Assembly: GCA_934270345.1 (NCBI GenBank)
Contig: CAKQPT010000007.1
Location: 26,112-90,111, forward strand
Origin: an uncultured Oribacterium sp.
GTDB taxonomy: Bacteria; Bacillota; Clostridia; Lachnospirales; Lachnospiraceae
Reading direction: 5' to 3'
DNA: 64,000 nt
Part shown: one piece after another, positions 1 through 64,000 of the stretch
How positions within the stretch are numbered: the first letter of the stretch is position 1
Layout: each line of letters opens with the position of its first letter
Program-made: the position numbers and the translations under genes
The notes under the pieces: model-generated
The model's database searches: none
What the model was told of the DNA's origin: nothing
Seen by the model: only the letters and a program-made list of their open reading frames with translations

Positions 1-1
1 G

Positions 2-925
2 GCGACGATCGCCGCGGCCCGGGAGATGCAGGCGAAGGCAGCCGAGCAGAAGCAGCTGCTCGCCACCTATAAGGGACGTCCTTCAGTGACGAAGAGCGGC
101 CGGAAGGTCAATGTCTATGCGAACATCGGCAGCGTCTCAGATGTCGCGTATGTGCAGGAAAATGACGCGGAGGGCATCGGGCTGTTCCGCAGTGAGTTCC
201 TGTATCTCGGAAAGACCGCGCTGCCGGACGAGAATGAGCAGTTTAACGCGTACCGCCAGGTGCTGCAGACGATGGGCGGAAAGAAGGTCATCATCCGTAC
301 ACTGGATATCGGTGCGGATAAGAATGTCGATTACCTCGGACTCGGAAAGGAAGATAACCCGGCGATGGGCTATCGCGCGATCCGTATCTGCCTCAAGCAG
401 CCGGATGTGTTCAAGACACAGCTCCGCGCACTGCTTCGGGCGGCGAAGTACGGAAACCTCGCCATCATGTATCCGATGATCATCTCGACCGACGAGGTGC
501 TTCGGATCAAGGAGATCGTTGCGGATGTAGCGGCAGAACTCGAGCGCGAGCACATCCCGTATGCGATTCCGGAGCAGGGCATCATGATCGAGACCCCGGC
601 GGCGGTGATGATCTGTGAAGAGCTGGCGCAGCTGGTTGATTTCTTCAGCATTGGCACCAACGACCTCACGCAGTATACACTTGCGATCGATCGCCAGAAT
701 GAGAAGCTGGACGATTTCTATAATCCACATCATGAGGCGGTTCTTCGGATGATTCAGATGACCATCGATGGCGCGCATAAGGCGGGCAAGTGGGCCGGCA
801 TCTGCGGTGAGCTGGGTGCGGACACGACGCTGACGGAGCGCTTCGTGGAGATGGGCATCGATGAGCTGAGCGTCGCACCATCCATGGTGCTCAGCGTGCG
901 CAGTAAGATTTGTGAGATGGAATAA
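2..925 (+). CDS. ptsI: PTS enzyme I, 3' portion (phosphoenolpyruvate-protein phosphotransferase)
   Basis: C-terminal 307 residues of enzyme I; the frame is open to the window edge, so the start lies outside. The cytoplasmic enzyme takes phosphate from PEP and passes it to HPr, the first step of PTS sugar uptake. Visible here is the PEP-binding TIM-barrel: GLFRSEFLY, the metal/PEP segment FFSIGTNDLTQYTLAIDR, and the catalytic Cys in ICGELGAD near the end. The N-terminal phospho-His domain is off-window. The stop is 13 bases before nagB, so it shares an operon with the amino-sugar genes. Family assignment is secure. Confidence 0.96.
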   Translation, partial: ATIAAAREMQAKAAEQKQLLATYKGRPSVTKSGRKVNVYANIGSVSDVAYVQENDAEGIGLFRSEFLYLGKTALPDENEQFNAYRQVLQTMGGKKVIIRTLDIGADKNVDYLGLGKEDNPAMGYRAIRICLKQPDVFKTQLRALLRAAKYGNLAIMYPMIISTDEVLRIKEIVADVAAELEREHIPYAIPEQGIMIETPAAVMICEELAQLVDFFSIGTNDLTQYTLAIDRQNEKLDDFYNPHHEAVLRMIQMTIDGAHKAGKWAGICGELGADTTLTERFVEMGIDELSVAPSMVLSVRSKICEME

Positions 926-938
926 GGGAGTAGAAATC

Positions 939-1670
939 ATGAGAATTTACAGAGCGAAGGACTATGCAGACATGAGCCGCAAGGCAGCGAATATCGTTTC
1001 TGCACAGGTAATTATGAAGCCGGACTGTGTGCTCGGCCTCGCGACCGGTTCGACACCGATCGGCTTATACAAGCAGCTGGTGGAGTGGTATCAGAAGGGT
1101 GACCTCGATTTCTCCGAGGTACGCACCGTGAACCTCGACGAGTATAAGGGCCTGACCCGCGACAACGATCAGAGCTACTACTATTTCATGCATGAGAATC
1201 TGTTCGATCATGTGAATCTCCCGGTGGAGAGCACACATCTTCCGAACGGTATGGAGATGGATTCCGAGAGGGAGTGCAAGCGTTACTCCGCACTGATCAA
1301 GTCCATGGGCGGCATCGACCTCCAGCTCCTCGGCATTGGCCACAACGGTCATATCGGCTTCAACGAGCCGGATGAGGCCTTCGATACCGACGTGCACTGC
1401 GTCGATCTGACCGAGTCCACCATCGAGGCCAACAAGCGTTTCTTCGCTTCCGCGGACGATGTTCCGAAGCAGGCATACACGATGGGCATCAAGACCATCA
1501 TGCAGGCGAAGAAGATCCTGATCGTGGCAAGTGGCGAGGACAAGGCACAGATTGTGCACGATGCGTTCTTCGGCCCGATCACGCCGAAGGTTCCGGCCTC
1601 GGTTTTACAGCTCCATAATGATGTGACCCTCGTAGCAGACGAGGCAGCCCTCAGCAAGGTCGAGCTGTAA
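939..1670 (+). CDS. nagB: Glucosamine-6-phosphate deaminase
   Basis: Converts glucosamine-6-phosphate to fructose-6-phosphate and ammonia in the cytoplasm. Family motifs seen: GLATGSTPIGLYKQL near the N terminus, the active-site segment VNLDEYKGL, and GIGHNGHIGFNEP. At 243 residues it matches the usual length. I chose the ATG at 939 because AGGGAG lies about 9 bases upstream; an in-frame ATG at 912 overlaps ptsI and lacks such a site. It sits between ptsI and nagA, so transport energy, deacetylation and deamination are co-transcribed. Confidence 0.96.
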   Translation: MRIYRAKDYADMSRKAANIVSAQVIMKPDCVLGLATGSTPIGLYKQLVEWYQKGDLDFSEVRTVNLDEYKGLTRDNDQSYYYFMHENLFDHVNLPVESTHLPNGMEMDSERECKRYSALIKSMGGIDLQLLGIGHNGHIGFNEPDEAFDTDVHCVDLTESTIEANKRFFASADDVPKQAYTMGIKTIMQAKKILIVASGEDKAQIVHDAFFGPITPKVPASVLQLHNDVTLVADEAALSKVEL

Positions 1671-1789
1671 AGCGCGGCATCAGATCATAGAACGCGGCAT
1701 ATCGCACGCAGGACGCGGCGCGAGGATGCCATGGTCGACAGCATTGGCCCCGGTAAACGGAGGCCGGCAGAAGATGGGAGCGGAGAGCT
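1671..1789 (+). promoter_or_regulatory. nagB-nagA spacer with direct repeats and a GCATTGGCC segment
   Basis: A 119-base gap inside an otherwise tight operon. It holds two close direct copies of CGCGGCAT (about 1673 and 1696) and the segment GCATTGGCCCCGG at 1741-1753, which recurs in other leaders in this window. No terminator T-run is visible. Role unknown; it could be an RNA processing or regulatory site. Confidence 0.35.
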
Positions 1790-2902
1790 ATGGTTATAAA
1801 GGGTGCAAAGGTATATACAGCGGCGCATACCTTCGAGACGAAGGATGTCGCGGTGGCGGATGGCCGTTTTGCGGCGCAGGCCGGAGATGAGCGGGTGGTC
1901 AATGCAGACGGCCTCTACATGATTCCGGGCCTCGTGGACATCCATTTCCACGGGTGCATGGGCGCCGATATGTGTGATGGCACGGAAGAGGCGCTGGATG
2001 TGATCACGAAGTATGAGGCTTCGATCGGTGTCACATCGGTATGTCCGGCGACGATGACCATCGCAAAGGACGAGCTTCTGAAGGTGATGCAGAACGCGGG
2101 TGCGTACCGGTATAAGAGTGGTGCACATCTCGTCGGCATCAATATGGAGGGACCGTTCATCAGTGCGGCGAAGAAGGGTGCGCAGGCAGCCGAAAATATC
2201 CTTCGCTGTGATGTGGAGCTGTTCCGGGCGCTGCAGGATGCGGCGATGGGACTGATCAGGCTCGTCGATATCGCACCGGAAGAGCCGGGCGCGCTCGAGT
2301 TCATCGATCAGGTGAAGGATGAGGTCGTGGTGTCCATCGCACATACGATGGCGGACTACGAGGAAGCGAAGGCCGCCATCGAGCATGGCGCGTCGCATGC
2401 GACGCATCTCTACAATGCGATGCCGCCGCTCAACCACCGGAATCCGGGGGTGATCGGTGCGGCACGGGATGCGGAAAAGGTGCATCCGGAGCTCATCTGT
2501 GATGGTGTACATATTCATCCGTCGGTGATTCGGGCGACGTTCGCGATGTTCGGTGCGAAGCGGATGATCCTCATCAGTGACAGCATGCGGGCGACGGGCC
2601 TCGAGGATGGTGAGTATACCCTCGGTGGTCAGCCGGTGACGGTGCGGGGCAATCTCGCAACGCTGCATGATGGCACGATCGCAGGCTCTGCGACGAACCT
2701 CATGGACTGCATGCGCTTCTGCGTGAAGACGGTGGGACTCCCGCTCGAGGATGCGGTCATGTGTGCCACGGAGAATCCGGCCAGAGAGATCGGTATATAC
2801 GATCAGGTCGGCAGCATTGAACCAGGCAAGAAGGCGGATTTCGTGCTGCTGGATCAGGATTTAAAGCTGGTAAGTGTTTATATAGACGGAGAGGAGATTT
2901 GA
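1790..2902 (+). CDS. nagA: N-acetylglucosamine-6-phosphate deacetylase
   Basis: Amidohydrolase-superfamily TIM-barrel that removes acetate from N-acetylglucosamine-6-phosphate, feeding NagB. The metal motif HFH lies in PGLVDIHFHG (around residue 53), followed by EGPFISAAKKGAQ, the His of VSIAHT, the His of ATHLYNAMPPL and HIHP in LICDGVHIHP. The catalytic Asp region reads LISDSM, a slight variant of the commoner TDA. At 370 residues it is of normal length. GGGAG is upstream of the ATG, and the stop is 3 bases before the EIIA gene. Confidence 0.95.
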   Translation: MVIKGAKVYTAAHTFETKDVAVADGRFAAQAGDERVVNADGLYMIPGLVDIHFHGCMGADMCDGTEEALDVITKYEASIGVTSVCPATMTIAKDELLKVMQNAGAYRYKSGAHLVGINMEGPFISAAKKGAQAAENILRCDVELFRALQDAAMGLIRLVDIAPEEPGALEFIDQVKDEVVVSIAHTMADYEEAKAAIEHGASHATHLYNAMPPLNHRNPGVIGAARDAEKVHPELICDGVHIHPSVIRATFAMFGAKRMILISDSMRATGLEDGEYTLGGQPVTVRGNLATLHDGTIAGSATNLMDCMRFCVKTVGLPLEDAVMCATENPAREIGIYDQVGSIEPGKKADFVLLDQDLKLVSVYIDGEEI

Positions 2903-2905
2903 CAG

Positions 2906-3385
2906 ATGTTCGGACTTTTCAAGAGTAAGGAAAAAGGCAGCATCCTCCACTCGCCGTGTAATGGCAAGGTGGTTCCGATCACAGAGGTACCGGATCCGAC
3001 CTTCGCAGAGAAGATACTCGGTGATGGATTTGCGGTGATTCCGGCAGAGGGTAAGGTGTATGCACCGGCCGATGGCGAGATCACCATGGTATTTGATACG
3101 CTGCATGCCGTGACGATGACCACAACGCAGGGCGTCGAGGTGCTGATCCATATCGGACTCGATACAGTGAACCTGAAGGGCGAGCCGTTCACCGCGCATG
3201 TGAAGGCGGGCGATAAGGTGAAGCAGGGGGATCTGCTGATGGATGCGGATCTCGGAAAGATCCAGGCCGCCGGCTTAAACATCATCACGCCGGTGCTGAT
3301 CTGCAACACCGATGATTATAAGGAAATCAGTCTGCAGAAGCAGGGCGAGGTCACACTCGCGGACAGCGTGCTGAAGATTTCCTGA
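2906..3385 (+). CDS. PTS glucose-type EIIA protein
   Basis: Stand-alone soluble EIIA of the glucose/N-acetylglucosamine family (159 residues). It accepts phosphate from HPr and passes it to EIIB. The phosphorylated His lies in VLIHIGLDTV, with the partner His in TLHAVTM; the compact lipoyl-like beta fold begins at SPCNGKVVPITEV. Because the NagE downstream has only C and B domains, this protein probably supplies the missing A domain, much as Crr does in enterics. It starts 3 bases after nagA. Confidence 0.94.
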   Translation: MFGLFKSKEKGSILHSPCNGKVVPITEVPDPTFAEKILGDGFAVIPAEGKVYAPADGEITMVFDTLHAVTMTTTQGVEVLIHIGLDTVNLKGEPFTAHVKAGDKVKQGDLLMDADLGKIQAAGLNIITPVLICNTDDYKEISLQKQGEVTLADSVLKIS

Positions 3386-3416
3386 TCGCGAAGTTTTAGA
3401 TATTTGAGTTCTTCAA

Positions 3417-3489
3417 GCGCTTACGAAGCGCGTTCTGATCCGGATTGCCGGATATGTGCTTATTTCGAACCTGATTGGAGTAATCCAAT
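3417..3489 (+). promoter_or_regulatory. Three consecutive short hairpins between EIIA and nagE
   Basis: Three perfect 6-bp stems lie in a row: GCGCTT/AAGCGC (3417-3431, loop 3), ATCCGG/CCGGAT (3438-3453, loop 4) and ATTGGA/TCCAAT (3474-3489, loop 4). The nagE ribosome site AAGGAGGGG follows about 20 bases later. They could be an RNA processing/stability element or protein-binding stem-loops that set the ratio of EIIA to EIICB. No antiterminator gene is in the window. Confidence 0.55.
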
Positions 3490-3518
3490 TTAGTATATTT
3501 TTCTTAAGGAGGGGAAAT

Positions 3519-4988
3519 ATGAAGTTTCTTCAAAAGTTGGGTAAAGCGTTAATGCTCCCAGTAGCTGTGCTGCCGATCTGTGGTATCCTGATGGGTATCG
3601 GATACCTGCTCTGTCCTGCAACCATGCAGGGTGGTGACATCCAGGGTGCAGCCAACCTGATCGGTCTGTTCCTCGTAAAGGCAGGTGGTGCCTTAATCGA
3701 TAACATGGCGATCCTTTTCGCAATCGGCGTCGGCGTCGGTATGTCGGATAAGAATGACGGTACCGGCGGAATCGCTGCTCTTGCTTCCTGGCTCATGCTC
3801 ACCACACTCCTTTCTACAGGATTTGTGACGACCCTGATGCCGTCGATCGCAGAGAGCGAAGTCAAGACCATCGCGTTCAACAAGATCGCGAACCCGTTCA
3901 TCGGTATCCTCGCCGGTGTCATCGGTTCTACCTGCTACAACAAGTTCAAGGGCACGAAGCTTCCGGACTGGCTCGCTTTCTTCAGTGGTAAGCGTTGCGT
4001 AGCGATCGTAGCTGGTGTGGTTTCCATCATCGTATCCGCAGTTCTTCTGTTCGTATGGCCGCTGTTCTTCGGTTTACTCGTAAGCATCGGTGATGCGATC
4101 GCGAAGATGGGTGTTGTAGGTGCAGGTATCTATGCATTCCTGAACCGTCTCCTCATCCCGACCGGATTACACCACGCACTCAATAATGTATTCTGGTTCG
4201 ATACCATCGGCCTCGGTGATCTTTCTCACTTCTGGGCTGGTGAGACTTCTGCAGATGTTTCCTGGAGCCTCGGTATGTACATGTCCGGATTCTTCCCATG
4301 TATGATGTTCGGTATTCCGGGTGCTGCACTTGCGATGGTACAGTGCGCAAAGCCTGAGAAGAAGGCTGCAACCATCGGTATCTTACTGTCCGCAGCTGTA
4401 TGTTCCTTCATCTGTGGCGTTACCGAGCCGTTCGAGTTTGCATTCATGTTCCTCGCACCGGGTCTCTACCTGATCTATGCTGCACTTTATGGTGTATTTA
4501 CGATCGTTACTGTAGCCCTCGGCTTCCGTGCAGGTTTCTCATTCTCTGCAGGTGCAATGGATCTCCTTTTCTCAGCTTCCCTTCCGGCAGCTGCGAAGAC
4601 ATGGCTGATCATCCCGCTGGGCATCGCTGCATTCGTTGTTTTCTACTTCGTATTCCTGTTTGCGATCAAGAAGTTTGATATCAAGACGCCTGGTCGTGAG
4701 GATGATGATGTAGAGGCTGAGAAGAATGTTCAGCTCGCAAGTGATGACTACACCGCGATCGCTAAGCAGATCCTCGCAGGCTGCGGCGGCAAGGAGAACA
4801 TCGCAAGCATCGATAACTGTGTAACCAGACTGAGACTTGAGGTCAAGGATATGACGCAGGTGGACGACAAGGCCATCAAGGCTGCAGGCGTTGCCGGTGT
4901 CATCAAGCCAGGTAAGACTTCCGTTCAGGTTATCGTCGGCACGAAGGTTCAGTTCGTAGCAGATGCGTTCTCTGAGCTTTGCAAGTAA
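3519..4988 (+). CDS. nagE: PTS N-acetylglucosamine-type EIICB permease
   Basis: Inner-membrane sugar channel (EIIC, about residues 1-385) fused to an EIIB domain (about 410-489). The C domain starts MKFLQKLGKALMLPVAVLP and is rich in membrane segments, with the sugar-site region GLHHALNNVFWFD. EIIB carries the phosphorylated Cys in IASIDNCVTRLRLEV. At 489 residues it lacks the C-terminal EIIA found in E. coli NagE, supplied here by the upstream gene. The start at 3519 follows a strong AAGGAGGGG; an upstream ATG at 3456 lies inside the hairpin region. GlcNAc specificity is inferred from the nag neighbours. Confidence 0.93.
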   Translation: MKFLQKLGKALMLPVAVLPICGILMGIGYLLCPATMQGGDIQGAANLIGLFLVKAGGALIDNMAILFAIGVGVGMSDKNDGTGGIAALASWLMLTTLLSTGFVTTLMPSIAESEVKTIAFNKIANPFIGILAGVIGSTCYNKFKGTKLPDWLAFFSGKRCVAIVAGVVSIIVSAVLLFVWPLFFGLLVSIGDAIAKMGVVGAGIYAFLNRLLIPTGLHHALNNVFWFDTIGLGDLSHFWAGETSADVSWSLGMYMSGFFPCMMFGIPGAALAMVQCAKPEKKAATIGILLSAAVCSFICGVTEPFEFAFMFLAPGLYLIYAALYGVFTIVTVALGFRAGFSFSAGAMDLLFSASLPAAAKTWLIIPLGIAAFVVFYFVFLFAIKKFDIKTPGREDDDVEAEKNVQLASDDYTAIAKQILAGCGGKENIASIDNCVTRLRLEVKDMTQVDDKAIKAAGVAGVIKPGKTSVQVIVGTKVQFVADAFSELCK

Positions 4989-5052
4989 GCTGAGAAGTCG
5001 ATGATGTGTTTCGGGATACACTGAAAATCCCACTTTTATGAAAAGCGAAGGG

Positions 5053-5083
5053 ACTGCCGCACGTCATGTGCGGCAGTTTTTCT
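5053..5083 (+). terminator. Terminator of the nag/PTS operon
   Basis: Ten-bp perfect stem ACTGCCGCAC/GTGCGGCAGT with a 5-base loop, then TTTT. It ends the operon and argues against any start for the next gene before this point. Confidence 0.9.
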
Positions 5084-5152
5084 GTGCTTAAAATAGTAAA
5101 AAAAGAGGAAAGGAGTCGGAAAATAGCAGAGGTTTATGGTAGTATATGGACC

Positions 5153-5992
5153 ATGAATATTATTGAAGAGATCAAAAAAGAATTTGAGATTCCGGGGGCG
5201 TTTGAGAGCTGGGCGGTTTACCGTGAAGAGGTCACGGATCTGATTCTGGAGACTGCTTCGACAGGCTCCATCGCGCTGTTCGGGATCGGGCCGGCGAATG
5301 ATATCGATCTTCGGCGTTTGCGTGAGCGCTTCGGGCGTATCACGCTGATTGATTTGGATCGTGAGAGTATGGAGAGAGGGCTCGTGCGTTATGGGCTGCA
5401 GCATTGTCTCAAGGTGGAGCTGTGGGATGCTTCGCTTTCCGGGGTGACGATGGAGGATGTAGCGGCGTTTTTCGAGACGTTGTATAATCAGGTGGTGCAA
5501 AGCGGGCGAACGCTTACGGAGGCGGCATTTATGGAGATGTCACTCGCGGCGCTGGAGCGGATCCGGCGGAAAGTGGTTTCGTCGCGGGAGGCGCTGCGGG
5601 CGAAGCTGCCGGCGGAGCACTACGATATGGTCGTCAGTGTGGGGCTGCACAGTCAGTTCTGGAGCATACTTAGCTACAGCTGGCTGACGCTGGCCGGAAA
5701 TGTCGAGGAGCAGATTCTCGGGCATGCGATGAATCATGATCCGTTTTTTGAGGCGCTGCGGGCGATCGACGATGCGTTTATCCCGATGCTGAACGAGGTG
5801 CTGCTGTCGATGGGCGACCGGGCGATCATCGCGGTCGAGGAGGATGAGGCGCATCCGGTGGAGGGCGCGTTTCAGTCGATGCAGGATATCCGGCAGCGCT
5901 ATCCGGAGGTACAGGAGAAGCGACTTCACTGGCCGTTCCGACCAGAGGATGGAAAGAGCTACGAGATGCTTTTTCAGATCAAAGATAAATGA
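5153..5992 (+). CDS. Methyltransferase-like protein of unknown function
   Basis: A 279-residue cytoplasmic protein I cannot name. Near residue 43 the segment SIALFGIGPANDIDLRRL followed by ITLIDLDRESMERG resembles the glycine-rich SAM-binding loop and acidic strand-2 end of class I methyltransferases. The rest is helical and acidic and contains YDMVVSVGLHSQFW. The start at 5153 is chosen because the frame upstream runs through the preceding terminator; the ribosome site is weak, and an AAAGGAG at about 5109 lies too far upstream. It is transcribed just ahead of the NusG-II gene (10-base gap), perhaps as one unit. Substrate unknown. Confidence 0.55.
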   Translation: MNIIEEIKKEFEIPGAFESWAVYREEVTDLILETASTGSIALFGIGPANDIDLRRLRERFGRITLIDLDRESMERGLVRYGLQHCLKVELWDASLSGVTMEDVAAFFETLYNQVVQSGRTLTEAAFMEMSLAALERIRRKVVSSREALRAKLPAEHYDMVVSVGLHSQFWSILSYSWLTLAGNVEEQILGHAMNHDPFFEALRAIDDAFIPMLNEVLLSMGDRAIIAVEEDEAHPVEGAFQSMQDIRQRYPEVQEKRLHWPFRPEDGKSYEMLFQIKDK

Positions 5993-6002
5993 GGTGTAGT
6001 AT

Positions 6003-6425
6003 ATGCAGGAAACAGTAAATAAGAAGAAAAACATCATCGTGATCGCGGTCATCGCGGCGGTGATCATCATCAGCTTCGCTGCGATGCTCGTGATTCGAAA
6101 GACGAGCGGGCCGCGGCTTGATGTCGTGGTGCAGTACGGCGATCAGGAGATCCTGCGTGTACCGCTCTCGAAGGATGCGATGTATAAGATCGAGGATGGA
6201 CGGGCCATCGAGGTGCCGAAGGATACGACACTGGCGTCACTCGGCGAGGAGGCGTATCCGTCGCAGCATGATGTGAATCTGCTCGAAATCAAGGATGGCG
6301 AGGTCTGGGTACCGGAATCGAACTGCTCGAACCAGGTTTGCGTTTCGATCGGAAAGCTCAGCGGTTCGGATTATGATTTCCCGATCACCTGTCTGCCGCA
6401 CGGAATCATTGTCGTAATCGAATGA
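6003..6425 (+). CDS. NusG domain II-containing membrane-anchored protein
   Basis: 140 residues: a short basic N terminus, one membrane helix (about residues 11-27, IIVIAVIAAVIIISFAAML), then a domain-II-like extracytoplasmic beta domain. The C terminus carries the family's cysteine pattern SNCSNQVCVSIGKLS...ITCLPHGIIVVI. Such proteins often sit beside FMN-binding or electron-transfer genes, and here the next gene encodes a two-FMN flavoprotein reductase. Function is not established; a role in flavin-linked extracytoplasmic redox chemistry is inferred from context. A terminator separates it from the reductase. Confidence 0.8.
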   Translation: MQETVNKKKNIIVIAVIAAVIIISFAAMLVIRKTSGPRLDVVVQYGDQEILRVPLSKDAMYKIEDGRAIEVPKDTTLASLGEEAYPSQHDVNLLEIKDGEVWVPESNCSNQVCVSIGKLSGSDYDFPITCLPHGIIVVIE

Positions 6426-6435
6426 GGCGTCGAAG

Positions 6436-6485
6436 TGCCGGAAACATAAGCGCAGTACTGTGCTTATGTTTCCGGCATTTTTTTT
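6436..6485 (+). terminator. Strong terminator with AGTACT in the loop
   Basis: Sixteen-bp perfect stem starting TGCCGGAAACATAAGC, loop GCAGTACTGT, then eight T. The loop and 3' arm (AGTACTGTGCTT) match the core of the palindromic A elements described elsewhere in the window, so this terminator may derive from one. Confidence 0.92.
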
Positions 6486-6495
6486 GCACGACATG

Positions 6496-6524
6496 TTGTG
6501 AAGTTATACCGGATATGATAAAAT
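6496..6524 (+). promoter_or_regulatory. Sigma-A type promoter for the flavoprotein gene
   Basis: TTGTGA at 6496-6501, a 17-base spacer, and TAAAAT at 6519-6524, lying after the upstream terminator and about 40 bases before the start codon. Confidence 0.65.
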
Positions 6525-6562
6525 ATTAACGTATTTTTGTAGTACGTGCAAAAGGAGGAACT

Positions 6563-9115
6563 ATGAAAAAAATCGTAAGTGGTGCGATGGCGCTTTGCCT
6601 CGTCGCATCGATGACGGCTTGCTCATCCGGGAAGCCTGCAGAGACGACGGCGGCTGCTACGGAAGCTGCGAAGCAGTATGTAGCGGGCACCTACTCGGCA
6701 TCCGAGGATGGCTTCGCCGGCAAGGTAACAGTTACCATCACGACCAGTGAGTCGGAGATCACCGATGTAAAGGTCGAGGGACCGAATGAGACCCCGGACA
6801 AGGGTGGCGCAGCGATGGAGCAGCTGCAGGGAGATCTTCTGAAGGCGCAGTCCGCAGAGGTGGACGCGGTCAGTGGTTCAACCGTGACCAGTGATGCTGT
6901 AAAGAAGGCGATGGCCGCAGCCATCGAGAAGGCGAAGAGTGGTGATGCCTCGACCGGATCCGATGAGGCGCTTGCATTTACCGCAGGTACCTATACTGGA
7001 ACCGGTGTAGGCTATAACGGCCCGACGACCGTTGAGGTTACCTTCGATGACAGCAAGATCACGGATATCAAGATCGTGGATACAAAGGAGACCGGTCATG
7101 TAGGTGATACCGCGTTCGAGGTACTCATCCCGCAGATGATCGAGGCAAATGGTACCGGTGTCGATGCCGTGTCCGGTGCAACCTTCTCCTCGAAGGCACT
7201 GAAGACCGCCGTCAATGATGCTGCAGAGCAGGCCGGCGTGACCAACCTCGATGCCTTCAAGGCAAACACCCTCGAGGTGAAGGCGCAGGATCCGATTGAG
7301 GATACCTGGGATGTCGTGGTTGTCGGTGGCGGCGGAGCCGGTATGGCGGCAGCTGCACAGGCAGCACAGAACGGTGAGAGCGTACTCATGATCGAGAAGA
7401 ACGTCGAGGTCGGTGGTAATACCCTCGTATCCGGCGGTCAGTATCAGTCCGTGATGCCGTATCTCGTATGGGATGCAGAGAATCCGGATGCGACGACCGG
7501 TATCGGCTTCGATGGCAATGAGTACAATAAGGTAAAGTCCGTACAGGGCTGTATCGATGAGCTGAAGACCATCTACAACTGGTCCGAGGAGCCGTTCGAT
7601 GAGGCTTACTACGATACACACGAGTATGTAGCCGGTGATATCGAGGAGCTTTCGAAGCACGGTGTCGTTGCGGAGTATCTCCCGACCCTCCAGGCACTCA
7701 AGAAGGAAATCAAGGCATACCTTGACTGGGCACAGCCGAAGCTCGACGCCGGCACACCGGAGTCTGATCTGACCCTGTTCTCAACGGTAAACCTTCACAT
7801 CTTCCAGAGCTACTATGGCGGTCTCCGTCAGAGCGCGGATAAGTCCAGCTGGATCTGGGGCGATGTCGATCTCGTTTCCCAGTTCATCGAGGATGGTCAG
7901 GATCTGAAGCCATGGCTCGAGTCGATGGGTTCGACCTTCGTCGAGGATACACAGCCGACCCTGATCGGTGCCCTCTGGTACAGAGAGAACCAGTTCATCG
8001 GTGCCAATGTTGATACCGATGGTGATGGACAGACTGAGGAGTATGCAGGCAGATGGGGCACCTACTTCGTAGCTCCGATGACCTCCTTCCTCAACGCAAA
8101 TGAGCACAACCAGATCATGACACGTACCACCGCCGAGGAGCTGATCCAGGAGGATGGCCGTGTAACGGGTGTGAAGGCGACGATGTATGATGGTACACCA
8201 GTCACTGCACATGCGAAGAAGGGTGTCGTTCTCGCCACCGGTGGTTATGCTGCCAACATTGCCAAGGTCGTAGAGACCAACAAGTACTGGGATCCGGAGT
8301 ATCTCAACGATAAGACCGAGACCACAAACCGCAGTTCGCTGCAGGGCGACGGTATCACGATGGCAGAGGCGGTCGGTGCCGCAACAACCGGTATGGGCTA
8401 TACACAGCTGATGCCGATCTCCTGGGTAGACAACGGTGACCTCGCATTCGGCGGCGGTGACTATGCTGTTTACATCAACCCGACAACAGGCAAGCGTTTC
8501 GTTGACGAGACTTCTGAGCGTGACGTTCTGTCCCTCGGTGAGTTCCGTAACGGTATCGAGTGGAACGGCCATAAGGGCGTCTTCATCGAGATTGCCAATG
8601 CAGCTACCCCGATCCCTGGACCATATCCATACAAGGATGAGGACGTCGAGGGTCGTCAGTATGTCAGAACCATCGGCGAGATCGCGGATGTGCTGAAGGC
8701 AGAGGGCTTCGACACGGATGTCGAGACCATCAAGGCAACCATCGAGGATTACGATCAGGCGATCATCAACGGCACACAGCCGCAGGATGTCAGCAAGAAG
8801 CAGTTCTCTGCACTGATCGGCGACTGCGAGAAGAACGAGGACGGCTCCTACAAGGCTGATACCTATAACCTCGACGATGCGAAGCTTCGTATCCGCTTCC
8901 TCGCTCCGTCGACCCACCACACCATGGGTGGTATCAGCGTAGACGTGAAGCGTCACGTACTTGATGCAGACGGAAAGGCTATTGAGGGCCTGTATGCAGC
9001 CGGTGAGGTGACCGGTGGTATCCACGGTGGTAACCGTCTCGGCGGTAATGCGATCACGGAGATCTTCGTTTCCGGTCGTACCGCTGCAAACGCGATCAGC
9101 GAGGATAATAAGTAA
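6563..9115 (+). CDS. Lipoprotein flavoprotein reductase: two FMN-binding domains plus fumarate-reductase-type FAD domain
   Basis: 850 residues. A lipoprotein signal ends at Cys20 (MTACSSG). Two FMN-binding domains follow with covalent-attachment motifs DAVSGSTVTS (residues 101-110) and DAVSGATFSS (201-210). The FAD domain starts VVVVGGGGAGMAAAAQAAQ (about 251). Shared with soluble fumarate reductases are RFVDETSERD (Arg653), STHHTMGG (around 786) and GGNRLGGNA (Arg825). The place where those enzymes have QxHP reads TQLMPIS (614-620), so fumarate is doubtful; urocanate-, acrylate- or other enoate-type acceptors are alternatives. A DTDGDGQTEEY loop (484-494) looks like a calcium site. It probably acts outside the membrane as a terminal reductase, with FMN added by an ApbE-type transferase not in the window. 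Confidence 0.88.
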   Translation: MKKIVSGAMALCLVASMTACSSGKPAETTAAATEAAKQYVAGTYSASEDGFAGKVTVTITTSESEITDVKVEGPNETPDKGGAAMEQLQGDLLKAQSAEVDAVSGSTVTSDAVKKAMAAAIEKAKSGDASTGSDEALAFTAGTYTGTGVGYNGPTTVEVTFDDSKITDIKIVDTKETGHVGDTAFEVLIPQMIEANGTGVDAVSGATFSSKALKTAVNDAAEQAGVTNLDAFKANTLEVKAQDPIEDTWDVVVVGGGGAGMAAAAQAAQNGESVLMIEKNVEVGGNTLVSGGQYQSVMPYLVWDAENPDATTGIGFDGNEYNKVKSVQGCIDELKTIYNWSEEPFDEAYYDTHEYVAGDIEELSKHGVVAEYLPTLQALKKEIKAYLDWAQPKLDAGTPESDLTLFSTVNLHIFQSYYGGLRQSADKSSWIWGDVDLVSQFIEDGQDLKPWLESMGSTFVEDTQPTLIGALWYRENQFIGANVDTDGDGQTEEYAGRWGTYFVAPMTSFLNANEHNQIMTRTTAEELIQEDGRVTGVKATMYDGTPVTAHAKKGVVLATGGYAANIAKVVETNKYWDPEYLNDKTETTNRSSLQGDGITMAEAVGAATTGMGYTQLMPISWVDNGDLAFGGGDYAVYINPTTGKRFVDETSERDVLSLGEFRNGIEWNGHKGVFIEIANAATPIPGPYPYKDEDVEGRQYVRTIGEIADVLKAEGFDTDVETIKATIEDYDQAIINGTQPQDVSKKQFSALIGDCEKNEDGSYKADTYNLDDAKLRIRFLAPSTHHTMGGISVDVKRHVLDADGKAIEGLYAAGEVTGGIHGGNRLGGNAITEIFVSGRTAANAISEDNK

Positions 9116-9402
9116 GAAAGAACGTTCAGAAACGTTACCAGGAAACGATTCAGCCGGCTGACTGCCGCTGAACGGACAGATGGTTGAACGTTCGGTACAG
9201 AAACACAACGATTCAGCCGGCAGTCTACCGGCTGAATGATTACAAAAATACCATGTATTGGCCGCTCCGAAAGGGGCGGCCTTCTTGATTATTCCGCCCA
9301 TCCATACTATGATGTAAGCTACGTTTGTTTTTCGGTAACCGTTCAGCGGTGCCGCCTCTCCAAGGCTCCTGCCTGAACGGTTACATTATTTGAGGTGAGT
9401 AG
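9116..9402. repeat. Structured 287-base spacer with degenerate tandem repeat, terminator and long inverted repeat
   Basis: Two degenerate units about 64 bases apart each hold GAACGTTC (9120, 9186) and the exact 15-mer AACGATTCAGCCGGC (9144-9158, 9207-9221). The second forms a stem ATTCAGCCGG/CCGGCTGAAT (9211-9237). A terminator-like stem GGCCGC/GCGGCC with TTCTT lies at 9260-9286. A perfect 12-bp inverted repeat GTAACCGTTCAG/CTGAACGGTTAC spans 9335-9384, just before the next gene. The last could be a regulatory leader hairpin or an operator. Confidence 0.6.
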
Positions 9403-10104
9403 ATGAAATGTCCGAAATGTGGTGCTGAGATATCAGATTATGCAAGTCACTGTCCGGAGTGCGGCACGCCGATCGTGAAGATCCGGCCGAAGCGCGTCTG
9501 TACAAACTGTGGCGCGGAGGTGCCGGATGATGCGACCGTATGTCCTGGTTGTGGCCGTCCCGTGAAGCGTCGTGAACACCAGCAGGCACACGCGGCCAAT
9601 GCAGGCGACGCGAACGCAGGTGGCGCTGCGGCGATGCATGGTAGCGGTGTGAACGCCGGCGGCGCTTCGTCGACACATGGCAGTGGCTTTATAGCGCGCA
9701 TCCGTCAGAGCTGGGCGCGTGATAAGTATGCCTGGCTGCAGGCGGTGATCCCGATCGTCCTCGCCTTTCTGTACCATATCAATCTGCTGCAGGATAAGAT
9801 GTCGTTTAACCTGATGAACACGGCACTGATCTTCGAGGGCCTGATTTTCTTCTTCGGTTACCTCGACGTGAAGGAGATCAGCCAGCGCCCGGAGATGTAC
9901 GGTGGCGTCGCCTTCAGCAGTCGCTACATGTACCTGAGCTATTTTCTGCCGGTGATGAGCTTTTTCGAACGGCGACAGCTGCCGGGCATGAAGCGAAATG
10001 CGCAATACCCTATCGTTCACGCCGTGCTCCTCGCGATCTTCGTCGTCCTGATGCTCTTCACATCGGATGAAGTGATGCTCCTCGAGGCTGGCGGCGCACT
10101 ATAA
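9403..10104 (+). CDS. Zinc-ribbon membrane protein of unknown function
   Basis: 233 residues. Two tandem zinc ribbons open the protein: CPKCG...CPECG (residues 3-21) and CTNCG...CPGCG (31-50). A low-complexity Ala/Gly/His linker follows, then a hydrophobic C-terminal half with about three membrane segments (WLQAVIPIVLAFLYHINLL; NTALIFEGLIFFFGYL; PIVHAVLLAIFVVLMLF). Zinc ribbon plus membrane layout is common for small Firmicutes envelope proteins of unknown role. The GAGG-containing sequence before ATG 9403 fits the start. It stands alone between structured spacers. Confidence 0.7.
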   Translation: MKCPKCGAEISDYASHCPECGTPIVKIRPKRVCTNCGAEVPDDATVCPGCGRPVKRREHQQAHAANAGDANAGGAAAMHGSGVNAGGASSTHGSGFIARIRQSWARDKYAWLQAVIPIVLAFLYHINLLQDKMSFNLMNTALIFEGLIFFFGYLDVKEISQRPEMYGGVAFSSRYMYLSYFLPVMSFFERRQLPGMKRNAQYPIVHAVLLAIFVVLMLFTSDEVMLLEAGGAL

Positions 10105-10124
10105 GAGATTCCATGATTGTGGCC

Positions 10125-10167
10125 TCGGAGGGCCTGCAGCAGCTCTGTTGCAGGCCCTCCGAATTTT
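10125..10167 (+). terminator. Terminator after the zinc-ribbon gene
   Basis: Fourteen-bp perfect stem TCGGAGGGCCTGCA with complementary 3' arm, 10-base loop, then AATTTT. Confidence 0.88.
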
Positions 10168-10243
10168 ACCGGTTTACTAAAACAGGGGAAGCTGATAAGA
10201 TAATGATGAGTATTCCATGGAGGAATAAAGAACAGGAGGAAGC

Positions 10244-11692
10244 GTGAGCGAGAACAGGAAATCGGTGATCGAGCCGGAATTTTATGGAGATTTCCAATGC
10301 ATCGGCGGACAATGCTCTTTCACCTGCTGCAAGGAGTGGAAGATTGCGGTCGACCACGAGACGAAGAAGCGCTGGCGGAAGATGGATGTGCCGGAGACGG
10401 TTCTGGAAAGTGGTCGTGTGCCGGAACATGCATGCCTTTCTACATCAGATAAAGCGCAGCTCAGCCAGTTCGTTGTGAAGAAGGATGGCGGTGAGATCAT
10501 CGAGCTTCTGCCGAATATGCGCTGCCCGTTCCTGGAGGATTCGGATCTTTGCCGGCTGGTGCTCGACTATGGAGAGGCGTGCCTCTCCGAGACCTGTCAT
10601 GTATTTCCGCGGGAAACGCATGAATTCACTGATCGGACGGAGCGTACGCTCGTCAGCTGCTGTCCGGAAATCGTGGATCGTCTGCATGAATTAACGGAAC
10701 TGCACTTCACGAATCTTCCATATCAGGACCGGGCGTTCCTGCTGGAAGGAAACGATAAGCTGTTTCAGATTCGGAACATCATGATGTACTGGCTCAAGGA
10801 TGCTTCGGTTTCAAACGAAGTGAATCTGAAGCGCTGCCTCTTCATGCTCCTCGATCTTCTCGAGAAGGAAGAGAAGATGAGGCAGAAAAACAGTGCGAAA
10901 AAGAAGACTTCGCACAGGCAGTCTGCAAAGGTGAACGGCATGTCAAAGCCGTCGGACGCTGTGGCTGAATGTGCGTCGGCAGTAACTGCGGCGCCGGACC
11001 CTGCCGAGTGCCTGAAGGAAGAGGATGTAGCGAAGCTGACAGAGATGATCCTCGCGATGCCGAAGGACGCGCAGGCGTCGATTGAGGAGCAGAACGCGCT
11101 GTTCCTGGATATTACGGAGAACTACCGGAAGGAAGGACGCTATCAGGGACTGCTGAATCCGCTCTATGCGATGGCAGAGCAGCTGAGCCATGAATTTGAG
11201 GAGGCGGATGCTGCCCGGATGGATGAAATCTGTGCGTTGCGTGCAGATGTCGTGGCTGCCTATGCGCCGCTTCTCCGGAATTACCTCGTGGCGGAAGCAT
11301 TCGCCACCCTGCTGATCCCGGGCTGTACGCTGCGGGACATGGTGCTGCAGCTCGAGTGGATGATCATGGAGTATGTGCTGATCGTGCACGCCATGGTGCT
11401 CGAAAACCTGTGTGAAAAAGACGCAGAGGACGCACCGGGCGCATCGAACGGCGAAGAAGACGCAGGGGATGCGATGCCGTCATCGGGCAGCCAGGGCGCT
11501 GTCGATGGCAGGACGCAGGCAGCAAAGGCTGATACGGTGGATGCACCGCTCGCTTATCCGAAGGCGCGCGAGCTGCTCATCCTGATCGCACGGATGACCG
11601 GCTATGACGGCGATGAGATCGAGGAGTATCTCAGTGACAGCTTCGAGAATCCGGTCTGGCCGTGGGGCTACGCGGATTATCTGCTTGCATAA
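10244..11692 (+). CDS. FliB-like cysteine-rich protein (annotated family: flagellin lysine N-methylase)
   Basis: 482 residues, GTG start after CAGGAGGA. The N terminus has the conserved cluster FQCIGGQCSFTCCKEWKI, then CPFLEDSDLC, ACLSETCHVFPR and VSCCPEI, which together look like metal or Fe-S ligands. FliB homologues are named for lysine methylation of flagellin, but no flagellar gene is visible here and many orphan homologues exist, so the substrate is open. Two hydrophilic low-complexity inserts (about residues 210-260 and 385-430, rich in Ala, Asp, Gly, Ser) interrupt the fold and look disordered. Family membership is likely; function is uncertain. Confidence 0.75.
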   Translation: MSENRKSVIEPEFYGDFQCIGGQCSFTCCKEWKIAVDHETKKRWRKMDVPETVLESGRVPEHACLSTSDKAQLSQFVVKKDGGEIIELLPNMRCPFLEDSDLCRLVLDYGEACLSETCHVFPRETHEFTDRTERTLVSCCPEIVDRLHELTELHFTNLPYQDRAFLLEGNDKLFQIRNIMMYWLKDASVSNEVNLKRCLFMLLDLLEKEEKMRQKNSAKKKTSHRQSAKVNGMSKPSDAVAECASAVTAAPDPAECLKEEDVAKLTEMILAMPKDAQASIEEQNALFLDITENYRKEGRYQGLLNPLYAMAEQLSHEFEEADAARMDEICALRADVVAAYAPLLRNYLVAEAFATLLIPGCTLRDMVLQLEWMIMEYVLIVHAMVLENLCEKDAEDAPGASNGEEDAGDAMPSSGSQGAVDGRTQAAKADTVDAPLAYPKARELLILIARMTGYDGDEIEEYLSDSFENPVWPWGYADYLLA

Positions 11693-11814
11693 ATATCCGT
11701 CGCCTGTTGATATGTACGACTCAATAAGATCGTCTAAAGATCAGATCATGATCGATTCTTGAGAATCGATGAATATACAACTTAATATAAATACAAAACA
11801 AAGGAGTTTTGACT

Positions 11815-12609
11815 ATGAAGAAGATTGCGATTATCGGTTGTGGTTTCCTCGGAAACATCATCGCGGATGCGATGAAGAAGGGGCTGCTTGCGGATTATAC
11901 GCTCGCGGGTGCGATGAGCAACCAGAAGGCCTCGGCGGAGAAGCTCTGCGAGGGTCTCGGTGGGGAAGCGGTGGAGACGCTGGACGAGTTGCTGGCGCTG
12001 AACCCGGATATGGTCATCGAGACCGCGTCTGTGGCGATGGTCCGTGAGGCCTGCATCCCGACGCTCGAGCACGGGGCGGATTTCATCCCGCTTTCGATCG
12101 GTGCGTTTGCAGATGCTGCGTTTTATCAGAAGGCGCAGGAGGCTGCATGTGCGCATGGCGTACACATCTACATCCCGCACGGTGCGGTCGGCGGCTTCGA
12201 TGTGCTCCAGACCATCGCGCTGATGGCCGAGGCCGGTGATATGGAGATCAAGGCCGGCATCGAGACCCGCAAGGGACCGAAGTCTCTCCAGAACACCCCG
12301 GTGTATAAGGATGAGATGGCCGGCACCGAGGAGGTCGAGGCGTTCTACGGCACCTGCCAGGATGCGATCGCGCTGCTTCCGACGAAGGTCAATGTCGCCG
12401 TCGCGCAGTCCCTCGCGACCATCGGACCGGAGAAGGCGACCGCACGGATCACCTCCGTTCCGGCGTTCGTCGGCGATGATCACAAGATCACCGTGGAGAC
12501 CGAGGGCCTGAAGGCTATCGTGGATATCTACTCAAGCACCTCCGCGATCGCCGGCTGGTCCATCGTGGCGATGCTGCGTAACCTCAGCAATCCGGTATCG
12601 TTCTTCTGA
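11815..12609 (+). CDS. nadX: L-aspartate dehydrogenase-type oxidoreductase
   Basis: 264 residues. An N-terminal Rossmann loop IAIIGCGFLGNIIADAM is followed by the DUF108 catalytic domain with IPHGAVGGFDVLQ and TSVPAF. The family oxidises L-aspartate to iminoaspartate for NAD synthesis, or runs in reverse to make aspartate. No nadA or nadC is adjacent, so the pathway role is not confirmed. ATG 11815 is preceded by AAGGAG with 8-base spacing; an in-frame TTG two codons earlier is less likely. The next gene is also a dinucleotide-fold protein about 120 bases on. Confidence 0.8.
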   Translation: MKKIAIIGCGFLGNIIADAMKKGLLADYTLAGAMSNQKASAEKLCEGLGGEAVETLDELLALNPDMVIETASVAMVREACIPTLEHGADFIPLSIGAFADAAFYQKAQEAACAHGVHIYIPHGAVGGFDVLQTIALMAEAGDMEIKAGIETRKGPKSLQNTPVYKDEMAGTEEVEAFYGTCQDAIALLPTKVNVAVAQSLATIGPEKATARITSVPAFVGDDHKITVETEGLKAIVDIYSSTSAIAGWSIVAMLRNLSNPVSFF

Positions 12610-12617
12610 TCGCGGAG

Positions 12618-12673
12618 GTCCTGTGTGCGCGTCCGAAGCATTGTTCCAGGGATATGTGGCGGGTACACAGGAC
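12618..12673 (+). promoter_or_regulatory. Leader hairpin with GCATTG loop segment before the 2-hydroxyacid dehydrogenase-like gene
   Basis: Perfect 9-bp arms GTCCTGTGT (12618-12626) and ACACAGGAC (12665-12673) enclose a loop containing GCATTGTTCCAGG. The livK leader has a similar arrangement with a different stem. Possible structured RNA; role unknown. Confidence 0.45.
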
Positions 12674-12728
12674 AGTCCGGCATCGTGATTTGATCGAAGG
12701 CCGTCGGGCTTTCACTAGGGAGTAAGCT

Positions 12729-13631
12729 ATGAAGAAATTTAGAAAACTTGTATCGATCGATAAGGTGGCGCTGACGGAGACTGGTATCCGGGAGCTGCAG
12801 AACTACGCCGAAAGCATTGAACTCGCACAGGATATTCCGGAGAACGACGAGGAGATCGTTCAGCGCATCGGTGATGCGGATGCGGTGCTTCTGTCTGCAA
12901 ATTCACGTCTCGAAGCCGATGTCATGACGCAGGCGCCGAATCTGCGCTATGTCGGCATGTGCTGCAGTCTCTACAGCGAGGAGAGTGCCAATGTTGATAT
13001 CCCGTACGCACGTGCCCATGGCATCGAGGTGAAGGGCATCCGCGACTATGGTGATCACGGCGTCGTGGAGTACGTGATCTACCAGCTCGTGAAGCTACTG
13101 CACGGCTACGAGGGTCGGATGTGGAAGTCGGCACCGATGGAGATCACCGGGCTGAAGGTGGGCTTCGTCGGCCTCGGCACCTCCGGCGGTATGACGGCGG
13201 ATGCGCTGCATTTCCTGGGCGCGGATATTTCCTACTTCGCCCGTGCTGAGAAGCCGGAGCGGACCGCGCAGGGCTATCACTTCAAGGACCTCCGGACGCT
13301 GCTCGCGGAGTCGGATGTCATCATCACGGCCCTCAATAAGAACGTCATCCTGCTGCATGAGGATGAGTTTGAGGTGCTTGGCAACGGTAAGATCATGTTC
13401 AACACTTCGATCGGACCGGCGGCGGATATGGCAGCGCTCCGGAAGTGGCTGGAGAACCCGGAGAACATTTTCTGCTGTGATACAAAGGGCGCGATCGGCG
13501 AGATCGCGGATGAGGTCATGGCGTACCCGAATGTGTACTGCATGAACGCCAGCGCCGGCATGACCTGCCAGGCCTACGAGCTGCTGAGCCGGAAGGTACT
13601 GGATAATATCCGGAGTGTGCTGGAGGTGTGA
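12729..13631 (+). CDS. D-2-hydroxyacid dehydrogenase-family protein lacking the usual catalytic triad
   Basis: 300 residues with the family's two-lobed layout: DIPYARAHGIEVKGI, the domain-linking segment RDYGDHGVVEYVIYQLV, and the NAD loop VGFVGLGTSGG (residues 144-154). Active family members have an Arg in an N-x-A-R-G segment, a Glu, and a His near the C terminus. Here the first reads NTSIGP (225-230), and the His region reads CMNASAGM (271-278), so Arg and His are absent. It may bind NAD without classical hydroxyacid chemistry, or act on another substrate. It follows nadX on the same strand with its own spacer. Confidence 0.72.
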   Translation: MKKFRKLVSIDKVALTETGIRELQNYAESIELAQDIPENDEEIVQRIGDADAVLLSANSRLEADVMTQAPNLRYVGMCCSLYSEESANVDIPYARAHGIEVKGIRDYGDHGVVEYVIYQLVKLLHGYEGRMWKSAPMEITGLKVGFVGLGTSGGMTADALHFLGADISYFARAEKPERTAQGYHFKDLRTLLAESDVIITALNKNVILLHEDEFEVLGNGKIMFNTSIGPAADMAALRKWLENPENIFCCDTKGAIGEIADEVMAYPNVYCMNASAGMTCQAYELLSRKVLDNIRSVLEV

Positions 13632-13650
13632 CGCATTCACTACCGGGAGG

Positions 13651-13720
13651 CCAAGGGGTCTGACCCCCGCGTGCATTTCAGCGCCACCTTAAGAATTTCG
13701 CAAGGGGGTCAGACCCCATT
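13651..13720. repeat. REP-like doublet B1 (GGGGTCTGACCCC / GGGGTCAGACCCC)
   Basis: Two palindromes at 13655-13667 and 13705-13717, starts 50 bases apart, with the tag CTTAAGAATTTCG at 13688-13700. It lies between convergent genes. Four other copies of the family occur in the window (25161, 33671, 52793, 57197). Confidence 0.85.
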
Positions 13721-13724
13721 CATT

Positions 13725-14630
13725 TCAGGCATTTCGGATATGGCGTGAGATTGTGTTTAAAACATTCTTTTTATCGGCGGACCAGAGCGGTGCGAGGAGC
13801 AGTCGCTTTGGTCCGTCGCCGGTTATGCGGTGAATCACGGTGGCAGGGGAGAGGAGCCGGAGGCACTGGACGACGAGGGTGCAGTATTCGTCGAGGGTCA
13901 GGGTGCGGAAGGGTTCCGCTTCATACATGCGGCCGAGTTCGGTGCCGCGGAGGACATGGAGGAGCTGGAGCTTGATGCCGTCGAGCGTGGGTTCGAGTGC
14001 GCTCAGGTAGCGGATGGTCGCAAGCATGTCGTCTTCCGTTTCCCATGGGAAGCCGAGGATGACGTGCACGATGACGGTGAAGCCGGCAGCCTTCAGGCGG
14101 TGGTAGGCGTCGTCGAACACGGCGAGCGGGTAGCCGCGGTGGATGCGTTCTGCCGTCGTTTCATGGATCGACTGGAGTCCGAGCTCGATCCAGATATCCT
14201 TCCCGGATTCTTCACGGAGACGGCGAAGCATCGCGAGCATCTCGTCCGGTAGACAGTCGGGACGGGTGCCGAGGGAGAGGGCGACGATTTCCGGCTGCGC
14301 GAGGGCTTCTCTGTAAAGTGCTTCAAGGCGCTCGACCGGTCCGTAGGTGTTCGTATAGGACTGGAAGTATGCGATGTACTTCTGCTCCTCCGCCGCGCGG
14401 TTCTTCGGGAGCTTCGCTGCGACACGTGCCTTCGCGAGCCGGAGCTGCTCCGTCAGCGGAAGCAGCGGTGTCGCGAAATCGCCGGAGCCGCCCTCCGAGC
14501 AGAAGATGCAGCCGCCGTAGGAGAGCGTGCCATCCCGGTTCGGACAGGAGCAGCCGGACTGCAGCGAGAGCTTATAGACCTTCGTGCCGTAATGTTTTTT
14601 TAGATAATCAGATAGCATATATATTTCCAT
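13725..14630 (-). CDS. YhcC-family radical SAM protein
   Basis: About 301 residues of the TIGR01212/YhcC type. The Fe-S site sits near the N terminus, CSCPNRDG...GGCIFC, after the family opening DYLKKHYGTKVYKLSL. Later motifs include YFQSYTNTYGP, LSLGTRPDCLP, IELGLQS and HVILGFPWETEDDM. Biological substrate unknown. I place the start at 14630 (MEIYMLSDY) or 14618 (MLSDY); the frame stays open upstream, but that extension is unlike the family and crosses an extended -10 (TGCTATACT) just before 14630. The gene is divergent from the binding-protein operon. Confidence 0.85.
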   Translation of the reverse strand: MEIYMLSDYLKKHYGTKVYKLSLQSGCSCPNRDGTLSYGGCIFCSEGGSGDFATPLLPLTEQLRLAKARVAAKLPKNRAAEEQKYIAYFQSYTNTYGPVERLEALYREALAQPEIVALSLGTRPDCLPDEMLAMLRRLREESGKDIWIELGLQSIHETTAERIHRGYPLAVFDDAYHRLKAAGFTVIVHVILGFPWETEDDMLATIRYLSALEPTLDGIKLQLLHVLRGTELGRMYEAEPFRTLTLDEYCTLVVQCLRLLSPATVIHRITGDGPKRLLLAPLWSADKKNVLNTISRHIRNA

Positions 14631-14790
14631 AGGCGTAGTATAGCACAGCATTGCCTGCCGTGGCAGACGGACTGACTGAGGGCTTAAATCTGGCCTTGGG
14701 ATATGCTTTAGATATAAAAGGCCGGGAGTGTTCAACGTCGGTGAAAAATGATAAAATCCATTTAAAATGGGAGTGAGGGAGGCGCGCGAG

Positions 14791-15984
14791 ATGCATAAAA
14801 AACTGATTCGGCTTGGGCCATGGCTTGCGATCTTCTTATTTATATGCACGACGGCGGCGCTGGTGACGTGCTATGTGGAGCTGATTTCTGCGGAGAATCC
14901 GCGGGAGGGGAGCGAGACGAGCTACCGCTATCATGTGGCGATGATTACGAACGATCAGGACATCCCGTACTGGGAACAGGTGCATGCGGGCGCGCAGGCA
15001 CAGGCTGACGGCTATGGTGCGTTGATCGAGCGGGTCGGTGCGAATCTTCTGGAGAAGATGTCGGTCGCGGATCAGCTCGAGATGGCGCTCTACAGTGAGG
15101 TCGATGGCGTGCTCGTCTATCCGGAGGACAATTACGAGGTCCAGTGCGCGATCAATAAGGTGGTGGCGCATGGCATTCCGGTGATTACGATGCAGCGGGA
15201 CTCGACGCTCAGCCACCGGCAGGCCTTCGTGGGCATCAACGACTACTTCCTCGGGCAGGAGTACGGTCGTCAGATTCAGCACAGGGCCGGGGATGGAAAT
15301 CATATCATCACGATTCTGTACCCGGGTAGTACCTTCGGCGCAGAGAGCCGAAGCTGGTTCTGGCAGGGGCTCAGCAGCACGCTCGATCAGCAGCGATATA
15401 CGATCTCCAGCCATATCATCCTCGAAAACGAGGGGCTTTCGAACGCGGAGTCCACGATCGACGACATCATCGAGGGAGCGGACAATGTCATCGCCCCCGA
15501 CATCCTCATCTGCCTGAACGATACGATCACGGAAGTCGCGTACCGCATCGTCGAGGACCGCGGTGCCGAAGGGCTCGTACAGATCGTCGGTGGCAGTATC
15601 TCGGATACCATCATCGACGGCATCGAGCGGGGCGGCATCGCGTTCACCATCACACCGAATCCGGAGGATACGGGGCGGAAGGCCTTCCGGGAGCTTGAGC
15701 GCTATTTCCGGCATGGCGTCGCGAATTACGCAAGCACTGTCGAGCTGCAGGTCATTTCAGCTGAAAATGTCGCTGATTATCAGGATGACGCGGCGAGCGT
15801 CGACGGAGTGCAGTCCGAGCCGGGCCTCGTACTCTCAGCAGGAGAGGGGAATCCGGATCTGCGGGCGGGTGCGGGAGCAGAGCCGCCGGCATTGGCGGAA
15901 GGAGCAGAAGAGAATCCGGATGCCCGGGCGGGTACGGATGTAGAGGCACCGGCATTGGCGGAAGGTGCGGAGGTGGTGTCATGA
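14791..15984 (+). CDS. Membrane-anchored LacI-type (sugar ABC family) substrate-binding protein
   Basis: 397 residues. One N-terminal membrane helix (about residues 8-28) acts as an uncleaved anchor or signal, then a type I periplasmic binding fold: YHVAMITNDQDIPYWEQVHAGAQ, DGVLVYPED, GIPVITMQRDS, and FVGINDYFLGQEYG. After about residue 330 comes a low-complexity tail with two copies of a 21-22-residue unit ending PALAEGA. ATG 14791 is downstream of GGGAGG. It overlaps the kinase gene by 4 bases (ATGA), so it is probably the ligand-sensing subunit of the kinase rather than a transporter part. Confidence 0.85.
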   Translation: MHKKLIRLGPWLAIFLFICTTAALVTCYVELISAENPREGSETSYRYHVAMITNDQDIPYWEQVHAGAQAQADGYGALIERVGANLLEKMSVADQLEMALYSEVDGVLVYPEDNYEVQCAINKVVAHGIPVITMQRDSTLSHRQAFVGINDYFLGQEYGRQIQHRAGDGNHIITILYPGSTFGAESRSWFWQGLSSTLDQQRYTISSHIILENEGLSNAESTIDDIIEGADNVIAPDILICLNDTITEVAYRIVEDRGAEGLVQIVGGSISDTIIDGIERGGIAFTITPNPEDTGRKAFRELERYFRHGVANYASTVELQVISAENVADYQDDAASVDGVQSEPGLVLSAGEGNPDLRAGAGAEPPALAEGAEENPDARAGTDVEAPALAEGAEVVS

Positions 15985-17507
15985 GAAAGGCGAAGCCACA
16001 GTTCATGCAGTCGCTCCAGACACGACTGATCGTACCGCTGGTGCTGGTGCTGGCGCTCATTTTCATGGTCAATGTCGGCATGTTCCTGCGGGTGAATCAC
16101 TCCATCGATCATCTGAATACGGTATACAGCACGAGTGTGGAGATCACGCGCTACGGCAACACGCTGAACGGCCTGCAGAAGAGCTTCACGGAGTATGTGA
16201 ACACACGCAGTGAGGAAGCACTCGGGGAGTACCAGGACTGGCACCGGCAGCTCGCGACGATGGTGCCATCCGATGTGACGCTGAGCGATCGTCCGACGCG
16301 TATTCTCGAGAAGAACATCCGCAGTATGACGCTCAGCTACCTCGCGCTGATGGACGCGTCGGTGTCAAAAAAGAATGCGGACAATACCGGTTACCAGAGG
16401 GATTATCTCGAAGCCACGAAGGTATATCAGTATCTCGTCACGAATATCCGCGCGCTCGATGTGCTGCGCTTCCAGAACAACTCGGAGAACTACGAGACCG
16501 TGTATGCGTCCCTTCGGACGCTCGAGCAGTTCATCCTGCTCGCACTGGTCGCGATGTCCTGTGTGCTGGTACTGCTCGTGGCGCTCTTTCTCCGGACCAT
16601 TACCCGACCGCTTCGGCTTCTGGCGGACCAGGCGCGGGAGGCAGAGGCCGGAAATCTCGATGTGAGGATCACGGCACCACCGTACCATGATGAGGTCGGT
16701 GTGCTCGCGGCGGCCTTTGAGCAGATGCTGCGGTCGATCCGCCAGAACATCCTCGAGATCCGGGCGCATGCAGAGCGGGAGCTCGAGATGAAGGAGCGGG
16801 AGCTCGTCACAGCGAATCTTCTGAAGGACGCCGAGCTCAAGTACTATCAGGCACAGATCAGTCCGCACTTTCTCTTCAACACCCTGAACGCCGGACAGCA
16901 GCTGGCGATGATGGAGGGCGCGGAGCGGACCTACAGCTTCATGGAGAACACCGCGGATTTCTTCCGCGGGCAGCTCCGAAATAACGGCAGTGACTCCACG
17001 ATCCGCGATGAGATCGAGCTCATGGACAACTACATGTACATCATGAATGTGCGCTTCGGAAACGAGTACCGGGTGGTGAAGAAGCTGAATGAAAAGCTGC
17101 TCGGTACGCGTTTTCCGGGCATGGTGCTGCAGCCGATCGTGGAGAATACGATCCACTACGCGTTCCCGGAGTGGCCGGAGGAAAAGGAAAAGAAGATCAT
17201 CATCCACGTGTACACCGAAGACGGAAAAGTGATCGTCGAGCTGCAGGATAACGGCATTGGCATCACGGAAGAGAAGATACACGATATCATGACCGGCCCG
17301 GTGACCCCGACACAGGTCGGCCAGAGCGCCCGTCCACAGGGCAATGGTGTCGGCCTCCGCAATGTGCGGGAGCGCCTGCGGCTCTTCTATAACCAGGAGG
17401 GCGTGTTCAGCATTGATTCCGAGGGCGAGGACGGCGGCACCCGCGTCCGCATCGTCGTACCAAAAATGGAGGAAGAAAATGTACAAAATTCTGATCGCGG
17501 ACGATGA
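15981..17507 (+). CDS. YesM/LytS-type sensor histidine kinase
   Basis: 508 residues: membrane helix about 17-37, extracytoplasmic region to about 185, second helix 186-207 (LLALVAMSCVLVLLVALFL), a HAMP domain starting RTITRPLRLLADQAREAEAG, and a coiled linker. The His_kinase domain has the phosphoacceptor motif YQAQISPHFLFNTLNAGQQ. The ATPase N box is VLQPIVENTIHYAF and the G boxes are DNGIGI and GNGVGLRNVRERL. It likely transmits the state of the upstream binding protein to the downstream AraC-type regulator, whose start lies inside this gene. Confidence 0.93.
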   Translation: MRKAKPQFMQSLQTRLIVPLVLVLALIFMVNVGMFLRVNHSIDHLNTVYSTSVEITRYGNTLNGLQKSFTEYVNTRSEEALGEYQDWHRQLATMVPSDVTLSDRPTRILEKNIRSMTLSYLALMDASVSKKNADNTGYQRDYLEATKVYQYLVTNIRALDVLRFQNNSENYETVYASLRTLEQFILLALVAMSCVLVLLVALFLRTITRPLRLLADQAREAEAGNLDVRITAPPYHDEVGVLAAAFEQMLRSIRQNILEIRAHAERELEMKERELVTANLLKDAELKYYQAQISPHFLFNTLNAGQQLAMMEGAERTYSFMENTADFFRGQLRNNGSDSTIRDEIELMDNYMYIMNVRFGNEYRVVKKLNEKLLGTRFPGMVLQPIVENTIHYAFPEWPEEKEKKIIIHVYTEDGKVIVELQDNGIGITEEKIHDIMTGPVTPTQVGQSARPQGNGVGLRNVRERLRLFYNQEGVFSIDSEGEDGGTRVRIVVPKMEEENVQNSDRGR

Positions 17508-19050
17508 GGGTATCGTTCGTGAATCCCTGAAATTCATCATCGATAAGGACTTCAGCGACTGTGAGATCTACCTCGCGAAGAGTGGCCGTCAGGCCATCGA
17601 GCTCGCGGAGGAGAACCGACCGGACATCGCGCTCCTCGATATCCAGATGCCGGGCATCAACGGGCTTTCAGCGCTCCGGGAGATCAAAAGCATGAATCCG
17701 AAGATCCGTGCGCTGATCCTGACCGCCTATGACAACTTCGATTATGCGAAGGAGGCGATCGAGCTCGGCGCGACGGATTACATCATGAAGCCGATCGACC
17801 GGAAGAAGATCGTGGAGGAGCTGACGAAGCTCATGCACAGCATCGATGAGGAGCGCCGCAAGCGCCAGGATGATCTCAATATTCGGGAGCGCATGGAGGC
17901 GGTCGTGCCGATCATCGAGAACGGCTTCGTGCTGAGCCTCATCATCCAGAACGAGTACGGATACTCCGGTGCGCAGTACCGCTCCCTGCTGAACCTCAGC
18001 GAAGACTACGGCTTCATCACCGTTTTTGAGTGGGGTGAGGGCTTCGAGAAGGATGCCCCGGGAAACCCCGTCGGCGCGAGCGTCCGCGCGCAGAAATTCG
18101 CCGCGCAGATGGGCGGCCAGATCCGCATCTTTTTCAAGGCCTACCTCTCCGACATCATGGGTAACAAGCTCATCGCAGCGATCCCGTGGACGAATCCGGA
18201 GATGAGCTACCAGGAGCGTCTCCGCATGATCGAGCGCATGCGCTCCCTCGTGACCTCGCTGAAGGAGATGGTCGGCATCGATTTCAAGGCCGGTATCGGT
18301 TCGGTCGAGTCCTGGGCGGATATGTTTGACAGCTACCAGGAGGCGCTGAACGCCCTCCGCCACGGCGTCCGCAAGGTGACGCACATCGACGATCTGCTGG
18401 TGCGGAACGACGCGTCGAAGCAGCAGGCGAATCTTCGTCGGACAATGCTGGAGGCCATACGGCGAGGAAGTGAAGCTGACACCCTGCGTGAGGCGGAGAT
18501 GCTCCTCGCCTGGTATATGGATACCCGGAACAGTACGCTGACCGATGCGCAGATGGCCCTGCTCGAGATCCTCCTCGAGGGTCGTCGTATCGTTTCCGAG
18601 CAGGGAAAGGAGCCGGGAACCAATGCCGGAAAGGAGCTGATGCAGGCGACGAAGCCGGAGGACATCCGCCCGATCTTCACGAACGCGGTGCTCCAGCTCG
18701 TACGCGAGCTCGCCGCAAACACACCGAAGCAGGACAGTGTCATCACGAAGGCGCAGGAGTACATCCGCCAGAACTTCACGAAGGATATCTCCCTCGAGAT
18801 GGCCGCGCAGCAGGTGAACATCAGCCCGTACTACTTCTCGAAGCTCTTTAAGGAAGAAACCGGGACGAACTTCAGCGACTACCTCACCGATCTTCGCATC
18901 CAGAAGGCGACGAGCCTCCTGAAGCAGGACCCGGAACGGAATATCAAGGAGATCTCGATCGAGTCCGGCTACAGCAACCCGAACTACTTCTCCCGTATTT
19001 TCAAAAAGGTTACTGGAATGACTCCAACAGAACTCAGAGACTCATTGTAA
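17479..19050 (+). CDS. YesN/AraC-type response regulator
   Basis: 523 residues. The receiver domain (1-120) has the acidic pair in ILIADDEG, the phosphorylated Asp in ALLDIQMPG, and the conserved Lys in DYIMKPID. A long middle region of unknown fold follows. The C terminus (about 420-523) is an AraC double helix-turn-helix (ISLEMAAQQVNISPYYFSKL; IKEISIESGYSNPNYFSRIF). ATG 17479 has GGAGGAAGA before it and overlaps the kinase by 29 bases; a longer upstream frame is out of register with the family. Its target may be the adjacent liv operon. Confidence 0.93.
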   Translation: MYKILIADDEGIVRESLKFIIDKDFSDCEIYLAKSGRQAIELAEENRPDIALLDIQMPGINGLSALREIKSMNPKIRALILTAYDNFDYAKEAIELGATDYIMKPIDRKKIVEELTKLMHSIDEERRKRQDDLNIRERMEAVVPIIENGFVLSLIIQNEYGYSGAQYRSLLNLSEDYGFITVFEWGEGFEKDAPGNPVGASVRAQKFAAQMGGQIRIFFKAYLSDIMGNKLIAAIPWTNPEMSYQERLRMIERMRSLVTSLKEMVGIDFKAGIGSVESWADMFDSYQEALNALRHGVRKVTHIDDLLVRNDASKQQANLRRTMLEAIRRGSEADTLREAEMLLAWYMDTRNSTLTDAQMALLEILLEGRRIVSEQGKEPGTNAGKELMQATKPEDIRPIFTNAVLQLVRELAANTPKQDSVITKAQEYIRQNFTKDISLEMAAQQVNISPYYFSKLFKEETGTNFSDYLTDLRIQKATSLLKQDPERNIKEISIESGYSNPNYFSRIFKKVTGMTPTELRDSL

Positions 19051-19059
19051 TAAACATAC

Positions 19060-19118
19060 GGCAGGGGTCCCAGCTTAGATTTTACCGAACTCGTAGTACT
19101 GTGCTTCTGGTGCCTGCC
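19060..19118. repeat. Half copy of palindromic element A (A4)
   Basis: Reverse-orientation half element with CTTAGATTTTACCG (from 19074) and AGTACTGTGCTTCT (19095-19108), matching the left half of the full element at 26537-26790. Flanking bases GGCAGG/CCTGCC (19060-19065, 19113-19118) close it as its own hairpin. Confidence 0.65.
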
Positions 19119-19136
19119 CTCCGTGACCTCTGCATA

Positions 19137-19177
19137 GGCTAGCACAATTTCATGACAAAATTGTGCTAGCCCTTTTT
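19137..19177 (+). terminator. Terminator of the binding protein-kinase-regulator operon
   Basis: Fourteen-bp perfect stem starting GGCTAGCACAATTT, six-base loop, followed by CTTTTT. TGCTAGC recurs at about 19223, ahead of livH. Confidence 0.9.
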
Positions 19178-19277
19178 CATGCCCTGAAAGATGCAAAAAT
19201 GCTATCCACCGTTCACAAGTAAGTGCTAGCAGCCCTGCGTTAAACTTATGACAGATTCAAGAAAGGGGGATCTTTTC

Positions 19278-20141
19278 ATGGGTAGTTTTTTGCAGGCAAT
19301 TGCAAATGGACTTATGATCGGCGGTTTCTATGCCATGATGGGTATGGGACAGAATGTCATCTTCGGTGTTATGAAGATCATCAACTTCTGTCACGGTGAG
19401 ATGCTGATGGTGGGTATGTACCTGACCTTCGTGCTCTGCAGCCTCTTCGGCTTAGATCCGTATATGGCGGTTCCATTTGTTGCGATTCTCATGTTCTGCA
19501 TCGGTGCAGTGATTCAGTCCTCACTGATTACACCATCACTCGGAACCAAATCTTTTACCAACCTTCTGTTCCTGACCGTCGGTCTCGGAACCTTACTGTC
19601 GAACCTGGCACTGGTCATCTTCGGATCATCCTTCCGTACGATCACCACCTCGTATTCCAGTAACACCGTACAGCTCGGACCGGTCACGATGGCCCTTCCG
19701 AAGCTCATCAGCTTTGTGATCACCATCATCATCACCATCCTGCTGTTCGCGTTCCTGAAGTATACGACGCTCGGTAAGCAGATCCGTGCGGTTTCCCAGA
19801 ACCCGATCGGTGCGGAAGTGGTCGGGATCAATGTCAAGCGCATCTATATCCTCGCGTACGGCCTCGGTGCTGCACTCGCCGGAACAGCCGGTGCACTGCT
19901 CACACTGTTTTACGTACTGTCGCCGACGGCAGGCTCGGTTTTCTCTTTCCGTGCGCTGATCGTCGTCGTGGTCGGTGGACTCGGATCGATTCCGGGCGCG
20001 CTGCTCGCCGGTATCCTGCTCGGACTGCTCGAGACCATGGTTTCACTGCTCGTGAGCCCGATGTATAAGGACCTGATCGTCTTCGTTACCTTCATCGTCA
20101 TCCTCGTTGTCCGTCAGAATGTCATCGCAAGGAGGAAGTAA
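19278..20141 (+). CDS. livH: Branched-chain amino acid ABC permease LivH
   Basis: 287 residues, strongly hydrophobic with about eight membrane segments. Family motifs include GFYAMMGMGQNVIFGVMKIINFCHGEMLMVGMY near the N terminus, GKQIRAVSQNPIGAEVVGI in the cytoplasmic loop that meets the ATPase, and VVVVGGLGSIPGALLAGILLG. ATG 19278 has AAGGGGG 8-9 bases upstream; an earlier ATG at 19248 has no ribosome site. It is the first gene of livHMGF, with 1 base to livM. The substrate could be leucine-type amino acids or another LIV-family ligand. Confidence 0.92.
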   Translation: MGSFLQAIANGLMIGGFYAMMGMGQNVIFGVMKIINFCHGEMLMVGMYLTFVLCSLFGLDPYMAVPFVAILMFCIGAVIQSSLITPSLGTKSFTNLLFLTVGLGTLLSNLALVIFGSSFRTITTSYSSNTVQLGPVTMALPKLISFVITIIITILLFAFLKYTTLGKQIRAVSQNPIGAEVVGINVKRIYILAYGLGAALAGTAGALLTLFYVLSPTAGSVFSFRALIVVVVGGLGSIPGALLAGILLGLLETMVSLLVSPMYKDLIVFVTFIVILVVRQNVIARRK

Positions 20142-20142
20142 A

Positions 20143-21243
20143 ATGGCAAACGAAAAAATCAAGAACATCCGGCCGGAAGACATCCAGGCCAGCAATCGTT
20201 ACCACCGGAATGTGGGTATCGTCATCGCACTTTTCCTCGCGGTACTGCTGATCATCCCGGCATTCTTCAAGGATATGCCGTATATCATGAATGTCTTCAT
20301 CCTGGTATTCTATATGACGACGCTTTCGATGGCATGGAACCTGCTCGGCGGTATGACCGGACAGAACTCCCTCGGCCACGCAGCCTACATGGGCCTCGGT
20401 GCCTATGCCTGCTGCCTCCTGATGACGAAGACCTCGGTCAATCCGTGGCTCTGCGGCATCTTCGGCATGATCGTCGTCGGCCTCGTATCCGGCTTCATCT
20501 TTTATCCGTGCTTCATCCTTCAGGGACCGTACTTCACACTCGTCAGTATCGCCTTCGGTGAAGCGATCCGTCAGTTCATCCTGAACTGGGATTTCGCGGG
20601 CAAGGCCATCGGTATCTCCCTTTCGTTCGGAGATGATTCCTGGGCCGAGTTCCGTTTCATGAGTAAGGTCCCATACTACTATGTGGGCCTGATCATGCTG
20701 ATCCTGACGTACCTTTTCATGAAGAAGATCGACCGCTCGAAGCTCGGCTTCGCACTGAAGACCATTCGAGAGGATGAGGATACCGCTGCTGCGATTGGTA
20801 TCAATCCAATCAAGTACAAGGTCATCGCCGTCGTGATCTCCGCGATGGTAGCCGGTATGGTCGGTTTCTTCTATGCAAGCTATAACCGCTACATCGATCC
20901 GGATCTGATGCTGCAGACCTATTCCGTTGAGTCCGTACTTCCGGCCGTTGTCGGTGGTGCTTCCTTCGTGGAGGGCCCGCTCGTCGGTGGTGGTATCATG
21001 ATCACCCTGTCCGAGTTCCTTCGTAACCAGTTCGGTGCGATCCTTCCGGGCATCAACCTCATCATGTATGCGATCGTGCTGATCCTGGTCATCCGTTTCC
21101 GTCCGTCCGGACTGCTCGGCTGGTACATGGACAGTAAGTTTAAGAAGTGGGTGGATACCGTGATTCTCAAGAAGCCTTCACGTGAGGTACTCGAGGCTGC
21201 ACAGCTCGCCCGCGATTATAAGAAGTTAGCAAAGGAGGCATAA
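20143..21243 (+). CDS. livM: Branched-chain amino acid ABC permease LivM
   Basis: 366 residues, multi-spanning. The N-terminal 40 residues are polar and cytoplasmic, then come membrane helices and the family segments MTGQNSLGHAAYMGLGAYA, GFALKTIREDEDTAAAIGINPIKYKV and VVGGASFVEGPLVGGGIM. It pairs with LivH as the transmembrane heterodimer. The start follows AAGGAGG and lies one base after the livH stop. Confidence 0.92.
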   Translation: MANEKIKNIRPEDIQASNRYHRNVGIVIALFLAVLLIIPAFFKDMPYIMNVFILVFYMTTLSMAWNLLGGMTGQNSLGHAAYMGLGAYACCLLMTKTSVNPWLCGIFGMIVVGLVSGFIFYPCFILQGPYFTLVSIAFGEAIRQFILNWDFAGKAIGISLSFGDDSWAEFRFMSKVPYYYVGLIMLILTYLFMKKIDRSKLGFALKTIREDEDTAAAIGINPIKYKVIAVVISAMVAGMVGFFYASYNRYIDPDLMLQTYSVESVLPAVVGGASFVEGPLVGGGIMITLSEFLRNQFGAILPGINLIMYAIVLILVIRFRPSGLLGWYMDSKFKKWVDTVILKKPSREVLEAAQLARDYKKLAKEA

Positions 21244-21245
21244 TT

Positions 21246-21995
21246 ATGGCAGAACAGTCCATCATTGAAGTTCAGCATATCACGAAGCGCTTCAAAGGTC
21301 TGACCGCCGTGAAGGATGTTTCCTTCGAGGTCGCCAAGGGAAAGATCACCGGCATGATCGGCCCGAACGGTGCCGGAAAGTCCACCACCTTCAATATGAT
21401 CTGTGGTTACTATCCGCCGACCGAGGGCAAGATCCTGTACAAGGGCATCGATATCACGAACAAGCCGGCGTATGAGTACACGAAGATGGGCATCGCCCGT
21501 ACCTTCCAGATCATGAAGCCGCTGAAGAACCTGACGGTGCTGGATAATGTCATCGCGTCGTCCTACTATGGCACGAAGCCGGCGAAGAACGCCATCGAGG
21601 CACGTGAAAAGGCTCTCGATATCCTGAACTTCACCGGTCTCTATGAGAAGCGTCATGACCTCTCGAAGGACATGGGTACCCCGGATCAGAAGCGTCTTGA
21701 GATGGCGAGAGCCCTCGCGACGAATCCGGAGATGCTCTTCCTCGATGAGAACATGGCCGGTCTCAACCCGACCGAGACCGATGAGGCGATTCAGCTCATC
21801 CGTCGGATCAATGAGAGTGGTGTGACGATCTTCCTGATCGAGCACATCATGAAGGCGGTCGTCAGTCTCTGTGAGGATGTCATCGTACTGCATCACGGAG
21901 AGAAGATCGCCGTTGGCACACCGGAAGAGGTCATGAACGATCCATACGTTATGGAGGTTTATCTCGGACAGAAGAAGGAGGACGCACATGCTTAA
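21246..21995 (+). CDS. livG: Branched-chain amino acid ABC ATPase LivG, with divergent signature motif
   Basis: 249 residues. Walker A is GPNGAGKSTT and the LivG-specific PTEGKILYKGIDIT and GIARTFQIMKPL segments are present. Where LivG normally has a YG-x-Q-type ABC signature, this one reads DMGTPDQKRLEMARAL, and Walker B reads MLFLDENMAGLNPTE, with DEN in place of DEP. The catalytic Glu and the switch His (EHIMKAV) are kept. It starts 2 bases after livM and overlaps livF by 8. Confidence 0.9.
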   Translation: MAEQSIIEVQHITKRFKGLTAVKDVSFEVAKGKITGMIGPNGAGKSTTFNMICGYYPPTEGKILYKGIDITNKPAYEYTKMGIARTFQIMKPLKNLTVLDNVIASSYYGTKPAKNAIEAREKALDILNFTGLYEKRHDLSKDMGTPDQKRLEMARALATNPEMLFLDENMAGLNPTETDEAIQLIRRINESGVTIFLIEHIMKAVVSLCEDVIVLHHGEKIAVGTPEEVMNDPYVMEVYLGQKKEDAHA

Positions 21996-22692
21996 GGTTG
22001 AAGGTTTAACAGCAGGCTATGGCTCCCTGAAGATCATCTGGGACGAGTCCTTCGAAATCAGAGATGGGGAGATCGTCGCGATCCTCGGATCGAACGGTGC
22101 CGGTAAAACCACTACGGTTCGTGCCCTGACCGGGATGATCCGGCCGTCGGCCGGCTCCATCGTATTCAACGATCAGGAACTCATGGGAAAGAACTCCCGC
22201 GTCATCCTCGACAGCGGAATCGTACAGGTACCGGAGGGCCGTCAGCTCTTCACCGGCATGACCTGCCTCGAGAACCTGGAGCTCGGCGCCTTTAACAAGA
22301 CCCTGAAGGAGCACTTCAAGGATAATCTCGAGAAGTGCTACCACTGGTTCCCGAAGCTGAAGGAGAGAGCCGGACAGATCTCCGGTACCCTTTCCGGTGG
22401 TGAGCAGCAGATGGTGGCCGTCGCCCGCGCACTCGTGGGTGAGCCGAAGCTTCTCATCCTCGACGAGCCGTCCCTCGGACTCGCACCAAATATCGTCGAT
22501 GATATCCTGAAGGTCGCACAGGAGCTGGCGAAGACCGGCGTTTCCGTGATGCTGGTCGAGCAGGATATCACGAAGGCACTCGCGGTCGCCGACCGCGGCT
22601 ATGTCATCGAGAACGGACGCATCACGCTGAGCGGAACCTCCGCAGAGCTGAGTGCGAACGAGCACGTAAAGAAGGCATATCTCGGTATCTAA
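21988..22692 (+). CDS. livF: Branched-chain amino acid ABC ATPase LivF
   Basis: 234 residues with Walker A GSNGAGKTTT, the LivF segment GIVQVPEGRQLFTGMTCLENLELGA, signature TLSGGEQQMVAVARAL and Walker B LLILDEPSLGLAP, all canonical. It forms the ATPase dimer with LivG, so the unusual LivG signature would sit in one of two composite ATP sites. The start overlaps livG by 8 bases, suggesting coupled translation. Confidence 0.94.
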   Translation: MLKVEGLTAGYGSLKIIWDESFEIRDGEIVAILGSNGAGKTTTVRALTGMIRPSAGSIVFNDQELMGKNSRVILDSGIVQVPEGRQLFTGMTCLENLELGAFNKTLKEHFKDNLEKCYHWFPKLKERAGQISGTLSGGEQQMVAVARALVGEPKLLILDEPSLGLAPNIVDDILKVAQELAKTGVSVMLVEQDITKALAVADRGYVIENGRITLSGTSAELSANEHVKKAYLGI

Positions 22693-22703
22693 ACTGTTTT
22701 TTG

Positions 22704-22819
22704 ACATCCTGATGGCCGGACAGTGCCGTACATCTCCGCAGATTTTCCATACCATACCCGTAAACATCTTCTGGAATCTGCGCCGTGCATGTAGGCATTG
22801 GCCCCGGGTACACAGGATG
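22704..22819 (+). promoter_or_regulatory. Structured leader before the LIV binding-protein gene
   Basis: In the 155-base gap between livF and the receptor gene, ACATCCTG (22704-22711) can pair with CAGGATGT (22812-22819). The enclosed region ends with GCATTGGCCCCGGGTACA (22795-22812). It could be an RNA element that lets the receptor be made in excess of the permease; no T-run terminator is visible. Confidence 0.45.
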
Positions 22820-22847
22820 TGCAACATACACACCAAGGAGGAACATT

Positions 22848-24173
22848 ATGAAACTCAAGAAACTTGTTTCCGCGTTCATGGCTGTAGCGATTACAGGCTC
22901 GATGCTTGTCGGCTGCGGATCCACGACCACCACAACCACCCAGACCGAGGCTCCGAAGGCGACCGAGGCAGCCAAGGAGACATCCGACAACGGCGCCGGC
23001 GAGCTGACCGGTGAGCCGATCAAGATCGGTGCGATGTATGCGCTGTCCGGCGATAAGGCAGCCATCGGTACCAACATCATGCGTGGTGTCGATTTCGCAG
23101 CTGCGGAGATCAATGCAGCCGGCGGTGTCAACGGACGTCCGATCGAGATCGTACGTGGCGATACGCAGGGTGACCCGAAGGTCGCACGTTCCGTCGCAGA
23201 GCGTCTCATCACCCAGGATAAGGTCAATGCCATCATGGGCTGCCACCAGTCCACCCTGTCGGAGATCGTCGCAAAGGTCTGTGAGCAGTATAAGATTCCG
23301 ATGATCACTGCAATCTCTACCGTCGACAGCATTTCCACGGATAACCTGCAGTATTTCTTCCGTCTCTGCCCGCTCAACTCGGTATACGTCGAGGATATGC
23401 TCAAGTACCTCAAGGATTCCTCTGAGCAGACCGGCAAGGAAGTCAAGACCGTTTCCATCTTCGCTGATAACTCCAACATCGGTCAGGAGATCATCCGTTG
23501 CGTAGGCCTCTATGCAGATAAGTATGATATCCAGGTTGTGAAGGAGGTTCAGTACTCCAGCGGTGCCGCTGACCTCACATCGGAGGTGCTCGCACTGAAG
23601 GAGGCCAATGCTGACGCCGTGATCTGCGAGTCCTACATCGCAGACGCGATCCTCTTCACCAAGACCCTGAAGGAGCAGAACTACCAGCCGCCAATCGTCA
23701 TCGGTAAGGCAAACGGATTCGCAGATCCTTCCTACGTTCCGGCGACCGGCGCACTTGCAAATGGTATCACCACAGTCGTTGAGTTCAACCCTGACCTTAA
23801 GAAGGGTATCGAGACCAACAAGCGCTTCAAGGCAGAGTACGATGTCGATATGAATGGTCACTCCGCCGAGGCGTACACCGTTGTATGGCTGTTCAAGACC
23901 GCGTTCGAGATCGCCGGCACCACTGATGGTGAGGCTGTCAAGGATGTACTTGATACCATCGATATCAAGGATTCCTTCCCGAACGGACCGGACATCATCC
24001 TTCCGTACGACGAGATCAAGTTCGAGGACTATGAGTTCGATGGTGCACAGCACACGAACGACAACACCAAGGCATCTGTAGCAGTGGCTCAGATCCAGGA
24101 TGGTGAGTTCAAGACTGTATGGCCGTTCGACTTCACCGACAGCAAGATCCAGTATCCGGCTCCGCTGTCATAA
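22848..24173 (+). CDS. livK: LIV-type ABC transporter substrate-binding lipoprotein
   Basis: 441 residues. A lipoprotein signal ends at the Cys in MLVGCGSTTT, followed by a Thr/Ala/Glu-rich linker (about residues 23-55) and a type I periplasmic binding fold: PIKIGAMYALSGDKAAIGTNIMRGVDFA, INAAGGVNGRPIEIVRGDTQGDP, VNAIMGCHQSTLS. The ligand is not readable from sequence. ATG 22848 has AAGGAGGA upstream; the frame before it is leader. It sits last in the operon behind a structured leader, and a terminator follows. Confidence 0.92.
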   Translation: MKLKKLVSAFMAVAITGSMLVGCGSTTTTTTQTEAPKATEAAKETSDNGAGELTGEPIKIGAMYALSGDKAAIGTNIMRGVDFAAAEINAAGGVNGRPIEIVRGDTQGDPKVARSVAERLITQDKVNAIMGCHQSTLSEIVAKVCEQYKIPMITAISTVDSISTDNLQYFFRLCPLNSVYVEDMLKYLKDSSEQTGKEVKTVSIFADNSNIGQEIIRCVGLYADKYDIQVVKEVQYSSGAADLTSEVLALKEANADAVICESYIADAILFTKTLKEQNYQPPIVIGKANGFADPSYVPATGALANGITTVVEFNPDLKKGIETNKRFKAEYDVDMNGHSAEAYTVVWLFKTAFEIAGTTDGEAVKDVLDTIDIKDSFPNGPDIILPYDEIKFEDYEFDGAQHTNDNTKASVAVAQIQDGEFKTVWPFDFTDSKIQYPAPLS

Positions 24174-24213
24174 GAGCGTTACTACACTTATATTCTCCTA
24201 TATATGTAGACAG

Positions 24214-24243
24214 AAACCCCGAGGTTAAACCTCGGGGTTTTCT
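24214..24243 (+). terminator. Terminator of the liv operon
   Basis: Thirteen-bp stem AAACCCCGAGGTT/AACCTCGGGGTTT with a one-base loop centre, running into TTTTCT. Confidence 0.88.
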
Positions 24244-24302
24244 CGTGTGAAAAAACGTTGTAATATATAGGCTGAAAATAATTCGATGAGGAGAGTGTGC
24301 AA

Positions 24303-25121
24303 ATGAAAATCACGATGCTTGGTACGGGCAATGCGCTCGTGTCGGAGGTTTACAATACCTGCTATGTGCTGACAGATGAGGAGAAGCAGGGGACGGAGAA
24401 GTATTTTATGGTGGACGCTGGTGGCGGCGGACAGATCGTGCATCAGCTGAAGTATGCGGGACTGAACTGGATGGATATGCGGGAGATTTTCCTGACACAC
24501 AAGCATATCGATCACTTCACGGGGATGATCTGGATGGTGCGTCTCATCACGCAGAACATGAAGTCCGGCAAGTACGAGGGAGAGGCCAATATCTATGGCC
24601 ACAAGGAAGTCATCGAGCTGCTCGATGATATCTCCCGGAAGCTGCTGCAGCCTGGTCAGGTGAAGTTTATCGGCGATCGCCTGCACCTGATTCCGGTCGA
24701 GGATGGGGAGACCCGTGTGATCAATGGTCACAAGGTGACCTTCTTCGATATCGGCTCCACGAAGGCAAAGCAGTTCGGTTATCTCTATGAGATGAGCGAT
24801 GGTCGGAAGATCTGCTGCTGCGGTGATGAGCCGTACAATGCGGAGTTCGAGGAGAAGTATGCGAAGGGGGCGGACTGGCTGCTTCATGAGGCATTCTGTC
24901 TCTATGAGGAGCGGGACAGCTTCCATCCGTATGAGAAGCACCACTCCACGGTGAAGGATGCGGCGGAGCTCGCGGAGAGCCTGCAGGTGCCGAATCTTCT
25001 TCTCTATCATACAGAGGATAAGAACATCGCGCGTCGGAAGGAGCTCTATACCGCAGAGGCGCAGGCGTCGTATTCCGGTCACGTCGTGGTGCCGGAGGAT
25101 CTCGAGACGGTCGAACTGTAA
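24303..25121 (+). CDS. Metallo-beta-lactamase-fold hydrolase (RNase Z-like)
   Basis: 272 residues. It begins KITMLGTGNAL and carries the zinc motif LTHKHIDHFTG (HxHxDH), a later CCGDEPYN Asp, HEAF and HHSTVKDAAELAESL, with YHTEDKN near the end. This is the layout of the tRNase Z/ElaC branch, but the protein lacks a clear exosite arm, so a general MBL hydrolase is safer. ATG 24303 sits 7-8 bases after GAGGAGA. Monocistronic between a terminator and the ClC gene. Confidence 0.82.
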   Translation: MKITMLGTGNALVSEVYNTCYVLTDEEKQGTEKYFMVDAGGGGQIVHQLKYAGLNWMDMREIFLTHKHIDHFTGMIWMVRLITQNMKSGKYEGEANIYGHKEVIELLDDISRKLLQPGQVKFIGDRLHLIPVEDGETRVINGHKVTFFDIGSTKAKQFGYLYEMSDGRKICCCGDEPYNAEFEEKYAKGADWLLHEAFCLYEERDSFHPYEKHHSTVKDAAELAESLQVPNLLLYHTEDKNIARRKELYTAEAQASYSGHVVVPEDLETVEL

Positions 25122-25132
25122 GGTGAGTTGAA

Positions 25133-25206
25133 GAAACGAAGCTGTGCGTTTCGAGTTTATGGGGTCAGACCCCATTATCGGAGAAGGACGGGCGCAGCTT
25201 CGTTTC
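25133..25206. repeat. Large hairpin with REP-like palindrome B2 in its loop
   Basis: Fifteen-base arms GAAACGAAGCTGTGC (25133-25147) and GCGCAGCTTCGTTTC (25192-25206) pair with a single G-U. In the loop is GGGGTCAGACCCC (25161-25173). It lies about 50 bases before the ClC start, so it may be part of its leader or a mobile repeat. Confidence 0.75.
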
Positions 25207-25258
25207 GGCGCGGTGATGATCTGGTACCGGATGCATTGGCGCAAAAAGGGGGAGAGTT

Positions 25259-26527
25259 ATGGGAACAAATTACGTAGCGTACTGGAAGACGCTGCCATAT
25301 AAGCTGATGGTGGGGCTCAAGTGGATCGGTTTCGGTGTGCTGACCGGCATCCTCGTCGGCGGTGTGTCGGCGCTGTTCGCGAAGGCCATCGTGCTGGCGA
25401 CGGGCTTCCGTCTGGCGCATACCTGGATCGTGTTTCTGCTGCCGCTCGCGGGTCTGTTCATCGTCTGGTTCTATCATCGGCTCGGGGCGCGGAAGCCGCG
25501 GGGCACGAACCTCGTGCTGGAGGCGATCCGCGAGAGTGAGCGGGTGCCGGTGAAGATGGCGCCGCTCATCATCGTGTCGACGGTGCTGACGCATCTCTTC
25601 GGTGGTTCGGCCGGACGAGAGGGCGCGGCGCTGCAGGTCGGCGGTTCGCTCGGTCATGGACTCGGTCAGCTGCTGCACTTCCGGAAGGAGGAACGTCGGC
25701 GGACCATCATGTGCGGTATGAGTGCGGCCTTCTCGGCGCTGTTCGGTACGCCGCTCGCGGCGACGGTGCTCTCGATGGAAATCAGTACCGTTGGCGTGAT
25801 GTATTACTCCTCGCTTGTACCGTGCGCGGTGTCTGCATTGACCGCACACTTCGTGGCGCAGGCGATCAACCCGGGAAGCGAGGCAATGCTGCTCGCGGCG
25901 GTGCCGGCCTTCCATGTGCGCGACGCGGTCTGCACGATGCTGTTTGCGTGGGCGTGTGCGCTGGTGTCGATCCTCTTCGCGACCTCGATGCACAGCAGTA
26001 AGAAGCTGCTGCAGAAGTACTTCCCGAACGACTACATCCGCGTGGTGGTGTCCGGCGTGATCATCGTCGTGCTGACGCTGCTCGTGGGCGACCAGACCTA
26101 CAACGGCACCGGCTCGAACATCATCGCGAGCTGCATCGAGAATCCGACGTTCAAGATCGCGTTCTATGCCTTCCTGCTGAAGATTCTGTTCACCTCGGTG
26201 ACCCTCGGCGGCGGCTTCCAGGGCGGCGAGATCGTGCCGTCGCTCTTCATCGGTGCGACCTTTGGACACGTGGTCGGCAGTTTCACCGGCATGGACCCGG
26301 CGCTCTGCTCCGCGATCGGCATGGCCTGCGTCTTCTGCGGCGTGACGAACTGCCCGCTCGCTTCGCTGCTCATCGCGTTTGAGATGTTCGGCTTCGATGC
26401 GTCGTCGTACTTCATCCTCGCAATCGCGATCACCTATCTGTTCTCCGGAAACTACGGTATCTACGGTGCGCAGAAGATCCGCTTCAGCAAGTGGGATCCG
26501 GCGGAAATCGACGCGAATACACACTGA
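25259..26527 (+). CDS. ClC-family chloride channel or antiporter
   Basis: 422 residues, polytopic. ClC signatures: GGSAGREGAALQVGGSLG, keeping the gating Glu but with Ala where most members have Pro, and GGGFQGGEIVPSLFIGATFG. The gating Glu fits either channel or proton-coupled exchange. No CBS domains. GGGGGAG precedes the ATG. I looked for a fluoride riboswitch upstream, which would suggest a fluoride exporter, and did not recognise one. The palindromic region follows the stop directly. Confidence 0.88.
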   Translation: MGTNYVAYWKTLPYKLMVGLKWIGFGVLTGILVGGVSALFAKAIVLATGFRLAHTWIVFLLPLAGLFIVWFYHRLGARKPRGTNLVLEAIRESERVPVKMAPLIIVSTVLTHLFGGSAGREGAALQVGGSLGHGLGQLLHFRKEERRRTIMCGMSAAFSALFGTPLAATVLSMEISTVGVMYYSSLVPCAVSALTAHFVAQAINPGSEAMLLAAVPAFHVRDAVCTMLFAWACALVSILFATSMHSSKKLLQKYFPNDYIRVVVSGVIIVVLTLLVGDQTYNGTGSNIIASCIENPTFKIAFYAFLLKILFTSVTLGGGFQGGEIVPSLFIGATFGHVVGSFTGMDPALCSAIGMACVFCGVTNCPLASLLIAFEMFGFDASSYFILAIAITYLFSGNYGIYGAQKIRFSKWDPAEIDANTH

Positions 26528-26800
26528 CCCGGCGGGGACAGTTTGACGAAAGGCTCCGAGTGCCGGCATTAGAAGCACAGTACTCCGAGACCGGTTCAAT
26601 CTAAGCCGGGGACCCTAAGCGGCACTAGGCCCTCCGCAATCGTCGAGTTTTCCTGATGAAAACTCGACGTTGACAGAGGGGTCCAGGGAGAGATAACACC
26701 AAGTGCCGCTAAGGGGACCCGGCTTGATTTCACACGGTCTCTTCGTATGGCTTCTGATGCCGGCACTCGGAGCTCCTATTTTGCACTGAAACCCGGCGGG
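26527..26800. mobile_element. Full-length palindromic element A1 with 10-bp flanking direct repeat
   Basis: About 254 bases (26537-26790) flanked by exact copies of ACCCGGCGGG (26527-26536, 26791-26800). Outer arms GCTCCGAGTGCCGGCAT (26553-26569) and its perfect complement (26757-26773) are followed by AGAAGC/GCTTCT, then imperfect inner arms ending AGCGGCACT/AGTGCCGCT. An innermost stem CGTCGAGTTTTC/GAAAACTCGACG lies at 26641-26669. No coding capacity is evident. The termini (GACAGTTTG at left) and flanking repeat suggest a non-autonomous, MITE-like insertion. The left end is shared with the copy at 63911. Confidence 0.65.
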
Positions 26801-26933
26801 TTATGAGCGGTACAATATAGCTTTCATATGGACAGACTCCATATAATTAAAAACAGAACGCGTAGAAGACAGAAGTCGGCTTCTATGCGTTCTGTTTTTA
26901 GTTGTTCACATCTTCATATAATATAAACTTGTG
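26528..26933. other. Gene-free region after ClC
   Basis: This 406-base stretch holds the A1 element, then an AT-rich segment with a weak TACAAT (about 26811), and a bidirectional terminator at 26849-26899. I see no gene in it. Confidence 0.7.
26849..26899. terminator. Bidirectional terminator, ClC region and ROK kinase
   Basis: Twenty-base arms, AAAAACAGAACGCGTAGAAG with a near-perfect complement ending in GTTTTT, flanked by A and T runs so it can act from either side. It ends the leftward ROK gene. Confidence 0.88.
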
Positions 26934-27809
26934 TCAGTTTACGTGAAGCTCATCAATCGCGAGCTTGATGGCCCCCATGATGCCCTGGTCGTCGTGGAGG
27001 GAGGCCGGGACGATGTAGTGGTCGAGGTCGGCGAGCTCGTCGGTGCGGATATAGCCGTTCACCATGGTCCGGACCTTCTCGCGAATCAGCGGGAAGAGCT
27101 GCTCCTGGTGCATGACACCGCCTCCGAGGATGATGATCTGCGGGCTCAGGGTCATGATAAGCGTAGTGCAGGCTTCCGCGATGTAGTGCGCTTCGATATC
27201 CCATACCTTCGGATCATCCTTCAGGGTGATGGCTTTCTGTCCCCAGCGCTCTTCGATGGCCGGGCCGGCGGCCATGCCCTCGAAGCAGCTGCCATGGTAA
27301 GGACAGTGCCCCTCATAGTGATCGTCCGGGTGCTTCACCATCGGGATGTGTCCGAACTCCGGGTGGAGCATGCCGTGCACGAGATGACCACCGGAGAGGA
27401 CGCCGGCACCGACGCCGGTACCGATCGTGATGTAGACGGCATCCGTGAGACCGCGCGCCTGTCCGTAGGTGACCTCGCCGAGGAGCGAGCCGTTGACGTC
27501 GGTATCGAAGCCGACCGGCACGCCGAGCGCGCGCTTCAGTATGCCGACGATGTCGACATTGGCCCAGCCCGGTTTCGGGGTCGTCGTGATATAGCCGTAG
27601 GTCGGCGAGTTCCGGCGAAGATCGACCGGGCCGAAGCAGGCTACGCCGAGAGATGCGATCTCCTTATCGCGGAACCAGTCGATGATCGCGGACAGCGTTT
27701 CATCCGGTGTAGTCGTCGGGATGGATGTCTGCGCGAGAATCGTTCCGTTTTCATCGCCGAGCGCGCACACCATCTTCGTGCCGCCGGCCTCTAAAGCTCC
27801 GTAAAGCAT
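26934..27809 (-). CDS. ROK-family fructokinase-type sugar kinase
   Basis: 291 residues. ATP loop: YGALEAGGTKMVCALGDENG. Sugar and catalytic region: GVPVGFDTDVNGSLLGE (catalytic Asp). ROK zinc site: HPEFGHIPM...HCPYHGSCFEGMAAGPAIEERWG. The EAGGTK opening and the zinc-site layout are those of bacterial fructokinases, so fructose is the likely substrate, though mannose or glucose cannot be excluded. The start at 27809 follows AGGAGG; the frame upstream is non-coding leader with a TACAAT-like -10. The neighbouring esterase gene reads the same way, 130 bases upstream. Confidence 0.88.
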   Translation of the reverse strand: MLYGALEAGGTKMVCALGDENGTILAQTSIPTTTPDETLSAIIDWFRDKEIASLGVACFGPVDLRRNSPTYGYITTTPKPGWANVDIVGILKRALGVPVGFDTDVNGSLLGEVTYGQARGLTDAVYITIGTGVGAGVLSGGHLVHGMLHPEFGHIPMVKHPDDHYEGHCPYHGSCFEGMAAGPAIEERWGQKAITLKDDPKVWDIEAHYIAEACTTLIMTLSPQIIILGGGVMHQEQLFPLIREKVRTMVNGYIRTDELADLDHYIVPASLHDDQGIMGAIKLAIDELHVN

Positions 27810-27876
27810 AATTTCATATCCTCCTGTTAGATATTGTAAAGCATGAATGCGTGAAGGGAAAGCAGAGAATACACAA

Positions 27877-27903
27877 TGTACCCTCTTTAAAAAAGAGGGT
27901 ACG
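27877..27903. terminator. Hairpin between esterase and ROK kinase genes
   Basis: GTACCCTCTTT pairs with AAAGAGGGTAC around an A-rich loop. It is a candidate terminator for the leftward esterase gene, but the following T-tract is weak. Confidence 0.5.
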
Positions 27904-27940
27904 GGGGAAGGGGGATTCAAACAGTAATGTGTAGTCTGCT

Positions 27941-28762
27941 TTATAAATACCGGATGAAGAAGTTCTGCGCAGCCTGTACGCGTTCCTTCTCACCGGCCTC
28001 GTGGGCGAAGCCCGGGAGGATGGTCAGCTCCGTATGGACGCCGTGCTCCTGGAAGTTTTTCTGCAGGCTCTTCATACGGGCCACGCGGTTATCACCGTAC
28101 GGGGAGTCGCCGATAAACTTGTTGTCGAGCTCGCCGACACTGATCAGGACAGGGACCTTCTTTACCGCTTCGAGGTCGACATCATGACCGAAGTAATCCT
28201 TGAAGTCACGGATGCCCCAGAAGTAGTCCTCGTCCGGGTTCAGGAAGGTCGGACGGCCAGGTGCACCGATGGAGCAGGCCTTCAGGCGATCCGGGTGCGC
28301 GAAGAGGAAGCGGTTTACGAACTGTCCTCCACCGGAGTGACCGAACATGAAGAACTGATCGGTGTGCACGCCCGGATAGCGCTTCGCCATGTCCTCAATC
28401 ATATCGAGGAGGATCAGATCATAACGGATGCCGTCGCAGGAGAGGAGCTTATAGCTGTTGAAGTCGTCGCGCTGAATGAGACCGCCCGGGAACATCGGCG
28501 CGAGCACCGCCATGTGATACTTGTCCGCGAGCTCCTTTGCCTGTCTGATATACTCTTCGATCGCACAGCCGGTTCCGTGAATGATGACGAGCAGAGAGTA
28601 GTCATGCTCTGCTTCATCGTAGTAGCAGTCCGGGAGATGCACCCAGTAGTGGAAGCGCTGATCGGTCGGACAGTGCCAGAGCATATTTAAGTAAGCATTG
28701 CCGAACAGATTTTTCTGCTGTTCGAGCGTAAGATTCGTAGCCAATGGATTCTGATTTGCCAT
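27941..28762 (-). CDS. Alpha/beta-hydrolase (esterase or depolymerase-like)
   Basis: 273 residues. Oxyanion segment LLVIIHGTGC, nucleophile elbow FGHSGGGQFVNRF, an acid in ISVGELDNKF and the base in LPGFAHEAGE give a complete Ser-Asp-His triad. No signal peptide, so it is cytoplasmic. The layout resembles PHB-depolymerase/feruloyl-esterase relatives, but the substrate is unknown. It starts after GGAGG, 15 bases downstream of the transporter stop, so it is in an operon with the 2-hydroxycarboxylate carrier and may process what that carrier imports. Confidence 0.8.
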   Translation of the reverse strand: MANQNPLATNLTLEQQKNLFGNAYLNMLWHCPTDQRFHYWVHLPDCYYDEAEHDYSLLVIIHGTGCAIEEYIRQAKELADKYHMAVLAPMFPGGLIQRDDFNSYKLLSCDGIRYDLILLDMIEDMAKRYPGVHTDQFFMFGHSGGGQFVNRFLFAHPDRLKACSIGAPGRPTFLNPDEDYFWGIRDFKDYFGHDVDLEAVKKVPVLISVGELDNKFIGDSPYGDNRVARMKSLQKNFQEHGVHTELTILPGFAHEAGEKERVQAAQNFFIRYL

Positions 28763-28777
28763 ACTGTACCTCCAGGA

Positions 28778-30082
28778 TTACAGGAATTTACCGAAGACGA
28801 AGCTTGCGACGACGAGCATGATCGCACCACCGATTCTGGAAGAAATCTGAGCGTAGGACATCAGCTCCATGCGGTGTGCAGCACCGAGACACTGTACATC
28901 GCCGGCACCACCGCCGTTTGCCATGCAGAGTCCGGCCGTCAGCATTCCTTCTACAGGATAGAAGTGGAACAGCTTGCCGACGATGAAGGTTCCGATCATC
29001 GCACCGATGACGGTCGCCATGATGATAACGATATACGCCGGGTTCGTGAAGACCTTCGCGTAGTCCGTGAGGTTCGTACCGATACCAACCGTGATCATCA
29101 GCGGGAAGGACATATACTTTACGAAGAACTGCTGCATGCCCTTCGCACCGGCCTTGACATTTTCCGGAAGAACGTTCGTCATGTTCAGAATTGCCATCAG
29201 GATGACCATGAACGCGAAGGTATGAATGCTGAAACCGAGGTTCGCGTGGTTGATGATGGAGATCTGCTTTGCGTAGAGGTTTGCGACGTTGAAGCATACG
29301 ACGCCGAGTGCGAGACCGGTTGCGTAGTCGGCTGCGGTCGGCTTTACCTCGCTTGCCTTCGTGGTGACATTTTCTTCACCAGCCATCAGCTGACCATTAC
29401 CTGTCAGGGATGGCTTGATCTGACCGAGCTTGTTCAGCAGTGCAGACATGAAGACAGCGCAGAGATTGCCAATGCTGATGATCGCAAAGGCAGATGCATA
29501 CCAGGAGGAAGCGTCCCCGCCAGTGGCGGCTGCCCACATCTTACTCATCGGCGTGATGCCGGCACCATTACCACCACCCATCACCGGGATTGCGTAGGTG
29601 GCCATTGCCTCGATGGCTCCGACACCAGTGATGGCACCGACGAGACCGGCCAGGCCGAGTGCACCGGCGATACCAGCGATGATCGTCGGGATAAAGCCGG
29701 CGAAAGACTTGATGAGCATCTTGCGATCGACCGAGAGCACAGAGCCGGTGATCAGGACGAGAATGTAGAGATCAAGGAAACCGGTGGAGCCGTTGAAGGT
29801 ATTCAGAGCTTCCATCGAGCCTTCACCGATCAGGTGGAAGGTGTTCATCGCGCCGGCCACGAGGCAGGAGAAGAGCATGCCGCCACCGAACCAGGTCTTC
29901 CAGACCGGGATGTGATCACCGACCCAGCCGAGCAGGGTGCCGATGATCATCGCGAAGGCGAGTGCGCCGACCATGTTGGTCAGCATCCAGTCATTGGCGG
30001 CCATCACCATCATCAGTACACTGAATATAAGGTACATCCACAGAGGGAACCCAAGGATCTTCGTTTCTTTTAACGTATTCAC
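28778..30082 (-). CDS. 2-hydroxycarboxylate transporter (CitS/MaeN/CimH family)
   Basis: 434 residues, about 11 membrane segments. The two family re-entrant-loop motifs are present: VMGGGNGAGITPMSKMW in the first half and CMANGGGAGDVQCLGAAHRM in the second. Members carry citrate, malate or lactate with sodium or proton, or exchange them. I chose a GTG start at 30082 because GGGAGGA lies just upstream; a TTG five codons earlier would overlap that site. A TTGCAC-18-TACAAT promoter reads leftward from about 30180. A LysR gene lies upstream on the same strand. Confidence 0.9.
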   Translation of the reverse strand: MNTLKETKILGFPLWMYLIFSVLMMVMAANDWMLTNMVGALAFAMIIGTLLGWVGDHIPVWKTWFGGGMLFSCLVAGAMNTFHLIGEGSMEALNTFNGSTGFLDLYILVLITGSVLSVDRKMLIKSFAGFIPTIIAGIAGALGLAGLVGAITGVGAIEAMATYAIPVMGGGNGAGITPMSKMWAAATGGDASSWYASAFAIISIGNLCAVFMSALLNKLGQIKPSLTGNGQLMAGEENVTTKASEVKPTAADYATGLALGVVCFNVANLYAKQISIINHANLGFSIHTFAFMVILMAILNMTNVLPENVKAGAKGMQQFFVKYMSFPLMITVGIGTNLTDYAKVFTNPAYIVIIMATVIGAMIGTFIVGKLFHFYPVEGMLTAGLCMANGGGAGDVQCLGAAHRMELMSYAQISSRIGGAIMLVVASFVFGKFL

Positions 30083-30151
30083 AGTAAATCCTCCCAAAGA
30101 GTGAAACAGATTTTTAAAGCACTTTCAATTACCGGTAAATTTGATAAACGG

Positions 30152-30181
30152 ATTGTAGAATAAACAGGTGCGATTGTGCAA
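30152..30181 (-). promoter_or_regulatory. Promoter for the 2-hydroxycarboxylate transporter operon
   Basis: On the minus strand, TTGCAC and TACAAT are separated by 18 bases, after the LysR terminator and about 70 bases before the GTG start. The LysR product may bind here. Confidence 0.5.
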
Positions 30182-30247
30182 GATTGCGGCGATGGCGATT
30201 CTTCTTTTGGACGATAACCATCTGGAATGGGCAGAGTGCCATAAGAC

Positions 30248-30305
30248 AGAAAAAGAAGCATTCGTCCTGTTCTGCGATTTGAACGACGAATGCTTCTCCA
30301 TTTTT
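30248..30305. terminator. LysR gene terminator (works leftward, possibly both ways)
   Basis: Twelve-bp perfect arms GAAGCATTCGTC (30255-30266) and GACGAATGCTTC (30285-30296). On the minus strand the hairpin is followed by TTTTTCT; on the plus strand by CCATTTTT. Confidence 0.85.
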
Positions 30306-30329
30306 CGTTATGAACCTGATTCCAAAATG

Positions 30330-31259
30330 TTATCGATTTTTTGCAGATGCGCTGATCATGTAGCGCCAGACGATTTCTGCAGAAGGTGATAAGCTGCGGC
30401 CCTTCTTCCGGGCGACGATAACATAACGATACAGAGGCTCACCTTTGATCGTGCCATAGACCGGGGTTTGAACAGTAGATGAATTACGGATCGTTGTGTG
30501 CGGCAGCAGGGCGATGCCACAGCCACTGCAGGCAACGAGATAGCGTGTGTCGACATAATCGATGCGCTGCGGATGGATCGGTGTGATGTGATATTTCCTG
30601 AAAAAGGAATTCTCGGCATCATACAGACCCTGCCCTGGTGTCGCCAGAATATAGCGGAGCGCCGGATTACGGAAACGGCTGATGTCGATCTCAACCGGGT
30701 GCTCGAGTGAATTAGTGGAGATGTCGAGGCCATCCAGAATCGGAGATTCCTGTGGGATCACAAATACGAGCGGATCCTCCTGCACCGGCATGTACTCGAT
30801 AGTGTCAGAATGCACCGGTTCGGTATAGATGGCTAAATCAACGGATTCGCTCTCTAGATCGTCTTCACACTGCTGCGAGCTGCGGTTCAGAAAATCAAGC
30901 TGTATTTCCGGATGGGCCAGCATGAACGGCGCTGCCTGCGCACCGGCATAGGCACCACCACGATGCGTCGTAGCGATCAGCACCGGCTCGGACGGCAGCT
31001 GATTGAACTGCCGAAGGTTGCCCATCATCTCGTCTTCCAGCTGCACATAGCGCCGCGCAAAATCGAGAAAAATCTCCCCCTGCGGTGTCACACTCACCGG
31101 ACTGTGCGTACGGTCAAACGGTGCGAATCCCAGCTCCTTCTCGAGCTTGTTCAGCTGTTTGGTCAATGCCGGCTGCGAGATAAACAGACGCTTCGCCGCC
31201 TGGGTGATATTTCGGCATTTTTCTACCTCGAGCACATAATGGAAAATGCTTGTATCCAT
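30330..31259 (-). CDS. LysR-family transcription regulator
   Basis: 309 residues. N-terminal winged helix: FHYVLEVEKCRNITQAAKRLFISQPALTKQLNKLEKELGFAPFDR, followed by a LysR effector-binding domain. The start follows GGAGG. It is transcribed toward the 2-hydroxycarboxylate transporter but separated by a terminator and a fresh promoter, so it probably controls that operon in response to an organic acid. Confidence 0.9.
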   Translation of the reverse strand: MDTSIFHYVLEVEKCRNITQAAKRLFISQPALTKQLNKLEKELGFAPFDRTHSPVSVTPQGEIFLDFARRYVQLEDEMMGNLRQFNQLPSEPVLIATTHRGGAYAGAQAAPFMLAHPEIQLDFLNRSSQQCEDDLESESVDLAIYTEPVHSDTIEYMPVQEDPLVFVIPQESPILDGLDISTNSLEHPVEIDISRFRNPALRYILATPGQGLYDAENSFFRKYHITPIHPQRIDYVDTRYLVACSGCGIALLPHTTIRNSSTVQTPVYGTIKGEPLYRYVIVARKKGRSLSPSAEIVWRYMISASAKNR

Positions 31260-31391
31260 GGAAACCTCCGGAATCGATGTCTTAGTGATAGTATATCAGA
31301 AGCGGAGCGAAAAGTATCCGTGGATCAGGTAAGCGTCGCTGATTTTTCTAAAACGTCGTGTAACAGTTCAGACCCCCCATCGACTCCCTTG

Positions 31392-31490
31392 AGAAGTTTG
31401 AGGCTGCTCCTCATTCGCCCACCCCATTGAATCCGTGAATGTTTGTACGTTTCGGTCCCCACCCCGCTCATGAGGAGCCCTCAAACTTCT
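31392..31490. repeat. Long stem-loop with CCCACCCC runs in the loop
   Basis: AGAAGTTTGAGG (31392-31403) and CTCCTCAT (31407-31414) pair perfectly with ATGAGGAG (31470-31477) and CCTCAAACTTCT (31479-31490), with a small asymmetric bulge. The 55-base loop has two CCCACCCC/CCCCACCCC runs. Confidence 0.7.
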
Positions 31491-31510
31491 GGTTATCCAA
31501 AGCCTGTAAC

Positions 31511-31650
31511 GATCGTAGGCATGTTGAAGCCAGAAATTAATGATCGTGCCTACTATTACGATTGATTTTATTGGCACGATGACTTGATATCAGGGTCATC
31601 GTGCCTACGGTTTACCCAAAATTATAGCTATTTCCGCAGGCACGATGATG
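31511..31650. repeat. Cluster of GGCACGATGA-type repeats in alternating orientation
   Basis: Related words occur at 31542-31553 (GATCGTGCCTAC), 31573-31583 (GGCACGATGAC), 31595-31608 (GTCATCGTGCCTAC) and 31636-31650 (GCAGGCACGATGATG), with weaker forms at 31511 and 31666. The middle two form a perfect 11-bp hairpin. The irregular spacing rules out a CRISPR array. Confidence 0.7.
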
Positions 31651-31772
31651 CTTTAAAGCGCTTACCATGCCTGCAGTTGAAATTTTCCAGTTTCGTCACC
31701 GTTGGCATCATTCTCTTTTCCGCTGTTTTGATAGAGCATCACCAGCTCGAACGAAACAGGTGCCGATTTTCT

Positions 31773-31841
31773 GTTTGCCTGCTCGGGGTGGGGTCAATAT
31801 GTAAGAAGATAAAAGATGTACATTGGGGTGGGCAGGCAAAC
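31773..31841. repeat. Second stem-loop with GGGGTGGG runs
   Basis: Perfect 10-bp arms GTTTGCCTGC (31773-31782) and GCAGGCAAAC (31832-31841) enclose two GGGGTGGG direct copies at about 31785 and 31824. These runs are complementary to the CCCACCCC runs of the first stem-loop 350 bases upstream. Confidence 0.65.
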
Positions 31842-31952
31842 GAAAAGAGGGCCCCGGTATGGACGGCCCCCAAAAGCAGCTGGATTAAGAAATAAGCAGT
31901 CTGAATTGTAGCTATGTTGTCAGCCTTCATAAACTTCGGTGATGACATTGAT

Positions 31953-31995
31953 TTGACTTTTTGTCACGAAAAATATACAATAATCGTGACAAAAA
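31953..31995 (+). promoter_or_regulatory. AbiE promoter embedded in a perfect inverted repeat (putative operator)
   Basis: TTGACT (31953-31958) and TACAAT (31976-31981) are 17 bases apart. Overlapping them, TTTTTGTCACGA (31958-31969) and TCGTGACAAAAA (31984-31995) form a perfect 12-bp inverted repeat with a 14-base spacer that contains the -10. AbiEi antitoxins are known to repress their own operons at inverted repeats, so this is a strong operator candidate. Confidence 0.85.
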
Positions 31996-32006
31996 GGAGG
32001 TGCGTC

Positions 32007-32606
32007 ATGTCTGTTATGGAAAGCATTAAAATAAGAATCCATGAGATGGGCGATGGAGATATCATGACGACAGCAGATTTCGCTGATTTAGCGAACCTTA
32101 CGACTATCCGAAAGTATCTCGGCCGATGCGTAGATAAGGGACTCATCCGCCGCGTATTTGATGGCGTTTATGAAAAACCACACTATAGTCGATTATTGGA
32201 TGAATATATGCCAACAGATCCGGAAAAGGTCGCCTATGCGCTTGCCAGAACATATCACTGGACGATTGCTCCATGTGGTGACATCGCACTAAATAGATTA
32301 GGATTGACCACGCAAGTGCCGACGGTATGGTCATATGTCAGTGATGGACCATATCGGATCTTTTCGTGGGATCATATACAGCTCAAGTTCAAGCATAAAA
32401 CAAACAGGGAAATCTCTATGCTTTCGACTCAGACGATATTGATCACAGAGGCGCTTCGTGCACTGGGCAAGGAACGAATCACCCCCGATATTATCGGCCA
32501 GCTTCGTAAAAAAATGCCCGAGTGCGATAGAGAAAAGATTTTGACAGAATCCAGTTCCTGCAGTGAGTGGATACATGAGACGATCAGAAAGGCATGTGCA
32601 TCTTAA
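32007..32606 (+). CDS. AbiEi-like antitoxin (DUF6088 type)
   Basis: 199 residues. The N-terminal winged helix (DIMTTADFADLANLTTIRKYLGRCVDKGLIRRVFDGVYEKP, split here at the wing) is followed by the C-terminal antitoxin domain with WTIAPCGDIALNRLGL. It probably binds the inverted repeat in its own promoter and antagonises the toxin gene, whose start abuts its stop. ATG 32007 follows AAAGGAGG; an upstream ATG at 31914 would precede the promoter. Codon use is AT-richer than flanking operons, consistent with horizontal gain. Confidence 0.85.
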   Translation: MSVMESIKIRIHEMGDGDIMTTADFADLANLTTIRKYLGRCVDKGLIRRVFDGVYEKPHYSRLLDEYMPTDPEKVAYALARTYHWTIAPCGDIALNRLGLTTQVPTVWSYVSDGPYRIFSWDHIQLKFKHKTNREISMLSTQTILITEALRALGKERITPDIIGQLRKKMPECDREKILTESSSCSEWIHETIRKACAS

Positions 32607-33602
32607 ATGAAAAACGTAGCGAGATTATCGAACCAAGAACGTAGGGAACTGTTTCTAGCGACAGCAATCAAGATGGGGATGCGCCCGGAAGTGATCGAAA
32701 AAGATTTCTGGGTTTGCTTTATGCTGGATCATCTGTTTCATGAGTGCAAGTATAAAGATGCTTTTGTATTTAAGGGTGGTACCAGTCTGTCAAAATCCTA
32801 TCATGTAATAGAGCGTTTCTCAGAAGATATCGATCTGATACTGGACTGGCGAAGAATCATTACCGATTCCTCCGACCCGTGGGATCATCGTTCTAAAACC
32901 AAACAGGATAGTTACAATAAACAGATTAATAAGGATGCTGTGCTATTTTACAGGAATAGTCTGGTGCCAGAGCTTAATAAGGAACTATCCGCTAAACTGG
33001 ATGAACACGAGTGGATTACTGTGGATGAGGACGATGAGATGGTCCTGGATTTTGTTTATCCGCAGATTTTCGAAACAGATTACATAATTCCCCATGTGAG
33101 ACTGGAAATAGGTCCTCTTGCAGAATGGATGCCATCACATATTACGAGCATTTCGCCATTCGCTGCGGAACAGTATGGACGACTGTTTGAGCAAAAGCAA
33201 ACGGATATTCTTACGATCGATGCAGAAAGAACTTTCTGGGAGAAGATAACCATCTTACATAAAATATCAAATTTTCCGGAAGGAAAGACACTGCCACATC
33301 GGTATGCAAGGCATCTATATGATGTGTATTGCCTCGGAAATTCCGCGATTAAGAAGTCTGCCTTTGACAGAAAAGAATTACTGGAAAGAGATGTTGCCTT
33401 CAAACAAAAATTTTACTATACAAAGAGCGCTCACTACGAAACAGCAACGCTTAAGGAAATCCGTCTGATTCCCAGCCAGGAAATCATACCGGCATTAAGA
33501 AATGACTATGCAGCAATGGCGAATATGTTTTATGGCCATGCACCAGAGTTTGATGACATAATAAACTATTTAAAACAACTGGAAGAAGAAATTCATGCAT
33601 AA
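32607..33602 (+). CDS. AbiEii-family nucleotidyltransferase toxin
   Basis: 331 residues. The catalytic nucleotidyltransferase signature is VFKGGTSLSKSYHVIERFSEDIDLILD (residues about 52-78; shown motifs GGTSLSK and EDIDL are intact), preceded by EKDFWVCFMLDHL, typical of AbiEii/AbiGii. TERTFWEK-like AERTFWEKITILHK occurs later. Related toxins transfer nucleotides to tRNA or other targets, stopping growth and aborting phage infection. The start touches the antitoxin stop (TAAATG), so translation is coupled. All catalytic residues look intact, so the pair is probably active. Confidence 0.88.
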   Translation: MKNVARLSNQERRELFLATAIKMGMRPEVIEKDFWVCFMLDHLFHECKYKDAFVFKGGTSLSKSYHVIERFSEDIDLILDWRRIITDSSDPWDHRSKTKQDSYNKQINKDAVLFYRNSLVPELNKELSAKLDEHEWITVDEDDEMVLDFVYPQIFETDYIIPHVRLEIGPLAEWMPSHITSISPFAAEQYGRLFEQKQTDILTIDAERTFWEKITILHKISNFPEGKTLPHRYARHLYDVYCLGNSAIKKSAFDRKELLERDVAFKQKFYYTKSAHYETATLKEIRLIPSQEIIPALRNDYAAMANMFYGHAPEFDDIINYLKQLEEEIHA

Positions 33603-33670
33603 TAATACAATCACTCTTTCGGCGGACAGAGACCGAGAAATGTGAGTCGGTACCGCCGAATGGTGAGTAC

Positions 33671-33704
33671 GAAGGGGGCTGACCCCCATTACGAAATTCT
33701 TAAG
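33671..33704. repeat. REP-like element B3
   Basis: GGGGGCTGACCCCC followed by TTACGAAATTCTTAAG, the inverse of the CTTAAGAATTTCGTAA tag seen at 52793 and 57197. A single palindrome with one changed centre base. Confidence 0.8.
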
Positions 33705-33711
33705 ATAGAGC

Positions 33712-33762
33712 ATCAATTAAAAACAGAGCCTACGGTAACCGTAGGCTCTGTTTTTAATTGAT
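33712..33762. terminator. Bidirectional terminator between abiEii and ppiB
   Basis: A 24-base arm beginning ATCAATTAAAAACAGAGCC is fully complementary to 33739-33762 around a 3-base loop, with A and T runs on both sides. Confidence 0.93.
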
Positions 33763-33767
33763 ATGAA

Positions 33768-34253
33768 TTACTCCTCGACAGTAACCTTCGTCATGGTAAC
33801 TGCGACTACAGGCGCATCCTGCCAGCCGGTCGGAGTAGAAGCGATGCGGTCCACCTCATCCATGCCGTCGATGACCTTACCGAAAGCTGCGTACTGACCA
33901 TCGAGGTAGGAAGCATCTGCATGCATGATGAAGAACTGGGAACCAGCGGAGTCCGGATCCATCGCACGCGCCATGGAAATCACACCACGCTTGTGCTGAA
34001 GATCGTTCTTCACACCGTTGGAAGAGAACTCACCCTTGATGTTCCAGCCCGGACCACCGGTGCCGTTACCCTCTGGATCACCGCCCTGGATCATGAAGCC
34101 AGGAATGATGCGGTGGAAGGTCAGACCATCATAGAAGCCCTGCTTTACGAGCTTTACGAAATTCTCTACCGTGATCGGTGCGATCTCAGGATACAGCTCA
34201 AGCTTGATATCCTTGTCGTCGTCCATATGAATCGTTACGATTGGATTAGCCAT
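33768..34253 (-). CDS. ppiB: Cyclophilin-type peptidyl-prolyl isomerase
   Basis: 161 residues. Cyclophilin core: NFVKLVKQGFYDGLTFHRIIPGFMIQGGDPEGNGTGGPG, then RGVISMARAMDPDSAGSQFFI and LDGQYAAFGKVIDGMDEVD. The catalytic Arg (in FHRIIPGFMIQ) and Phe are present. No signal peptide, so it is a cytoplasmic folding helper. The ribosome site is AGAGG. It converges with abiEii on a shared terminator, and its codon use matches the host genes rather than the island. Confidence 0.95.
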   Translation of the reverse strand: MANPIVTIHMDDDKDIKLELYPEIAPITVENFVKLVKQGFYDGLTFHRIIPGFMIQGGDPEGNGTGGPGWNIKGEFSSNGVKNDLQHKRGVISMARAMDPDSAGSQFFIMHADASYLDGQYAAFGKVIDGMDEVDRIASTPTGWQDAPVVAVTMTKVTVEE

Positions 34254-34739
34254 AATTGAAAACCTCTTTTCATTGATTTATCTCTATGGATTCTACCAGT
34301 AAAACGCAGGCAGAACAATAGAAAAAGCTTAGATTATCCAATTCGCTAATTGCAGCCTCAGACTAGTAACAGTTCAGATTATTTTCATCCAACAGAACAA
34401 TTCTCAGTGCATAGAAATTCCTGTATTCCGAAAACAGGTGCAGTTGCACCTCATTTCGGAATAGGCGCATCTCTAATCGAAGTCCGGATAAAGCTTCAAC
34501 ATCTCAAAGATTCCAAACGATATGATGATCCAACTAGACATAACTAGAAAGAATGCCGGGGGGGTAAAACTATAACAGAAAGTGATTATTGGGCGTATAA
34601 TTTAGATTAATAAGATTATAGATTCTGAAGAAAACAGGCTTGTATAAAGGAGGGCAGGTGGGATTTGGTCGAACTCTGTAATCTATCGTGAAATAACATC
34701 ATGATCTGTTTTTTGATCAATAACTACGGGAGGGTAGTA
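34254..34739. other. AT-rich gene-free stretch upstream of the surface protein
   Basis: 486 bases. It contains a nested palindrome: ATTCCGAAA/TTTCGGAAT (34425-34433, 34454-34462) enclosing GGTGCA/TGCACC (34437-34450). A TATAAT at 34596-34601, without a convincing -35, may drive the surface-protein gene. There is a long leader between it and the start codon. No gene seen. Confidence 0.55.
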
Positions 34740-36794
34740 ATGAGAAGAAGCAAAAAATCCTTGGGCAGTGCAATTCTTGTCAGCGTTCTTAGCGCGTCTA
34801 TGGTGATTGCGACACCGGCGTCTGTTTTCGCTAAAACATTTAAGGAAAATGAAACAGTCACTGTGGGCGATATAAGCGATGGAATTGTGGCACCTTCAAA
34901 ATCAGATATCACTGTAAATGGTTCTGTTCATGTGGAGCCGAACTCTGAACAGTCCGTGAAGGCAGATAATGCAAATGTGAAGGTGACCGGTGAAGTAAAT
35001 GCAGACATCAACGCATCTAATGGGGCAAAGGTGACTGTTGGGGAAAATGTAAATGGAGATGTCGAAAATAATGGCGGAAACATAGACATTAACGGCGATT
35101 TAAATGGGAGTCTTAATAACTGGAGCGGCACATCAAATGTTAAAGGAAACATAACGACAGTTAGTGATTCAAAACATGGTGATGCTGCTGTCAATGGAAT
35201 TGAAGGAACTGTTACTGTGACAGGTAATGTGTCACTTGATTCCAAAAAGGGTGGCGATGCTATCAGCATTTACGGCACTGATGATGCTAATGTGACTATT
35301 AATGGAGATCTTACGTCAAAGAGTTCTGACAAAACTCATACTGTTGGAGAAAATAATGATGTATTAAAGAACGTATTTTCTAGTGGCATAGGCATTATGA
35401 GTGATGGTGGAGAGAAAAATGTAACAGTAAAAGGAAATACCAATGTAAGTTCTAACGCCTTTGCTTCAGGTATTACTGTAGAGACATACGATACTCCTAA
35501 CGAAGATGGTACAGACGTAATTAAATCTACAGTGAATATTACGACAGGAAACATAAGTGTTAACGCAGCTAAAGAAGTGAATGATTATATGACAAATAAT
35601 CTGGGTAAGCTTACCACCGATACAGCAAAGGTTATTGAAATATACACTGAAAGTAACGGGGAAATTAATGTAGTCGTTAAGGGAGATGCGACTTCTTCCG
35701 GAGACCATGCAATTTCAATCAAAAATGCCGGAGAAATCGAAAGCGGAAAGACGAATATAGCTGTGGATGGAACGCTGAAGTCTTCGAAAAATGCCATTGT
35801 CATTGTAAATGATGATAAAGCAAATTCCACGGTTGAGATTACAACATGGAAAATTGAAGGCGATACAACAAAGAATGTGGTCGTGAAGAAAAATGATCAT
35901 GAAAATGGAGAACTAGTAGAAGATGAGGCGGCTTCAAAGAAGCAGTCCGAAAATATCAATTACATCATCCGTCATGAAGGCACGATCTCTCTTGAAGGCA
36001 CGCGACCTGTTACAGTAAACGGCAACAAGTTTGAGACCGCACGAGAGACCGAGAAGCTGACCATTCATGTGAAGGTAGATGATGAGAAGAAGTATCGTGT
36101 CGACCGTGTCGAGGGTGGTACTGCAACCGCGACCAAGAACGCTGATGGTTCATGGACCCTCATCGTTCCGAAGAACGGCGGTGTCGATATTCGCGCCGTG
36201 CTTGTTGCCATCGAGCAGACCAAGCATAACTCCGGTTCTTCGTCTGGTGGTGGATCCAGCAGTTCACGTCCAGGAGTGAGTAATGTAGCGTCTGGAATGA
36301 CGACAACTACGACGGATGGCGCAACTGTTCAGACGAATGTCACCAAGAATAACAATTCGACGACTACTGCAGCTACCGTAAGAATTGGAACAACCACTGC
36401 AAACGTAACGTCTTCTGTTAGCGAACAGAACGGCACGAAGATTACATTCCAGAACGCAAGCGGAAACCTTGCAGGCGCTTCTTTTAAGACGGTTGGACAG
36501 GTTTCTGCAGATGGAACAACCCTTGTAAAGGAAGACGGAACTACCGCGAAGATGGCAACCGGAATGCTCCTCGCTATCGAGAATGCCGATGGTACTTCTG
36601 TTGGCTGTTTCGTAGATGCGACAGGCAAGACCATTGCAACCGGTGCTTTCGAAGTTTACTATATGCTCGGAACCGATGGAAAGCTCCATGCACACTTCGT
36701 AAATCCGCAGGGCTACTTCATGACCGGCATCCAGGTGATCAACGGCCAGACCGTTACATTTAATGCGGTTGGTGAAATGGTGAGTGTGCTTTGA
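34740..36794 (+). CDS. Secreted repeat-rich surface protein (adhesin-like)
   Basis: 684 residues. A signal peptide (about residues 1-32, ending ASVFA) is followed by some 330 residues of short beta-strand repeats of the type V-x-V-x-G-(N/D)-V-N, e.g. VTVGENVNGDVENNGGNIDINGDL, likely a right-handed beta-helix. Then come a Ser/Gly linker (SGSSSGGGSSSS) and a C-terminal domain ending GYFMTGIQVINGQTVTFN, which resembles a cell-wall-binding repeat. No LPXTG. GGGAGGG precedes ATG 34740. The 5' half uses AT-rich codons and from about 35950 the gene turns GC-rich like the host, suggesting a mosaic origin. Confidence 0.75.
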   Translation: MRRSKKSLGSAILVSVLSASMVIATPASVFAKTFKENETVTVGDISDGIVAPSKSDITVNGSVHVEPNSEQSVKADNANVKVTGEVNADINASNGAKVTVGENVNGDVENNGGNIDINGDLNGSLNNWSGTSNVKGNITTVSDSKHGDAAVNGIEGTVTVTGNVSLDSKKGGDAISIYGTDDANVTINGDLTSKSSDKTHTVGENNDVLKNVFSSGIGIMSDGGEKNVTVKGNTNVSSNAFASGITVETYDTPNEDGTDVIKSTVNITTGNISVNAAKEVNDYMTNNLGKLTTDTAKVIEIYTESNGEINVVVKGDATSSGDHAISIKNAGEIESGKTNIAVDGTLKSSKNAIVIVNDDKANSTVEITTWKIEGDTTKNVVVKKNDHENGELVEDEAASKKQSENINYIIRHEGTISLEGTRPVTVNGNKFETARETEKLTIHVKVDDEKKYRVDRVEGGTATATKNADGSWTLIVPKNGGVDIRAVLVAIEQTKHNSGSSSGGGSSSSRPGVSNVASGMTTTTTDGATVQTNVTKNNNSTTTAATVRIGTTTANVTSSVSEQNGTKITFQNASGNLAGASFKTVGQVSADGTTLVKEDGTTAKMATGMLLAIENADGTSVGCFVDATGKTIATGAFEVYYMLGTDGKLHAHFVNPQGYFMTGIQVINGQTVTFNAVGEMVSVL

Positions 36795-37138
36795 TCTGTT
36801 TTCAAACAATGTGAGTTAAATAATGCGGGAGACCATGCTGCAGAAGCATGGTCTCCCGACTTCGTAAAAAAGCACTCATATCGACTGTTCTGAAAGCAAC
36901 CATCGACTGATAAAAAGGTTTGTCGTAGCAGTACAGGGAGTGCCCTCCGGGGCACAACCATAATGTGAAGAATGAGTGCATACCGGCTGTGAAAAACTGC
37001 TCGGATGCGCCTCGTAGCTGCCTGAATTGCCGCCTGATTTTCGCCATCCCATCTTGTAGCGGCACGCCAATTTGTGGTATAGTATACCGAGTGAGCCTTC
37101 GGGGCACGCATTATTAAGAAAAAGAGGTACCATAGACT
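36795..37138. other. Gene-free stretch between surface protein and S1 gene
   Basis: 344 bases. A 13-bp hairpin GGGAGACCATGCT/AGCATGGTCTCCC (36827-36857) without a T-run probably ends the surface-protein transcript. Inverted words GCACTCAT and ATGAGTGC lie about 100 bases apart (36871, 36972), and GTGCCC/GGGGCAC hairpin words occur at about 36948. A promoter TTGTAG-18-TATAGT (about 37056-37085) precedes the S1 gene. No gene recognised. Confidence 0.55.
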
Positions 37139-37897
37139 ATGGCAGACGAGATCAAGATCGAGGAAGCAAAGGAAGAGAAGATTCCTTCCATGGATGATTT
37201 CAAGGAGGAGCTTGAGGCATCGTTCAAGCAGCACGCAAATGCGAAGCGCGTGGACATGAGCAAGTGGGAGAAGATCCTCGATGACTTCCAGAACAAGACC
37301 AGCTTCGAGGTAGAAGTAAACGAAGCTGTGAAGAGCGGTGTAACCGCAAACGTGGATGGCCTGAGAGCATTCATCCCGGCATCGAAGCTTTCACTCGGCT
37401 TCGTAAAGGACGAGGAGCTGAAGGACTGGGTAGGCAAGAAGCTGAATGTCCGCGTCATCACGGCGGAGCCGGAGAACAACAAGCTGGTTCTTTCTGCACG
37501 TGATGTTCTCCGCGATGAGCAGGAGAAGGTAAGAGCAGAGAAGGCAGCTGCGATCCAGACCGGTCTCGTAACCGAGGGTACGGTTGAGACGGTTAAGGAC
37601 TATGGTGCATTTATCGATCTCGGAGATGGCGTGACCGGTCTTCTTCACGTTTCTCAGATCTCCAACAAGAGAGTGAAGTCCCCGGCAGATGTGCTGAAGG
37701 AAGGTCAGACCGTAAAGGTTCAGGTTATCGGCGTCAAGGATGGTAAGATTTCCCTTTCCATGAAGGCACTCGAGGCTGAGAAGCAGGAGCGTAAGGAGAA
37801 GCAGGAGCGCGAGGATTTCCGTGCAAACTACAAGGAGTCCGGTGCAGCGACCTCTTCCTTCGCAGAGATCATGAAGAAGAGCGGCATCAAGTTCTGA
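37139..37897 (+). CDS. S1 RNA-binding domain protein (short RpsA-like)
   Basis: 252 residues with two S1 domains. The first (about 50-125) is divergent: FEVEVNEAVKSGVTANVDGLRAFIPASKL. The second (about 140-215) is classical: GTVETVKDYGAFIDLGDGVTGLLHVSQIS. A charged N terminus and a Lys/Glu-rich tail flank them. It resembles the shortened ribosomal S1 homologues of Clostridia and probably binds mRNA during translation. It stands alone with its own promoter and terminator. Confidence 0.85.
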   Translation: MADEIKIEEAKEEKIPSMDDFKEELEASFKQHANAKRVDMSKWEKILDDFQNKTSFEVEVNEAVKSGVTANVDGLRAFIPASKLSLGFVKDEELKDWVGKKLNVRVITAEPENNKLVLSARDVLRDEQEKVRAEKAAAIQTGLVTEGTVETVKDYGAFIDLGDGVTGLLHVSQISNKRVKSPADVLKEGQTVKVQVIGVKDGKISLSMKALEAEKQERKEKQEREDFRANYKESGAATSSFAEIMKKSGIKF

Positions 37898-37920
37898 TGA
37901 TGCAGACAGCTTGATTTTTC

Positions 37921-37959
37921 ATCAGTCACGTATTCGAAAGGATGCGTGGCTGATTTTTT
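37921..37959 (+). terminator. Terminator of the S1 gene
   Basis: ATCAGTCACGTAT pairs with ATGCGTGGCTGAT (two G-U), followed by TTTTTT. Confidence 0.85.
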
Positions 37960-38047
37960 ATGATTTATGCTTTCTATTTCAGTGCATATGGGTATAATAG
38001 CGGAACAGGCATGAATGCATGATGATTTTGTTAAAGTGAGGAAACAG

Positions 38048-39400
38048 ATGGAGTATACAGCGAAGGAAGTGACGGCAGAGGAGCTCGAGCAGTGGCCGCG
38101 GGAGAGCTATCACCTGGTCGATGTTCGGAGCGAAGAGGATTTTCAGACGGGCAAGATGCCGGATGCGCTTCGGGTGGATCTCGACCGGATCGCCGAGGGA
38201 AACCACAGCATCCCGAAGGATAAGCGGGTCGTACTGTACTGTAAGTACGGTGACCTCTCCCTGACGGCAGCCGAGGACCTGTGCGCGCAGGGCTACGAGG
38301 CCTACAGCCTCGCCGGCGGTTACGGCAAGTGGGTGCTCCGCCAGATCCAGAAGGATATGGATTCCGAGCAGCGTCGCGACGACATCGAGAAGTCCCTCCG
38401 CAAGAAGTTCAAGCGTAATCTCTTCGGCATGTTCGTGAAGGCCATCTGCGATTATCAGCTCGTCGAGCCGGGCGACCGCATCGCGGTCTGCATCTCCGGC
38501 GGTAAGGACTCGATGCTTATGGCGAAGCTCTTTCAGGAGCTGAAGCGCCACAACAAGATCCCGTTCGAGCTCGTGTTCCTGTGCATGGACCCGGGCTATA
38601 ACGAGGCGAACCGTAAGGTCATCGAGCGAAACGCGGATCTCCTCGGCATCCCGCTCACGATTTTCGAAACGAACATCTTCGACTCCGTCTACAACATCCC
38701 GAAGTCCCCGTGCTACGTCTGCGCCCGCATGCGCCGCGGTTACCTCTATAAGGAAGCCCAGCGCCTCGGCTGCAACAAGATCGCGCTCGGCCACCACTTC
38801 GACGACGTCATCGAGACCGTCCTCATGGGCATGCTCTACGCCGGCCAGTACGAGGCGATGATGCCGAAGCTTCACTCCACGAACTTCCCGGGCATGCAGC
38901 TGATCCGCCCGCTCTATCTCATCCGCGAGGCGGAAATCAAGCACTGGCGCGACTACAACAGCCTGAACTTCATCCAGTGCGCCTGCCACTTCACTGAGAC
39001 CTGCGCGACCTGCCATACCGACGGTCAGACCAGCTCGAAGCGTCTCGAGACGAAGAAGCTGATCGAGAAGCTGAAGGAAACGAATCCGTACGTCGAGCGA
39101 AACATCTTCAGCGCGATGGAAAACGTGAGCCTGAACAAGATCCTCGGCTACAAGCGTCAGCACGTGAAGCACAGCTTCCTCGAGTGGTACGACGATGAGG
39201 ACGACCTGAAGATCGGCATCCTGAACGATGAGGAGATCGCGCACGAGGATGCGCTCCGCCGTCAGCAGGAGCTCCAGAAAGAGAAGGCCCGCATCGATTC
39301 CCAGCCGAAGTCCGAGCAGGCGCGCCGGAACGCCGAGGAGAACCGTCGCAACGCGCAGTTCCGTAAACTGGAAGGAGCGAGACCAAATGGAAACGCATAG
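38048..39400 (+). CDS. Rhodanese-TtcA-like PP-loop fusion, probable tRNA thiolation enzyme
   Basis: 450 residues. The N-terminal rhodanese domain (about 1-100) has YHLVDVRSEEDF and the active-site loop CKYGDLS. The PP-loop ATPase domain has the ATP motif VCISGGKDSMLM, the Cys pair SPCYVCARMRRGYLYKEA and GHHFDDVIETVLM; further Cys occur in CACHFTETCATCH. This is the TtcA type, which makes 2-thiocytidine in tRNA with an Fe-S cluster; the fused rhodanese could supply the persulfide sulfur. The C-terminal 60 residues are charged. ATG 38048 follows GAGG. It overlaps the next gene by 14 bases. Confidence 0.82.
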   Translation: MEYTAKEVTAEELEQWPRESYHLVDVRSEEDFQTGKMPDALRVDLDRIAEGNHSIPKDKRVVLYCKYGDLSLTAAEDLCAQGYEAYSLAGGYGKWVLRQIQKDMDSEQRRDDIEKSLRKKFKRNLFGMFVKAICDYQLVEPGDRIAVCISGGKDSMLMAKLFQELKRHNKIPFELVFLCMDPGYNEANRKVIERNADLLGIPLTIFETNIFDSVYNIPKSPCYVCARMRRGYLYKEAQRLGCNKIALGHHFDDVIETVLMGMLYAGQYEAMMPKLHSTNFPGMQLIRPLYLIREAEIKHWRDYNSLNFIQCACHFTETCATCHTDGQTSSKRLETKKLIEKLKETNPYVERNIFSAMENVSLNKILGYKRQHVKHSFLEWYDDEDDLKIGILNDEEIAHEDALRRQQELQKEKARIDSQPKSEQARRNAEENRRNAQFRKLEGARPNGNA

Positions 39401-40415
39401 TACAGGGCCAATGCCTACATCAGAGCACATGCCGTCCGGACTTCGCTCAGCCGCAGCGCCTGCGGACGCGGCTCCGCGCAGAGCAACGGTAGAGGCCGAC
39501 AGCATTGGCCGGACCAGCGAAGCGGCGATGGAGCACTGCCGGCTCTGCCCTCGACAGTGCGGCGTGAACCGGAACGCGGGGCAGAAGGGCGTCTGCGGCG
39601 TCGGCTCCGAGCTCTACATCGCGCGGGCGGCGCTCCACTACTGGGAGGAGCCGTGCATCTCCGGTAAGGAAGGCAGCGGCGCGGTGTTTTTTTCCGGCTG
39701 CACTCTGAAGTGCGTGTTCTGCCAGAACTATGAGCTCAGCCACCAGGAGGTCGGAAAGCGCGTCAGCCTAGAGCGACTCGCGGAGATCTTCTTCGAGCTG
39801 GAGGCGCAGGGCGCGAACAACATCAACCTCGTGACCCCGGACCACTACATCCCCCTCATCGCGCAGGCCATGGAGCGGAGTCGCGTGCAGGGACTGAAGA
39901 TCCCCTTCGTCATCAACTGCTCCGGCTATGAAACGACCGAGCTGATCCGCCGCCTGGACGGCCTCGCGGACATCTACCTCGACGACTTCAAGTACATGGA
40001 CAGCGCGAAGGCGCAGAAGTACTCCGGCGCCGGGGACTACCCGGAACGAGCGCAGGAAAGCCTCGCCGAGATGGTGCGCCAGTGCCCGGAGCCCGTCTTC
40101 GACGAACGCGGCATGATGCAGAAGGGCGTGATCGTCCGCCACCTCCTCATGCCGTCGATGGTCCATAACGCAGAACGCGTCGTCGACTACGTGTATGACC
40201 GCTACGGCGACCAGGTCTACCTCAGTCTCATGCACCAGTTCACCCCCTTCCCGCGCCTCGAAAAGTGGCCGGAGATCAACCGCCGCGTCACCCGCCGCGA
40301 GTACGAACGCCTCATCGACTACGCCCTCGAAAAGGGCGTCACCAACGCCTTCATCCAGGAAGGCAGCGTCGCGAAGGAGAGCTTCGTCCCACAGTGGAAC
40401 GGCGTAGGTGTTTAG
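39387..40415 (+). CDS. PflX-like radical SAM protein with atypical N-terminal extension
   Basis: 342 residues. A cysteine motif CRLCPRQCGVNRNAGQKGVCG (from about residue 51, 21 residues with its spacer) precedes the radical SAM site GCTLKCVFCQNYELS. Later motifs are INLVTPDHYIP, YLDDFKYMD and YLSLMHQFTP. This is the COG1313/PflX group, related to pyruvate-formate-lyase activases; its substrate is unknown. The first 47 residues are low-complexity and unlike the family, and are encoded by a palindrome-rich stretch. GGAAGGAG supports ATG 39387, but ATG 39528 (MEHCRLCP) would give a standard-length protein. Confidence 0.8.
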   Translation: METHSTGPMPTSEHMPSGLRSAAAPADAAPRRATVEADSIGRTSEAAMEHCRLCPRQCGVNRNAGQKGVCGVGSELYIARAALHYWEEPCISGKEGSGAVFFSGCTLKCVFCQNYELSHQEVGKRVSLERLAEIFFELEAQGANNINLVTPDHYIPLIAQAMERSRVQGLKIPFVINCSGYETTELIRRLDGLADIYLDDFKYMDSAKAQKYSGAGDYPERAQESLAEMVRQCPEPVFDERGMMQKGVIVRHLLMPSMVHNAERVVDYVYDRYGDQVYLSLMHQFTPFPRLEKWPEINRRVTRREYERLIDYALEKGVTNAFIQEGSVAKESFVPQWNGVGV

Positions 40416-40450
40416 TAGTACTGTGCCTCCGTTGCCGCCCCTCTGCGTAT
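40416..40450. repeat. Fragment of palindromic element A (A5)
   Basis: TAGTACTGTGCCTCCGTTGC and the following GCCCCTC, right after the radical SAM stop. Its complement matches bases 63932 onward in the copy at the window end, and the AGTACTGTGC core is shared with 19095. Confidence 0.6.
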
Positions 40451-40508
40451 TCACAGTGCTGTGCACCCGATTTAGTACGTAATCCTATAGGGAAACTAGG
40501 AAATCTTG

Positions 40509-40537
40509 TTGCGGAAGCGAATCCGCTGGGCTATAAT
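40509..40537 (+). promoter_or_regulatory. Promoter of the suf operon
   Basis: TTGCGG (40509-40514), 17-base spacer, TATAAT (40532-40537). Confidence 0.78.
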
Positions 40538-40680
40538 CGAAGCTGCTGATGTCTGGAGTCATATGGCCACCAGGCACCCGCAGCTTTTTATATATTCCCG
40601 CACGTCTGTGGAGGCGACACAGCCGTACGGTGATCATGTTCTACATGAATAGAATTCACGCCCCGCACCCGGGGCTCTTA
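40538..40680 (+). promoter_or_regulatory. suf leader with attenuator-like hairpin
   Basis: About 150 transcribed bases before sufC. AAGCTGC (40540-40546) can pair with GCAGCTT (40579-40585), which runs into TTTT like an intrinsic terminator. A second stem GCCCC/GGGGC lies just before the ribosome site. Premature termination control in response to Fe-S or sulfur status is plausible; I recognise no known riboswitch. Confidence 0.5.
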
Positions 40681-40693
40681 TGGAGGAATGAAT

Positions 40694-41437
40694 ATGGCAG
40701 ATTTACTGAATGTCAAGAATCTTCAGGTAAAGGTCGAGGAGAAGGAGATTCTCCACGGCGTCGATCTGACAGTGAATAGAGGCGAGACCCACGTCCTGAT
40801 GGGACCGAACGGTGCCGGCAAGTCCACCCTCGGAAACGCACTGATGGGCAACCCGCAGTACCAGATCATCGGCGGAAAGATCCTGTTCAACGGCCAGGAC
40901 ATCACGACCGAGCCGACCGATCAGAGAGCGAAGCTCGGTATGTTCCTGTCCTTCCAGAACCCGCTCGAGGTACCGGGCATCACCCTCGGTAACTTCATCC
41001 GCTCGGCGCTGCAGCAGAGAACCGGAAAGCACATCCGTCTCTGGGATTTCAAGAAGGAGATGAAGAAGGCGATGGAGGTCCTCGATATGGACCCGAGCTA
41101 CGCTGACCGTGATCTCAATGTCGGCTTCTCCGGCGGTGAGAAGAAGAAGGCCGAGATCCTGCAGCTCCTCATGCTGAAGCCGTCCCTCGCGATCCTCGAC
41201 GAGACCGACTCCGGCCTCGACGTCGACGCCGTTCGTACCGTAAGTAAGGGCGTCGAGGAGTACCAGAAGTCCATGGACGGTGCCCTCATCATCATCACCC
41301 ACTCCACGAGAATCCTCGAATCCCTGAAGGTTGACAAGACCCACGTCCTCGTCAGCGGCCAGATGAAGGCCGAGGGCGACGCGTCGATGGTTGATCGCAT
41401 CAACGAGAACGGCTTCGTGGATTTCCTGAACAAGTAA
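40694..41437 (+). CDS. sufC: Fe-S assembly ATPase SufC
   Basis: 247 residues. Walker A GPNGAGKSTLGN, SufC-specific FLSFQNPLEVPGI, signature GFSGGEKKKAEILQ, Walker B AILDETDSGLDVD and the switch His in IITHSTR. It is the ATPase of the SufBCD scaffold. ATG 40694 is chosen over 40688 because TGGAGG is only 1 base from the earlier codon. First gene of sufCBDSU. Confidence 0.96.
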   Translation: MADLLNVKNLQVKVEEKEILHGVDLTVNRGETHVLMGPNGAGKSTLGNALMGNPQYQIIGGKILFNGQDITTEPTDQRAKLGMFLSFQNPLEVPGITLGNFIRSALQQRTGKHIRLWDFKKEMKKAMEVLDMDPSYADRDLNVGFSGGEKKKAEILQLLMLKPSLAILDETDSGLDVDAVRTVSKGVEEYQKSMDGALIIITHSTRILESLKVDKTHVLVSGQMKAEGDASMVDRINENGFVDFLNK

Positions 41438-41455
41438 GCGTGGAGGACAGCATCT

Positions 41456-42874
41456 ATGGCAAATAAGGAAAAGGCAGAGGTTCAGGACATCAACCGCTCC
41501 ATGTACGATTTCCGTTACGAAGAGAAGGATACGGATTTCTACAAGATCCAGGAGGGCCTGACGAAGGATATCGTCCTCGAGATCTCTGAGAAGAAGGGAG
41601 ACCCGGCGTGGATGCGGGACTTCCGTTTAAAGTCACTTGAAATTTATAATCAGAAAAAGGTTCCGCAGTGGGGCCCGAGCATCGACGGCCTCGATATGAA
41701 CAACATCGTGACCTACGTCAAGCCGAAGACGAAGATGACCGCGGACTGGGAAGAGGTTCCGGAGGACATCAAGAACACCTTCGAGAAGCTCGGTATCCCG
41801 CAGGCAGAGCGTGAGTCGCTCGCCGGCGTCGGTGCACAGTACGACTCCGAGCTCGTCTACCATAATCTCCAGAAGGAGGTTGAGGAGCAGGGCGTCGTGT
41901 ATACCGACATCGAGTCGGCACTGCACGGTCCGTATGCGGACATGATCCGGGATCACTTCATGCACCTCGTACCGCCGACGGATCATAAGTTCGCGGCACT
42001 CCACGGTGCGGTCTGGTCCGGCGGCTCCTTCGTGTACATCCCGAAGGGCGTCTCCGTCGAGATCCCGCTGCAGTCCTACTTCCGTCTGAACGCCCCGGGC
42101 GCCGGACAGTTCGAGCACACCCTGATCATCGTCGATGAGGGCGCACAGCTCCACTTCATCGAGGGCTGCTCTGCACCGAAGTACAACATCGCGAACCTGC
42201 ATGCCGGCTGCGTCGAGCTCTACGTCGGAAAGAATGCGAAGCTTCGTTACTCGACCATCGAGAACTGGTCGAAGAACATGTACAACCTGAACACGAAGCG
42301 TGCCATCGTCGAAGAGGGCGGCACGATGGAGTGGGTATCCGGATCCTTCGGCTCCCATGTTTCCTACCTCTATCCGATGACCATCCTGAAGGGCGACAAC
42401 TCCCGCATGGAGTTCACCGGCGTTACCTTCGCCGGCAAGGGCCAGAACCTCGATACCGGTGCGAAGGTCGTCCATAACGGTAAGAATACCAGCTCCTACA
42501 TCAACACCCGTTCCATCAGTAAGGATGGCGGTATCAGCACCTATCGTTCCTCCGTCGTCATCAACAACTCGGCGAAGCACGCGAAGGCGGCGGTTTCCTG
42601 CCAGTCCCTGATGCTCGACGACATCTCCCGCTCCGACACCATCCCGGCGATGGATGTCCGCACCCAGGACGCCGACGTCGGACACGAGGCGAAGATCGGA
42701 CGGATCTCCGACGATGCCGTATTCTATCTGATGTCCCGCGGTCTCTCCGAGGAGGACGCGCGTGCGCTGATCGTTTCCGGCTTCGCAGACAGTGTTTCGA
42801 AGGAGCTCCCGCTCGAGTACGCCGTTGAGATGAACAACCTCATCCGTCTCGAGATGAAGGGCGCGATCGGTTAA
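41456..42874 (+). CDS. sufB: Fe-S assembly scaffold SufB
   Basis: 472 residues. Beta-helix scaffold protein with FAALHGAVWSGGSFVYIPKGVSVEIPLQ-type core, EGCSAPKYNIANLHAGCVELYVG, VSGSFGSHVSYLYPM and the C-terminal SRGLSEEDARALIVSGFADSV. Cysteines available for cluster or persulfide transfer include those in EGCSAP and HAGCVE. With SufC and SufD it builds Fe-S clusters. GGAGGA precedes the start. Confidence 0.96.
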   Translation: MANKEKAEVQDINRSMYDFRYEEKDTDFYKIQEGLTKDIVLEISEKKGDPAWMRDFRLKSLEIYNQKKVPQWGPSIDGLDMNNIVTYVKPKTKMTADWEEVPEDIKNTFEKLGIPQAERESLAGVGAQYDSELVYHNLQKEVEEQGVVYTDIESALHGPYADMIRDHFMHLVPPTDHKFAALHGAVWSGGSFVYIPKGVSVEIPLQSYFRLNAPGAGQFEHTLIIVDEGAQLHFIEGCSAPKYNIANLHAGCVELYVGKNAKLRYSTIENWSKNMYNLNTKRAIVEEGGTMEWVSGSFGSHVSYLYPMTILKGDNSRMEFTGVTFAGKGQNLDTGAKVVHNGKNTSSYINTRSISKDGGISTYRSSVVINNSAKHAKAAVSCQSLMLDDISRSDTIPAMDVRTQDADVGHEAKIGRISDDAVFYLMSRGLSEEDARALIVSGFADSVSKELPLEYAVEMNNLIRLEMKGAIG

Positions 42875-42885
42875 GGAGGGCAGAG

Positions 42886-43965
42886 ATGAAGGAAAATCAG
42901 CTTTTAGTAAATGTTCTGCCGTCACCGACCTATAACTGGCTCCGGATGAACGACGCAGATGTGAAGGTGCCGGGCAATGCGGTCGAAGGTAATCCGATGG
43001 TGACCCGGACCGCCGATGTCACCGCGACGGTAACGGATTATACCGAGATCCAGGATATCGCCGGCGGCATGGGCTATGATTTCGATACCTATATGAAGCA
43101 TTCGGACGCGGATGTTCTGAAACTCCAGATCGGCCGTCAGCAGAAGGCCGCACAGCCGGTGCATATCGAGTTCGATTACGCGAAGGACTGTGCAGACGTA
43201 AACGCCGTCTACATTGACGCAGACGAAGGAAGCGAGCTCATCGTCGTGATGGATTTCCGCTCCGCAGCAGAGGCCGCCGGCTTCGCCGCGGTACAGACGA
43301 AGATCCATGTGGCGAAGGACGCCCGCGTACTGCTCGTGCAGATCCAGCGCCTCGGCCAGGGCTTCCGCTTCCTGAACGACGTGGCCGCGAAGACAGAAGA
43401 CAATGCCGGCTTCGAGCAGATCGAGCTCATCCTCGGTGGCGCGGACACCTACCAGGGTTCCCGTACCGATCTCGTCGGTGCACACAGCAGCCTGAAGACC
43501 GATATCGGCTATCTTCTGAAGAACGAGGAGCACCTCGATATGAACTACATCGCGAACCACATCGGCCGGAAGACCGAGTGTGCGATCGATGTGAAGGGCG
43601 TGCTCCGCGATGAGGCACACAAGCTCTTCCGTGGCACGATCGACCTCCGGAAAGGCGCAAAGGGTGCCCTCGGAAACGAGCTCGAGGATGTACTTCTGAT
43701 GGATGACCACGTCATAAACCAGACCATCCCGGTCATCCTCTGCGATGAGGAAGACGTCGAGGGTAATCACGGTGCGACGATCGGCCGTATCGATGAGGCC
43801 CTGCTGTTCTACCTTGAGTCGAGAGGTATGAGCCAGGCTGAGGTCTACGAGATGATGGCCGGTGCCCGCATCGATTCAGTGATCCATAAGATTCCGGACG
43901 CCGCAACACGTGACCGCGTGTTCGAGGAGCTCAAGGGTCATAAGGAGGAGAGATATGATGACTGA
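42886..43965 (+). CDS. sufD: Fe-S assembly protein SufD
   Basis: 359 residues, sharing the SufB/D beta-helix core: GSRTDLVGAHSSLKTDIGYLLKN, FRGTIDLRKGAKGALGNELEDVLLMDD, and the C-terminal NHGATIGRIDEALLFYLESRGMSQAEVYEMMAGA. It is the non-catalytic partner of SufB. AAGGAGGG precedes the ATG. It overlaps sufS by about 11 bases. Confidence 0.94.
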   Translation: MKENQLLVNVLPSPTYNWLRMNDADVKVPGNAVEGNPMVTRTADVTATVTDYTEIQDIAGGMGYDFDTYMKHSDADVLKLQIGRQQKAAQPVHIEFDYAKDCADVNAVYIDADEGSELIVVMDFRSAAEAAGFAAVQTKIHVAKDARVLLVQIQRLGQGFRFLNDVAAKTEDNAGFEQIELILGGADTYQGSRTDLVGAHSSLKTDIGYLLKNEEHLDMNYIANHIGRKTECAIDVKGVLRDEAHKLFRGTIDLRKGAKGALGNELEDVLLMDDHVINQTIPVILCDEEDVEGNHGATIGRIDEALLFYLESRGMSQAEVYEMMAGARIDSVIHKIPDAATRDRVFEELKGHKEERYDD

Positions 43966-45196
43966 GATCACAAGAGAAGAGCGTCAGCGTGAGGACCGCG
44001 AAATCCTGCAGCATTTCCCGATCCTCGATGGCAGCTTCACCTACCTCGATAATGGTGCGACGACCCAGAAGCCGCAGTGTGTCCTCGACGCGATGATGCA
44101 CTACTATACGAAGGAAAACGCAAACCCGATGCGCGGTCTCTATGACCTCTCCATCAAGGCCACCGAGGCCTACGAGGATGCGCGTGAGACCGTCCGTGCC
44201 TTCATCAATGCACGCTCCCACGAGGAGATCATCTTCACACGGAACGCCACCGAGAGCCTGAATCTCGTGGCGTACACCTACGGACGCGCGTTTATCAAGG
44301 AAGGCGACGAGATCGTCATCACCATCATGGAGCACCACAGCAATATGCTGCCATGGCAGCAGCTCTGTAAGGAAAAGGGCGCGAAACTCACCTACATCCT
44401 GCCGGAAGCGGATGGCACGATCACCGAGGAGATGTTTCGCTCCTACATGAACCCGAACGTCAAGCTCGTGGCGATGACCCAGGTGTCGAACGTGCTCGGC
44501 GTGAAGAATGACATCAAGACCTTCGCCCGCATCGCCCACGAGAACGGCGCGGTCTTCGTATGCGATGGCGCACAGTCCATCCCGCATATGAAGGTCGATG
44601 TGCAGGAGCTCGACTGCGATTTCCTGTCCTTCTCCGGTCACAAGATCTACGGACCGATGGGCATCGGCGTGCTCTATGGAAAGCGCGATCTCCTCGACAA
44701 GATGCCACCATTCCTCTTCGGCGGCGAGATGATCGAGTATGTCACCACCGAGGGCGCGACCTGGAACGAGCTGCCACATAAGTTCGAGGCAGGTACGGTC
44801 AATGATGGCGGTGCGGTCGGACTGGCTGCCGCCCTCCGCTTCGTCTCTTCGATCGGCTTCGACCGGATCGAGGAGCGGGAGCTTCATCTCACGAAGCTGA
44901 TGATGACGGAGATGCAGAAGCTGCCGTATGTGCACATCCTCGGATCCACCGACCCGGAGAAGCACCACGGCATCGTCACCTTCACCGTCGACGGCGTGCA
45001 CCCGCACGACATCGCGGCGATCTTCGACTCTCACAAGGTCGACATCCGTGCCGGACACCACTGCGCACAGCCGCTCATGAAGTTCTGCCATACCCCGAGT
45101 ACGGTACGTGCAAGTATGGGCCTCTACAACACCGAGGAGGATGTACAGCATTTCCTCGATGCCCTGAAGAAGCTGAGAGAGGAGATGGGTTACTGA
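43955..45196 (+). CDS. sufS: Cysteine desulfurase SufS
   Basis: 413 residues, group II cysteine desulfurase. PLP lysine in SFSGHKIYGPMGIGVLYG, active-site Cys in GHHCAQPLM, and VRASMGLYNTEEDV near the C terminus. It takes sulfur from cysteine and passes it to SufU. The preceding AAGGAGG suits ATG 43955 (or the next codon, also ATG). The stop overlaps sufU by 1 base (TGATG). Confidence 0.96.
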   Translation: MMTEITREERQREDREILQHFPILDGSFTYLDNGATTQKPQCVLDAMMHYYTKENANPMRGLYDLSIKATEAYEDARETVRAFINARSHEEIIFTRNATESLNLVAYTYGRAFIKEGDEIVITIMEHHSNMLPWQQLCKEKGAKLTYILPEADGTITEEMFRSYMNPNVKLVAMTQVSNVLGVKNDIKTFARIAHENGAVFVCDGAQSIPHMKVDVQELDCDFLSFSGHKIYGPMGIGVLYGKRDLLDKMPPFLFGGEMIEYVTTEGATWNELPHKFEAGTVNDGGAVGLAAALRFVSSIGFDRIEERELHLTKLMMTEMQKLPYVHILGSTDPEKHHGIVTFTVDGVHPHDIAAIFDSHKVDIRAGHHCAQPLMKFCHTPSTVRASMGLYNTEEDVQHFLDALKKLREEMGY

Positions 45197-45663
45197 TGGC
45201 GATTACATTTTACAACGAGGTCCTGACGGACCATAACATTCATCCTGCCCATAAGTATAAGATGGAGGACGCAACCTACTCCCTTGAGGGTGTGAACCCA
45301 AGCTGCGGCGACGACGTCGTGCTCTACATCAAGGTCAACGCCGACAACGTGATCGAGGACGCCTCCTTCGACGGAGACGGCTGCGCGATCTCCCAGGCCA
45401 GCGCCGACATGATGTGCGACCTCATCATCGGCAAGCCGAAGGACGAGGCACTCCGCCTCTCCGAGATTTTCCTCCGCATGATCAAGGGTAAGATCACCGA
45501 CGAAGAGAAGGACGAGCTCGAAGAAGCCGGCATCCTCGAAGACATCTCGCACATGCCGGCCCGCGTTAAGTGCGCGGTGCTTGGCTGGCACACCATGGAC
45601 CAGATCTTCCAGGACGCCGACGCCGGAAAGATCGATCAGTATGACGGTAAATTTGAAAAGTGA
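45196..45663 (+). CDS. sufU: SufU sulfur-transfer/scaffold protein
   Basis: 155 residues. SufU layout with Cys ligands in NPSCGDDV, GDGCAISQASADMM and ARVKCAVLGW, and the insertion between the second and third typical of SufU rather than IscU. It binds zinc and receives persulfide sulfur from SufS. Translation is coupled to sufS. Last gene of the operon. Confidence 0.95.
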   Translation: MAITFYNEVLTDHNIHPAHKYKMEDATYSLEGVNPSCGDDVVLYIKVNADNVIEDASFDGDGCAISQASADMMCDLIIGKPKDEALRLSEIFLRMIKGKITDEEKDELEEAGILEDISHMPARVKCAVLGWHTMDQIFQDADAGKIDQYDGKFEK

Positions 45664-45665
45664 TC

Positions 45666-45692
45666 AAAAGGCACCCGCGGGGTGCCTTTTTT
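45666..45692 (+). terminator. suf operon terminator
   Basis: AAAAGGCACCC, three-base loop, GGGTGCCTTTTTT. Confidence 0.92.
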
Positions 45693-45815
45693 AATTCCAA
45701 AAACCTAAAGGAAATTGTAAAGTCTGAGCATTGTAAACGCCGCAGCGCTTCGTTATAATGAGAATGTTTATTAAAAGGGGATTTTTGCACATTTCGGAAG
45801 ACGGAACAGGAATAC

Positions 45816-48461
45816 ATGAAGAATTACAGCCGATTTAACGTAGATAAAACCTTATATGAGATGGACAACACGAAGGTCAAGCTCGGGCACAGCATCGCGC
45901 ATTTTATCCAGATGGCGCTGCTGATCCTCGTGCTCTGCCTCTGCCTCCTGGGCGCCGCGATGGGCTTCGGCATGTTCAGGGGTATCCTCGACTCCGCGCC
46001 GGACATCGACACGATTCATATCGGTCCGAGCGCCTATGCCTCGAAGGTGCTGGACACCGATGGAAACATTACCGCAACGCTGGTGACGGCGGGCTCAAAC
46101 CGTGAGCGCGTGAGCTACGAGCAACTCCCGAAGGACCTCATCAACGCCTTCGTTGCGATCGAGGACGAGCGTTTCTGGCAGCACAACGGCATCGACCTGA
46201 AGTCGATTCTCCGTGCGGTCCGCGGCGTGGTGTCGGATGACGACTCCGCGGGCGGCGGCTCGACGATCACGCAGCAGCTGATCAAGAACAATGTCTTCGG
46301 CGGCGGTCTCCACGAAGGAAAGTTCGAGCGCTATGTCCGGAAGTTCCAGGAGCAGTACCTGGCCCTCGAGATCGAGAACCAGCCGGGTCTCAGCAAGGAA
46401 GAAATCAAGCAGAGTATCATCACCGAGTATCTGAACACCATCAACCTCGGCTCGAATACCCTCGGCGTCAAGGTGGCGGCGCGACGTTACTTTAATAAAG
46501 AGGTGAGCGATCTGACGCTCTCCGAGTGTGCGGTCATCGCGTCGATCACGAAGAACCCGAGCGGACTGAACCCGATCACCCATCCGGAGCGGAACGCAGA
46601 GCGCCGTGCGCAGGTACTGAAGAACATGCTTGAGCAGGGTTATATCGATCAGGCGCAGTATGATGAAGCACGGGCGGACGACGTGTACGCACGTATCCAG
46701 GATGTCAATGTGCAGAAGACGGCGGAGAATGAGCCGTACTCCTACTTCGTGGATGAGCTGACGGCACAGGTGATCCAGGAGCTCCAGGACCGCCTCGGCT
46801 ATACGAAGGACAAGGCGACCGACCTCCTGTACTCCGGTGGTCTCACGATCTACTCGACCCAGGATCCGAGCCTCCAGACCATCGTCGATGAGGAGGTCAA
46901 TAATCCGGACAACTATGACACGGCGAAGCATTCCGTGACCTGGCGCTATACGCTGAAGCACGACGACGGCTCGATCGTGAACTACTCCGAGAAGGATCTC
47001 ATTCGCTGGATGAAGGAGGTGAAGGGCATCAACTTTAACGGCCTCTTCAGCTCGGAGGACTCGGCGAAGTCTTATGTTGAGCAGTATAAGGCGGAGCTCG
47101 TCAGCTCGAGCGATAAGGAGCTGGGTGAGCAGTTCTTCACGACCCTGGAGCCGCAGGTTTCCTTCGTGCTCATGGACCCGCACACCGGCCAGGTGAAGGC
47201 CATCAGCGGCGGCCGTGGCGAGAAGCGCTACTCCCTGTCCCTGAACCGTGCGACCGGCACCCTCCGGCAGCCGGGATCGACCTTCAAGCTGATTACGTCT
47301 TTCGCACCGGCCATCGACCTCTATGGGGCAACATTGGCCACCCCTTTCTATGATACGGCGTATACGCTCGGCAACAAGACCTTCAAGAACTGGTACAGCT
47401 CCGGCTTCCTCGGCTATCAGACGATCCGGGACGGTATCATCTACTCGCTGAACATCATCGCGGTGCGCTGCCTGATGGAGCAGCTGAATCCGCACGAGGG
47501 ACGGCTGTACGCGGAGAACCTCGGCATCACGAGCCTCCTCGACAGCGATGAGAACCCGGCGCTCGCGCTCGGCGGTATCACGAACGGTGTGACGAACCTC
47601 GAGCTCACGCAGGCCTTCGCGACGATCGCGAACGGAGGTCAGTTTAACAAGGCGAAGTTCTTCACGAAGATCCTCGATCAGGAGGGCAATGTGCTCCTCG
47701 ATACGAGCGAGGACCAGCCGCGGCAGGCGATGAAGGCCACGACGGCCTTCCTGCTGACCGACGCGATGAAGCAGTCCATGCTGCCAAACCGTGCGTATGC
47801 GGCTTCGGTGAACGTCAACTCGACCTCGACGCGTGCGCACTTCGACGGTATGAGCCTCGCCGGCAAGTCCGGTACGACGACGAAGGATGTCGATATCTGG
47901 TTCGTTGGATACTCTCCATATTATGTGGGCGGTATCTGGGGTGGCTGCGACGAAAACCAGCCGCTCATCGATAAGGCGAGCGGAGAGTACAACGGCGGTG
48001 CCGGCTTCCATAAGGACATCTGGCGCAAGATCATGAGCCGGGTCCACGAGGGACTGCCGGACATCGGCTTCACGCAGCCGGATGGCATCGTGCAGGCACA
48101 GGTCTGCCGCAAGTCCGGCAAGCTGCCGACGAGCGGCTGCTACGCGGATTACCGTGGCAGCTCCGTCATCACGGAGTACTTCGCAGAGGGTACGGTACCG
48201 ACCACGAACTGTGACCGTCATACGAGCTGGGGCTCCATCATCATCCCGGAGGATGAGAAGGATCTCGCGTACACGGATGACGGCGGCTTCGTCTTCCCGG
48301 AGCCGACCGAGGCGGAGACCGAGGAATCCTCGGATGATGAGGTAATCGGTGAGGGACCGGCGGATACGGCCGGACCGGGTGCGCCTGGTGTCTCAGGTAG
48401 CGGTGGCCCGGGCGAGGGCCTGCCGTCGCGGGACATCAAGGCACCGGTGGTCGAGGGATAA
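45816..48461 (+). CDS. Class A penicillin-binding protein (PBP1A-like)
   Basis: 881 residues, bifunctional peptidoglycan synthase. Cytoplasmic N terminus, membrane helix about 29-55. Glycosyltransferase 51 domain with catalytic Glu in AIEDERFWQHNGID and GGGSTITQQLIKN. Transpeptidase domain with the nucleophile motif QPGSTFKL, YSLN, and KSGTTTKD. The C-terminal 60 residues are acidic then Pro/Gly-rich, likely disordered. It polymerises and cross-links peptidoglycan outside the membrane. GAAGACGGAACAGGA precedes the ATG, a modest ribosome site. The stop is 3 bases before yigZ. Confidence 0.94.
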   Translation: MKNYSRFNVDKTLYEMDNTKVKLGHSIAHFIQMALLILVLCLCLLGAAMGFGMFRGILDSAPDIDTIHIGPSAYASKVLDTDGNITATLVTAGSNRERVSYEQLPKDLINAFVAIEDERFWQHNGIDLKSILRAVRGVVSDDDSAGGGSTITQQLIKNNVFGGGLHEGKFERYVRKFQEQYLALEIENQPGLSKEEIKQSIITEYLNTINLGSNTLGVKVAARRYFNKEVSDLTLSECAVIASITKNPSGLNPITHPERNAERRAQVLKNMLEQGYIDQAQYDEARADDVYARIQDVNVQKTAENEPYSYFVDELTAQVIQELQDRLGYTKDKATDLLYSGGLTIYSTQDPSLQTIVDEEVNNPDNYDTAKHSVTWRYTLKHDDGSIVNYSEKDLIRWMKEVKGINFNGLFSSEDSAKSYVEQYKAELVSSSDKELGEQFFTTLEPQVSFVLMDPHTGQVKAISGGRGEKRYSLSLNRATGTLRQPGSTFKLITSFAPAIDLYGATLATPFYDTAYTLGNKTFKNWYSSGFLGYQTIRDGIIYSLNIIAVRCLMEQLNPHEGRLYAENLGITSLLDSDENPALALGGITNGVTNLELTQAFATIANGGQFNKAKFFTKILDQEGNVLLDTSEDQPRQAMKATTAFLLTDAMKQSMLPNRAYAASVNVNSTSTRAHFDGMSLAGKSGTTTKDVDIWFVGYSPYYVGGIWGGCDENQPLIDKASGEYNGGAGFHKDIWRKIMSRVHEGLPDIGFTQPDGIVQAQVCRKSGKLPTSGCYADYRGSSVITEYFAEGTVPTTNCDRHTSWGSIIIPEDEKDLAYTDDGGFVFPEPTEAETEESSDDEVIGEGPADTAGPGAPGVSGSGGPGEGLPSRDIKAPVVEG

Positions 48462-48464
48462 AGA

Positions 48465-49079
48465 ATGAAGTATGTAAAATCCTATGCGACCGGCGAGTAT
48501 GAGGAGAAGAAGTCCCGCTTTATCGGCGAGGTCTTCCCAATCCGCTCGGTTGAAGAAGCAGAAGCCCTGATTCAGCAGGTGCGCAAGAAATATTATGATG
48601 CACGCCATCACTGCTATGCCTATGTGCTCGGCGATCGGTATGAGATCGTGAAGCAGTCGGACGATGGAGAGCCGTCCCAGACGGCGGGGATGCCGATCCT
48701 GAATGTGCTGAAGGGAGAGGAAATCCACGACGCACTGATCGTCGTCACCCGTTACTTCGGCGGCACACTCCTCGGCACCGGCGGCCTCGTCCGCAGCTAT
48801 ACGAATGGCGCGAAGGCGGCGCTTGATGCGGCGGAGATCCTGACTGCGGTCGAGGGCTATGCCGTGCAGGCCGAGATCCCGTATACCCTGGTCGGAAAGA
48901 TCAAGTACATCGCGGAAAATGCCGGAATCACAGAGGCGGGGGCCGACTATGGGGCGGCCGTCTCGATGACCTGGCATGTGCCGGCAGAGCAGCTCTCCGG
49001 ATTTCAAAATCAGATACAGGAGCTGTCCGGCGGTTCCATAGTACTTGCAATCGATAAGCACCGGTGGTATAATTCGTAA
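48465..49079 (+). CDS. YigZ/IMPACT-family protein
   Basis: 204 residues. N-terminal IMPACT domain: EEKKSRFIGEVFPI, DARHHCYAYVLG, SDDGEPSQTAGMPIL and VVTRYFGGTLLGTGGLVRSYT; C-terminal ferredoxin-like DUF1949 domain. The family may bind nucleic acid or ribosomes; its role is unsettled. It starts 3 bases after the PBP gene, with GAGGGA as ribosome site. The promoter for typA lies inside its last 35 bases. Confidence 0.9.
   Translation: MKYVKSYATGEYEEKKSRFIGEVFPIRSVEEAEALIQQVRKKYYDARHHCYAYVLGDRYEIVKQSDDGEPSQTAGMPILNVLKGEEIHDALIVVTRYFGGTLLGTGGLVRSYTNGAKAALDAAEILTAVEGYAVQAEIPYTLVGKIKYIAENAGITEAGADYGAAVSMTWHVPAEQLSGFQNQIQELSGGSIVLAIDKHRWYNS
49045..49073 (+). promoter_or_regulatory. Promoter for typA within the 3' end of the YigZ gene
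   Basis: TTGCAA (49045-49050), 17-base spacer, TATAAT (49068-49073). Confidence 0.72.
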
Positions 49080-49129
49080 GATTTTTTTGTAAGCAGTTAC
49101 ATTAGATATAGTAGAAATAAGGTGTCAAG

Positions 49130-50962
49130 ATGAATCAGAAGAGAGAAGATATTCGTAACGTTGCCATCATCGCCCATGTCGATCATGGTAAAACCACACT
49201 GGTAGATGAGCTGTTAAAGCAGTCCGGTGTATTCCGTGATAACCAGGAGATGGGTGTCCGTGTCATGGACTCGAACCCGATCGAGCGTGAGAGAGGTATC
49301 ACCATTCTCTCGAAGAACACAGCCGTTCACTATAAGAGCACGAAGATCAACATCGTCGATACCCCGGGCCACGCTGATTTCGGTGGTGAGGTAGAGCGTA
49401 TTCTCAAAATGGTAAATGGTGCGATCCTCCTGGTCGATGCCTTCGAGGGACCGATGCCACAGACCCGTTTCGTACTGCAGAAGGCCCTGGACCTTCGTCT
49501 TCCGGTTATGGTCGTAATTAACAAGATCGATAAGCCGCAGGCACGTCCGGCCGAGGTCGAGGATGAGGTTCTCGAGCTGATGATGGATCTCAATGCGTCC
49601 GACGAGCAGCTCGACTGCCCGTTCCTGTATGCATCCTCGAAGGAGGGCTTCGCGAAGAGAAGCCTCGATGATGATTCCACCACCATGGAGCCGCTCTTCC
49701 AGACCATCCTCGATTATATCCCGGCACCGGAGGGCGATCCGGAGGCCGATACCCAGATGCTGGTTTCCACCATCGATTACAACGAGTTCGTCGGACGTAT
49801 CGGTGTTGGTAAGATCGATAACGGCTCCCTGAAGCTGAATCAGGAGGCCTATGTCGTAAACCACCACGATCCGGACAAGCGTACCCGTGTACGTATCACG
49901 AAACTCTACACCTTTGACGGTCTCGCAAGAGTCGATGTCAATGAGGCACACTGTGGTGAGATCGTTGCGGTTTCCGGTATCGAGGATCTCCACGTAGGTG
50001 ATACCATCGTCACCGGTGAGGCTGCGGCGATTCCGTTCCAGAAGATCTCCGAGCCGACGATCTCGATGGACTTCATCGTTAACAATTCTCCGCTCGCGGG
50101 TCAGGAGGGTAAGTTCGTGACTTCCCGTCATATCCGTGACCGTCTGATGCGTGAGCTCCAGACCGACGTATCCCTCCGTGTAGAGGATACCGATTCTGCG
50201 GATACCTTCAAGGTTTCCGGTCGTGGTGAGCTTCACCTCTCCGTACTCATCGAGACGATGCGTCGTGAGGGCTTCGAGTTCGCGGTATCAAAGGCAGAGG
50301 TTATCTACAAGACAGAGAACGGCAAGAAGATGGAGCCGATGGAGATCGCATACGTCGATGTTCCGGATGAGTTCAGTGGTAATGTCATCCAGAAGCTGAC
50401 CCAGCGTAAGGGTGTACTGAACGGTATGAGCCCGCTCGCGTCCGGCTATACCAGACTCGAGTTCGAGATTCCTTCGAGAGGTCTCATCGGTTACCGTGGT
50501 GAGTTCATGACCGATACCAAGGGTAACGGTATCCTGAACACCGAGTTCGACGGCTACGGCGAGTACAAGGGTGATATGAACTATCGTCACAACGGCGCAC
50601 TCATCGCCTTCGAGTCCGGCGAGGCGGTTACCTACGGTCTCTTCCAGGCACAGGCGAGAGGAACCCTCTTTATCGGACCTGGCGAGAAGGTTTACGGCGG
50701 TATGGTCATCGGCCAGTCTCCGAAGTCCGAGGATATCGAGGTCAATGTCTGCAAGACGAAGCATCTGACCAACACTCGTACATCCTCTTCCGATGAGGCA
50801 CTGAAGCTCGTTCCGAAGAAGATTATGTCCCTCGAGCAGTGCATCGATTACATCGATACCGACGAGCTCCTCGAGGTTACCCCGGAGAGCCTTCGTATCC
50901 GTAAGAAGATCCTCGATCCGGTGCTTCGTAAGAGAGCCGGCTTCGCACGGAAGCAGGGATAA
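49130..50962 (+). CDS. typA: Translational GTPase TypA/BipA
   Basis: 610 residues. G domain motifs: AHVDHGKTTLVDEL (G1), RGIT (G2), DTPGHADFGGE (G3), NKIDKPQARP (G4) and ASSKEGF (G5), followed by EF-G-like domains 2, 3 and 5 and the TypA C-terminal domain (GTLFIGPGEKVYGGMVIG; RIRKKILDP). It helps ribosome assembly and stress adaptation. Ribosome site AAGGTG. Single gene with its own promoter. Confidence 0.97.
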   Translation: MNQKREDIRNVAIIAHVDHGKTTLVDELLKQSGVFRDNQEMGVRVMDSNPIERERGITILSKNTAVHYKSTKINIVDTPGHADFGGEVERILKMVNGAILLVDAFEGPMPQTRFVLQKALDLRLPVMVVINKIDKPQARPAEVEDEVLELMMDLNASDEQLDCPFLYASSKEGFAKRSLDDDSTTMEPLFQTILDYIPAPEGDPEADTQMLVSTIDYNEFVGRIGVGKIDNGSLKLNQEAYVVNHHDPDKRTRVRITKLYTFDGLARVDVNEAHCGEIVAVSGIEDLHVGDTIVTGEAAAIPFQKISEPTISMDFIVNNSPLAGQEGKFVTSRHIRDRLMRELQTDVSLRVEDTDSADTFKVSGRGELHLSVLIETMRREGFEFAVSKAEVIYKTENGKKMEPMEIAYVDVPDEFSGNVIQKLTQRKGVLNGMSPLASGYTRLEFEIPSRGLIGYRGEFMTDTKGNGILNTEFDGYGEYKGDMNYRHNGALIAFESGEAVTYGLFQAQARGTLFIGPGEKVYGGMVIGQSPKSEDIEVNVCKTKHLTNTRTSSSDEALKLVPKKIMSLEQCIDYIDTDELLEVTPESLRIRKKILDPVLRKRAGFARKQG

Positions 50963-50995
50963 TTTTATACTCCTGCGAGAGGGTATAATGCAGCG

Positions 50996-51030
50996 AAGGA
51001 GACATTGGCCCAGGGCCGGTGAACAGATAC
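50996..51030 (+). promoter_or_regulatory. dapA leader with CATTGGCCC segment
   Basis: After a TATAAT at about 50984, the leader holds CATTGGCCCAGGGCC (51003-51017). GGCCCAGGGCC can form a small stem. It is far too short for a lysine riboswitch. Confidence 0.4.
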
Positions 51031-51069
51031 TAAAGTGTAAGAGAAACCAAAGCAAAGACGGAGGTAGTT

Positions 51070-51954
51070 ATGGCACTTTTCAGAGGCGCAGGAGTCGCGC
51101 TGGTGACTCCATTTCATGAAGATGGTTCTGTAAATTATGAGAAGCTGGCGGAGCTCGTAGAGGAGCAGATCGCGGGTGGCACGGATGCCATCATCGCCTG
51201 TGGTACGACCGGTGAGGCAGCTACGATGTCCGAGGAGGAGCACATGGATGTGATCCGCTTCATCATCAAGGCGGTGAATCATCGTATTCCGGTCATCGCC
51301 GGAACCGGCAGCAACTGCACTGCGACGGCGATCGATCTGTCGAAGCAGGCGGAGGAGGCCGGCGCCGAGGGCGTTCTTCTGGTGACGCCTTACTATAATA
51401 AGGCGACCCAGGGTGGTCTGATCCAGCATTACGAGGCTGTGGCAGGCGCGATCAGCCTTCCATGTATCCTCTATAACGTTCCATCGAGAACCGGCGTGAC
51501 GATCCAGCCGGAGACGATGGCTTACCTCTATCAGCATGTTGAGAACATCGTCGGTGTGAAGGACGCAAGCGGCAACATCTCGATGATCACGAAGCTGATG
51601 TCACTGGTGGACGAGAACTTCCTTCTCTTCTCCGGTGATGATGATCAGATCGTTCCGCTCCTCAGCGTGGGCGCATCTGGTGTTATTTCCGTACTTTCGA
51701 ACGTGGCACCACGCGAGACGCATGAGATCTGCCAGAAGTGGTTTGACGGCGACATCAAGGGTGCACGTGAGGCACAGTTTAAGGCATACCCGCTGATTAA
51801 GGCACTCTTCGCCGAGGTCAATCCGATCCCGGTTAAGGCAGCCCTGAATCTGATGGGTAAGAATGTCGGCTCCTTACGTCTACCGATGACGGAGGCGACC
51901 GACAGCACCAAGGCACTCCTCAAGGATGAGATGACGAAGTACGGTATCCTTTAA
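51070..51954 (+). CDS. dapA: 4-hydroxy-tetrahydrodipicolinate synthase
   Basis: 294 residues, TIM barrel. It condenses pyruvate with aspartate semialdehyde, the first committed lysine/diaminopimelate step. Motifs: GTTGEAATMSEEEH, catalytic Tyr in ILYNVPSRTGV, Schiff-base Lys in IVGVKDASGNI, and the GASGVISVLSN end. GGAGG precedes the ATG. dapB follows beyond a terminator-like hairpin. Confidence 0.96.
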   Translation: MALFRGAGVALVTPFHEDGSVNYEKLAELVEEQIAGGTDAIIACGTTGEAATMSEEEHMDVIRFIIKAVNHRIPVIAGTGSNCTATAIDLSKQAEEAGAEGVLLVTPYYNKATQGGLIQHYEAVAGAISLPCILYNVPSRTGVTIQPETMAYLYQHVENIVGVKDASGNISMITKLMSLVDENFLLFSGDDDQIVPLLSVGASGVISVLSNVAPRETHEICQKWFDGDIKGAREAQFKAYPLIKALFAEVNPIPVKAALNLMGKNVGSLRLPMTEATDSTKALLKDEMTKYGIL

Positions 51955-51964
51955 GTGACTTCCT

Positions 51965-52003
51965 CGGCAGTGACCTTCGTGTGAAGGCCACTGCCGTTCT
52001 TTG
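51965..52003 (+). terminator. Hairpin between dapA and dapB
   Basis: CGGCAGTGACCTTC pairs with GAAGGCCACTGCCG (one mismatch), followed by TTCTTT. It may lower dapB expression relative to dapA. Confidence 0.65.
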
Positions 52004-52021
52004 TATATACTGGAGAGAAAC

Positions 52022-52786
52022 ATGACTAGAATTCTATTATTCGGCGCGATGGGCGCCATGGGCAGAAATGTAATCAACTGTGCGAAGGCGATGGAGGGTG
52101 CGACGATCGTCGCGGGTGTCGACCGTGAGGATCACTTTGACGATCCGGCCATCGGCTTCCCGGTATATGGGAGTTTCGATGCGGTGAAGGAGGACTTCGA
52201 TGTGATCATCGATTTCTCTGTGGCACCGGCCATCGACGGTCTGCTTGACTATGTGGAGAAGAGCGGCAAGGCCCTCGTGCAGTGCACGACCGGTCTTTCC
52301 GAGGCGCAGATCGCCCGCGTGCAGAAGCTCGCGGAGAAGGCACCAATCCTTCGCAGTGCGAATATGTCGATCGGTGTGAACCTGCTGCTGGAGCTCGTGA
52401 AGACCGCGGCGCAGAAGCTCTATGAGAAGGGCTTCGACATCGAGATCGTCGAGCAGCACCACCATCGCAAGATGGACGCTCCGTCCGGTACGGCCCTCGC
52501 ACTGGCAGATGCGGTCAATGAAGCACTCGATGATAAGCTGACCTACGTTTATGACCGGTCGCAGCGGAAGGCAGCCCGTCCGCACGAGGAGCTCGGCATC
52601 AGTGCAGTTCGTGGTGGCACACTGCCGGGTGTTCATGATATCATCTTTGCAGGCGAGGATGAGGTCATCACCTTCAATCACACCGCGTACTCGAGAGCGA
52701 TCTTCGCAAACGGTGCACTCAATGCGGCCCTTTTTCTGAACGGAAAGGCAGCCGGCATGTACTCGATGCAGGATGTGCTCGCCTGA
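52022..52786 (+). CDS. dapB: 4-hydroxy-tetrahydrodipicolinate reductase
   Basis: 254 residues. NAD(P) loop ILLFGAMGAMGRNVI, cofactor region VQCTTGLSE, catalytic segment EIVEQHHHRKMDAPSGTALALAD, and the C-terminal RGGTLPGVHDIIFAGEDEVI. It reduces the DapA product. ATG 52022 follows GGAGAGAA; the frame before it is inter-gene sequence. Confidence 0.95.
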   Translation: MTRILLFGAMGAMGRNVINCAKAMEGATIVAGVDREDHFDDPAIGFPVYGSFDAVKEDFDVIIDFSVAPAIDGLLDYVEKSGKALVQCTTGLSEAQIARVQKLAEKAPILRSANMSIGVNLLLELVKTAAQKLYEKGFDIEIVEQHHHRKMDAPSGTALALADAVNEALDDKLTYVYDRSQRKAARPHEELGISAVRGGTLPGVHDIIFAGEDEVITFNHTAYSRAIFANGALNAALFLNGKAAGMYSMQDVLA

Positions 52787-52792
52787 ACAGGC

Positions 52793-52873
52793 CTTAAGAA
52801 TTTCGTAATGGGGTCATACCCTATAAACTTTGGTTTATAATCTGTTTAGAAAAAATTAATGGGGTCAGACCCC
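52793..52873. repeat. REP-like doublet B4
   Basis: CTTAAGAATTTCGTAA (52793-52808), a decayed palindrome GGGGTCATACCC (52810-52821), and an intact GGGGTCAGACCCC (52861-52873), starts 51 bases apart. The sequence between resembles that in the copy at 57197. Confidence 0.85.
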
Positions 52874-52917
52874 GTTAAATTTTCGATATAAAACATGCTT
52901 ACGGTAAGGAGAAGAAC

Positions 52918-54354
52918 ATGGCGGATTACAATCGTTACACAAGCCCACTGACAGGACGTTATGCATCGAAGGAGATGCAGTACATTTTCTCACAGGACAA
53001 CAAGTTCCGTACCTGGAGAAAGCTCTGGATCGCACTGGCAGAGACGGAGCATGAGCTGGGTCTCAACATCACAAAGGAGCAGATCGATGAGCTGAAGGCA
53101 CATCAGGATGAGATCAACTATGAGGTTGCGGAGGCACGTGAGAAGGAAGTGCGTCACGATGTTATGAGCCATGTGTACGCATACGGCGTACAGTGCCCGA
53201 ACGCGAAGGGTATCATCCATCTCGGTGCAACCTCCTGCTATGTCGGCGACAACACCGATATCATCATCATGCGCGAGGGCCTCGAGCTCGTCCACAAGAA
53301 GCTCGTGAATGTCATCAACGAGCTCAGCAAGTTCGCGATGAAGTACAAGGATATGCCGACGCTTGCGTACACCCACTTCCAGCCGGCACAGCCGACAACC
53401 GTCGGTAAGCGTGCGACCCTGTGGCTGAACGAGCTTGTACTGGACCTCGAGGATCTCGAGTATGTACTCGGCTCCCTGAAGCTCCTTGGCTCCAAGGGTA
53501 CCACCGGCACCCAGGCGTCCTTCCTCGAGCTGTTCGACGGCGATCATGCGAAGTGCCGTCAGCTCGATCAGATGATTGCAGAGAAGATGGGCTTTACGTC
53601 CTGCTATCCGGTATCCGGTCAGACCTACAGCCGTAAGGTTGATTTCCGCGTGCTCAGCGTACTCGCCGGCATCGCCCAGTCCGCCCATAAGTTCACGAAC
53701 GACATCCGTATGCTCCAGCACATGAAGGAGGTCGAGGAGCCGTTCGAGAAGCACCAGATCGGTTCCAGCGCGATGGCGTACAAGCGGAACCCGATGCGTT
53801 CCGAGCGTATCGCCTCCCTCGCGGACTACGTGATCTCCGATCTTATGAATCCAATGCTGGTATCCTCCACGCAGTGGTTCGAGCGTACCCTCGACGACTC
53901 CGCAAACAAGCGTCTGTCCGTACCGGAGGGCTTCCTCGCGATTGATGGTATCCTCGACCTCTACCTGAACGTCGTTGATGGTCTTGTGGTATATCCGAAG
54001 GTTATCCGCAAGCACCTCATGGCAGAGCTTCCGTTCATGGCAACCGAGAACATCATGATGGATGCGGTCAAGGCCGGTGGCGACCGTCAGGAGCTGCATG
54101 AGAAGATCCGTCAGCTCAGCATGCAGGCGGGTAAGACCGTCAAGGAAGAGGGGAAGGACAACAACCTCCTCGAGCTGATCGCCGCAGATCCGAGCTTCCA
54201 CCTGTCCCTCGAGGATCTCGAGGCGAGCATGCAGCCGGAGCGCTATGTTGGTCGTGCACCGAAGCAGACCGAGGAGTTCATCACCGAGGTGATCAACCCG
54301 ATCCTCGAGAAGAACAAGGATGACCTCGGCCTCACCGCTGAGATCAATGTCTGA
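52918..54354 (+). CDS. purB: Adenylosuccinate lyase
   Basis: 478 residues, fumarase/aspartase superfamily. HDVMSHVYAYG, LGATSCYVGDNTD, THFQPAQPTTVGKR and the signature GSSAMAYKRNPMRSERI are present. It acts twice in purine synthesis, releasing fumarate from SAICAR and adenylosuccinate; PurA, which makes the second substrate, is 3.3 kb downstream. AAGGAGAAG precedes the ATG. Confidence 0.96.
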   Translation: MADYNRYTSPLTGRYASKEMQYIFSQDNKFRTWRKLWIALAETEHELGLNITKEQIDELKAHQDEINYEVAEAREKEVRHDVMSHVYAYGVQCPNAKGIIHLGATSCYVGDNTDIIIMREGLELVHKKLVNVINELSKFAMKYKDMPTLAYTHFQPAQPTTVGKRATLWLNELVLDLEDLEYVLGSLKLLGSKGTTGTQASFLELFDGDHAKCRQLDQMIAEKMGFTSCYPVSGQTYSRKVDFRVLSVLAGIAQSAHKFTNDIRMLQHMKEVEEPFEKHQIGSSAMAYKRNPMRSERIASLADYVISDLMNPMLVSSTQWFERTLDDSANKRLSVPEGFLAIDGILDLYLNVVDGLVVYPKVIRKHLMAELPFMATENIMMDAVKAGGDRQELHEKIRQLSMQAGKTVKEEGKDNNLLELIAADPSFHLSLEDLEASMQPERYVGRAPKQTEEFITEVINPILEKNKDDLGLTAEINV

Positions 54355-54360
54355 TGCCAT

Positions 54361-54503
54361 CACAACAGACCGTGCCCGGAGGGCCGGCAACAGAAACACA
54401 GTACTCCGAGCCCGGTAAAATCTAAGCCAGAACCCGGCTTGATTTTACCTGGTCTCTCCGTACGGATTCTGTTGACGGCCCTCCGGGCCATTTTGATTTG
54501 AGG
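54361..54503. repeat. Full palindromic element A2
   Basis: Outer stem GCCCGGAGGGCCG (54374-54386) pairs perfectly with 54486-54498, continued by CAACAGAA (54388-54395) with TTCTGTTG (54477-54484). Inside are CACAGTACTCCGAG and AATCTAAGCC, and the return arm CCCGGCTTGATTTTACC with GGTCTCT. The inner core matches the element at 26537 while the outer stem is different in sequence but still paired. It sits directly after the purB stop, so it could also end that transcript. Confidence 0.8.
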
Positions 54504-54531
54504 CATGGCGTGTAGAGAAAGTGTGAATCGA

Positions 54532-56541
54532 ATGGAAAAGAACAGTATCCTTCCGTGGATCAATACAGAATATTCCTATCAGCTTGCGAAGCGGATGGAG
54601 CAGTTCCGCTCGCATCCGGAGCTCGGCTACCGGCCGGCGGGATCGGCGGCGGAGGCTGCGACCGGCGAGATGCTGCGGGAGGAGATGGAGCGCATCGGTC
54701 TCCGGGACGTCCATAAGGACGAGATCCGCGTGGATGCCTGGGAGTTTCATAAGGCAGAGCTCGTATGGCGGCGCGACGATGGCAGTGTCGGATTGCGGGC
54801 GCTGCTCGGCGGCTATCAGACCACGTTTCAGACCGATGGGCCGCAGGAATTCGGCCTCGTCTATGTCGGGAAGGGAACCGCAGCCGATTACGAAGGGAAG
54901 GACGTGAAAGGAAAGCTCGTCCTCGCGGATATCAATCAGCGCGATGAGTGGTGGATCAATTTCCCGGTCTACCAGGCCTGTGTTCGTGGTGCTGCGGCGC
55001 TGATCGCCGTGCAGGAGGGCGGCTTCGCGGAGATCCAGGATGAAGCGCTGAATGCGCAGGATATCGCCGGACCGGCGGAGGCGGCCGCCTTTTCCATGTC
55101 GCGCTCGGATGCCGCCGTGTTGAAGGCGGCCCTTCAGACGACGCCGGAGCTTCGGGTGACCCTCGATGCGGACAGTACCGTCACGGAAAACCAGCACTCC
55201 TACAACATCATCGGCACGATCCCGGGCGAGGACCCGGCGCAGATGATCCTCCTGTCGGCGCATTACGACTCTTACTTCAGCGGCTTCCAGGATGACAACA
55301 CGGCGGTGGCGATGATGTTCGGCATCGCGAAGGCCCTGATCGACAGCGGCTACCGGCCGAAGAAGACCATCGTCATCGCGGCGCTCGCGGCGGAAGAGTG
55401 GGGCATCGTGAACACGAAGTACGACTGGTCGACCGGTGCCTACCAGCAGGTCTTTCATGTCCGTCCGGAGTGGCAGGGCAGGGTCGTGGCCGACTTCAAC
55501 TTTGAGCTTCCGGCCCACGCCCACGGCCCGAAGGACGCTGTGCGCAGCGTCTATGAGTACGTGCACTTCCTCGAGCAGGCGATCGCTGACATTCCGGTGG
55601 ATCCGGCGGCGTATCCGGAGGGCCTCGAGGTGCATGCGCCGATCCAGACCATGTCGGACGACTTCTCGATGGCCATCGCCGGCATCCCGTCCATGGTCAA
55701 CGAGTTCACCGACAGCAGCTTCATGGAGACGCACTATCACTCGCAGTTTGATAACGAGGCATACTATCACGAGCCGGTCTACCGCTTCCATCACCTCCTG
55801 TATGGCACGCTGATTCAGAAATTCGATCAGCTGATCCTCCCGCCGATGGACTTTTCCGCGCTGTTCGAGGCGATGAACAGAAGCATTGACCTGCGCTACG
55901 CCGGCCTCGTCGGAGAACTGGGCGCGGAGCTCGGTGCCGTGACGAAGGAGGCGGCCACCCTCGGGCGTAGCGTGTACCGCTGGATCGATTCGGTCAATGC
56001 TTCCGGCGTGACACCATCTTGTGCCGGAGAGTGTACCGCGATCCTGATGAAGGCCTTCCGAAAGGCCCAGGACTCCTTCGTGCGCCTCGACTGGCAGGAT
56101 ACCGTCCTCTTCCCGCAGCAGGCGGTACGGCAGAACCTCACGCATATCAAGGATGCCATCCGCTGCCTCGAGCAGGGCGATGCCCGCGGTGCGCTCGATG
56201 CCATCTATGAGATCGACAACAACTGCTACGCCTTCCAGTTCGATGAGGAGGTGTTCAACTACTTCACGGACTACGTCTTCTGTCAGCCGAAGGAGCGCCT
56301 TCAGTGGGGCGCCGGACGGATCGTGCATCACGAAAATCTGTACCAGCTGGTGCAGAAGCTGAAGGGTAAGGCAGAAGGTGGTACAGCGGATTTCGAAGAG
56401 GAACTCCGCATCTTGAACCGCGTACGGAAGAACCAGGAAGCGTGCTATACATCGGATCTCGAATACATGATCCGCGAAACGAACAATATCATCCAGAGCC
56501 TGAAACAGATTTCAGCGCTCGCGGATGGAAAGGAAAGTTAA
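54532..56541 (+). CDS. M28-family zinc aminopeptidase-like protein
   Basis: 669 residues. An N-terminal region is followed by a PA-type insert, then the M28 catalytic core: LLSAHYDSYFSGFQDDNTAVAMM (metal His and Asp), ALAAEEWGI (catalytic Glu pair) and a later ETHYHSQFDNE with the last His. No signal peptide, so probably cytoplasmic. The C-terminal 200 residues are helical and of unknown role. The start is uncertain: ATG 54505 has GAGG almost touching it and overlaps the A2 element, so I prefer 54532, though its ribosome site is weak. Confidence 0.8.
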   Translation: MEKNSILPWINTEYSYQLAKRMEQFRSHPELGYRPAGSAAEAATGEMLREEMERIGLRDVHKDEIRVDAWEFHKAELVWRRDDGSVGLRALLGGYQTTFQTDGPQEFGLVYVGKGTAADYEGKDVKGKLVLADINQRDEWWINFPVYQACVRGAAALIAVQEGGFAEIQDEALNAQDIAGPAEAAAFSMSRSDAAVLKAALQTTPELRVTLDADSTVTENQHSYNIIGTIPGEDPAQMILLSAHYDSYFSGFQDDNTAVAMMFGIAKALIDSGYRPKKTIVIAALAAEEWGIVNTKYDWSTGAYQQVFHVRPEWQGRVVADFNFELPAHAHGPKDAVRSVYEYVHFLEQAIADIPVDPAAYPEGLEVHAPIQTMSDDFSMAIAGIPSMVNEFTDSSFMETHYHSQFDNEAYYHEPVYRFHHLLYGTLIQKFDQLILPPMDFSALFEAMNRSIDLRYAGLVGELGAELGAVTKEAATLGRSVYRWIDSVNASGVTPSCAGECTAILMKAFRKAQDSFVRLDWQDTVLFPQQAVRQNLTHIKDAIRCLEQGDARGALDAIYEIDNNCYAFQFDEEVFNYFTDYVFCQPKERLQWGAGRIVHHENLYQLVQKLKGKAEGGTADFEEELRILNRVRKNQEACYTSDLEYMIRETNNIIQSLKQISALADGKES

Positions 56542-56553
56542 TCAGGATTTATT

Positions 56554-57189
56554 ATGGATAGTGACAAATTGTACCGCGTTAAAAAGGAAGACATCCCGAA
56601 GCTGGAGCGACTGCTGACCGTCTGCTTCGCGAAGGACCCGCTGTACTGTAAACTGATTCCGGACGAGGACACGAGAAAGAGGCTGCTGCCGGAGCTGTTC
56701 CACTGTGATCTCGAGGAGATGTTCGAGACCTGCGAGATCTTCGCGGACAGCCCGGAGCTGAACGGCATCCTGGTCGTATCCGACGAATCGGAGCCGTATA
56801 ATTTCTTCCGCTATTATCTGACCGAGCTCCGCGCGAACCTGAAGACCGACGAGTACCTCATCAAGGAAGACCCGAGCCTCCGGGCCTTCTGGAACTTCGT
56901 GCTCGGCAAGGACTATCTGAACGAGAAATGGACCGACCAGCTCCATCAGGAAGAACGCATTCACATCATCTACCTCGCCGTCGACCCCGAGAAGCAGCAT
57001 CACCACATCTCCTCGATCCTCATGGACGAGGCTATCGCCTACGCCGACGCCCATCACCTCATGATGTCCCTCGAAACCCACAACGAGCACAACGTCGCCA
57101 TGTACGAGCATTTCGGCTTCAAGCTCTACGGCGTGATGGAAAAGCACTTCGACCTCAAGCAGTACTGCCTCATCCGTGAGGTGCAGTAG
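56554..57189 (+). CDS. GNAT-family N-acetyltransferase
   Basis: 211 residues. It starts YRVKKEDIPKLERLLTVCFAKDPLY. The acetyl-CoA binding region is HIIYLAVDPEKQHHHISSILMDEAI, where the usual Q/R-x-x-G-x-G/A loop reads KQHHHISS and so is divergent. The C terminus has LETHNEHNVAMYEHFGFKLYG, typical of GNAT strand 7. Substrate unknown. It follows the peptidase gene by 12 bases and is probably co-transcribed. Confidence 0.82.
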   Translation: MDSDKLYRVKKEDIPKLERLLTVCFAKDPLYCKLIPDEDTRKRLLPELFHCDLEEMFETCEIFADSPELNGILVVSDESEPYNFFRYYLTELRANLKTDEYLIKEDPSLRAFWNFVLGKDYLNEKWTDQLHQEERIHIIYLAVDPEKQHHHISSILMDEAIAYADAHHLMMSLETHNEHNVAMYEHFGFKLYGVMEKHFDLKQYCLIREVQ

Positions 57190-57196
57190 AGGTCAT

Positions 57197-57277
57197 CTTA
57201 AGAATTTCGTAAGGGGGTCTGACCCCATAAACTTTTGTTTAGATTCGGTTTATAAAAATTTAATGGGGTCAGACCCC
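57197..57277. repeat. REP-like doublet B5
   Basis: CTTAAGAATTTCGTAA (57197-57212), GGGGGTCTGACCCC (57213-57226) and GGGGTCAGACCCC (57265-57277), starts 51 bases apart. It shares the AT-rich inner sequence of the copy at 52793. A further CCGAGACCCC follows at about 57292. Confidence 0.87.
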
Positions 57278-57371
57278 ATAAACTCGAGAGGCCGAGACCC
57301 CTTGAAATCAGGCCGTATTCCCGATATAATAATCTTGTCTGTGCGTAAGCACGATACAGGAGGTAGTGACC

Positions 57372-57557
57372 ATGGAGCTTAGACGTATACTCGCGATTCT
57401 CGCACTGGTCATCATCGCGTTTCTCCTCGTCGCCGTACTGTATTTCGCGGTGACCGGAGCGACAGAGTATCTTCTGGCCTGTTTATTCTGTCTGGTCGTC
57501 GTACCGGTGGTGATCTACATCTTCATCTGGTTCACGAAACTGACAAACAAAAAATAA
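57372..57557 (+). CDS. Small two-helix membrane protein
   Basis: 61 residues: MELRRILAILALVIIAFLLV, a short polar turn (TGAT), and a second hydrophobic stretch ending in KLTNKK. Two membrane helices with a basic tail inside. AGGAGG lies 8 bases before ATG 57372; a GTG two codons earlier is possible. No family recognised; small proteins of this shape are common next to REP-like elements and purine genes only by chance. Confidence 0.6.
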   Translation: MELRRILAILALVIIAFLLVAVLYFAVTGATEYLLACLFCLVVVPVVIYIFIWFTKLTNKK

Positions 57558-57642
57558 TGCAGGATGTTCTGGTCACGAATCTCTCACATACATCCGGGTG
57601 AGGACGCTCGAGATGGACTGTGTCAAAAAGGTGAAGAACATC

Positions 57643-57671
57643 CATAGTATCCATACGCGGATGCTATCCTT
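57643..57671 (+). promoter_or_regulatory. Hairpin in the purA leader
   Basis: ATAGTATCC and GGATGCTAT pair (one G-U) around ATACGC, immediately ahead of the AGGAGG of purA. It could restrict ribosome access. Confidence 0.45.
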
Positions 57672-57683
57672 AGGAGGATTCAC

Positions 57684-58970
57684 ATGGTAAGAGCAATCGT
57701 TGGAGCAAACTGGGGCGACGAGGGTAAGGGCAAGATCACCGATATGCTTGCCGAGACCTCGGATATCGTTGTACGTTTCCAGGGTGGCGCAAATGCCGGC
57801 CATACCATCATCAACAATTATGGTCGTTTCTCACTCCACCTTATGCCGAGCGGCGTATTCTATAATCACACCACATCCGTACTCGGAAATGGTGTGGCAC
57901 TCGATATCGAGAAGTTCTGTGCAGAGCTGAAGTCTATCGTCGACGCCGGCGTTCCGACACCGAAGATCCTGGTATCCAACCGTGCACAGGTCATGATGCC
58001 ATATCACGTTCTGTTCGATACACTCGAGGAGGCGAGACTCGCCGGTAAGAGCTATGGCTCCACGAAGTCCGGTATCGCACCGTTCTTCTCCGACAAGTAT
58101 GCGAAGATCGGTCTCCAGGTAAACGAGCTCTTCGATGAGGAGGTCCTTCAGGATCGTCTGCACAAGGTCGTCGAGATCAAGAATGCGATCCTGCGTGAGC
58201 TTTATCATGCACCGGAAATCAGCTACGATGAGCTCCTCGAGGAGATGCATCGTCAGAGAGACATGATCGCACCGTATGTAGCCGATACCTCGAAGTTCCT
58301 GCGTGAGGCTCTGAAGGCAGGTAAGACCGTCCTGCTCGAGGGTCAGCTCGGCACCATGAAGGATCCGGATCACGGTATCTATCCGATGGTAACCTCCAGC
58401 TCCACACTCGCAGCCTATGGTGCCGTCGGTGCCGGTATCCCTCCATATGAGATCAAGGATATCGTAGCCGTTACCAAGGCATATTCCTCTGCGGTCGGTG
58501 CCGGTGATTTCGTTTCCGAGCTCTTCGGCGACGAGGCGGATGAGCTTCGTAGAAGAGGTGGCGATAAGGGTGAGTTCGGTGCAACCACCGGACGTCCGAG
58601 AAGAGTCGGCTGGTATGATGCCGTCGCTTCGAAGTATGGCTGCCAGCTGCAGAGCGCGACCGAGGTCGCACTGACCGTCCTCGACGTTCTCGGCTACCTG
58701 AAGGAGATCAAGGTCTGCGTAGGCTACGAGATCGATGGCAAGGTAACCACGGACTTCCCGGTTACCCCGCTCCTTAACAAGGCAAAGCCGGTATACGAGA
58801 CACTGCCGGGCTGGAACTGCGACATCCGCGGCATCAAGAACTATGATGAGCTTCCGGAGAACTGCAAGAACTACATCGACTTCATCGAGAAGCACATCGA
58901 GACCCCGATCACCATGGTTTCCAATGGTCCGGAGAGACACGAGATTCTGAAGAGAACCCCGAAGATCTGA
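57684..58970 (+). CDS. purA: Adenylosuccinate synthetase
   Basis: 428 residues. P-loop-like GANWGDEGKGKITDML with the catalytic Asp, GGANAGHTI with the catalytic His, and VTKAYSSAVGAGDFVSEL; GEFGATTGRPRRVGW near the C-terminal third. It joins aspartate to IMP using GTP, giving the substrate of PurB. TTAGGAGG precedes the ATG. Confidence 0.96.
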   Translation: MVRAIVGANWGDEGKGKITDMLAETSDIVVRFQGGANAGHTIINNYGRFSLHLMPSGVFYNHTTSVLGNGVALDIEKFCAELKSIVDAGVPTPKILVSNRAQVMMPYHVLFDTLEEARLAGKSYGSTKSGIAPFFSDKYAKIGLQVNELFDEEVLQDRLHKVVEIKNAILRELYHAPEISYDELLEEMHRQRDMIAPYVADTSKFLREALKAGKTVLLEGQLGTMKDPDHGIYPMVTSSSTLAAYGAVGAGIPPYEIKDIVAVTKAYSSAVGAGDFVSELFGDEADELRRRGGDKGEFGATTGRPRRVGWYDAVASKYGCQLQSATEVALTVLDVLGYLKEIKVCVGYEIDGKVTTDFPVTPLLNKAKPVYETLPGWNCDIRGIKNYDELPENCKNYIDFIEKHIETPITMVSNGPERHEILKRTPKI

Positions 58971-58994
58971 TCGCAGATCTCTGATTTATAAATA

Positions 58995-59037
58995 AACGAG
59001 GCGCCCATTGCATCACTGCAATGGGCGCCTCGTTTTT
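58995..59037. terminator. Bidirectional terminator, purA and M20 gene
   Basis: Eighteen-bp perfect stem starting AACGAGGCGCCC with a 4-base loop, followed by TTTTT; the A-containing 5' side serves the convergent amidohydrolase gene. Confidence 0.93.
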
Positions 59038-60223
59038 ACTTCGCTGCCTGATTTTCCTTTTCCAGCGTCGTTCTGAATTCTTCCTTGATGTCCGCGAGCA
59101 GTGCCGGCTCGGCGATGAGCTCATACGCGGCACCGGCCAGGATCTTCGCACCGTAGAGGATTGCTTCGTGTGCTTCCTCGGTTTTACCGGCATCGAGATA
59201 GGCCTGGGAGTGTGCGGTCGAACCTTCCGGAACGAAGGCGATGCGGGCACAGGTACCAGGTATACGGCGCATGACATTGCCGAAATCCGTCGAACCGGTC
59301 TGTGCTCTCGGCGGGGCGATCCGTGGTGCACCGATTTCCTCAGCCTGCTTCATCACGAGATCATTTAAGCGGATGACCGGGATCTTATTATCGACCTCCT
59401 TCTCGCGGATGATCTCGACCTCGGTTTCCGTCATCATCGCCGCGCCCTGGAGGATCTTTTCGAAGCGCGTGCAGACGGTGTCGAGGTAAGCGCGGTTGTA
59501 GGAGCGAACGTAGAAGCTCGCCTCCGCATAGGCCGGCACGACATTGGCCGGTGTGCCGCCGCAGTTCGTGACCGTATAGTGGATCTTCACATCGGAAGCG
59601 ACGTGCTCACGTAAAAACTCGACGCCCTGGAAGGCGAGGATGAGGCCGTCCAGCGCACTGCGCCCCTTTTCCGGGCGGAGCGCAGCGTGGGCACTGGTGC
59701 CGTGATAAACTACCTTATACTTCGAGTTTGCGAGCGACTTCACGTCCACCTGGGTATTCGGGCCGCCGTGCATCATGAAGGCCACGTCGAGATCCGTGAA
59801 ATCGCAGCCGTTCCGGATCATCTGGATCTTGCCGCTGATGCTTTCCTCGGCCGGTGTTCCGTAGACCGTGATGGTGTAGGCCTGCTCGAGCTCTGCTTCC
59901 TTCAATGCTTTCGCCGCTGCAAGGATGGATGGTCCCTGCAGATGATGGCCGCAGGCATGTCCGAGTCCCGGGAGCGCGTCGTACTCACAGAGCAGTCCGA
60001 TGTTCGGACCGCCGTTTCCGTGATGATAGACCGCCTTAAATGCAGTCGGGACACCCGCGGTGCCGGTTTCGACCTCGAAGCCTTCGCGCGTAAGCCACTG
60101 TGTCAGAACGTCAAGGGCATGAAACTCCTCCATGCCGATTTCCGGGTGATCGAAGAAGTCGTCGGCCATCGCGACCATCTCATTCCGAACACCATCGATG
60201 ATTTGAAATAATCTTTCCTTCAA
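59036..60223 (-). CDS. M20-family amidohydrolase (AbgB/HipO-like)
   Basis: About 395 residues. Metal site residues: LLCEYDALPGLGHACGHHLQG, GTPAEES and the dimerisation-domain segment YHGTSAHAALRPEKGRSALDG. This is the group that cleaves N-acyl or p-aminobenzoyl-glutamate-type amides. The start is probably TTG 60223 behind GGAGG; the ATG at 60256 overlaps a TATAAT (60255-60260, minus strand) and so cannot be in the transcript. The upstream LysR and the divergent YfcC-type carrier recall the abg layout. Confidence 0.87.
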   Translation of the reverse strand: MKERLFQIIDGVRNEMVAMADDFFDHPEIGMEEFHALDVLTQWLTREGFEVETGTAGVPTAFKAVYHHGNGGPNIGLLCEYDALPGLGHACGHHLQGPSILAAAKALKEAELEQAYTITVYGTPAEESISGKIQMIRNGCDFTDLDVAFMMHGGPNTQVDVKSLANSKYKVVYHGTSAHAALRPEKGRSALDGLILAFQGVEFLREHVASDVKIHYTVTNCGGTPANVVPAYAEASFYVRSYNRAYLDTVCTRFEKILQGAAMMTETEVEIIREKEVDNKIPVIRLNDLVMKQAEEIGAPRIAPPRAQTGSTDFGNVMRRIPGTCARIAFVPEGSTAHSQAYLDAGKTEEAHEAILYGAKILAGAAYELIAEPALLADIKEEFRTTLEKENQAAK

Positions 60224-60254
60224 AATAAAAGCACCTCCGCTGTTTGATGAGCCC

Positions 60255-60285
60255 ATTATACAGGGCGACGGAAGTGCTTGTGAAA
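60255..60285 (-). promoter_or_regulatory. Promoter for the M20 amidohydrolase gene
   Basis: Minus strand TTCACA, 18-base spacer, TATAAT, between the LysR stop and the amidohydrolase ribosome site. Confidence 0.6.
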
Positions 60286-60304
60286 TATAGAAAATAAAAG
60301 ATTA

Positions 60305-61234
60305 CTATTTGTTGTTCAGAAGGTTTTCACCATGTGTTTTCAGAAGCTCGACCATGGCCCGCATGTACTCCGGCAGGGAATCGCCCTTTTTGTAGGCCAC
60401 GATGACATCCCGCTTATGCTGCTCGATGTCGAGCGTGTAGTAGTTCACCGGCTTCGGGTAGTGAAAATTCCGGGTATAGCCCTCCCGGACGAAGGTGATG
60501 CCGAGGCCCTCGGCGGCCATCTGCACCGAGGTTTCGATGCTTCGGATGACCCGGATCCGGCCCGGTGTGACCTGGTACTTCGAGAGAATCTGATCCTCGA
60601 TTTTCCGTGTGCTCTGGAATGGCGTATGCAGGATGAGCGTTTCACCATTCAGTACCTCCGGCGAGAGCCGACGGTAGCGGCTGTCCGGATCATAGACCGA
60701 CTTTTCGTTGAGCGGGTGGCGGACAGGGACCGCGAGCAGCAGCTCCTCCTGGAACAGTAGCTCCGTTTCCATCGCTTCGGTTTCCGGTGTGCGGTTCATC
60801 ACCAGCAGGTCCAGTTCCCCGTTTTTCAGCATCTTATTCAGGTCGAAGAGGTTTCCGTCGCGTACGACGAGGTCGATCTCCGGCCACTTTTCTTCATATT
60901 CTGAAAGCACCGCCGGAAGGAAGAAGCAGGCGCGCTTCTGGGAGATGCCGAGTCGAAGCCGACCGGCCTGCTCCCGGACGATACTGTAGACCTCATCATT
61001 AAATTCCTGCTCGAGCTGCAGCATCGCCCGGGCTTTCTCGACGTAGCGTTCGCCGGCATAGGTGAGCACGAACTTCTTCCCGTTCCGATCGAAGAGAGGG
61101 ACGCCGAGGTTCTTTTCGAGATTCGTGATATAGATGCTGAGCGCAGGCTGAGAGATATAGAGGCGCTCGGCAGCGCGTGTCAGATTGCCGTATTCGGCCA
61201 GCGTGCATACATATTTCTGTTCCCGTAGATCCAT
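60305..61234 (-). CDS. LysR-family transcription regulator
   Basis: 309 residues. Winged helix: EQKYVCTLAEYGNLTRAAERLYISQPALSIYITNLEKNLGVPLFDRNG (conserved words NLTRAAERLYISQPALS), then a LysR effector domain. AGAGGA precedes the ATG. It is divergent from the YfcC-type transporter and upstream of the amidohydrolase, so it likely regulates both. Confidence 0.9.
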   Translation of the reverse strand: MDLREQKYVCTLAEYGNLTRAAERLYISQPALSIYITNLEKNLGVPLFDRNGKKFVLTYAGERYVEKARAMLQLEQEFNDEVYSIVREQAGRLRLGISQKRACFFLPAVLSEYEEKWPEIDLVVRDGNLFDLNKMLKNGELDLLVMNRTPETEAMETELLFQEELLLAVPVRHPLNEKSVYDPDSRYRRLSPEVLNGETLILHTPFQSTRKIEDQILSKYQVTPGRIRVIRSIETSVQMAAEGLGITFVREGYTRNFHYPKPVNYYTLDIEQHKRDVIVAYKKGDSLPEYMRAMVELLKTHGENLLNNK

Positions 61235-61498
61235 GACTCATCCTCTTTCTATAGAAAATAATATGTACATTATACCATTCATTTGCGTCCGCGTCCGGGC
61301 AGAGAACGGTATATTTTGCTTATAATATTCTTTTGCTTCCTTTATGAAGGCGAAAAAGTGGAGAAGATGACCATAAGAATTCCAAAACCGAACCATAAGC
61401 TTTACAAAGTGTACAAAAAGCGTCGGGTTCGATAAGGTAGTGTTATCACGCAGCACGAGCTGTGAAAAAGAACCCGAAGGGGAAGGAGTAAAAAGCTT
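61235..61498. promoter_or_regulatory. Divergent control region between LysR and the YfcC-type carrier
   Basis: 264 bases with AT-rich blocks, including a plus-strand TATAAT at 61321-61326 and the words TTTACAAAGTGTACAAA near 61400 with partial dyad symmetry. LysR binding sites are expected here, but I cannot fix exact promoters. Confidence 0.4.
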
Positions 61499-62893
61499 AT
61501 GGAAAAGAAAAAGTTCAAAATGCCGCATACGTTCGTGATTATCGGCATCATCATCCTGTTTGCGGTCGCGCTGACATGGATCATCCCGGCTGGATCGTAT
61601 GTACGATTCGAAAATGAGGCGGGCATCAAGGTCATCGATCCGACCCAGTTTTCCTACATTGACCGGACACCGGTGAATCCGCTCGAGATTCCACTGTATA
61701 TCGTAAAGGCGTTCGTCAAGCGTATCGACCTGATGCTGGTCATCCTGTTTGCGGGTGGCGCGTTCCATCTTCTGACGAAGACCGGTGCACTGCATGCCGT
61801 GATTGCGAAGATGGCGAAGGCATTTTCCGGCAAGGTATACATCTTCCTGCCGATCCTGACCCTGGTTTTCGGTCTGATCTGTACCACACAGGGCGTAAAC
61901 CTCTTCATCGCATTCGCACCGATCATGGTTATGATGGCCTTTGCAATGGGGCTGGATTCGATCACCGGTGCTTCGATCATCCTGCTGGGTGGTGCAATCG
62001 GCTTTGCCACCGGACCGCTGAATATCAATACGACGATCGTTGCACAGAAGATCGCGGAGCTTCCGCTGTATTCCGGTGTCGGCTACCGCTTCGTATGCTT
62101 CGGTGTATTCTATGTGATTACCAACATCTACCTCATCCGTTATGCACTGAAGATTCAGAAGAATCCGGAGCTGAGCCCGATGTATGAGCTGGATAAGACG
62201 AGTGAGTTCCGCAGCGAGGCCGACTTCAGCAGCTTCGGTGCACTGGACGCGCGGAAGATACTCATCATGATCACGTTCTTCGCATCCCTGATTCTCATCG
62301 TATATGGAGGCATTGCCCTCGACTGGAAGATGGAAGAGACCGCGTCGGTGTTCCTCGCCATGGCGATCATCATCGGTGCAATCGCCGGCTTCGGACCGTC
62401 TCAGATCTCGAAGGAGTTCCTCGATGGATGTAAGAAGATGCTGGGTGCAGCCTTCATCATCGGTATGGCACAGGCGATCAGCGGCATCATGAATGCCGGC
62501 CACATCACGGATACCGTCGTGCATTCACTGGCCGCAGGCCTGAATTCCGTGCCGTCGATCTTACAGGGACCGGCGATGCTCCTTGCAAACACCATCATCA
62601 ATGTATTCCTGACCTCCGGCAGCGGACAGGCTGCAGCCGTGATCCCGATCATGGCACCGCTTGCGGACCTCGTCGGCATGACGAGACAGACTGCGATCCT
62701 CGCGTTCAACTTCGGCGATGGCTTCTGTAACTATATTCTTCCGACATCGACCGCCCTCATGGGTATCATCAGTGCCGTCAACATCCCGTATGACCGCTGG
62801 ATGAAGTTCATGTGGAAGCTGTTCCTGATCTGGATGGTAGTCGGTTCCGTACTCCTGATGATCGCACAGGCGATGCACTGGGGACCGATGTAA
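61499..62893 (+). CDS. YfcC/DcuC-type carboxylate or peptide-like transporter
   Basis: 464 residues, about 12 membrane segments. It begins KMPHTFVIIGIIILFAVALTWIIPAGSY, the hallmark of YfcC proteins (C4-dicarboxylate anaerobic carrier family), with FLTSGSGQAAAVIPIMAPLADLVGMTRQ in the second half. Substrate unknown; the neighbouring M20 amidohydrolase suggests an N-acyl amino acid, p-aminobenzoyl-glutamate or dipeptide. GGAAGGAG is about 10 bases before the ATG. Confidence 0.86.
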   Translation: MEKKKFKMPHTFVIIGIIILFAVALTWIIPAGSYVRFENEAGIKVIDPTQFSYIDRTPVNPLEIPLYIVKAFVKRIDLMLVILFAGGAFHLLTKTGALHAVIAKMAKAFSGKVYIFLPILTLVFGLICTTQGVNLFIAFAPIMVMMAFAMGLDSITGASIILLGGAIGFATGPLNINTTIVAQKIAELPLYSGVGYRFVCFGVFYVITNIYLIRYALKIQKNPELSPMYELDKTSEFRSEADFSSFGALDARKILIMITFFASLILIVYGGIALDWKMEETASVFLAMAIIIGAIAGFGPSQISKEFLDGCKKMLGAAFIIGMAQAISGIMNAGHITDTVVHSLAAGLNSVPSILQGPAMLLANTIINVFLTSGSGQAAAVIPIMAPLADLVGMTRQTAILAFNFGDGFCNYILPTSTALMGIISAVNIPYDRWMKFMWKLFLIWMVVGSVLLMIAQAMHWGPM

Positions 62894-62944
62894 GTTGACG
62901 ATTCGAGAGATCGAAAAGAAAAAAGTAAAAGAGTAAGTAAAATC

Positions 62945-63823
62945 ATGGCTTCAACTATTCGTAATATCAAAAATCCGATCCTGAAGACGTTGGCGGAGTA
63001 TGGACTGATCACACTCAGCATCTGGATTATGGTGGTCGGCATCTACTTTTTCAAGTTTCCGAACCACTTCGCGTTCGGCGGTGTGACGGGCTTCTCCGCG
63101 GTCTTCAGTAAGCTGCTTGGCTGCTCGGCCAGCACCTTTACCACGGTCGCGAACAACGTACTGCTGGTGCTCGGTTTCGTCTTTCTGGGAAAGGATGTCG
63201 GCGTGCGCACCGTCTATGCGACGGTGGTGATGTCGGCGAGTCTTCAGGGACTGGAGCTTCTGGTGCCACTGCAGGGGACGCTCACGAATCAGCCGATTCT
63301 GGAGCTGTCCTTCGCGGTACTGCTGCCGGCGATCGCGTCTGCGATTCTGTTCAATATCGGCGCGTCGAGTGGCGGAACGGATATCGTAGCCATGATTTTA
63401 CAGAAATACAGCAGCATGAACATTGGCACCGCGCTGCTGTGTGCAGATCTGACCGCAGTGGTCGTCTCCTTCGTGATGTTCGGACCGGCAACCGGCCTGT
63501 TTTCTGTCCTCGGACTGATTTCGAAGTCTCTGGTCGTGGACAATGTCATCGAGAGTATGAATCTGTGCAAATGCTTCAGCATCATCTGCGAGCATCCGCA
63601 GCCGATCTGTGATTTCATCGTTCAGAAGCTCCATCGTGGCGCGACGACCTTCGAAGCGAAGGGCGCCTACAGTGATGCCAAAAAGACCGTCATCATGACC
63701 ACGATGCATCGTAGTCAGGCGATCCAGCTTCGGAACTTCATCCGATATACCGAGCCCAATGCCTTCATCATGATTTCCAACTCCAGTGAAGTCATCGGAA
63801 AGGGCTTCAATCAACTGACCTGA
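62945..63823 (+). CDS. YitT-family membrane protein
   Basis: 292 residues. Membrane half with GGVTGFSAVFSKLLGCS and NIGASSGGTDIVAMILQKYSSMNIGTALL, then a C-terminal DUF2179 domain, GATTFEAKGAYSDAKKTVIMTTMHRSQAIQLRNFI. Family function is unknown. The ribosome site is weak (AAGAGTAAGT). It follows the carrier by 51 bases, probably in the same operon. Confidence 0.88.
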   Translation: MASTIRNIKNPILKTLAEYGLITLSIWIMVVGIYFFKFPNHFAFGGVTGFSAVFSKLLGCSASTFTTVANNVLLVLGFVFLGKDVGVRTVYATVVMSASLQGLELLVPLQGTLTNQPILELSFAVLLPAIASAILFNIGASSGGTDIVAMILQKYSSMNIGTALLCADLTAVVVSFVMFGPATGLFSVLGLISKSLVVDNVIESMNLCKCFSIICEHPQPICDFIVQKLHRGATTFEAKGAYSDAKKTVIMTTMHRSQAIQLRNFIRYTEPNAFIMISNSSEVIGKGFNQLT

Positions 63824-63871
63824 TTCGTTAGATCGCTGGTTTCCCCTGATCAGCTGATTTATACATCCCCC

Positions 63872-63906
63872 AAAGGACGATCTGTAGCAGCAGATCGTCC
63901 TTTTAT
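63872..63906 (+). terminator. Terminator after the YitT gene
   Basis: Thirteen-bp perfect stem AAAGGACGATCTG/CAGATCGTCCTTT, followed by TTAT. Confidence 0.85.
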
Positions 63907-63910
63907 ATGT

Positions 63911-64000
63911 GACAGTTTGGCGAAGGGGACCCGGAGGGGCGGCAACGGAGGCCATACGTAGAGACCGTGTGAAATCAAGCCGGGTCCCCTTAGCGGCACT
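63911..64000. mobile_element. Palindromic element A3, cut by the window edge
   Basis: It begins GACAGTTTGGCGAAGG, like the left end of the element at 26537, then carries the complement of that element's right inner arm (GAGACCGTGTGAAATCAAGC through AGCGGCACT). Its arms are therefore swapped relative to A1. The other half lies beyond the window. Confidence 0.7.

Follow-up and report, generated by a model that had tools for sequence, protein, structure and literature searches.

The window, that is, the whole stretch of 64,000 nucleotides that was analysed, contains at 26537-26790 a nested palindrome of 254 bp with the sequence ACCCGGCGGG on either flank. On the + strand of the 64 kb this sequence occurs exactly at two sites, 26527 and 26791, both flush with the palindrome. 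With its first base the left repeat overlaps the final base of the stop codon that closes the open reading frame 25259-26527, presumably a ClC-type channel gene. Downstream of the element lies a terminator-like hairpin (26845-26903), and the gene to the right of it, which we take to be of the ROK type, runs towards this hairpin. The element has no transposase gene inside it, its 254 bp being too short for one. The features of the element and of its relatives in the window are listed below with strand and basis.

26527..26536 (no strand): left direct repeat ACCCGGCGGG, of which 8 of the 10 bases are target duplication
26535..26546 (+): left terminal repeat, decayed, GGGACAGTTTGA as compared with GTAACAGTTCAG in the family; by eye against copies
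26537..26790 (+, the orientation of the asymmetric core): palindromic MITE-like element; inverted repeats, fold and copies in the sister species (G001)
26553..26576 (+): left outer arm; inverted-repeat pair
26613..26715 (+): inner core (103 bp) with 34 consensus pairs and an invariant A.A mismatch; alignment
26681..26698 (+): purine-rich, strand-asymmetric internal loop of the core; limits by eye
26750..26773 (-): right outer arm; inverted-repeat pair
26784..26790 (-): right terminal repeat, decayed, CACTGAA as compared with CTGAACTGTTAC in the family; by eye
26791..26800 (no strand): right direct repeat ACCCGGCGGG; exact sequence match
19065..19121 (-): partial relative of the element, 81% over 58 bp; similarity search of the window
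54379..54483 (+): shorter palindromic relative without the inner core, 86% over 50 bp and 83% over 52 bp; similarity search
63909..64000 (no strand): further copy, cut by the window end, with left end GTGACAGTTTGG and 91% over 67 bp at 63934-64000; similarity search

The palindrome is built from outer arms (26553-26576/26750-26773, complementarity 96%), middle arms (26587-26629/26699-26741, 77%) and inner arms (26630-26652/26658-26680, 83%). Folded as RNA, positions 26527-26800 reach -170.4 kcal/mol, as compared with a mean of -94 (sd 4.95) for shuffled sequences (z -15.4; 0 of 200 as good), and the opposite strand gives a z of -14.1, with one long nested hairpin on either strand. The first-pass annotation had described a nested inverted-repeat unit of 254 bases between exact direct repeats, and this is what the locus holds. 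It had recognised no named family, which stands as far as Rfam and literature searches go. At gathering score, Rfam has 0 matches in the whole window; for 26450-26950 there are four matches with E values of 1.2-4.6, each far under its gathering score, and on ten related loci the sole match is to 16S rRNA in a neighbouring stretch. No description of this MITE group was found in the openly licensed PubMed Central literature.

The nearest genome in the search belongs to the Lachnospiraceae, a family of gut bacteria. It is the MAG Lachnospiraceae bacterium S9M_St_59 (G001; locus L001), with an identity of 91-97% over the aligned pieces. At the orthologous site of L001 the left outer arm is kept, followed by a direct jump to the right flank, which amounts to a truncated copy. 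This copy at the same site suggests that the window insertion predates the split from the sister species, unless the MAG assembly has collapsed the hairpin. With its ends decayed and a truncated copy at the sister's orthologous site, the window copy is old. Vertical inheritance at the same locus in a related genome, which had been named earlier as speaking against mobility, is in part seen at this site. An empty site in a related strain, the other comparison suggested earlier, was not seen: the sister locus holds the truncated copy, and comparing all the fetched loci with one another revealed no clean empty site that would correspond to a core-bearing copy. The other 79 channel-gene loci fetched, many with short flanks, contain no element match at E<=1e-3. 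Elsewhere in G001, with 40 of 97 candidates scored, there are 49 matches at at least 40 places, so that the element is multicopy and dispersed; nine of the matches are second, opposite-strand matches of the palindrome, and 5 of the places sit at contig ends. The phage and plasmid collections gave no match to the element, and the plasmid collection none to one of its relatives.

Intact relatives have the ends GTAACAGTTCAG(CC)...CTGAACTGTTAC, which are terminal inverted repeats common to many copies. G001 has 35 distinct full copies (two at locus edges and matches under ~110 bp being excluded); both ends are recognisable in 10 of them, and not both in the other 25. The flanks of other copies, which the first-pass annotation had proposed to inspect, do carry their own, different 8-bp direct repeats, 7 of the 10 two-ended copies matching at 6 or more of 8 bases: four match at 8/8 (CAATGCAT, CTGTAAAT, AAGTAAAC and AAATAAAG), one at 7/8 and two at 6/8, and the remaining three at 1-2 of 8. 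Among mismatched pairs of left and right flanks, taken as a control, 7 or more bases agree in 0 of 90 and at least 6 in 3.3%.

The ends reach far beyond this species. Of 397 genomes sampled from the family to which G001 belongs, 82, about a fifth, contain a 14-mer end, GTAACAGTTCAGCC. The richest genomes have 154, 114, 92, 83, 76 and 74 sites, and 22 of the 82 have a single one; these hundreds of sites stand against one hit in all for a reversed-pattern control. The 14-mer was also met in at least 120 stretches of viral contigs, of which the 80 listed carry one site each, and was judged to be there by chance. What lies between the ends varies widely, from palindromes of 27-61 bp through elements of 100-290 bp to longer end-paired elements of 348-569 bp, some with tandem units, and of 876-1231 bp in G001. 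No recognisable genes are found in the latter, and the idea that they are decayed autonomous copies was rejected, with Pfam matches in 0 of 5 frames tested (four from these relatives).

A broader view of the duplications is given by 68 distinct end-paired elements, whose 12-mer ends lie 24-1300 bp apart and have no more than 3 mismatches in total. The loci used had mostly been fetched for a 14-mer or a core, and viral loci as well as L001-L080 were excluded. An exact 8-bp duplication flanks 24 of the elements (background 0.02%); at least 7 of 8 bases are alike in 35 (0.2%) and at least 6 in 41 (1.5%). In the other 27 at most 5 of 8 agree, four core hairpins with good ends being among these (L123, L130, L136 and L170; 1-3 of 8). 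When the left side is shifted outward by 1-3 bp, the one direction used for this control, the signal is gone (one 8/8 across three shifts). The smallest elements show the same pattern: out of ten with 27-31 bp, five have an exact duplication (L201, L230, L238, L405 and L416), one matches at 7/8, two at 6/8 and two at 3-4 of 8. A further element measures 32 bp (L399:3413-3444). The target duplication is a fixed 8 bp, different at each copy.

Since the duplication is 8 bp throughout the group, the most plausible reading of the 10-bp repeat in the window is a duplication of 8 bp to which two bases add by coincidence; the register of the duplication (ACCCGGCG, CCCGGCGG or CCGGCGGG) is not fixable because the ends of the window copy have decayed. 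It is GC-rich, and most of the other duplications seen are AT-rich. The earlier proposal that the flanking repeat is an insertion-generated duplication is thus borne out by the ends of the relatives, but its length has to be corrected from 9-10 to 8 bp. The proposal of a gene-free palindromic insertion moved in trans is also supported, and the MITE reading holds, as the copies have 8-bp duplications of their own. The window element is a decayed member of a MITE group that is widespread in Lachnospiraceae and is characterized by GTAACAGTTCAG(CC) ends and 8-bp duplications.

Some further observations concern other sites with similar ends or hairpins. L156, L163 and L175 have the same ends with tandem units of ~50 bp (TGACTCA...GGGTCAT) inside, a content resembling repeated binding sites; L203, partly masked, has ends like theirs. 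In the window, 9335-9384 is a 50-bp element with ends GTAACCGTTCAG / CTGAACGGTTAC, present also in G001 (L215:12873-12922), and 31360-31912 is a longer stretch that has GTAACAGTTCAG at its left end, is weak at its right end and in part resembles the 876-1231-bp elements of G001. In L217 (G001:C25:1-112) an element end is followed by a hairpin and a T run, after which the sequence presumably resembles the 5' start of a group II intron; this intron-like stretch has no Rfam match at gathering score. The hairpin and T run at 6435-6485 of the window look like a terminator with a stem resembling the outer arm of the element (GTGCCGGAAACATAAGCGCAGTACT), and this is perhaps an element remnant turned terminator. 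The segment 5087-6421 is inverted in G001 (L081/L215), with a copy of the hairpin element at the breakpoint adjoining window position 6491, and recombination between palindromic repeats is a possible cause of this inversion. At 10100-10244, ~143 bp including a GGCCTCGGAGGGCC...GGCCCTCCG hairpin are absent from G001.

Besides the window and G001, six further genomes, which were found as relatives of G001, share the inner core of 103 bp. Of the 64 distinct core sequences, G001 contributes 40, one of which is a truncated re-read, the six genomes 23 and the window one. At the DNA level the core is matched in 7 of 61 relatives, G001 included. The core as a family-wide feature was rejected: among 299 sampled genomes, a covariance model run with stricter filters, scoring 13 candidates in each, finds it in one, which is G001. 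The conserved hairpin core of the group in this lineage is unusual. In 50 aligned cores, 98.1% of the cells pair and 23 of the 34 pairs undergo two-sided change, values reached by 0 of 500 shuffles, with 213 two-sided, 15 one-sided and 32 non-pairing cells; these numbers count cells of related copies rather than events, and as the structure comes from the same alignment, the controls overstate. The A.A mismatch is invariant, and the purine-rich loop lies on one side. The 50-bp outer arms within one copy are on average 81% alike; when a left arm is paired with a right arm from a different copy the figure is 62-69%, and same-side arms of two copies reach 71-77%. Copies whose arms are mutually closer than to the same arm in other copies are few, numbering 5 of 39 and 2 of 23. 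Crude ORF calls place 0 of 64 cores inside a long ORF, and the cores lie about equally often in either orientation to the genes next to them (19 vs 18), which fits a selfish element; both counts are rough, as the ORF caller misassigned the left neighbour of the window copy.

As to the transposase, GTAA-starting end pairs that agree at no fewer than 16 of 20 bases occur in 7 of 13 fetched IS66 regions, inspected for GTAA ends only. Four of these pairs belong to complete IS66 elements with an exact 8-bp duplication (L429, L434, L436 and L438), and the flanks of the remaining three match at 2, 2 and 5 of 8. By eye, an IS66 remnant in G001 appears to end in GTAAGCGCTCAG, which has the GTAA start and the TCAG at positions 9-12 in common with GTAACAGTTCAG and differs from it at positions 5-8. 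Among the IS66 regions read, none has the same terminal repeats as the MITE, the other GTAA ends seen being GTAAGCG, GTAAGTACTCA and GTAAACGG, and the portion of sites inspected gave no autonomous element with exactly these ends. Based on genome lists typed by hand, IS66 occurs in 33 of the 82 genomes with the 14-mer (24.8 expected, p=0.03), which is a weak association, and in 18 of the 44 with at least 5 sites (13.3 expected, p=0.12); 5 of 11 high-copy genomes are without an IS66 match.

Since a GTAA start and an 8-bp duplication can both be found in complete IS66 elements of these bacteria, an IS66-family transposase seems the likeliest partner. It is a best guess from a transposase search limited to IS66, and not a result, because positions 5-8 differ, the association is weak and some high-copy genomes have no IS66. 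IS66 as a proven partner was not accepted, matching ends being unseen and the association weak. These same observations speak for a mover of the same MITE group from outside IS66, be it another DDE family that duplicates 8 bp or the transposase of a larger element with diverged ends; given that the GTAA start and the 8-bp duplication are common to the MITE and the four complete IS66 elements, we see this as a serious competitor at somewhat below even odds.

It could also be imagined that the element is a structured non-coding RNA, or an element of 3'-UTRs, that multiplied as a repeat and is retained for the folding of its transcript. The strong covariation and the conserved asymmetric loop would suit such a role, and the window copy, located between the stop codon of the channel gene and the terminator-like hairpin, may be transcribed. 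However, over the 6664 columns obtained when the arms of 64 copies were aligned locally, in a simple way and about an approximate apex, the mismatches include 116 G-U as compared with 131 A-C (p=0.37; 583 of other kinds). Selection on RNA would favour G-U, so that the absence of such a preference fits pairing kept in DNA rather than in RNA. With the even orientation to genes and no Rfam match at gathering score, this makes an RNA element unlikely. Self-complementarity looks to be kept in DNA, which would involve either selection for a DNA hairpin or template-switch correction of near-palindromes. The hairpin shape, the intergenic location, the many copies and the palindromic 61-bp relatives also recall REP/REPIN-like palindromes moved by a RAYT (Y1) transposase, but Y1 transposition is not known to make a target duplication, and the 8-bp duplications at the ends render this reading very improbable. 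Chance, or an ordinary terminator palindrome that happens to lie between direct repeats, could be entertained for the window copy as such, with its decayed ends and GC-rich flank; it is refuted by the copies, with relatives at at least 40 places in G001 and group-wide ends and duplications, and its probability is negligible.

Taken as a whole, the reading as a MITE group, to which we assign a probability of roughly three in four, is that of a dispersed, gene-free hairpin with 8-bp duplications. A DDE transposase, most likely of the IS66 family, would act in trans by recognising the ends and inserting the element into intergenic DNA. The window copy would have inserted at the channel-gene stop codon before the sister species diverged and have decayed since, the internal hairpin presumably being kept self-complementary at the DNA level. 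A bolder extension, which we regard as rather unlikely, is that the hairpin is the working form. The core, almost strictly Watson-Crick across the window and seven genomes, with its invariant A.A mismatch and strand-specific purine-rich loop, would then be a DNA foldback, recognised during mobility while single-stranded and folded, as for instance at the replication fork, and the same end-recognition system would also leave insertions that consist of hardly anything but two adjoining 14-bp ends, with a size of 27-32 bp and exact duplications of 8 bp. If this were true, these insertions would be among the smallest transposable units.

With the 14-mer in 82 of 397 genomes and up to 154 sites in one of them, the group gives a means of following recent insertions, of learning which transposase works in these hosts and of studying how palindromic repeats give rise to inversions. 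The covariation of the core, two-sided and almost devoid of wobble, is moreover well suited to weighing selection for DNA hairpins against a mutational process such as template-switch correction in the keeping of long palindromes.

Several known systems can be compared. REPINs and REP sequences, which are mobilized by RAYT transposases, are likewise multicopy intergenic palindromes; the element described here has 8-bp duplications and shared terminal repeats instead. The bcr1-type repeats of Bacillus cereus are also mobile repeats that fold, but host and sequence are different, and the pairing is here without wobble preference. With the IS66 insertion sequences and MITEs derived from them, the group has in common the GTAA start and the 8-bp duplication, as found in the four complete IS66 elements, as well as the GTAA....TCAG that was seen by eye in the IS66 end of G001; in contrast, the MITE is geneless, and bases 5-8 of its end are CAGT as opposed to GCGT, GTAC, ACGG and GCGC in IS66. 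Finally, bacterial MITEs in general are short, gene-free and multicopy, with terminal inverted repeats and target duplications. An example is MITEAba12 (PMC6382973), and a review exists (PMC10969869). The present group resembles bacterial MITEs in all these respects, but differs in its long-hairpin body, in a core common to several genomes and in end-paired relatives down to 27 bp.
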